A stretch of DNA of 64,000 nucleotides, from contig NC_136005.1 of the NCBI RefSeq assembly GCF_048128805.1, positions 18,998,260 through 19,062,259 of the forward strand, read 5' to 3'. This DNA comes from Centroberyx gerrardi (lineage: Eukaryota > Chordata > Actinopteri > Beryciformes > Berycidae). Shown here piece by piece: positions 1 through 64,000 of the stretch (the stretch's first letter is position 1; each line of letters starts with the position of its first letter). Made by a program: the position numbers and the translations under genes. The notes below the pieces were generated by a model, which worked only from the letters and a program-made list of their open reading frames with translations, searched no databases and had not been told where the DNA came from.

Positions 1-916
1 TGCAAGACAAGCTACAAAGATCATGAGTAGGATTCCACCCCCCATGCTGCAAGTGCATGGTATACGCCTTAGTCTGCCAAGCCACCAGGATGCCAATCAG
101 TCAGGCTGATCGACCTACGATATGGTCGGGGTTCCCTGTGGCAAACAGACACGCTTCCAGAGAAGTCAATTACCTCCAGATACCACAGGAGCCAGGTATG
201 GTTTGCTTTGGTTGTGTTAATGCTGCAAGCCCATGTTCACCAGAAATACATTCACATTGGCTTTCAGAAAAAGAGTCAAAGAATTCTAAATAACAAGCAA
301 GAACAAGAATAAGGGGCCTCATTTATCAATATATTAATCGATAGAGAATGTGTAAAATGTTAAAAGTTGACAGAATACTAAGTTAAAACTTATCAGTTAC
401 AAAAAATACAATGTGGTAAAATGTTGTTAAGATATGGCTCAGGTCTAATTTGAAGACAAGAAGTCTTATATTTCAAATTTGTGATGACCTATGTTGGTTG
501 ATAAATGATGCCCAAAGAGCCGTTCAATTCAAATGTCAAGGCTTTTCAAATGAGCTGAAAATATGTATAAGTATGACAGTGATGTGCACAGACTCACAGC
601 ATAGACTGGGAACAACAGACGTCAAAGTCATTATAGTCCATCAGTTTTCCTCAAATACAATAATCGGCAGTTTGGGTACCACTCCATAACCTCCCATTAT
701 CAACCATAGGTTTCCCTTCATATGGGAAAGTAAGTTCAAATTCAAAAGTTGCTCAGTTGTTCAGTTACAATGAATTGAACAATGTGGGTCAGTTTGGCTG
801 AAGTTTGCTCACTGCTATGGATACTTGATTTGGTGTTAATAGTGAATGGGCAGGAGATTAATCTCCGACTGTCCCTGGCCATGCATAGAGCCACTGGTCT
901 TCCTGGTCTGCATTTA

Positions 917-22616
<21,700 letters not shown>

Positions 22617-22812
22617 GGTGCCGCCTTCCTAGCACCTTGGGGTGCCCTCTTCGATGCCCAGGTACAGGGCCTGCGGGTTGGAAATCTGTAGAAGGGAAAA
22701 GATAGTAAATCCTAAATGATACTATTCTTAAATGTAGAATGTAGACTTCCAGTTAATATAGCATAATTGACTTATGCCACTTTTTTGGCATATGTTATGT
22801 TGTTTGGTATAC

Positions 22813-22868
22813 GTTATGTTATGTTATGTTATGTTATGTTATGTTATGTTATGTTATGTTATGTTATG
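22813..22868. repeat. (ATGTT)n pentanucleotide microsatellite
   Basis: About eleven tandem ATGTT units with almost no interruption, just upstream of the kif1a exon carrying the start codon, in intron 1 of the transcript. Confidence 0.95.
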
Positions 22869-24968
22869 AAGGATATTGGTTGAGGGAGCCATTGTACATT
22901 AATTGTAACATTGATTTGGTTTAGGAAAAGATTGCTAGACACACCCTCAGTTGCAAAACAGAAGCCTTAACTTTCTATAAGATGCATCATTTGTATTAAA
23001 AAAAATTGTAAAAGCAGAACATTGCACCTTGTGGTTGACGCAATCAGCACAATAGCACAGGGCAGGGCTATGTGGCTGTAACGTGAAAAGACCATGCATG
23101 GTCAGCTACAGTCAGGGGAGATGGATAACAAGCCTAGCAGCAACAAAAGAAGTGCAGCAACAGCTAAATGTCAGACTATTTCCCTGGATTACAATGGCCT
23201 CATAACACAGAAACCAGCCACAAAACCAGGGTTTGGCTCTGAGCGGATCCAGGAGTGCGAGTACAGGAAGGGCTGGTGATACACAGTATAGGATAACTAC
23301 CATACAATCACCAATAAAACACTAAATACTATATCATGACCATACAATCACTATATGATTATAGTGGAGGTATAGTGAGGGCATCGAGTGCAACCATGAC
23401 TCATCATCTGTGACGATAAAATTACTGTAATTTTTCATTCTGGTCAACAATCTCAACAGTAAGCAATGAGCCTATATTTCTGACTGGAATCTGACTTGGA
23501 TTCAATGAACTGTCTGCTGCATAATGTTAGGATATTACAAGGAGAAAGTTGTATTTCTTTAACTGTAGCCTATAAGATATGAAAAGTGTTAGATTTGTAT
23601 CAATATCCAATATATCTTGTTAGGGGTTCATGATTCAAGGGTTTATCGTCATAAGGTGTTGTAAAACTGCTGTGTCACACTGCTTCCTGGTACATCCTCT
23701 ACTGTTGGCACATTGATCAGATTCACTCCTGTATGAGACGAAAGCTTGTTAATAACAGTATGTCAGTATAGGGAAAATTTTGTAAATAGCATGTCAAGGT
23801 GTAACAGTATGCTTAGGTGAAATTAGATTCAAGAAACTAAACAGATGGAACAAAATAAAAAATTCAACATCCAATACAATATTGTCTCAATATCTGAAAT
23901 GAGGTTCAAATTAGAATATAGACCATAATTGAATAATAGGCTAGGCGTTGTTCCTTAATGTGGGTATTTAAATGGCATGAAATTGATCTGTGAATTTCGT
24001 TACCCAGTTGCCATATTTGATTATGATTGTGTGGTGTGATGGGGGGTTAAAACCTGCCCTCCTCTGCCCATTCCACGCACACACCATGCAGTCCTGATTG
24101 CTCTGCTGTCACGCATATTCAGACTTCTGTATCGACATGTAGCCTACAGCGTCATGACACATTTACATGCCCAGTTTGCCCATCTTGATTATGTCCAACC
24201 TCTTTGTAACAGAATAACCTTGTGAAAATAAAATAAAATCTGCTTTATTACAACATCCATCCGTCCATCCATGGCCGATACCCAGTGAAGCTGCACATAC
24301 GGATGCTCAGACCAATCAGCTGATGAGGATGCAGCTGGGCGGCCACCATTTTGCCGGTGACAAAGGCTAATGTGAAGAAAAAAAAATGCTGATGTGTTGT
24401 GTAGCGTGACCAATGTTTGATACAGTTTTACCTTATTATTAATTTAAAAAATATATGAAATTAGTTTATTAGTGAGTGTGTAGCCCTAATGGCAAAGCCG
24501 AAAACCACAGACAGCACCAGCCTATAATATCATACAATGCTGAGATAATTAGCTACACACGGAAAGACACAATATTACGAAAGCTAATATTCGAAATTTA
24601 TGAGGAAAATACGCTTCTTTCATTTAGCTTAGCTACATGCCTCGCAGTTTACCTTCCGCTCAATGACAAGGCATTTGTTCATGTCATCCTGCTTGAGCTC
24701 ACATAATTAAAACACCATTTTCCCGTAAAATATAAACATAATATAATAGTTAATGCCCTTTCGAGCCAAGCAGCTTTACTGACATTTCATTCTCCCTCTT
24801 TTCTATCCCTCAAACCCTGTCGGAGGGTCTGTTGACAGCCTCTTCAATGGCCGCACCCTATGCCAACCCCATCCCAGGAGATTCAAGTAAATAAATACTG
24901 TCTCATTAAAACTGCATTATAGGCAGAACAATGGAAAAAAAAAACACACACACACAGGGGAATCCTAC

Positions 24969-25320
24969 CTCTGCAATGTCAACAACGCCTCGCTCCTATT
25001 TTGAAGCCGATTTTGTTGTGCGCTTGTGGTTTTCCCAGCTCCTTACTTCCAGCTCGTCTGGTCTCCACAGTGTCCTCCTCCTCCTCCAGGTCTGCTAGCT
25101 GCCTCTCCTCCCTCCTCTCCTGTCCATGAAAGCGGGGGAAAGACCTGATCGAGGTTGAAGTGCCTGTCTTATAGCCCACCCTGTGCCCTGCTTTTGCCTG
25201 GGAGTGGGGACCCAGAGAGGTGGGTGTTTGCCTGCCTGCGTGCTCGCGCCTCCGCCACACTCCAGCAGTCAAAATGGCTCTGTTGTCTCCCTGTCTGTGG
25301 CAAAGGATGCTGAGCTCCAC
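24969..25320 (-). other. kif1a: Probable non-coding first exon / promoter region of kif1a
   Basis: A donor GCAGAG/GTAGG ends at 24969, and a matching acceptor (CTACAG) at 22686 opens the exon that carries the start codon, giving about 69 nt of 5' UTR before the ATG (22617-22685). The transcription start is not visible. The upper limit of 25320 is a guess placed below the GA-rich tract at 25371-25443. The 113-codon open frame across 24979-25320 has no recognisable domain and is taken as chance. Confidence 0.45.
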
Positions 25321-25370
25321 CGAGCCGGTGACATCACCACCGAGGGAGGTAACAGCATCAATGCAGTAGT

Positions 25371-25443
25371 GGGAAGAGAGAGAGGGAGGAAGAGAGTAGG
25401 GGAGAGAGAGAGAGAGAGGGAGAGAGAGAGAGAGAGAGAGAGA
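25371..25443. repeat. (GA)n-rich tract upstream of kif1a
   Basis: Imperfect GA/GGA purine tract immediately upstream of the inferred kif1a first exon. Pyrimidine-rich on the kif1a strand, so it may belong to the promoter or 5' UTR. Confidence 0.9.
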
Positions 25444-28400
25444 TTAGTATCCCTCTTGGAATAACTCAAACAAAAGCCTCTGTTGTGTAAAGACTTACCT
25501 ATGCTTTGAATTTAACTAAAAAAACAAACAAAAACAAAAAACAGCAGATAAATATATTTTTTTCCAATAGGCTAAGGCAGCCTAGTTTCACAGGATTTAT
25601 TTTATTTATTGGACAATAGAAGCATAAAAACACATTTGTGGTGAATTAAGGCTTAGTAGGTCAAGCCTTGGACATCAAGCTGAGAGGAGACAATTGGCAC
25701 AAAGCAGGTCTCTGTACCATGGAAACTGCCTATGAAGTTATTTAGTGAAGCTCAGACAAGCAGCATGTAGACGAACTGGGTTGGGGTTCACAATAAGAAC
25801 AGGGTCTGACCACAGAAACAGGATTATGGAAGAATGGTCATCACAAACACAAGATATTAGGCATGTTGTTTGTGTTGCATATGTAGCGTCTGACTGTATA
25901 AGCCTGTTTCAGAAATAATGGTGCTGCTTTTCTCCTCTGCTGTGGATTGTCTGCTTAGGAGTTGAAGGGTTATATATCCAGTTCTCAAAATGTGGGAGAA
26001 AACCTCCCTACGCTCTTTCTCTTTCTCCAGCAAATCCTATTGCAAGTCAGACCATATAATGCACTCTCAATGGGGATTGCTGTGTGACATGAATAATGTA
26101 CACCTCCGTACTGAGTCAACTGGGGCTTAATCCAGTGGGCTGAATAAGGGTCTTTTTAAAATGGAGATATTTAGGAAAACAAATAAGTGGTGCAATTTGT
26201 TGTTATTATATCTTAATGTTGCACAAATTATGTGGAATAGAACTGCTGATGATGCAAACCAAATTTCTGAAACATCAGATAAAGTATTTTCATATCGTAT
26301 TGTGTCTATATTGTCAAATAAAGAGAAATATATTGTGGTGTACATTGCTTTCATGTATCAATGGAGAAAATGCCGGCATATCATTTGACTGAGTGGAATT
26401 TGAGAAAATTGAAATGCTGAGTGATTTTAAAGGCTTTTAAAGGCTTCTCACGCAAGAGGTTTTGACTTTGTATTACACTTAGAAAAAAATTAATCCAATA
26501 TGAAATTTAAGTATAAGGAAGTTATAATAATGTGGACAATTCACAAGCATTTTAAAGTGACCATTACATTGAAGATCTTCTTTAATCCTATGGAGTTTTT
26601 AAACATATTTTCTTAAAAGATGAGTTAGATCAACTTGTGATGCACAATCCACATCTCAACTCTCAGAGCTTAAAAATCCCTCTCTAACTCGTCTGTTTCT
26701 CTTTATCTGCATCTCCTCCTTTGTCATTGGCATAGATTTAATAAGGGAAATCAATAAGGGAAAATGCCTTTTACCTGGATTCTGCACATTACATTGTACG
26801 TCATGAAACGAGTTCTTAATATTTTGTACATTCAGCGTACATTACAATATCTTCCATAGCAACTTTCACACAGTGTATGCCTCTTGGTTGAAATCAGCTG
26901 GCACCTCTGAAATGTGAATGGGCATATGATGATATGTTGGCAAGTTTAGACTAAGATAAAACACAATCTGAGTCCACTGCACATGAGGCTCAGTGGCAAG
27001 TAGAGGGTAGTGAAGAAGAAGGAACTGTGTATCTGGTGGGAGGACAGGTCGGAGCTGCTCAGGTTTCAGCCCGAGTGAAACACAATGCAATTGTGTTTTG
27101 TGACCTTGCTCTTTGTACAGCTTCTATCCAGACGTGCTACTGTTAGGCGCTCTCTCTCCCTATATCACTAGGCCTCTCTCTTTCTCTCTCTCTCTCTCTC
27201 TCATTTGCTGGCTGTGTGACATCTCTCCCTGGCCCACTCTGTCTCCTCCATTTCTATCTGATGCAATTGCTTTATTTAATTCATCAGCATTAAGATTTCA
27301 AGGTCTGATCTATGTAGGGCGTAAGTATGCTGCAAATGTAATGCTCTCTGTGTGAGTGGCCTCTGTGTAAGTACAGCCGTAGTGTATCGACATCACACAT
27401 AACATGTCAAAATGAAGTAAGACTATTAAATCGCAACAGATAAAACAGGATGATGTCATACGCATGAATCATCTCACAGTACGTGGCTGAGGTGCCTCTG
27501 ATGTACACTTGGCCTCCCTGTTTAAATATGAAGTAGCTGGAGACTGAATGTTGTAAGTGTGTTGAAGGGGATGTCTTTTGGTTATTTAGGAACACCAGTG
27601 TCCACTACAGGAAGATGGAGGAGGAGCCATAGCATTGGTCTGCCCAACCTTCCAGCTCTCCTCTGCCATGTCTAAATTCAGTGGCACTGGGGCCTGAATA
27701 ATTTATTGGTAGAGTGAGCTGTTGCCTGAAGCCTAGTGTGTCAGACATGTTTTCTTAAAGAGACGCACCCTCCCTGTGTCTGCCTGAATACTTAAAGCAA
27801 ACATCCACCCTGGACACAATTCACATATGATGCTATTCCGATAATAATAAACATGTTATTCTTGTTTTGTCGACATTAACAAATCTGTCTGAAAGATTGA
27901 AACAAGGGAGGCGAGGCTCTTTCGATAATATTATCATCAGACCAAGTCTAGAGATGCTCCAATGAATGGGAGACAGTCTTTGGGCCATTTGGGGGAGCTA
28001 TAGGCAAATGTTTTGGCTCATACCTGTGAGCTCACTTGAATGTAAAACATTTTTTGCCCACAAAGTCATTCTCCATTTCATGGTCAACAGAGAAGTTAAG
28101 CTAAGATCATCAGAATAACATAGTGAATTCTGTTTTATTTCTGCTTCAAAGAAATCAAAGTCTAAGAAATCACACCTTGCATTATGGTCTGTGCTTTGAA
28201 ATCTAAAAGTACAATCCTAACAGATGGAATGACTTAATTCATGCTTCATCCTTTTTTGTTTTTTCATCCATAGTTTTCTTAATCATAGTTCAAACTAAAC
28301 TGCTGTGCATGATTGGACTTCAGAATGCAGCTTGTTACACAGAGCGGAGAGGTGAACAAACCCTTATCCTTTGAAGCACTCAGGAGGGGGGCGGTGCCTC

Positions 28401-28499
28401 AACTCCAGTGCGCCAAGCTGCTAAAATCTGAACATATCTGAGGTTTAGAAGCAGAGTTAGGAGGCCATTGTACTCTTAAACACTCAGTAAATAAAAGCC
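25444..28499. other. Intergenic: kif1a 5' end to allantoinase
   Basis: The two genes are divergent. I see no exon with homology here. A (CT)n tract lies at about 27172-27202. A GC-box-like GGGGGGCGG sits near 28386, about 110 bp before the allantoinase ATG. Confidence 0.6.
27172..27202. repeat. (CT)n microsatellite
   Basis: CT array with one TTT interruption in the kif1a-allantoinase intergenic region. Confidence 0.9.
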
Positions 28500-31400
28500 A
28501 TGGAGCTTGGATCGACTGTCCGTGCTGTGAGGAGTAGGAGGGTTCTGGTTGGCAGCGAGGTCCGTCCTGCTGTCATCGTAATCAAGGATGGGAAAATCCA
28601 CAGCATTCTGTCAGACTGCAACTTTTCTGGGCATGCTGCATATGAGGTAGGCTGGCTCACACCGCTCTCATGTTCAGCACGCTCCCCCTGTTGGAAAGAA
28701 AATGAACTGATTTGTCACTCCTAGTAATCTATTTGCAGTCAAACGTTTGACATAACAGGTGAATAATCATTATTACATAGTTATTATATAATAAGTGTTA
28801 CGCAACATATTTTGAGTGATGTAACTCGGCTGCGATGGCAGGTGTTGGATGTGGGCGACAGTGTGGTGATGCCGGGCATTGTGGATTGCCATGTCCACGT
28901 GAACGAGCCAGGCCGCACCACATGGGAGGGCTTCTGGACCGCCACCCAGGCCGCCGCCGCTGGAGGGGTGACCACGATTGTGGACATGCCCCTGTAAGTC
29001 TGAGTCTCCCCTCTCCCAAAATCAATACCCATCATCCACAAAACGAGGTCAGTGGTGGTAGATAAAGGTAGCAGGGTAAACAGATTGCACAAAAAACCTG
29101 TTTTTAAGTTCCCCTCAGGTAAAGATTACATTTTCAACATGGGCAACAAGGTTAACCATTAGGATTGACGGATAAGGTTTGATTCAGACACAGTACACAA
29201 TGCAGTTGTGCATAGATCTGAGAAGATTTGGGTTTAGGTTTGGTTTATTTGGGCATAGAAATGATAAAAACTGATTAAAAGGAGAGAAGAAATAACATGT
29301 ATCCCTTTTATTTAAAAAAGGAAAAAAGGAAAGAGTCAACTCATGTGCTTACTCATATTCCCATAGCAACAGCATCCCTCCAACCACCACGCTCGATAAT
29401 TTTCATGAGAAGATGCGGGAGGCGGCAGGGAAGTGTTTTGTGGACACGGCCTTCTGGGGAGGTGTGATCCCTGGCAACCAGGTACAGCAGAATAGATGTA
29501 ATCTCAGCTCAGATCATGCTGAATAAGGACCATATAGTAAACACAAGCCACGACTGTCTCCGTACAGTTAGAACTTCGGCCCATGATCCAGGCCGGAGTG
29601 GCTGGGTTCAAGTGTTTCCTCATCCACAGCGGGGTGGAGGAGTTCCCCCACGTCACTGACTGTGATCTGCACACGGCCATGAAGCAGCTGCAAGGCACAG
29701 GGAGCGTCCTTCTGGTGACTCAAAACTGCATCATCTTCCACAACATTAGTCACACTTTGCATACTTTTTCAATATTAAACCCATATGCTAGGAATAAAAC
29801 AGATGAGATTGAAATACTTTCCCCTTTGCCCCCTTAAGTTTCATGCAGAGAGGGATGTTCACCAGACAACAGAAGAGACAGGGGGTAAGGATAATGAAAT
29901 ACTATTAGTAGATATAATCTATCATTGGTATATCTTATGTCTATTGCAGTCACTGTTATGAAAGTGTTAGTTTTTAGGTTTGTGTGCCTGCCATGAAAAT
30001 TGTGATGCAGGGATAAATAATTTAAGCTGAATTTGTTGAATAATGAACACTGCAAAGTGCCAAACCTCTGCCTATCCTCCTCCAATCTTAGATCCCAGTC
30101 AGTACTCCACCTTCCTGCAGTCCAGGCCAGATGTCATGGAGATAGAGGCAATCCGCATCGTCACAGATCTCTGCCTCCAGTACCAGTGAGAACAGCAGCC
30201 TGTTAACCAGTAGCATATTCATGGATAGAATTTGGTTATACTGACTTCAACCAGTCACCCACCTCTCCCTGCTCCAGGGTGCGGTGCCATATAGTTCACT
30301 TGTCCTCTGCAAAGCCGTTGCAACTGATTGAGGAAGCGCGGCAGGCCGGAGCCCCCTTGACGGTGGAGACGACCCACCACTACCTCAGCCTTGCTGCAGA
30401 GAACATACCTGCAGGGGCAACGCAGTTCAAGTGCTGCCCGCCCATCAGAGGACATGCTAACCGGGTAAAGTGAAAGGGATCTAGGCAAGATTCTGCACTC
30501 GTAGGCTGGAAACAAACTGTTTTCATTTTGAGTCCCCAAATAAAACAGGAATAAATCAGCTTTATAATTTCTGGATTGCTAGTAACAGATCATCTATTGT
30601 ACCCCACCAGGAGCAGTTGTGGTCGGCACTGAAGGCTGGCCAGATTGACATGGTGGTGTCTGATCACTCCCCCTGCACCCCTGATCTGAAGAAACTGGAT
30701 AGTGGAGACTTCACTGAGGCTTGGGGAGGAATCTCCTCTCTGCAGTTTGGTAACTACTGACCAGTGACAAACATATATGAGATTCAGTACAGTATTACAG
30801 TATCTGTACCCAGTTTCTTCTCTAGTGGGCACAGATCAAGATTTGAGTCCTAGTGTGATTTCTGAAGCAAAACTCATGTGATGACTGCATTGCAATAATA
30901 TGCCACACATTTAACGCTAAGGTTTAGGTTGTTAGACTGTAATCAGATCATGCAAACCTTAGCATCAGGTCTGCAGTGCACTATTACAATGCAGTTGTTG
31001 CATGATGCTCTTCTTTTATTTGATTATATTAATCCAATTTTCTCCCTTTGAGAGAAACCTGAACCTAGGTGTGCAGCAGATATTTCTGTTTTCTAATGAT
31101 TTCTAAAGCAGCTGTTAGCTCTAATCCCCTCCCCCCATCATCCCTTTAACAATCACCTCCACTGGGCAAAGTTCACAGGGAGGTAAACAGGAGTTTAGTG
31201 CCAGTTTAGAGACCAGCCTAATCATTTACTGTTCAGACACAGTAAGGGGGGGGGTCAAAGTCTGACACCAGGGAAAACTGGGACTATCAAACCTTTTGAC
31301 AATGCCAGGCACAACAGACTATGGGAGAATAATGTGAATTCATGATGTAATTGTATTCTTATAAAAGGGTTATTTGGCCAAGCCAGACATGAGACATAAG

Positions 31401-32262
31401 ACTGAATAATGATTTTCATATTTGACAACTAATAAATCTGAGCACAATATTCATTTTCTCTTTCAGCAGAAATTCTGTTGATGACAGTTTATCACTGATC
31501 ACCATTTTAAATCATTTTTTAGGTTTGCCTCTCTTCTGGAGTTCAGCCAGTAAGAGGGGCTTTAAGCTGCTTGATGTTGTGAGGCTCCTCAGCCAGAAAA
31601 CAGCGCAGCTTTGTAGTCTAGACAACCAGAAGGGCAGCCTTGCCCCTGGTTACGATGCCGACTTGGTCATATGGGACCCAGAGAGAGAATTTGAGGTTTG
31701 TATAAGGAATTCATAACAAACATCAAACACTGAATCTGCTGGCAACTTTAGACTTTTTTGACAGCTATGTTTAAATACAACACAAAATCTATGTAAATTG
31801 ACATTTGTATTTACACACATTATGTTATTGTTTACTGTAATGCATCTTAGCTGTATTGCATTTTGCATAACCTACAACCAAAGTAGCATTGCTGTAAGAT
31901 GACCAATACAATGGCTCACAACACCATAACAGCTGTATTTCATTTTTTGTCCAGGTCAAACAAGGAAGCATACATCATAAAAACAAGGTGAACAAACATA
32001 AGAATGTCATGAACAAATGCTATGATGGACAGAGCACAGATGTTTTTTTTTATTAATGACTTGTCTGATGAAGGGAATATTGTTAAAGATGCCCTATCCC
32101 TCTCTCTGTGTGCAGCTGACTCCTTACCTTGGCCTCACATTGCAAGGAGTAGTGTGTGCCACCGTCCTCAGGGGGAGGTTGGTGTACAGAGACGGCTCCT
32201 TCTCTCCTGAGCCTCTGGGGAAGCATCTCCTCATCCCTGTAAGGCATAATATCAAGGTGTAA
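28500..32262 (+). CDS. aln: Allantoinase (allantoin amidohydrolase)
   Basis: Opens the allantoin ring to allantoate, the second-last step of uric-acid degradation in fish and amphibians; mammals have lost the gene. Eleven exons: 28500-28646, 28842-28993, 29367-29481, 29568-29714, 29839-29884, 30092-30185, 30278-30464, 30611-30749, 31523-31695, 31955-31987, 32116-32262. They sum to 1,380 nt, 459 residues plus TAA, uninterrupted. Amidohydrolase metal ligands are in place: HVH at residues 66-68, the lysine of GFKCF (about 153) that is carbamylated in the family, H189 (FHAE), H241 (VHLSS) and D314 (VSDHSPC). The protein follows the frog mitochondrial allantoinase closely, including FAR-side motifs AFWGGVIP and RCHIVHLSS. 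The N-terminus ([15 protein letters not shown]) is basic without acids after residue 2 and may act as an import signal. Looks fully functional. Confidence 0.92.
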
Positions 32263-33522
32263 TAAACCTCAAGACATCTGTTTGTCTGCTTCATTTTGTT
32301 GGTTGCTTCTTCTGATAAGAGTGCACAAGGTTGTTTATTTCTTTTCTCTAACACCCACTGACTGAAAAGACCAAAAAAATGTAATCTGTAGAACTTGTGT
32401 ATTGTGTCTCCAACAAAAAGCTGCAAGGAACAAGGGAAAATGAATGTACTGTATGTGCAAGGTATCTGCAGGTTTAACAGAGCCAAATGACCCTTTTAAC
32501 GCTATCTGGAATTGGATTTAAGACCAATTTAACAATCAAAATAAAACAAAAAGCTGGCAAACAAGCCTATTTCCAGTTGAACACATATAGCTAATTAAAG
32601 TTCTAAAACTATAATTGAGCAGTATAAGAAAAATAACACCAAGAAATTAAATGTTTCGGGACATGATGTCCAGCTGTGCTTATGAAGCAGAGGTGATGAA
32701 AACAAAACATATTTGGCTTATTGTATTAACACGGTCCTGTATCAATATACCAGTGGATATGTATGTGGGTTAAACTAAGTGTGATGTACTGGCAGTGCAA
32801 GTAACGTAATATCACATAAAAAATAAAACTGCTGGTCCCATTCATGTCTTTTGGTGAAACTACACAATTCAAGACATTTGCCTTTCCAACTCTGCCTCAA
32901 AGACATATCACCGAATGGGAAGAATCTGCCAATACCAATGTCTAGATTTATAGTTGCATCAAAATTAAGTTTACTGTTGAAAATAAAACTGCATATCATG
33001 GTGAAATAAGACCTTGAATTACTGTACTTAAGACACTTAAGGTTGTTCAAGGCCTTGAAATTTTCAAATTACATTTAAGACTTTTCAAAGACCCTGATGT
33101 GAGTCTCCTGAGAGGCTCAGTTGAACTGTTATGCAGCTGTCCTCAGCTTTTCAATAACAACCCAAAATCAAGATAACTGTACAGAATGTAGTATTTACTG
33201 TACATAAACTTGACTTTTGCTGAAAATACTTAACTACTTTCCCAATTTGCATTCAATGTATTCACCTGAACACAGTGAAATTTAGGCTTAAACCATAGAA
33301 GTGTAATATGTAAGTATGGCCAGTCAGGAGTCAGTGGTCAATAATTAACATTTGAATGTGTGCTAAATGACGCTCATGCTGCTTACATTTTAAAATGTGA
33401 AAGGTAGCCTATCAGACTACATGTGCGCATTACGCATAGAAAACCATGACAGTGTTGACAGAGAGAGGAGGAGGAGGGGGAAAAGCAATGTTGTGACAAG
33501 ACGCAGAGATACAAAGTCATGA
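32263..33522. other. Intergenic: allantoinase to agxt
   Basis: About 1.3 kb including the allantoinase 3' UTR. A segment from about 32455 (TATCTGCAGGTTT) to 33100 (CAAGGCCTTGAAATTTTC, GACCCTGATGT) resembles the ends of non-autonomous fish DNA transposons, but no clean inverted ends or target duplication could be set. No gene seen. Confidence 0.5.
32540..32545 (+). terminator. Candidate poly(A) signal of allantoinase
   Basis: AATAAA about 280 bp after the stop. A second AATAAA overlaps the stop codon itself (32261-32266). Confidence 0.45.
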
Positions 33523-33639
33523 CACGAGGAGCTCACTGGTCAGACAGAGGGGTGTGCTCAACTGAACCGTGCAGCTGCCTACTTTACCTGCTTCCAAAAC
33601 TTTTTGCGATTTTACTTTATCTATCGTCCTGCACTAAGT
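33523..33639 (+). promoter_or_regulatory. agxt: Open, in-frame, ATG-less leader of agxt
   Basis: After a stop at 33520-33522 the agxt frame stays open up to the ATG at 33640. From the CTG at 33562 it would read LNRAAAYFTCFQNFLRF followed by YFIYRPALS: hydrophobic, three arginines, no acidic residue. This resembles a mitochondrial presequence, but there is no ATG; only CTG (33562) and TTG (33604) in poor initiation context. An ATG at 33519 opens a different, overlapping frame. Confidence 0.4.
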
Positions 33640-36600
33640 ATGTCGTCCGCCTCTGTGCCGCCACCGAAATGCCTGCGGAAACCATTCGTGGTGCCTCATC
33701 GCCACATGTTTGGACCAGGACCTTCCAATGTACCTCCTCGCATCTTGGAGGCCGGGGCAAATCCCGTCATTGGACACATGCATCCAGAAATATTTCAGGT
33801 AAATTGGTGGGTTTTGCTCAATTACTAATCATGGAGCGATTGCCACAACACATCGCAATAAAACGGCAAATGAAAGTTGACTTTTACGCACAGACTTTGA
33901 CCCATAATTCTTTACCAATTAAAGAAGAAACCCTCTTTATAATCCGCATTGAAATACTTGTTGAACGAATCCAGTAGGGTACTGCAGTGCCTGACACCTT
34001 ACTGGAAAGCAAATTCTGAGTGATTTTATCTGCATATCTGGTGAAGATGATGGTGATAAATACACTCATATCTTAATTGTCTTCTTACCCCCAACATTTG
34101 CTCACTTTACAGATCATGAGTGACATCAAGAGTGGAATCCAGTACATTTTCCAGACTCACAACAACATGACCTTAGCTGTGAGCGGCACTGGCCACACTG
34201 CCATGGAGTGTGCCATCTTCAACGCAGTGGAGCCAGGAGAGAGTGTCCTGACTGCGGTCAACGGCATATGGGGGGAGCGAGCAGCGGAGATGGCCGAGAG
34301 GATAGGTGCTTTTGACACAGCATTTGCTATGCTTGCATAAGTGATGGAATACAAATCCCTTTGAGCTGAATCAGAAACAGAATATCATTGGTAACACTTT
34401 ACAATACTGGTAGACAAATAAGCATATACTAATAATATACTAATAATAGCTTAACATACCTATTTTTGTACATCCAACAGGTGCCAGAGTAAATACCATT
34501 GTTGCACCTCCTGGTGGCTGCTTCACTAATGAGGAAATTGAGCAGGTAATATTTCATAACACTCCATCCTTTTAGTCTTGTGTCATTTGGATGTAGCTCA
34601 GAGTCTGAGTGATCATGTTATTTCACCGTAGGCCTTGTCAAAACACAGGCCAGTCCTGTTCTTCCTTACACATGGAGAATCTTCTACGGGAGTCCTGCAT
34701 CCTTTAGATGGCATCGGAGACCTGTGCCATAAGTAAGATGCTGCTGCTCCTGCCTCCATCATCATCGCAACTGTAACAAATAACAGATAGTAGAAGAGAG
34801 AAGAGATAATAGCTGTGTCATGATTTGTGCCATGACTTTTCTCATTAGGCATAATTGCTTGTTCCTCGTCGACTCTGTGGCTTCAATGGGAGGGGCCCCT
34901 CTGTACATGGACAAGCAAGGTTTAGTATTCCATCAGGTCAATATGTCTGTTTTGTGGTGTATTATTAGTTTTGATGAAATATGTAAATGAGGATTTTGGA
35001 TCTTTGGGTTTGCAGGGATAGATATCCTATACACCGGCTCCCAAAAGGTTCTGAACGCACCTCCTGGTACGGCACCCATCTCCTTCAGTGAGAGAGCTTG
35101 GTGAGAAATGTATTTACTCTGCACGCCTATAAGTAACAATTTAAAATATATGCTAGCATGTGTATTTAAACCTGAATTTGTATCTATAGCCAGAAAGTAT
35201 TCAACCGGAAGACGAAGCCTGTGTCATTCTTCCTGGATCTGAGTTGGCTGGCAAACTACTGGGGATGTGATGGCAAGCCATCAAGACTGTAAGACATCCT
35301 TTTGTAATTCTGCAGACAGTATGAACTGATCACATTTCAAACATTGGTCTCATCTTTACCCATACTTGCAAAATTGTGTTGCTTTACCTGACAATACTGT
35401 ATTTGAGCTGTTATTCCTCTTTGTAGATATCACCACACAGGACCAATTTCTGCTTTTTACTCTCTGAGGGAGAGTCTGTGTATCCTTGCTGAAGAGGTGG
35501 GAAATGTGTTAGAACTGAATATTTTGATATTGCATCTGTCCTGTTAGTACATTGACGATGAGAGGAGAGAACAAAACTTCCCTCTTCACCTCCGTCACTC
35601 GGAGTTTTCCTGCTCGTCCAGTTTGAACCGGCAATTTTCCAGACACAAGCTTCTCTAACCTTCAGGCTGTTTTGTCCTACAAAGGCAAACAGCAGTAGCT
35701 ACTTTTTTGTGTGTTTTAAAGGTAAAAGGTTTTAGAATTCATATCATCAAAAAATACACTATTAAATGCAATCACATGATATACATTCCACCTCTGTACC
35801 TGCAATATCTTTTCAGGACAGGAGATAAACTGTTGACGCCATTTTCTCAGTTTCACTACTTAGGCAATTACTCTCGCTTTGTACGGCAGTAATTGTTCCC
35901 ACAGAAGAAGTGTAGACAATTTATGTATATTATGAATAATGTGGTAACTGTGTACGCTAGTTAGGCTACTAGTTTCTCCTTTGGCAGCTTAGTATGCTTA
36001 ACAGCTGTGTAATATGTCACTGCTCTGGGTCTTAAGCGGTTAAGTATCATGGGTAAATCATTTTTGGAATTACACTTTTTAACTGTGCTGTTCTGTTAGA
36101 TATCTGTAAGAAAGCATTTGTGCATTTCATTGTGCAAAATGTTGAAATTGCTGTCTATTTACATCTTTAAAATTATTTAGAGATTTAAATATTTTTGTAG
36201 AATATCTCAGGTGCAAATTACAAGACACACAAAGTGAAATGGATTATGCACGAATAAGCAGCTTCTGTATAAGGCTTTGACTGTGTCTCTGTGTTTATAC
36301 TATTTTGTTCTTCCTGTAAGGGTCTGGAAAATTCATGGGAAAGGCATGGAAAAGTGGCACAGTACTTCCACAATGGCCTAGAGAGCATGGGGCTCAAACT
36401 TTTTGTCAAAGAAAAAGTGAGTTTCAAGTATTCACTGCACAGCACATGTCTAACATAACCATTGAACCTGTGTATTTGTCTATCCACATGTACCTGCAAG
36501 TACTTTTTATAACAATAACCATAATATAAAACTATAATAAAGGGAAAAAACTATAATAATGTTACTATTACCTAGGTTTTAGTTTATGTTATTTCTCACT

Positions 36601-36976
36601 TTGATGGTTGTTACAGAATGCAAGGTTGCCCACAGTCACAACTATTGTTGCTCCTCCTGGATATGACTGGAAAGAGATCACAACCTACATCATGAAAACA
36701 CACAATTTAGAGATCTCTGGAGGGCTTGGGCCATCAGTTGGCTTGGTAAGAGAAAGAGATGGCTATTATATACCTAAGTATCAAGTCTTTTGTACCTGGC
36801 TAGACTGCTGCTCTACCAAGAAGTCTCCAAAATCCTGTCTAAGCCCCAGATGTTTTTGTTCTTCTCAGGTGTTGCGTGTGGGACTCATGGGATGTAACAG
36901 CAGCAAAGCCAATGTTGACATGGTGCTGGGAGCATTAAAAGATGCTCTTAAACACTGCCACAAGAGCAGAGTGTAA
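33640..36976 (+). CDS. agxt: agxt, alanine-glyoxylate (serine-pyruvate) aminotransferase
   Basis: PLP enzyme that transaminates glyoxylate to glycine using alanine (and serine to hydroxypyruvate), in peroxisomes and/or mitochondria of liver. Eleven exons: 33640-33798, 34113-34305, 34481-34545, 34632-34732, 34849-34919, 35016-35100, 35190-35288, 35427-35496, 36321-36416, 36617-36745, 36869-36976. Total 1,176 nt, 391 residues (human 392). Motifs: [12 protein letters not shown] near the N-terminus, [34 protein letters not shown], and the PLP lysine at K207 in [11 protein letters not shown]. The chosen ATG aligns with the human start. The C-terminal tripeptide is SRV, not a canonical peroxisomal SKL-type signal. 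The gene is intact and directly follows allantoinase on the same strand. Confidence 0.95.
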
Positions 36977-37047
36977 CATACCGCTGTTGCATGCTGGGTA
37001 GAAGATCCTGAATCAATGCAACTGTTGCTAAGGAAGAGACTGTGTCT

Positions 37048-37057
37048 AATAAATAAA
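37048..37057 (+). terminator. agxt: Poly(A) signals of agxt
   Basis: Two overlapping AATAAA hexamers about 72 bp after the stop codon, followed by a T-rich stretch. Confidence 0.75.
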
Positions 37058-37591
37058 CCATATTCTCCCTAGTTGTCTTTTGCTTTTTTTGCTTTTTTTT
37101 TCTCTCAAAACTATCTAAAACAACAGAGAATAATTTAGCTGGTTGTTTCAATACTTGAATAAACAGAGTGGATCTGTCCCATCTGTCCTCAAAAACATTG
37201 AAGTAACAGTTTGTTAACAGCAGGTGGCGGCCTGTGGTTAAAGCGCTGACGTCAGACACTTTCCATCTCTGCTTACGTATGCTTCATTGTTGTGAACACT
37301 ATTATTTGAATATAATTTAAATATTAATATTTTCAGTATAACACAATGAATATATAGGGCGACGAATAATTGCACATTTTCTGTACGATAATACATGACC
37401 AAAAAAAAAAAAAAAGAGAAACCGGAAGGAAGGAAGGAAGGGTCAACTCGTACTTCCTTATTGACAGTTTGCGTCAGGAAAAGGCGCGCAAATGGTCACA
37501 GTGACGGACTAGTCTGCGATTTACAGAGGCTTACTCGTTAGTCTCCATCTGTAAAACAGACGACAACAACACTAACACACTCTTTGGAGCC
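37058..37591. other. Intergenic: agxt 3' end to dtymk start
   Basis: About 530 bp that must hold the dtymk promoter and 5' UTR. A GGAA-rich purine run (37420-37442) lies about 150 bp before the ATG. The Kozak context of the dtymk ATG (GCCATGG) is strong. No TATA box evident. Confidence 0.5.
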
Positions 37592-38857
37592 ATGGCATGT
37601 AAAAGAGGAGCGCTCATTGTGCTGGAGGGAGTGGACAAGGCCGGGAAAACGACCCAGTGCAGCAAGCTAGTGCAGGCTTTGCAACAAAGTGGTCGACCAG
37701 CTGAGATGATGAGATTCCCCGGTGAGATTTCTTTTCTTTGCATGTAATATCTAGAGACATTTTGAAACAACGTTACTCCACCCAGACTGTGCATTACACA
37801 TGACTATCTGTTCAACCTGTCATCGTCTGGGTTTCCGTGACAGACAGAACTACAACGATCGGGCAGCTGATCAGCGCCTATCTTGAAAAGAAAAGCGACT
37901 TGGAGGACCACACCGTACACTTACTGTTCTCTGCAAACCGCTGGGAACTTGTGTAAGGAACAGTTAATAACATAAGTCTGTTCTTAGTATTCTGCTACAT
38001 AAGCACACGGCCACCTTGGTAGTAAAATAACAGGTGATTATAATCAAATGACTGCCACAGTAAAACACCATATTGGGAGGAAATGCATGTGACATCATGG
38101 GAATACTATGAATATTATGAAGGATACAGACTCTAAACTGCATAACGCATATTGTTTCAGTCATCAGCTTTGATAGGTTGCCTGTGTTCAGCCTGTATTA
38201 GGTAAGTGCCTGTGTTCTTTGTGCAACATCATGATCAAAGTTACTCTGTGATCCCCAGGCCTTTAATGAAGAAGAAGCTGGATCAAGGTACCACTCTGGT
38301 TATAGATAGGTATGCCTTCTCTGGAGCTGCTTTCACCAGTGCCAAGCCAGTGAGTCTTTTTGCAACCTCTCAACCTGCATGCATCCAGCTTATCAGACTG
38401 TGTGTGTGTTTGTCAGGAGCCAAGCTTGACACTTCTGCTCTACACACAGGGTTTCTGTCTGGACTGGTGCATGAAGCCTGACGTGGGACTGCCAAAGCCA
38501 GACCTGGTGATGTTCCTGCAGCTGAATCCCTCTGAGGCCGCTCTCAGGGGTCAGTTTGGAGAGGAGAGATATGAGACCAGTGTTTTCCAAAGAGCCGTCC
38601 AACAGAAATTTGAACAACTGATGAAGGATCCCTCAGTCAACTGGCAGGTATGAGGCAGGGTGCTGTGAAGATTTGACTTACGGATACTTAAATCTGCAGA
38701 AACTCGACACATCTTACGATATAAATGTCTATGCTGTCTCTTCTAGGTAATCGATGCTTCTCAAAGTGTTGAGGATGTGCACACGGACATCAAGACCCAT
38801 ACCTTAAATGCTATCAACACAGCTGAGAATCAGCCACTTGGACAGCTGTGGAAGTGA
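37592..38857 (+). CDS. dtymk: dtymk, thymidylate kinase
   Basis: Phosphorylates dTMP to dTDP in dTTP synthesis. Five coding exons: 37592-37721, 37844-37952, 38259-38349, 38450-38647, 38747-38857. Total 639 nt, 212 residues, the same length as human. Motifs: P-loop [11 protein letters not shown] (residues 12-22), [18 protein letters not shown], the D96-R97-Y98 motif ([12 protein letters not shown]), [15 protein letters not shown] and C-terminal PLGQLWK. All five splice junctions are GT-AG with compatible phases. Convergent with atg4b, the two stop codons being about 850 bp apart. Confidence 0.96.
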
Positions 38858-39082
38858 ACCTGCAGTCTGGGCTACACTGTTTTAAGTCAAGGAAGTCCAT
38901 ATCAGCACTAAATTCCTCTCCATTGGACCACACTATTTGCTAAGTCTTCTTTTTCACTTGACATTGCTTGGTTGAGGACAGCTGGGGGAAAAAACTTGAT
39001 TCTGACTTGGACGTGCTTTCATATTTTCTTGGGATAGATGAGAAATATGCCAGAAATATTGCCAAATGTCAAAGAGCTGTAT

Positions 39083-39088
39083 TTTATT
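39083..39088 (-). terminator. atg4b: Candidate poly(A) signal of atg4b
   Basis: First AATAAA on the minus strand downstream of the atg4b stop (about 620 bp away). It lies inside the inferred dtymk 3' UTR, implying overlapping convergent transcripts. Confidence 0.4.
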
Positions 39089-39158
39089 TGAACATTTTAA
39101 TCCTCTTTTCCATTACATGTCTATTGTTCTTTCACCGGTCTACATATTGTGTTGAGTA

Positions 39159-39164
39159 AATAAA
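39159..39164 (+). terminator. dtymk: Poly(A) signal of dtymk
   Basis: AATAAA about 300 bp after the stop, followed by a second TAAATAAT. Confidence 0.65.
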
Positions 39165-39709
39165 TAATCTTCAAATCAACTAGTGTACAGATTTTAGACT
39201 TGACAAGGATACTTTGCATGAACAATTAATACAACTTGGTCTGCAAATCTGACTAAATTTGGTTTCATTACAGGCTGTTACAGACTTCAGATATTAGTGA
39301 CAAACTGCGTAAGCCATGGGTGTCATGAACCATTGTGTGTCTAAACAACATAAACTGTTATGGCAATTCTGCTTATGGAGTCAGGGAAAGGCACCATATC
39401 ACTTCAAAATAAACATTTAAAGTGTTAAGACTCAAATGGAAACACATTTATGTGAAGATGTGCATACAGAATTTATCCTGAGCTCCTGCTACTGCCTCCC
39501 ACCAGGCAGTCTCCATGTTGGATACAGAGAGCATTCAGAGGCTGTTAAGAAGAACGCTGTGTGACACACATGACTACACCATTGGTGCTGGACTGGCTCG
39601 AGAGGTCACCAGTAATCTTCATCCCCTTTGGCTTCCCTTCTGATGCAGAGAAGAGACAGAGAATCTTTTGCCTACTGTCGAGAACAGTAACTCATTGTTC
39701 ATATGTTCC

Positions 39710-42700
39710 TCACAGGGACAGGATCTCAAACTCTTCGTCCTCCGAATCAAAGAACCGCTCCAACCTGTCGGAGTCCGAGAAATCTGCATAGAAGAGGGGG
39801 TCAGGAGGTTGAGAAAAAAAAAGTGTGATTAAAATACATTTTCACGAGAATGTATAGATATTTCCACAAAAATAAGGTTTGTAAAAAAATGCAGTGTACT
39901 TACCAGGAGTGAGGTTAAGGACGTCCACACTGACCATGTGAGAGGGCTGACTGTCTACTAGTTCAAACATGGGCAAGCCTCCTCTGTTGCAGGACAGCTA
40001 CAAAATAGGGCACATCATTTCATGACATAAATGTTCCTGTAACGGGCTACTGATCCTATATTTAACAACTATTACACAAGTCAGAAAAGCAACAAGTGAC
40101 CATAGAGACTTACCCTTCGAATGCGCATACACCAGTCATCAAACTCATCCTCCGTTTTGCAGAAGAAACCCTGGCAAACACCAGAAAACAGAATATCTGT
40201 TGAACAGCTGTGGAACATCTGAGTTAGTGTAAAGATATTTCAGCCTGCTCACATTCACATTTAACAATAGGCAGTTTCTTCAGATACAGCTGGGCATAAC
40301 TCTTTGATGTCATTTGTGATGTGTTGGTTTGAGATACAGAGCTCTGCCCTATATAACCCTCCCAGGGATTCCTACCGCTGCGATGGATGGGTCCAGTTCA
40401 CAGATGTGCATGCGGCAGGGTGGGTGCTGACTATGGTACGTCTCATCGGGGACCTGGCCGTCTTCACATGGCTCCACTGCAGGCTGTGTGGTGTGCGGGT
40501 CTAAATAGATGAGTTCCTCTCCTGAATGTTGAAAGAGAGACGAGCGTGTTGAGAACCAGCTTGTTCTCCTGCTGACAGTAAAAATCAAGTGGCGAGCATG
40601 AGTTGCTTACAGTGCACAGTTGAGTGTTAATTTCACTAACACAGAGACTGAACATACCGACATAACCAATGAAGTAATGGGCACTGTTGGGCTTTCCCCC
40701 AATAACGCCCAGGGACTGAGGCAGCATGAAGCATTGCTGTGAACAGAGACAATAAGAGGGTTTATCTGACCCCAGCTATGACTGAATTTGCCTCAATTTA
40801 ACTCAAGTAGTGGTTGTGTCTCAAGGGGGCTTCTTCAGCCTGTTCTGAGGCAGAGGGTTTTTTTTGCCACCCATGCAGATTTGTTTTTCTCCTACCCAAT
40901 TGTGGAGAGGAAGAGGTGTTTTACACAAGGGCTACAGGCAGGTGGATACCCCATACAGATGTCTAAACACATGTGACAAAGGAAACTAGAGAAATGCAAT
41001 TTCTGATTTTGCAAATCAAGTTTCTGATGACATTGCCCATGTTTGAAAAAAACACTCCAAAAAAAACATGCATTCTTGTGGCAATTTCCCCCCATAGAAA
41101 ACCTATGAGATGAGAAAACTATCTATTCTAGTTAATATAATAGCTCTACAGTGTAAATATATACCTTGAAGTACCTCACCTTCAGGGTTTCGATGTAGGC
41201 CTCATTTATATCACTCAGGCCCAGCCTGAGCGGGATGAGGAGGACCAGAGGTTTCCAGAGGGCCGTCTCTTCCTCAGCCAGAGCGCAGGCTCCCTCTAGG
41301 CAGCCGTTCAGCTCCCCCGCTCCCTCCGGCTCAGCACAGGCTCCTCCAAAGTCCAGCCAAGGCATACAAAGACGTTCTGCAGTGAAAAAATAACCACAAA
41401 GCATTAACCTTTGTAAAAAATAGTGTAGACACAGGGATGGGCTTGAAGACCTTGTAATGACATACCTATTCAAGTGAATAGCGGTTAATAACTGTTAATC
41501 AAGTACATTTCATCTAAAAACATAACTTTTAGTGTTCAATAATTTACCCAGACTGTCACTGCTGTCCCCTCTAACTATTAAAAAGTTCTGATGATAACCA
41601 TTTCATTCAATTTTTGAGCTTGTGGTTACAATACTTTTATATTTCCATATTTCTCTTTTTGTCTACAGAGAGGTGCATTTTGTCTGAGGTTGCTGACTCT
41701 GACTTCCTTTACAGTAGTTTCAGTTTGAACAGGCCAAAAAAGAGCCACTCTCTTATACAACCTTGTTCTGAGAAACAATTTTGTAGCTTATACCTGTAAG
41801 TGGTGTTTGCAATTGCAACTATATAAGGACATGGCAATAGATTTTGGAGAGTTACAACCCATTTCCAAACCCTCTGTAATAAAAGGAAAGGAAATTGAAT
41901 TGGACAGCTAAATCTTTGAGAGGCATGTGAGAGCCAGTGCCATTCTCAACTGATCCAGTCACCTCCTTAAATGGCAGTTTGAGCTGATGTCCTCTGGGTG
42001 CCACAACACAAGTACCAGGGACTCATTTATCCCTCCCTGCAATTTGATTGGTTAATTTGCACTAGCAATGATGTAGCATCTTATGCCTATATAAAAAACT
42101 ATTTATTGCACTCTATTGAGCTGTTGACTCCTTGTCTGGTCTTATTAACTGATGTTGGCCCGTATATGTTGTAGTAACTTGTTGTAGTTTTTTTTCTTAT
42201 TTTATTGTGTGTTTTAACTAAACCCTGTCTGCAAAGCAAATTTCCCTCGTGGGTCAATAAAGTCTGAAGTTAATTTAATTGTATCATCAGCAACAAAGAA
42301 TCTCTTCTTAAAACTCTGTAGGCGGTCTGTGCTACAAAAACAAATCAAGCTTTTAAGTCTCTATTTATCTATTGGCTAAATACATTTTATGACCAAATTT
42401 GTAGCTTATGTTAACAAAACCCTCACTGCCGTAGCCAGTTTAGCATTAGGTGATGCAGTAGACCGATAGAGAGGTTGTCTACGCATAGTTCTGAGTAGGC
42501 CTATTCAGGTGTAAAATACTGATATTAGCCATACAGCTACTTTACACTGTAGTGAAATTATAAACATACTAATTTGCCAAAACAATCATGTGATGGAAGC
42601 TTTCCACCTAAACAGCATTCCATGTCTTCTTTAAATAATTGCACATGAAAAAGTACCGAAATGCTATCTTTGGACTAATTTGGTCTTCTTTTTTTTTACC

Positions 42701-45700
42701 CCAACTCAGATAAATTCCTGGATGATTTTTCCTGTAATTGGAACTTGGTCTTGTAATTGAGTAAGATTTTGTTGAAATGATGCTACTTATAACTGTGTAA
42801 ACATTATGTTGACACTACCAATCTCTACACAGACCGCAGTTTAACCTAGAGTACAAGTAGAGGAGTGACATTTAAACTGTTTATGCTAATGAATGATAAC
42901 AGGAGGGGAAAAAAGTAACAACTCCACTCACTGATCTCCTCGATGACCACAGTGTTGTCCATTGCCACATGTACAACTAATCGGCTCCACGAGTCAAACA
43001 TTGCCAGTTTCCTGAGAGAAAGACAGCACACTGAGCCACATTTTTTTCCCAAGTCCTTCCATGTTTTCAGATGCTTTTTAACTTCCTCTCACTATAGTTT
43101 CTAATCTCTTTTTTTTAAATTGTCAGACAGTGGGGCATTGGTATATGGAAAGAGTAAAAAAAAGAGACAAGACAGTAAAATATGATGCAACTCTCATGTG
43201 ACTCACTGCATCTCAGTGTGTGTAGTGATTATCTGTAGCATTCAGCTGCTTCAGAACAGCACTTACTTTAAAACCTGGGCCACTGTGTTTGGTCCATACC
43301 ACTGGCCTATGGACTTTCCCTCTCCAACTCCCATCTGGGCTGCAGCATTTTAGAAAAAACAACAATTTTATGGAAATTATTTCAGGATTATCTAAGCAGG
43401 CCCTTTGTCATAAATGGATAGGTTTGACAGTCAATGCTTACCGATCTGATGGATGGAATAGTAGCTGTCTTTCTTGTCAATGAAGGCATTGAGAATACTG
43501 ATGTATTCTTCTCTTTGTTTCTGGCCTCTTACCCATCTCCAGTCTGCTGAACAATTAGCCAGTTATCAAGGCTGCTTAAAACAAGCTCTTCATGGTATAG
43601 TCTACTCACTTGAGAATAGCAGTCTGTGCCAGACAGTGCTGAAAATCACTTGATTAAAAGGTTATGTCTAAAGTAAGAGATGAGCTAGACTTGTTTCTGT
43701 CAAGATCTCAAATGATGGGGACTGACTGTATCAAGGAAAGATTTTTTTGTATTTTCAAAGGAGTCATACCTCTGCCTAAATGTCTACAGACCAAGGCCTC
43801 GCCAAGGATCATCTGGCCACACCGTAACATACATCCCCAACCTGTATCCGATGTTGGTCCTGTCCCCCCTGTAACACAATCAACTGTCAAGCATTAGATA
43901 CACTTTGAAGGTACATGAACAAACCCAGATTACTCAAAAAGTGCTGTTGAGGGGCGACATTGGCTGTCTTAACTTACCAATTGGCTGGAAGTTTTTTCTG
44001 TACGTGAACCACAGTCGTGAAGTGACATCTGATAAAATCTCATCTTTCTCTAAATGAAAAATCAGAAATCAGCATATGACAATACATCCACATCCACACA
44101 AGTGTTTGGCTGCTGTGCTTCTATGACTTCATCCACTAGCCCATAAATGACTGGTATCTCTCTCTCTCTTGCTCTTTCTTTCTCCATCACTTACTTAATC
44201 AGTGACACTCTCACTCTCTCTCACACTCACACACACCACTATGACAACTAGCCTACATCTTCTACAGTCCTACCTGTGAGTGCATTGAATTCTTTCCCTA
44301 AGATCCACACAGGGTCTGAGGTCTCAGGAAAATCTTCAAACTCTCCAAAACGAAGTGTGTCGTATGTCAATGTAGCTGGAAAAACAAGAAGACATGAGTC
44401 AGTTGTGAATCTGTTGGAAGCACCTGACAAAAGGAGAGTGTCCTCATTATCATTTTGCTAAGCACTGGCCACTTTCTGCAGCTGATGACTGTGAGGATGA
44501 AGGATGAAGTGTCCACAAGCTGCCCTGACAGACTTGAGACCCGCATAGTGAGTAAGGAGGCCTCTCTTCAACTGAAGGAGCCTGGATTCATGCATGCATG
44601 GCGCCAGAGGGCATTCACCCAGCTTAAGTGTCATTGAGCAAGACACTGAAATCCCTATCAGCTCCAGGAGTGCTGTTCTGTAGTTGGCCTAGACCTTTGA
44701 CCTCCTATGAAAGGGAGCAGAGAACTTCCTTATGGGGATCAATAAATCAACTATCACGATGACATCATTAAAAAGTCTCCCTTGTGCAATCTGTTATTAT
44801 ATTTAAAAATATATATACTTAATCAGAAGTTTTTCCAATATTCATGCTACCCACAAAAAGCAGCAGTTATGTGGCACTGAAGTGTCCCTAAAGCACTTAG
44901 TAAGGCAGCATTCAAAGGCAACCTCAAAAAAGTGTTTTTGTTTTTTTTTGTAATGGGAAAAGGCAATCACAATTATGGACTGTAAGTGTAGACTTTTTCA
45001 TTGCAATTAGGATGATTACTGGGCTCATAGCCAGGTCTAAAATTTGGCACAGTGGTTTATGGACACCAGTTAAGGGTAGAGAGTTCCCTGCTTTTGAAAA
45101 AAACCGTTAGGCCCACTGATGCCTGTTATGTTACGTTGCGAAATGTATCTCTATGTATCTAATGTATTTTAATACTGATTAGAGCTTTCTACAATGTAGT
45201 CTATGTTACATTCACAAAAAAGGAATAACAAGAGAAAGCAAAAGATGGTTGACTAGCTACCTGTCTGATTACCAATAGTTAGCTTGGACACTTCACTAGA
45301 CATAAAAAGCAGTTGTGTGCTTCACAGGCTCACGGATAAAGACATAGCTAAAAATTGTTTAATTGGATCTATCCGTTGTATAGTTACGAAAGAGAAAGGT
45401 TGTTCAGTTTCTATGAGTATTGTAACCTAAATCAGTCTAACGTTAGTAGCAAAATTGGGTTGGTATAGCAGAAGTAGTCTCTCAAGTCGAGACCTTGGAT
45501 AGCATTGGATAGCTAATAGTTGCCTAATGACTCTTATGGTGACAGTGCATCGATAGGGATGTCTCATCTTGGGCGTAACGTTAGCATAAACAGTCAAACC
45601 AAGGACAGGCGGCAAGTTACTGATAGCGAAATAGCATCCTGTGAAACAATCATGGATGACGTGTGGACACCATACATTGGGCTATGAAGTTGTACAACCA

Positions 45701-45989
45701 GCTGTCAATACGAGGAATCCACAAGATATACCAATAACAGTTAGCTAACGTCAGCTAGCAGTTAGCTAGTCATCACGTTAGCAGGCTAACGTTAACGAGG
45801 CTAAAGAAAGCAATAGGGGGTCTGTGTCTTGGATTGACAATTGGAGTTGGCTATTTTTTCATGACAGATTCGGAGATCTGCTGCCAAGAATAAAATACCC
45901 GTACTGTGAATATTCTGTGGCCAGGTTAGCTAGCTAAAGGGGAGAAAACCCCAGTTATTTGCTCCAAAATCTTGCCTACCTGCATCCAT
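39710..45989 (-). CDS. atg4b: atg4b, ATG8-processing cysteine protease
   Basis: Cytosolic protease that trims LC3/GABARAP C-termini and removes them from phosphatidylethanolamine during autophagy. Thirteen coding exons: 45980-45989 (only 10 nt), 44274-44375, 43978-44049, 43770-43868, 43442-43543, 43267-43339, 42932-43011, 41180-41376, 40658-40736, 40376-40521, 40114-40170, 39904-39997, 39710-39783. Total 1,185 nt, 394 residues (human 393). Catalytic triad visible: Cys74 in [12 protein letters not shown], and Asp279/His281 in [21 protein letters not shown] and [16 protein letters not shown] are conserved. The tail EFEILSL carries a C-terminal LIR-type motif (FEIL) that binds LC3. Exon 8 holds the variable acidic insert ([15 protein letters not shown]) before [14 protein letters not shown]. 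Confidence 0.96.
42170..42270 (+). repeat. LINE 3'-tail-like fragment in an atg4b intron
   Basis: Reads CTGTCTGCAAAGCAAATTT...CGTGGGTCAATAAAGT, the typical 3' end of L2/Rex-like fish elements. No coding part remains. Confidence 0.5.
44460..44750 (+). repeat. SINE/LINE-tail-like interspersed repeat in atg4b intron 1
   Basis: Contains CATTGAGCAAGACACTGAA and ends ACTTCCTTATGGGGATCAATAAA, both typical of fish L2-related SINE and LINE tails. Boundaries and family not certain. Confidence 0.5.
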
Positions 45990-46608
45990 CCCGACGGTCT
46001 TCACCCTATCTTGTTTGTTGTGTCCTGCACTGCAAACCACCTGACCAATGGGAAAGGAATCTCTGCTGCGGAATTCGAAAAGAGGCGGGTCTTTCTAACG
46101 GTATCCAATGGGATCTTCTGTTTTGGGCGGAGGGATCATTTTAGCTCCAAGAATGATACGTTTACAGATTTGGAATTACAGTGTGACAATCCTCGCATTG
46201 GGCCGTGCTGCGTACATGCTATAGAGATCTGTGCGCTATGGCAGGATTCGACTATTACCGACTGCCTCCCCATCTGTAAACAAAGCCTTTAAACCAGAGC
46301 CATATAGAGAGATATGAGAGATATAGCCATATAGAGAGATATATATCTCTCTATATGGCTCTGCTTTAAACGTGTCATATGTCTCGTGACTGCGTGTTTA
46401 CCTCCTGCTGCAATGGGGTAGTTATGCGATGTTTTAATAGTAGTATAGCCACCAGGATATGTACTTTGACGGAGCCTTGTTTGTGACAAGATGAGTTATT
46501 GAGAGTGACTGCTGTCGACAAATTTGACTGTGAAATCAGTGTCTGCTATCAATGGAACAACAAAGTATGTACATCAACCAGTCTACACGGTTTGTGACAT
46601 GAAAACGG
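45990..46608. other. Intergenic: atg4b start to bok 3' end
   Basis: About 600 bp between the atg4b ATG and the inferred bok poly(A) site. It must contain the atg4b promoter and 5' UTR. The only structured element is the long inverted repeat at 46288-46370. No TATA box is evident. Repeated GTTAGCTAACG-like words occur on the other side of the exon at 45740-45810, in intron 1. Confidence 0.6.
46288..46370. repeat. Long near-perfect inverted repeat (28-bp arms)
   Basis: Left arm 46288-46315 and right arm 46343-46370 are complementary over 28 bp with one mismatch. An inner copy of the motif makes 46325-46360 a perfect 36-bp palindrome centred on GATATATATC. Hairpin or cruciform forming on either strand. 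Confidence 0.9.
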
Positions 46609-46614
46609 TTTATT
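46609..46614 (-). terminator. bok: Candidate poly(A) signal of bok
   Basis: AATAAA on the minus strand about 950 bp after the bok stop codon. Confidence 0.45.
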
Positions 46615-46794
46615 TCCTAGGACACTCAGTGCTGCATGCCATATAAAAGTGAAATTATTCACAGAATAAATTCTACTCGTAAAATGAAATGGTATCAAAG
46701 TGCTTTAACTCAGACAAAAACAGACTAATTACAGTGAATATTAAGAAACAGTCCAGACAGCACACACTGCCTCACAGTGAAAAATAGACAGACA

Positions 46795-46836
46795 GACACA
46801 CACATACACACATACACACACACACACACACACACA
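46795..46836. repeat. (CA)n microsatellite in inferred bok 3' UTR
   Basis: CA array interrupted by two CATA units, between the bok stop and the inferred poly(A) site. Confidence 0.9.
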
Positions 46837-47562
46837 GATGCATTAAAGGTATAGTGCACACACTTATAGCGTCATACATGATTTGGTCTCCTTTTCGTTG
46901 GATTCATTCTAGAATTCTTATTCTTTCAATTCATCAAACACACTCACAACACATCAGTAAATTATTTTGTATTTTGCAATAATCTAACAGACACTAGTCT
47001 GTTGGACCAGATGTGCCGGCTAGTTGAGAGGACCAGATGTTTGCAAACAAATCCCAACTCTTAAAGAGATAATTCTCAACTCAGATATCAGAATAATTAG
47101 CATTCTCAACCACTAGAGGCCACTGCCAAACAGGCATTTCTGTTGTTTGGAGGAACATAATCAATCTCATTTGAGAATTGCACAAGAAAAAAATGGTGTT
47201 TTCAAACAGACTTTTGTCCAGGATTAATGAAAACTCCAATATGATATGTGGACAACACAGGTGAGCTACAATTCAGCATAAAAATGTACAGTAGGTGATC
47301 TGATGAGCTCGCATTTGAACAACATCTCACGTGTGTCATAATACAATCATTTACAATAAATAGACAGTCTAGCATGTGAAGCAGAGGAGGCAAGGCAGAT
47401 CCATGTCTGTGAAGGGGATGGGTGTTCATCAGTGGAGGCTCAGTGCAGACGTCCGCGAGTGTAAACATATCCAAAGCAGTGGATGCTTTCGTGGCGTGGT
47501 GTTGTGCTATGCTGGTGAGAGTGAGAGCAACTGTTCACAGTCCAGTGCATGACTGTGCCTTT

Positions 47563-50500
47563 TCACTTTTCTCGGAGGAGGTAAAACACCACCGCCTTCA
47601 GATAGTGTCCACAGGCACAGACAGCAGACACCAGCCAGTGAGAACGAAAGCTTGGATCAGTGTTCACCACACATTTTGTCACATCCACCTGTGAGAGTAG
47701 AGGGGACACAGAGACACAGTGAGTCATGCATGTGTCACAGAGCTCTGATTCTGAAACTAACAGGACAAAAAAACACACATTTGTCACATTTCAAGTAAAA
47801 ATGCCGTAGTGTGAGTCTGACGTTGATGAGAAGCGCCTATAAATCCAAACCGTGTTCCTGCTTTGACAACATCCTGGGAAAGTGCAGTGAGAAGATGTGC
47901 AACTGGCCCACAAATATGTTATGTCAAAGCCAAAGCCAACATTGTAATCTCAACAATGCATGCTTCAACAAACTACTTCTATAACTAGCAAAAGATTTTC
48001 ATAGGCCATAAAATAACACAGAAAGCACAGTGAAACGTCAATCAGATCCCTCTGGCCTAGAATCCTTCATATCATAAAATGTTATTTAGGTGTGCTACAT
48101 GCTGACATCAGCTCTCCATGTAGAAAAAGTACACGCACAGATCAGACTGTAATTGTGGCTAGAAAATTGGTCCCTCATTTATGCTTCTGAGGTTGGTTAT
48201 ACAACATTTCCATTGCGTGACACCCCACTTATCTGCAAAACGAACCTGACCTGGGAATTCTAGCTTCAGCAGCGACAGGGCAGAGGGACTGGATCAGGGC
48301 ACATGGTTATCTTTAATTATTTTTGTGTGTTCACTTCAAATGTGCCACTGCAGTCTTAGTAGAAGGGCCTTTGTTCACTTTCTTTGCCTTGCCAGCAGAG
48401 CAGAACATAGACAGAGGCACTTTGCCAGACCTTGTTCCTTTTTCTGCCTGAGCTCCACTTGAGCACAATTATTTCTGCAGAGTTTTATCAGATGTTCCCT
48501 TTCAGAAGATTATACAGAAGAGAGATGTTCTCTTGTGGCTGAAGCAGTGACTCAATTTTATGCCTGGCTGTTGGTCTTTTGTAAATCAAGTTAATAGTTA
48601 AATTCAAATAGCATTAATGAGGGTCAGCTGTTCTGGCGCTGTCCTGTCTCATGCATTGTCTCTTTGAATTGATGGCCTTGTTGTGCCATCACTTGTACAC
48701 CTATTAGGCTATATGAGGGTACAAAGGGATAGACTAGTTGAACTGTAATTGAGTGTGAGAGCAACTATTGAAAATATGTACAAGCAAACAACACAAACTA
48801 ATCACTGACACTTGAGATACATGGGCTCCTCAATGTGTGATGCAGATGTTTGTGTGTTTAAGCTGAATCTGACATCTAGGGTGTCAACAAAGACACCCTA
48901 GAACACACACAAGCGAATAGGCAACAATGGAGTTTCCCTTACCCAGCCCCCTCTCCTTTTCAGCCAGGAGGTCAGACTCTTGCGGACAAACTCCCCCATG
49001 CAGTCAACAATGGTATGGACCATGGCTGGATGGCCGTGCCGCACGCAGTCCACTGCCAAGGCTCCTGCCACCGCATACAAAGAAACCACCTTCCCCCACG
49101 TCACACCTGACAAGAGACACACACATTATAGGAGTGTTAAGTGAATAAAACAACATCTACTGAATGCTTACTCAAAACTTTATCCAGTGTGACCCACTTG
49201 CGCCACGCTATCAGACATATGAAAACATCTTGTAAAATCATCACAAATTCAAAATAGTTTGCAATCGTACAAAGTTATTATTTGTTGATTTGATGGCTCT
49301 GTGAAAAAGGCAAAGCGTGGCAGAGCGATTCTACTGTTTTTGTGGAGTTGGAGTGTGCTTCAGGGGGCGAGCGTCTCTGTCAGCAGCTCTCTTTGAAGAC
49401 GGGTGAAAGAGTTATAAAACCCCGGCAGCAGCCAGGCGCACAAAGAAGAAAGCCCAGACACAAGACTTGATGCAACAGTCATACACTATTCCTTATTAGA
49501 TTAGTCAGCAGATCATTTTTCAAACTTAGTAAGGCTTTTATCTACCACACCATTTAAAGTCAGAGCCTCAGACTATTTTTAAAAGTGTTTATATGTCCAA
49601 CACATACAAATTGAGCCTCACTTCCATCCATCTTCTAGAACTGTCATCTGTTTAGTACCCAAATTCTCATAAATGGTAGTCACGTTTCTCTTTGTTTAAA
49701 GGCCAAAATCTGGAATTTGCAGTACGGCACCCCCTGTAAACACTGTCATGCTACAACTGGCCTTGTTTACATAGCGATTCATTCAATTGTAGACATTTTT
49801 TTAACTCTCAAACTCACTTTTGATTCAAACATTGCCAGCAGATGATGCCTGAACATGTATTTTGAGGATGTGAAAGATTTGTGTGCAGTTGTAATGCTAG
49901 TAACCACTGGAGTGAAACGGGTCTGTATTTTGAGTTAGTCTAAATATGAGGATAACCAGACAAGGGCCCAACCTGGCATGACAACACAGTGCTTAAGTCT
50001 ATCAATCATGATGGCATGAGCAGTCGTGTCAAAGCCACTATTTCAATCTAATAACACTAAGATGGCACCTTCACCCTCATCAGCAACCATAAAAATGTCA
50101 GTTGAAACTATTAAGAGGGCTGTTTCTGCGCTGTGCTGCTGACGGAAACCAGATTGAAATTTATCAAAGATATCATTACCTAGCAACAACTTTTTCAATA
50201 ATCTTAAAATTAAAGTTAATTTGGAGATTGGTGTGTAGTTTTGAGGTATGGGTGGATCAAGGTCAGGTTTCTTTAGGAGGAGCCGGACAGTGGCAATCTT
50301 AAAATAGCTCAGGATGCAGCCAGAGGTGAGGGATTTGTTCGTAATAGTGAGCATGTGGGACCTCTCCGAGGAATTTAGAAGGGATTATATCCACAGGGCT
50401 AGAGGACAATCGCTTATGAGTCACAGTGTTTACTAGATCTTGTAGAGTTATTGGGACAAATTGTTTTAGCAGAATAGGAGAAACAGACGAGAGCTTAGTG

Positions 50501-53500
50501 GGGGAGCAAGGCTCTGATTAAAGTTATCTTGTTGGCAAAGAAGGACAGAATTTTTTTCAGTCTTCAACTGAGGAGGCAGTGGCAGCATGAGGCACATAGT
50601 TACCAAGTCGATCACTAGTATTGAACTAAAACCTAGGATTGCGCTTGTTAACAGCTATTAAATTGGACATGTATGCAGCTCTTGCATCTGATTTTTTCCC
50701 CCAAAATCTCCACCTTCTGTCTGTTCTGTCAAATGGAGACATCGATCCATAAAGGAGGTCATTCATGGAAGTGACCTCCCTCTTCCTGCCACCTAGCTTT
50801 AATCCACTTTAACTGTATCTTCTTTGGGCTTACTGTAATTTAAAAGAATATCCCAAAATCGTGAATTCCAATTGTGAAATACTCCCAGGATGCTAATGTT
50901 TCAAGTTCAGATGTGTATCACTGGCCTCTGACTAATTTATAGATCTTTATCCAAGTTTTTATGAGCGTGCTGAGTATCACTTGAAAAAGTCAATTTGAAA
51001 TATTTTTTTCTTAGAAGTGCACAATTCAAGTTCACTCATGTAATCTACAATGCATCAGAATCTAAAATTTGGCATATTAACTTCTTAGGAATGGTGGTAC
51101 TAAAACAAGTTTCCCAGACTAGAGTATAAGTATCCTGAACATTTTACATAAAGTCACAATAAAGTGTAATGAAATAATAGGGGTTAAGTCTGTCCACATC
51201 TTGTGAATCATTTAGAACCAAATTCAGACCCATTTCCCCTGTGGATACTTCACTGTGCTTATTACAGGCATATTATTTTTTTATATGTATGAGTTGACAT
51301 CAAATATGTGTTTAAGAATAGACTGCATGCATACAATCCTCCAGCTCCCTCAAGGTGGCAATACAATTCTTGAATTAGAGACTCATTACAGCCAAGCGGC
51401 AATTGGGTCTCAAAATTGTTTAAATTACATGAATATTGATGGTGTTATGTGTAGGATGGGAGTAGATAAGGCACACCTTTATCCTTGCCTGGTGAGAAAG
51501 AGCAGGAGGGAAGTGTTTTGTTTTCTTTTTGTATAGTTTTTAGTTTTCGTCTATTTACATCTTGTGGAGAAAAGTATGACATGTGTGACTGAGCTGTTAT
51601 GCACTGGACAAGTCTGTGGTTATAATCTACTGCGGCCCATGACTTCCTCTTCAGACACTGACAGGTCTGGGCTGTCAGCTTTATGTCCAAATTTATAATC
51701 ACTGGGGGGTGAATTTTCAACGACTGAAACTGAAACTCAAACCAGTCTCTACCTTCTGGCATTATGTGTTGTACAGTGCAAACTTAAATAAAGTCATCAT
51801 AATCATAAGAGTGCATTGGGATTAAAGTAAATAATCTTTTTCCATTTTATTATGCTCAAATTAGTCAATGAAACTAATAGAAAATATAGAAAATATAGAG
51901 ATTACTTGTCCACATTGTGTACAAGAAAGTTGTGTACGTAATCTTGTACACATTGTGGATAAGACTGGTTTTGGTAGTTTTGCAATCGCCCCCTAATTAC
52001 CTTTGGAGCAGAATGCTTTGTTATTCCCTGAGGAAAAGTCTGCTGAGGTTCTGAGTGAACTCCCAGGGTGGGGTCCCAACTGTCTGCAATAATCACTCAG
52101 TTGAGGAACATTTTAACCTAATATGGGCTGAACGTTTTCCCTACACAAGCTCCTTTCCTGTAAGGGGATAATAACAGAAACAACTTCTCTCTAACCAGCT
52201 CAAGAATGCCAATGGTCTTTCTGTATTAGTGCTGTGAGCATGAAAAAGTAGGTGGGAAAAGTTGGCAAGATTGGTAGTTTTTTCTGAGCGTGTCTGCTTC
52301 TCTCCCTCTATCTCTGTGTACAAATGTTTGAAAAGGGTTTATTTTGTTCCTCTGCATGAAAGCATCATTACTCTCCCTAGTAAATCAACGTAAAGACAGT
52401 CATAAAAGCAGTAACACAATGCACTAACAGTCTCAGTTTCTAAAGCAGATGCCTCCCCTGACTTTCAGTATCTTTATTGTATTTATCTCAAAGCTCTGTA
52501 GTTCCTCCTTCCTGATGAAAACAGAGGGACGATATTCCCTAAAGGACAAGCTCTCTCGGTGCTTCCTAAAGTTTCATGTCCCAAGTCTGTGTAGATCAGA
52601 ATGGGACGTGATGACAAAACACTTTGGCCTGCATGCATGGCTGATTTAGAAAACCAGTTTTTGATGTGGACCTACCTGTGGAGAATATATCTGCAGCCAC
52701 AGCCAGGAAGGCATCAGACACCACGCTCTCAGACGCCACGGTGATGTTGAGCTGTCGTGCCACGTTACGGTAAATGTTGGGACGCAGGTACTCCAACTCA
52801 TCGCCTGGCCAAAACAAAACAAAACAAGAGCTGAAAAACTAAACTTAATTCAAACTTAAACTTGAACTTGAATATTCCATCGGCTGCCTCTGCTTTTGCT
52901 TCTGGTAAACACCCACAGCGTGATCATTACATTTCAATGTGTAGTCTGAGTAATAATCTCACCAAAACTATGAGCTTTGCTTCCCAAATCCCTTAAGTAA
53001 ACTTTCTCAGGTATGGACAGGCAGGTTCGGAGAGTAACAGATTGCAGTGATGAGATCTTTTAAAAAAAAATTAGACTGTTTTAGAGTTATTGTGAAAAAA
53101 AACGCCCAGGTAATTAGATAATTCAGAAACATGTCTAAAAGTAGAAAAGTGGCCTTTTTTGAGATTTTTGACACAAACATTATCTGATTGACCCTGAACT
53201 ATATGATTAATCATAGCTGTTGATGACACTTTTTATCTGTAATGAATTGTCATTTTACTTCATATCCTATGGATTTTGAGGGCAACAAAGTCCAAAAGTA
53301 CTTGAAAATGATCAGGTTAAGCCTTCTTTACTGCACAGGAGTAATACAATAGATTAAATTAGCTATTAATTTATACTTTAGCAGTTAATCTATCGAATAC
53401 ATTTTCAAAGTAACCCTCTCAAGCCTCAGGGGTTATAAACTACCCTCTGTTTTAATCACAGTGTGAACTCATTTTAGAGACTCTCTGCCCCTTCCTGTGC

Positions 53501-54247
53501 ATACACAAGACCAAGGGTTCCCAAACGTTTTCACAAGACCCACAGGAACCCCCATTTGTTAAGATTTTGTCCTTTGCTATTAGATCTGACTTTGTACTGA
53601 ATTATTTTCTGCCATAATTGTAGGTGGGGTGATAACCACAGTGAAACCTCTGATTTGAACAGCCATCCTTTGAAAAGCTATTCCTTATTTTTCTGGGGAT
53701 TCCCTGGAACCCCCTCAAGGACGTCTGGTGGTCCCCGGACCCCACTTTGGGATCCCCTGCACTATTTCAGCGAAATAGAACAACAGTAATCCCACAATAC
53801 ATTTCAGAAGGATACCATACTAATGCCAGAGCAAAACTATAAATTCCATATCATATACTATAGGAATATTATAGCGACACCATAGAAGACAAAAACACCG
53901 TAAAGTTCTATAAGTCACTGCAAACTCACTTTTGAGTGTCACGGACACACTATAAATCCCTATAGGAATATTATAGTGAGTTTACTTTACGGTAGACCCA
54001 CACCATATCTACCTAATGACCTACCCAGCCAAATGATCACCGACGAAATCTCTCCCAGTGTGCCACCTGATGCTGCCAGTCCGTGCTCGGGTTTGGACCA
54101 GCCTATCCCGGCGCGGTTGAGTCTGGAGTGGATGTAGTCCCTGCATAAGGCCTTGGCCTGCGACACCAGCTCCTTGTCGGTGGGCGAGCGGTCAAACACT
54201 TCCATCACTTCAGCCGCAAATACAGAGGAGCGGCGCAACATCTCCAT
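47563..54247 (-). CDS. bok: bok, BCL2-related ovarian killer (pro-apoptotic)
   Basis: Multidomain BAX/BAK-like effector that permeabilises mitochondria and acts at the ER; vertebrate BOK is controlled mainly by protein turnover. Four coding exons: 54025-54247, 52676-52804, 48943-49106, 47563-47688. Total 642 nt, 213 residues (human 212). It starts MEMLRRSSVFAAEVMEVFDR. The conserved BOK segment RSPTDKELVSQAKALC is followed by the BH3 region around residues 66-80 (LGEISSVIIWLGDELE), the BH1-like STGVTWGKVVSLYAV, the BH2 region near RKSLTSWLKRRGGW, and a hydrophobic C-terminal anchor ending VVFYLLREK. All junctions keep the frame. Introns hold a LINE fragment (49.95-50.8 kb) and a tandem repeat (53.86-53.99 kb). 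Confidence 0.96.
49107..52675 (-). other. bok intron 2
   Basis: Apart from the LINE fragment at 49955-50800 no exon or other gene was recognised. Confidence 0.6.
49955..50800 (-). mobile_element. L2/CR1-group LINE fragment (reverse transcriptase) in bok intron 2
   Basis: The minus strand encodes a decayed reverse transcriptase: ATVRLLLKKPDLDP, QNYTPISKL, FDKFQSGFRQQHSAETALL, then AFDTTAHAIMIDRLKHCV across a small gap. The spacing between NYTPISKL and the FQSGFR motif is shorter than usual, so part is deleted. The upstream part (50360-50800) looks like the preceding ORF2 sequence but is frame-broken. Clade assignment is from memory of motif style. Confidence 0.7.
53858..53995. repeat. Interspersed repeat with 17-bp direct copies in bok intron 1
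   Basis: The 17-mer CTATAGGAATATTATAG occurs at 53858-53874 and again at 53960-53976, 102 bp apart. ACCGTAAAG...AACTCAC on the left mirrors GTGAGTTTACTTTACGGT on the right. Probably one non-autonomous element or satellite unit. Related TATAGTG-rich sequence occurs near 23281-23380. Confidence 0.45.
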
Positions 54248-54924
54248 GCCCCTCTCATCCGCAGCGGACTATATTGGCCTCCCCGCCTCCACCTCCAGCA
54301 GCGGTCCTGCTCCAACAGTAACACCTCCCTCCCCTTGGCACAGGAAGGTTTTGGAAGATAACCCTGTCGGCTGTAACGCACACGGATTAGACCCAGATTT
54401 TGGACGCCCCTTAATAGCCTAGATGAACTGTCTGGCGCATCCAAGTCCACCTTCAGGTTACACAGAAAGTGAAATTTAGGCGAGAGAAAGTTGAATAATA
54501 GCTATAGTCGAGCAAAGTAGGCTAATTTGTGAATTTATTATAGTCTATCGGCCGATCCTGGCTGGCAATGACATATCGACAGCATAACATCATAACGTTA
54601 CAATTAGTGCAGGTTACATTCCCTTACAATGTATTACAATTAAGTGGCACTTACCCGGGAATTTATATGTTCAATATGCCCGACCTATAATAATCTTATA
54701 TAAGCGTTTGAAGGCTGTTTTTTTTCACTTGTCATTGACCAAGAAAAGTCGTTTTGATCATTGAATTGTATAAGCTAAAGGATTTGCTGCCATTCTAGGC
54801 GCAAAAAATGTTCTCCAGTCCATTCTGCTAGTGTTTCCTTCTAAGGACACTTATTGTGGAGTCCAAAGGCGGAGATAAGCAGATCCACACAAGCCCCGCC
54901 TCCCCGGGCTTAACTCTGTGGTGC

Positions 54925-54938
54925 GCGCACGCACGCAC

Positions 54939-54984
<46 letters not shown>
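54925..54984. repeat. (CA)n microsatellite upstream of bok
   Basis: GCAC/CA array of about 60 bp, starting with alternating GCGCAC units and ending in pure CA. Confidence 0.95.
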
Positions 54985-54985
<1 letters not shown>

Positions 54986-55070
54986 GTAGCTATCGCCTAT
55001 TCCAGCTGTTAATCAATAACTGGATTTTTTATGGGTGTTCCTGTACAAAATCAGTAAATCTTCACTCAAA

Positions 55071-55120
55071 CTATTCTATTCTATTCTATTCTATTCTATT
55101 CTATTCCATTCTATTCTATT
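55071..55120. repeat. (TTCTA)n pentanucleotide microsatellite
   Basis: About ten TTCTA units with one substitution (TTCCA). Confidence 0.95.
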
Positions 55121-56893
55121 GTTGTCAACAATACACCCACATCTAGCTAGTGGAGACAAACAGATTTATTTTTCTTTAAATCATCCTGGCTGTCTAAATG
55201 TTATATAACATTATCTGTCACAAAACATTAAATCTTTCCTGATATTTTTTTCTGAAATGAAGCCTGCGTTATCAGGTGTGTGAAGCAGAGTTTCCCTTCT
55301 GGCAGAGTTGTGAGACTGCAGGGAAGTCTCGCCCATAATGAATATACGTAGTCCTCAATGGAAACAGTAAGGATCAAAGATTACTATCAATTTCCACCCA
55401 TTATAGAAACTTGGTCAAACTATTTTTAGCCCAAGTTTAACAGGTAAAAATAAACATTTATGAACATCAGAAGAGGTTATTTAAAGAATACTTTGAATAT
55501 TAAATTCTGAAATAGGCTAGAATGATTTCAAAGATGCAGCAAAGGAACATAAACCCATGCAGTGAACTAATGGTTTGGACATTTTGAAATGAAAATTTGA
55601 CAGCACTGCCAGTTTGAGGTGTTATTCCTACAGCAGATGGAGTACATTTCAAGGTTTTCTTCAGCAGAGCAACAGTCAGCAGTTACACATTCAGGTTCAA
55701 ATGCTTTATCATATACAGTTGCCTATAGTTTGGCATAATTATGGCACAAAAGATTGTGGATAAAGTAAAGTGTCCTGTCAGTAGTGGCCTGTAATGTGAT
55801 CACATCACAGTGCCAGATGAAACGGACTGGAATAACAACTATCACATTTACATATGTGAACTTTGAGTTTCCCAGGCTAGTATAATCATGTAAATTCTTG
55901 AAAGCCTTCATCAATTGCTTGTTTTTAAAGACTATGCCAGTGGCAGGAGGAGACATTAACCCTTTGATGCACAACCTGAGTAGGGCTATTTTTGCTATAT
56001 CTTTGCAATTGATTAATTCAATAATATTCTGGGTATTTAGCATAGGATATCTTGATGCTCACAAATCCTGATTTCAATTTCTCCTTAATCTTTTGCATTC
56101 CTACTCCAAGTTTCTATAAGATGACATGTATATTTTCCCTGAGCACTGAAAAAGTGAGACTTCGTCAGTCCACAACTGACAGAGGATGAGAAGAAAACTA
56201 TGAAAATGACACGGATGGGCTTTCTGCTGCCTTTAGAGTATAATCTTGTTTCAGTTTTCATGGCACTGTGCAGCTGGAGCCACTGATGCCCAAGTTAACA
56301 GAAACAACAGTGTCAGTGGCTTTCAGAAAAAAATGCACCATTGTTTCATTTTCATTTCATTATTTTATTAAGAGGTAACTACAGTTGCTCATTGTTTCTT
56401 TCTGTTGTGTAAGCTAGATTCTCAATAAAAGATGGTTGTCATAATTACTGGTAACCTTGGTTATAAAGCCAGTTAATGTTGAGGCTCTGTGGAACCATGT
56501 TGTTTTTAAACATAACACAGTGACAGCAGACCATGAGTACACACCTTCTCCACTCCCTAACAGAAAAAACCTTGGTAGACACAAGATATTGGCACTTCTT
56601 GGGAATCACCCCACCCACTCTTCATGCTGTTTGAACATGCCTGAGGAATGCCCTTCTTTGTGTATTACTGCTCACAGATCTGCAGGTCCTTGACAATAGA
56701 CAGGTAAGTATCTCTTGAAACTGCCACTTGATGACAAATTTCATTATAGTTCATTTTGATCATCTGTTATAGATTATTTTCGTTGCCATTAGAGCATTAC
56801 CTTCGTCTCATACTATCTGAACTGAATTGTTCTCTATACTCAAGCAAAACACATCAGTTTATAGACAAAATTAGATTTCCCATGTATCACCTA

Positions 56894-57247
56894 TAGGGCT
56901 GCAACTAACGACTATTTTCATTGATCGATTGGTCGATTATTTTCTCAATTAATTGATTAGTTGTTTGGTCTATAAAATGTCAGAAAATGGTGAAAAATGT
57001 CGATCAGTGTTTCCCAAAGCCCAAGATGACGTCCTCAAATGTCTTGTTTTGTCCACAGCCCAAAGATATTCAGTTTACTGTCATAGAGGAGTAAAGAAAC
57101 CAGAAAATATTCACATTTAAGAAGCTGGAATCAGAGAATTTTGACTTATTTTTCTTAAAAAATTACTCAAACCGATTAATCGATTATCAAAATAGTTGTC
57201 GTTTAATTTAATAGTTGACAACTAATCGATTAATCGTTGCAGCTCTA
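56894..57247. mobile_element. hAT-type MITE, copy 2 (354 bp, between bok and farp2)
   Basis: Same family and orientation as the element at 4186: TAGGGCTGCAAC at the left, GTTGCAGCTCTA at the right, and an 8-bp target duplication ATCACCTA (56886-56893 and 57248-57255). The internal 200 bp differs from copy 1 by about one base by eye. The right end carries roughly 30 extra bases of AT-rich sequence. Non-coding. Confidence 0.85.
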
Positions 57248-58293
57248 ATCACCTATCTAAAGTACTGTTGTCAAATGACCTCATTCACCCACTCCCTGTT
57301 GCCTTAAAAGCCTGAAAGCCTATTCATTTAGACAGTATAATGTTAGCTTGGGGGTAATGTAGACTCTACCAAGAAAAGGATGTAAAAATGACAACAGGAA
57401 AAAAAAAAACCCCACTTCATTCCTACGCTAAGAAGACTCTTCTACTCTAGACTGTAGGAAGCAGTAGAGTTAATAATGACGTGATAGGCTGGTTTTGTCC
57501 TGCTTTGAATTGAGCAATCGACATTTTGTTGATTTTTTTTCCTGGTACGTCCCTCCCCCTGATGAATGGATTGCCTTAAAACCATTTTCCAACAGCTCAG
57601 TCATGAAGCACAGATTTGAATGGGACTGGGTATAATGACAATGTCGGAGCAGTCTGGCTTGTTAGCTGCTTCATTTCATCGCATTTCATTGCACCGGGAC
57701 AAAGAGGCACAGACAGCGGTGCCCTACTGATCACTGATGCCAAACAGCGTTGAGCTCTATACTCTCCCACACTGTAACTGCCTTTATTTATTTTATTTTT
57801 TTACCTAAAACCAACACATCACTGCCTCCCTGCAGTATAGGTCAAGGCACCGTTACTCCACCTGCTCCAGTCAGGACAGCAGTCACTCCCCATCTTCTGT
57901 CATATAGCCTGAAAACTCATCTCTTCCAGTTGTACCTCACATCCTCTCTCCTGTACTTTCTAATTGCTCTAAAAAACATTTCTCTCTCTCTCCTTAGCTC
58001 TTAATTCCTTTCTTTTCCTAACACTACACTCTTACATGATTGTTATATGGTCACAGGAATATTTTAAGTGCACCAAGGCCCTAAGGAATTGAACCTTTTC
58101 TACATTGGAAATCACTGGGAGTGATTCTGGAAAGGGACCTGTTATTGTAAATGTCTACCCCTGGGCTAGCACTGCAGATGTCACTGCTTTTGCTGACAAA
58201 ATGTTTTTCTCAATCTGCCAAGTCTGCAATACACAGCGCAATATATTTTATGAATCAGCACAGAGCCACAGAAACTACGACCCGAACGATCAT

Positions 58294-58299
58294 TTTATT
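58294..58299 (-). terminator. farp2: Candidate poly(A) signal of farp2
   Basis: First AATAAA on the minus strand downstream of the farp2 stop; would give a 3' UTR of about 1.9 kb. No closer AATAAA or ATTAAA was found on reading back. Confidence 0.35.
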
Positions 58300-58538
58300 T
58301 GTTAGGTTTTCAATGCAATAACATGAGACTACATGAGGGCATTCAGGAGCTTGGCCCTGACAACATGCTACACAATAAATAGGAGTAACATATGTCTTAA
58401 CTGTGCAACAGAGCCAGTGGCGCACGTCTCTCACACAGAGAGACTTTAAGATGGTGTAGAGATGCCCTTTATCATCAGGTTCTGTTACTGTTCCAGAGGC
58501 AGTGGAGGTGTAGGTAGGACTACACTGTTGGCTCCTCT

Positions 58539-58598
58539 ACACACACACACACACACACACACACGCATACACACACACACACACGCGCATACACACAG
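58539..58598. repeat. (CA)n microsatellite in inferred farp2 3' UTR
   Basis: CA array interrupted by CGCATA units, between the farp2 stop and its inferred poly(A) signal. Confidence 0.9.
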
Positions 58599-60186
58599 AG
58601 GGTAAAGATTCCAGTCTTCATAAAAAATATACCAAATAATACCATGGTTCCATGTAGTGCACTAAATAACGGAGAAAGAGGTGTCATTTGGTGACTGTTA
58701 GCTCAGATCTAGTCCGGTCTCCTAGCTTGATCTCTCATAAGCCAGCTCCCATGGTCTAATATAGTCCTACACACAGCAAGACATTATCACCGAGTACAAT
58801 TATAACACAACTCCTTTTCAAATATTATGTTCTTCAGTTTTGTGTTATTAGAAAGAAAATCTGCAACTTTTAGACAGACACTAGAATAAACACTGCATAG
58901 TATTTTTTTGCCAAGTCATCATCCCTATGCAAAATAACAAAAACAGGATAAATGATTTTAAAAAGAAGCCAAGGATGCCACACGAGGACATTAAAGAGTG
59001 AACGTAGCACCAAGCAGACCTTAGTGCTGCCTCACAAATCAGGACTAATAAGCACAACAGCTCCCTTTTAGCCATTTTAACCTATCTTTGAAATTTTGAG
59101 TAAAAAGACGTTGTTATTAATATAAAAAGGTAGCTTAGCAATTAATCATGAGTAGCGATTTTTCCATAGTGAGCTGTTCTATTCAACAGTCCTGCTTTGT
59201 GGACTCCCTTTTCTACTGTACCATCTTTTTAGGCAAATACCCCATAAAACTGAACTGGCCTCAGATTAAACTGACAAATTTGTTTGAGAATTAAACACTG
59301 CTTATACTACAGTTCCTACAGGTCTATTCTTGAAACCCTCAGAAACATGCGTTTTGTCTGCCAGAAGTAACCAAAACAAACAGCGGACTTTCAGTCAACT
59401 CTTAATACTTTGTGTCATTGTCCTAAAAACAGACATGAATTCCTCAATACCCCAAAAACATTCCATATCTCTCCAAAAATTGGATTACTTTTACTCCCAA
59501 ACCCATTTCAACATTCCATTAGCTTTCTGCTCTCATCCGTTTTACCGTCTCTCACACTTCTGTCTCTTTCGAAGCAGGATGAAGGTAGCTGCTGTACCCA
59601 TCCTTACCATCCTATGAGTACCTTCATTTTCCACATGCTGTATATCATCTGTATTCTCATTCCAACCATAGTACACTAATGCCTTAAAGTATACCCACTA
59701 ATGCTCCAGTCATCGTGTGTTAAGGAGAATAGTTAAGGAATAGGCCAGTTCTTCACCAAATGTATAGAGAGTGATTACCAAGCCTAGTCTAACCCCTTTG
59801 TTTTGGAATTGGTCCCGTATTACAGTAGTTCCCCAATATCAGTCTATGTAAATTGTTATAAGCAGCCTGATTGAGTACTACAATAGTAAAAACTGCTTGT
59901 AATCACAATATACATGCCTCCCTTTCATTACATCTTGTATACTGGAACAAATGTTATCATTTACACCATTGATCAATAAAAATAAAAATGCACAGACCAT
60001 TACAATAGAATCCTCAGGCGGAGAAAATGCACGAAATGTTAACACTTGAAAACTGGCAGTATCTCCGGTTGTTATCATTGTCCAAATCCCAGATTCACTT
60101 AAAAAAAAAAATGGCGACACCGAGAGAGATAGCCGAGTGTCTTTCTGACGTCTGCGAGGCCCAGCCTCTAGACCGAGATGTTTAGT

Positions 60187-63100
60187 TCAGTTTCCGTTGA
60201 GCTCCACGGGGCCTTTGGGTATGAGCAGGCTCATCCGGCCCGCAGTGCTGGCTGCACTCTTGATCACCTCCATCCATCTGCAAAGAGGGGACAGCATGCA
60301 GTGTCAGATAGACAGTCACGGGTTTAAAACACTGCACCATTACTACACGACCTCCAGTCTGACCTGGGAAAAGAAGCGTGGAAGAACGCTGTGGAAATGG
60401 TTGGAATACCATAGATAAGCAGTGCATTTTTTTTACGTACCTCTCAAAAGTGTACTCGCTCTCTGCCCGGAAAAAGTAAACATGGGACTTGAATTGCAGC
60501 TTGAAGACGTACTCCTTGTGAATGCTGTCAGACTCCTCTGGTGTGCTGACTGTGTAGCCGAGCAGTGGGAGGCTGGCCAACGGGAAGTCATCCTGGAAAG
60601 ACAGATGGGAGGACTTAACAAAGTCACTTCTGAATACACATTCTGAATAGATATAGATTTTTTGCTCTAAAAGAAATGATAAACACAAGGGATCAGACTG
60701 GGGATCTCAGGATCAGGTGGCTACCTGGTGAGTCTTGTAGAAGAACAAGCAGAAGTTGGTGAAAACAACCCAGAGCTTCTGCCAGCCGTTACTGTTCTTG
60801 AACTTCCTAAGGAGGTATCCTGAGAGCTGGTTCTAGAGGAAAAGGATGGAGCAGAAAGTTTAGAAGAAAAAAAATTAAATGTTTAGAAATTATAATGAAA
60901 TTTAACAGTGATTTGTGGCTGTGTGTAAGTGGCTGGTTGTGATATCCTTCATTAATTACTTAGGTTTGTTGTGCGTTTCTTGCGGGATGATTCGTTTTTC
61001 TATCCATCTAAAAAGCCCATGATCTGTGGATGCCAACCCACAAGTTTTCTACTGAGGCTGCAGGGAGAGAGTGCAATCGTCGGACCTCTCCTTGTAATCT
61101 ATCTATCTATCTATCTATGCCGTGGCTCTGGTACCTGGTTCATGCGCAGGTAATCAGTGAGAGAGAGGTTCTGGTTTCGGTACCAGCAAACATGTGTGAT
61201 GGTGTTGGGTCTTTGGCCCTGACCGAGGAGATAGCGAGGAGGAAGCTCCGGTGAAACAGCTGGAGAGCAGAAGACTGAGAGGGTGAAGAGACAAGAGATG
61301 GAAAGGGTGTAGAGAGAGAGAGAGAGAGAGAGACGGGGCAGGAGGAAAACGATGTGTTAGCATGTTAGCATTCAGTGGCAGAAGGGGGAAAGAAAGTTCA
61401 GTGGCAGAGTGGGGAAGGAAAGACCGGTTAGAAAGTGCTCCAGGTCTGTGGAGTGAGACTGTTAGTGTCAGAGAATGGTTCTTGCATGGGCATCATTAAC
61501 ATGCTTTTGATAACATACATTTTCAAGAACAAAAGAAGAGGAACCAAAGAGGAAAGGAGCATTAGAACCGTATAGAAAAGTCTTTAGTTAAACAGTAGAG
61601 ACAAAACATTATCAGACATTAGGGAGAGATGAGGGAAGAAAGGTTAAAGTAAAATGAAGAGGGTGAGGGTAAGGAAATGAAACTCCACCATGGACCCTAG
61701 AGACATCCTTTCCATCTTTCTTTTCCATCACCGCTGACCAACGACGCTTACATGTGTTTACGCGAAGATGTGTCTATAACTGGCAAATCTCTCATGGTCT
61801 GTGTGCGTTTGCATCAAAGTGTGTGGGTGTGCATGAGGGTGTGTATGTGTGTCTTAATGCGGGCAGAGGAGGAGTACCTCCACAGCCAGGCTGTGATCAG
61901 ACATAGACACGCTGGTGTTGCGGTGCCAGCACACATGCATAGTTGTGTTGGCACGGTGGTGCGTCTGCTTATCCAGTGAAGTGCGGGACGAGTGCATGTC
62001 ATCCTCCGACTCCTGCTCCAGAGAAACCTCATCAGACGAGCCTGAGGAAGGAGGGAGGAAGTAGGGAGGAGGGAAAGAAGTTGCATGGAGGAAAGGGATA
62101 AACTGTAGATCTGGGTGGATGGTACGTCCCGAGGAAACAGTTTGTTCAAGCAATTTCTTGTAAGACTGAGGAAAGTATAACATGGCTAGATAATAATGTA
62201 GAAAACATGTTCTTTGACTCACACGGTATGCAGAGTAAACAGGTAGTTACATCTCAAACAATACTGAGGTCAATATAAGCTCTTACGGTTGGAGCGATCG
62301 CCTAGTCCAGTGTCAAGGAAGATGTTGGATTTCTCTTGAGACTTCTTGGCCATTTCAATAGCCATGTTCAAATCTTCAATCCACTTGCCCATCTCCACTT
62401 TAGAGCTGCAATCACAAATGAACATTAAAATTAAAACGGTCCAATAGTGCACCGAGTTAAAGAAGACGGTGAGAAGTTCTGTGTGCATCTATCGGTGCTC
62501 ACCTGGCAGCCACTACAATGGTCCTTTGAGCAGAGTAGATGGTGAAGCAGTGGGGGACTGACCACTCATTTTCACTTTCCTCAACCTACAGACAAAGTGC
62601 AGAGAAATACACAGTCAGAGGACAAAGTTGCAACATTGTAATGGTTATCAAAATAACACAGGCAGCCCCTCTTATCATACCAAAACCTCTTGGAATAGTT
62701 TAAGGTTATGGATTGAATAAGAACAAAAGGGAAACAAGAGGTCAGAAAGTCTGACTCAAGTCACAGAAAGACCTGCTGAAGAGCCTCTATTGGAGCATCT
62801 ATATCTGACAGTAAACCAAGCTGGGTTCATTTCCTTGCATTCACAATCTTACACTCACGCCTCCTATCCTATATTAAGGCCAAAACACACCCACCAGAAT
62901 GCCATCAATACAAGGTTGAAATGCATTGTTGGCCAATGGTCAGGGTCTGTTTGAGGCAGTCTGCCTCATTTGGTTTGCATTGGCAGCCACAGTGGCTACA
63001 GGCTTACATGATGAATCAGCACTGGCAGTCAGCAAAGTTTTGGCAGAGCTAACCAGTTAATGCCATTGCCAACATGACTTTACAAATCTTCCCCTTATGC

Positions 63101-63991
63101 CTCACTTAAGTTTCATTATTTTAATGTAGTTCATGAGAATGCACATGGTTTATTTGGCTTGATCTACACCCGTAAACGACTGTGACCGGAAAGGACTGAC
63201 GTCACTCTCGTCTTGTGCAATCTGCTAGGTGTGCTTTTTGGTGTTTTGTCTACACAAGCATGGGAGACGAAGGGTAGGGTTTAGGCATCCGAGCTGGCAG
63301 AGCTCAGTACTTACCGGTGCATCCAGCACTATGAGCTGCAGCCAGGAGTAAAGCAGAGACATGCAAGGTTAGGAGACCCAGGTCCTCCCTTCTCAACGCA
63401 CCGACACACTGTTCAGTTACAGTTATGTTTGAACATCCTGACCTCCCCCCCGCCTCATCATGCAGACCATGTAGTTCGCTTTGCCTCGCCTCTCCCTGAC
63501 TAACAGTTTGTCAAAACAAGCTTTGAGTGCAAAAAAATGTAAAAAAAAACAAAAAAACAATTTTAATCATTAATCATTAGTAGTTCAACCACACAGCAGT
63601 GAGGAATGAGGGGATTTTAAGCTCTATTTACACTGGGGAAAGAATCATTTCTCTCAATGAAAACTGTCATAAAAAAACATTTTTTGTGGTATAAACAGAT
63701 TTGGATTCAATCCTCAGTGTTCTAAGCCACATTTAGAGGTAATGAAATTCAACGCCAAGTACAGCTGTCTGCCGGATATTGGGTGCAACACTTGATCCTC
63801 TTGATAGTGTACCCAGAGCCACAGAGGGATCCTCACAGAACTGACGCAGATTAACCTGAGAGACAAAAGGTTAGAGGAGGTGAACTAGAGCTTATACTCA
63901 CTATCATGCCATGAAGCGGCAGCTGGCCATGGACTTTGAATTGATTGGTCGCTGTAACACCTTTGCTTGTGTAGAGGAGCATGTCTGAGAA
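60187..63991 (-). CDS. farp2: farp2, FERM/RhoGEF/PH protein (3' part; 5' part outside window)
   Basis: Rho-family guanine nucleotide exchange factor (Rac) acting in semaphorin-plexin signalling and osteoclast podosomes. Only the C-terminal exons are here: 63902-63991 (FSDMLLYTSKGV, first PH domain), 62503-62585 (SVPHCFTIYSAQRT), 62287-62405, 61878-62041 (EQESEDDMHSSRTSL, HVCWHRNTSVSM), 60725-60832 (NQLSGYLLRKFKNS, second PH domain), 60441-60592 (FPLASLPLLGYTVS, FKSHVYFFRAESEY) and 60187-60277 (terminal RWMEVIKSAAST, ending LNGN then TGA). Phases chain throughout. FARP2 rather than FARP1 is favoured by the acidic linker wording and the position next to bok. The FERM and DH domains lie beyond 64000. 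Two extra exon candidates are listed separately. Confidence 0.92.
61097..61118. repeat. (CTAT)n microsatellite beside the farp2 alternative exon
   Basis: About five CTAT units 17 bp downstream (transcript sense) of the donor at 61135. Confidence 0.9.
61135..61259 (-). CDS. farp2: farp2 alternative exon, homologous to 61878-62041
   Basis: 125-nt open exon with pyrimidine-rich acceptor (CTTCTGCTCTCCAG) and donor CAG/GTACCA. Entry phase 1 and exit phase 0 are the same as the exon at 61878-62041. It encodes VSPELPPRYLLGQ followed by NTITHVCWYRNQNLSLTDY and RMNQ. The second half aligns with NTTMHVCWHRNTSVSMSD of the neighbouring exon at 10 of 24 positions. Joining both exons would shift the frame, so one replaces the other. 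It changes the linker and first strand of the second PH domain. Confidence 0.75.
61311..61333. repeat. (GA)n microsatellite in farp2 intron
   Basis: GA run; on the transcript strand it is a CT-rich tract about 50 bp upstream of the alternative exon acceptor, a possible polypyrimidine-protein binding site. Confidence 0.9.
63315..63335 (-). CDS. farp2: Candidate 21-nt microexon of farp2
   Basis: Between the exons 63902-63991 and 62503-62585, both joined in phase 0. Excellent acceptor (TTTACTCCTGGCTGCAG) and donor (CCG/GTAAGTAC) enclose 21 nt coding LIVLDAP, also phase 0. Inclusion would insert seven residues into the first PH domain between HGMI and VEESENEW. I do not recall it in the mammalian protein. 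Confidence 0.45.
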
Positions 63992-64000
63992 CTGAAAAGA

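Follow-up and report, generated by a model that had tools for sequence, protein, structure and literature searches.

Two neighbouring, homologous exons of farp2, here called A and B, are likely, as judged from sequence, to descend from an old tandem duplication and to be spliced in a mutually exclusive manner in FARP genes. The pair is present in all three FARP genes found in the genome, farp2 and two farp1 genes, and this shared arrangement gives it the appearance of an old, retained switch. An earlier sequence-only reading of farp2 had proposed that A and B are mutually exclusive exons, and that proposal is supported by the present analysis. Real alternative use of exon B appears highly likely.

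The exon pair in farp2 and its counterparts in farp1

The window is the whole 64-kb stretch of DNA analysed (contig C9, positions 18998260-19062259), and the genome searched was the window's own, of 779 Mb. The conceptual protein containing exon A matched PDB entry 4gzu (FARP2) with an E value of 1.6e-84 and 4h6y (FARP1) with an E value of 2.9e-81, and all other PH proteins scored behind these two. The DH-PH-PH chains of the FARP Rho GEF family were the best matches by far, and the gene was assigned to farp2; the genome size and the two farp1 genes suggest that it comes from a fish.

The exons considered here lie on the minus strand. The constitutive upstream exon (62287..62405) encodes the end of PH1 and the start of the linker, and its peptide aligns to 4gzu and 4h6y; the exon's last base is 62287, where one base remains after the final full codon and the exit is in phase 1 (donor ACC/GTAAGA). 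Exon A (61878..62041, 164 nt, donor GAG/GTACTC) carries the acidic form of the linker, which is also the linker seen in the solved structures of FARP1 and FARP2. Exon B (61135..61259, 125 nt, donor CAG/GTACCA) is the homologous alternative, with a proline/glycine-rich start and with counterparts in both farp1 genes. The constitutive downstream exon (60725..60832) encodes the start of PH2 and is entered in phase 0, position 60832 opening it on a whole codon. The sequence-only reading was accurate on the coordinates and borders of A and B, on their entry in phase 1 and exit in phase 0, and on the 618 nt that separate them; each exon is preceded by AG and followed by GT. In the intron between A and B, about 110-160 nt before B, a 26-nt unit is repeated twice in tandem (88% alike) at window positions 61371-61422. 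A short repeat at 61097-61118, which reads ATCT (GATA when taken on the minus strand), begins 17 nt downstream of the end of exon B.

A and B had also been described as homologous segments with dissimilar N-terminal halves, and both parts of that description hold. An ungapped alignment of the C-terminal 26 residues of A and B has 11 identities and a BLOSUM62 score of 68, which is beyond chance: none of 200,000 shuffles of this core reached 68 (the best reached 40), and in the six frames of the whole 64-kb window the runner-up among stop-free places scored 25. Upstream of the core no convincing alignment was found, A being acidic and B rich in proline and glycine. Scanned for further copies of the exon, the window had no good match beyond A and B. 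In the farp1 loci (L005-L009), the corresponding scan gave nothing above background apart from each gene's own A and B, other places scoring at most 32 with the A query and with stops allowed.

The search of the window's genome identified FARP-type exons on two further contigs, C10 and C21. The A exons there are of FARP1 type, with the VDFS motif that they share with the human FARP1 chain 4h6y. In a six-frame scan of both farp1 stretches, the interval from A to the following exon contained a segment resembling B; its scores against farp2 B were 46 and 49, and the highest-scoring non-FARP places in the same stretches reached 16 and 20. Frame, phases and borders are complete in exon B of C10 (L006 2813-2677, 137 nt) and in exon B of C21 (L005 2939-2812, 128 nt). 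The sequence-only reading had suggested a search of this FARP1 intron for B-type peptides, and in this one genome both farp1 genes have such a peptide there, in the same order and phases. A genome-wide search with farp2 B returned five places, all of which fall inside these three genes; the C21 exon B is absent from them and rests on the local scans only. No relative of the pair was detected among phages, viral contigs and prokaryote contigs, and since those collections hold no vertebrates this result says nothing about conservation.

The either-one-only arithmetic that had been proposed for farp2 was confirmed by spliced translations. The frame is open with A alone and with B alone; inclusion of both runs into a stop close to the 3' end of B, and if both are skipped a stop comes at the ninth codon past the junction. 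Entry in phase 1 and exit in phase 0 apply to A and B in all three FARP genes, and all six exon lengths are 2 mod 3 (164, 164 and 161 nt for A and 125, 137 and 128 nt for B in farp2, C10 and C21, respectively). Double inclusion gives a stop in each of the three genes. Skipping both exons shifts the frame in every case; the following exon then contains a stop in farp2 and C21 and none in C10. Canonical AG and GT dinucleotides border six of six exons, and the strengths of the sites vary. The A exons of all three genes end in GAG/GTAC (window 61878, L006 3641, L005 3368), which scores as a weak donor against a consensus matrix, yet A is the form in the solved structures.

Selection on exon B and the age of the pair

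Exon B was the best DNA match between the two farp1 introns that run from A to the next exon (84 nt, 76%, E 2.7e-13), the match ending 3 nt past the exon. A second match between these introns (E 3.8e-5) lies just upstream of B, in pyrimidine-rich sequence. Comparison of farp2 with farp1 intron DNA gave nothing significant (best E 0.046-0.056), and the farp2-farp1 likeness of B is visible at the protein level only. By Fisher tests whose p values are uncorrected across several tests, and with synonymous change between farp2 and farp1 near saturation, synonymous change exceeded nonsynonymous change over the whole of exon B between farp2 and C10 (p 0.017) and between farp2 and C21 (p 0.011), with p 0.068 for C10-C21; over the last 24 codons the values were 0.13 and 0.10 for farp2 against each farp1 and 0.0135 for C10-C21. 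Constraint on exon A was clearly stronger in the same test, with uncorrected whole-exon p values of 0.0002 to 0.02. When A was compared with B within one gene, the substitution test was significant in none of the three genes. The tests on B are mixed, and the constraint on this exon is weak.

An alternative view takes exon B as the relic of an old duplication, a copy now lost from splicing whose frame and borders have survived by chance. Several of the constraint tests are not significant, as this would predict, and the donor scores of B are low (3.6 in farp2 and 3.0 in C21 with the same matrix), though those of the A exons are as low (2.5-2.9). In simulated drift the chance of an open frame was 0.13-0.38 per copy, varying with distance, and exon B of C21 is open in one other frame as well, so that open frames count for little when taken alone. 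The joint retention of frame, borders and length class in three genes counts for more. The open frame, the AG and GT borders, the entry phase and the 2 mod 3 length have all been kept in each gene, drift would leave the frame open at the rate given above before borders and indels are counted, and synonymous change is in excess over whole exon B between farp2 and farp1. Loss of B from splicing is accordingly regarded as quite improbable. B might instead act as a poison exon, being used mainly together with A so as to bring in a stop and lower the level of FARP, and the stop that follows double inclusion in every gene would suit such a role. A poison exon would need neither an open frame when spliced alone nor a protein related to A, whereas B is in frame alone in all three genes and still encodes a relative of A; a poison function is considered highly improbable. 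Use of B in place of A is the reading preferred here.

The age of the pair was assessed from trees of the exon peptides, in which the three B exons group together with support of 92 for both the whole exon and the core. A single duplication before the split of FARP1 and FARP2 is favoured by the shared position, order and phase of the exons, and is not proven by these sequences. The split itself dates to the early vertebrate genome duplications. Independent duplications of A in farp2 and in farp1, by which B would have arisen twice, would account for farp2 B scoring 68 against A but 46 and 49 against its farp1 counterparts, which have diverged more, and in the AU test the separate-duplications tree was not rejected at 0.05 (p 0.053 for the whole exon and 0.133 for the core). 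Against two origins stand the same intron, order and phases in every gene and the grouping of the B exons, and such a history is judged unlikely.

Proposed choice between exons A and B

In the proposed mechanism, one of the two copies would be chosen in each transcript, and transcripts that contain both A and B would be removed by nonsense-mediated decay because of their premature stop. Simple steric exclusion between A and B was considered and set aside, as the A-B gaps of 618 nt (farp2), 827 nt (C10) and 428 nt (C21) are too long for it; a far-distant branch point may still act. Because gaps of 428-827 nt make steric exclusion unlikely, a trans-acting repressor would be the likeliest chooser.

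The repressor may be a PTB-type protein that acts on a pyrimidine-rich tract upstream of B. PTB proteins use pyrimidine-rich tracts with CU motifs of this kind. In farp2 the candidate regulatory tract occupies the 150 nt directly upstream of B on the minus strand (61260..61409), is 79% C+T and contains a CT repeat. All three genes have CU-type motifs and a high pyrimidine fraction (0.79, 0.80 and 0.79) in the 150 nt that precede B; 0.17% of the 150-mers in the window reach a content of at least 0.78. Among the other nine exons only the downstream exon of C21 comes near, at 0.75, so the tract is not unique to B. As stated in an extract of PMC1431707, the distant-branch-point exons that have been studied experimentally are all PTB-regulated. 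Control of the choice by a PTB-type protein is put forward tentatively from these sequences, as a lead and not as a result.

Two other features were tried as general explanations and rejected. One was the absence of AG over a long distance before B, which could mark a distant branch point: the AG-free zone measures 107 and 176 nt in the farp1 genes and only 13 nt in farp2. A shared RBFOX-type site, TGCATG, lies inside exon A of farp2 (window position 61939), occurs twice in C10, in two introns around B, and is found nowhere in the C21 interval. The exon that follows B in C21 (upstream of L005 2108) is preceded by 153 nt that are free of AG and 75% pyrimidine, unlike its counterparts.

The proposed linker swap and its relation to known systems

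The sequence-only reading had assigned to the swapped segment both the linker and the opening strand of PH2. The assignment to the PH1-PH2 linker stands, and by the Pfam border the first strand of PH2 is not included. The Pfam PH match for PH2 starts in the next exon, at residue 97 of the A form and residue 84 of the B form, and the pair therefore swaps the PH1-PH2 linker. The A form, with its neighbouring exons, matches the DH-PH-PH structures of FARP1 and FARP2 (4h6y and 4gzu) over almost the whole stretch. Both of these chains have an A-type linker, and with B the overall match holds but the linker aligns poorly.

Two well-ordered interdomain linkers reportedly help to hold the autoinhibited shape of these proteins, a finding that is ascribed to He et al. 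in 2013. The available part of PMC6041286 describes the DH-PH-PH regions of FARP1 and FARP2 as autoinhibited in crystals, with PH2 and other elements blocking the GTPase site; it describes the release of this autoinhibition as unclear and calls the two proteins possible pseudo-GEFs. From an autoinhibited DH-PH-PH whose shape is held partly by its linkers, we infer that use of B would alter the strength of autoinhibition. The swap would replace the PH1-PH2 linker, acidic in the A form, and so change the tightness of the autoinhibited DH-PH-PH. That the linker swap affects autoinhibition and tunes the release of GEF activity is a suggestion with a little under an even chance of being right. More speculative is the fuller proposal, in which an exclusive pair older than the separation of FARP1 and FARP2, and retained in three FARP genes, gives two forms of the same Rho GEF, one released more readily and the other held in tighter autoinhibition, with the choice made by cell type.

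Homologous mutually exclusive exons are known in FGFR (IIIb/IIIc), tropomyosin, alpha-actinin, dynamin and U2AF1. The FARP pair resembles them in that neighbouring homologous exons have the same phases, are used one at a time by frame arithmetic and are found in several paralogues of a family. It differs in what is exchanged, a linker between domains of a Rho GEF, and in that the pair is known from sequence alone. FARP is unnamed in the main text, as far as available, of PMC9741552, PMC5740500, PMC4465641, PMC5703972, PMC7954323 and PMC1431707, which concern such exons or distant branch points and whose gene lists sit in supplements. Full-text literature searches found no report of an A/B exon pair in FARP. 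According to a secondary report (PMC11876696, seen in extract), exon 20 of human FARP1 is alternatively spliced, and this is linked to rs677031 and to the transcript FARP1-011. That case is similar in being a reported alternative exon of the same gene family, but as given in the extract it is one alternatively spliced exon and not a homologous pair, and it may or may not coincide with A or B. The kind of event is already known; the FARP pair would be new unless genome annotation lists B, and human FARP1 exon 20 may speak against its novelty.

The pair would have been missed because the proteins that were crystallised, and those commonly cloned, carry only A. If the arrangement is as proposed here, a Rho GEF family would join the few in which paralogues are known to share an ancient pair of homologous exons. 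If the linker has two spliced forms, the crystallised form would be half the story, and the B form would be directly testable.
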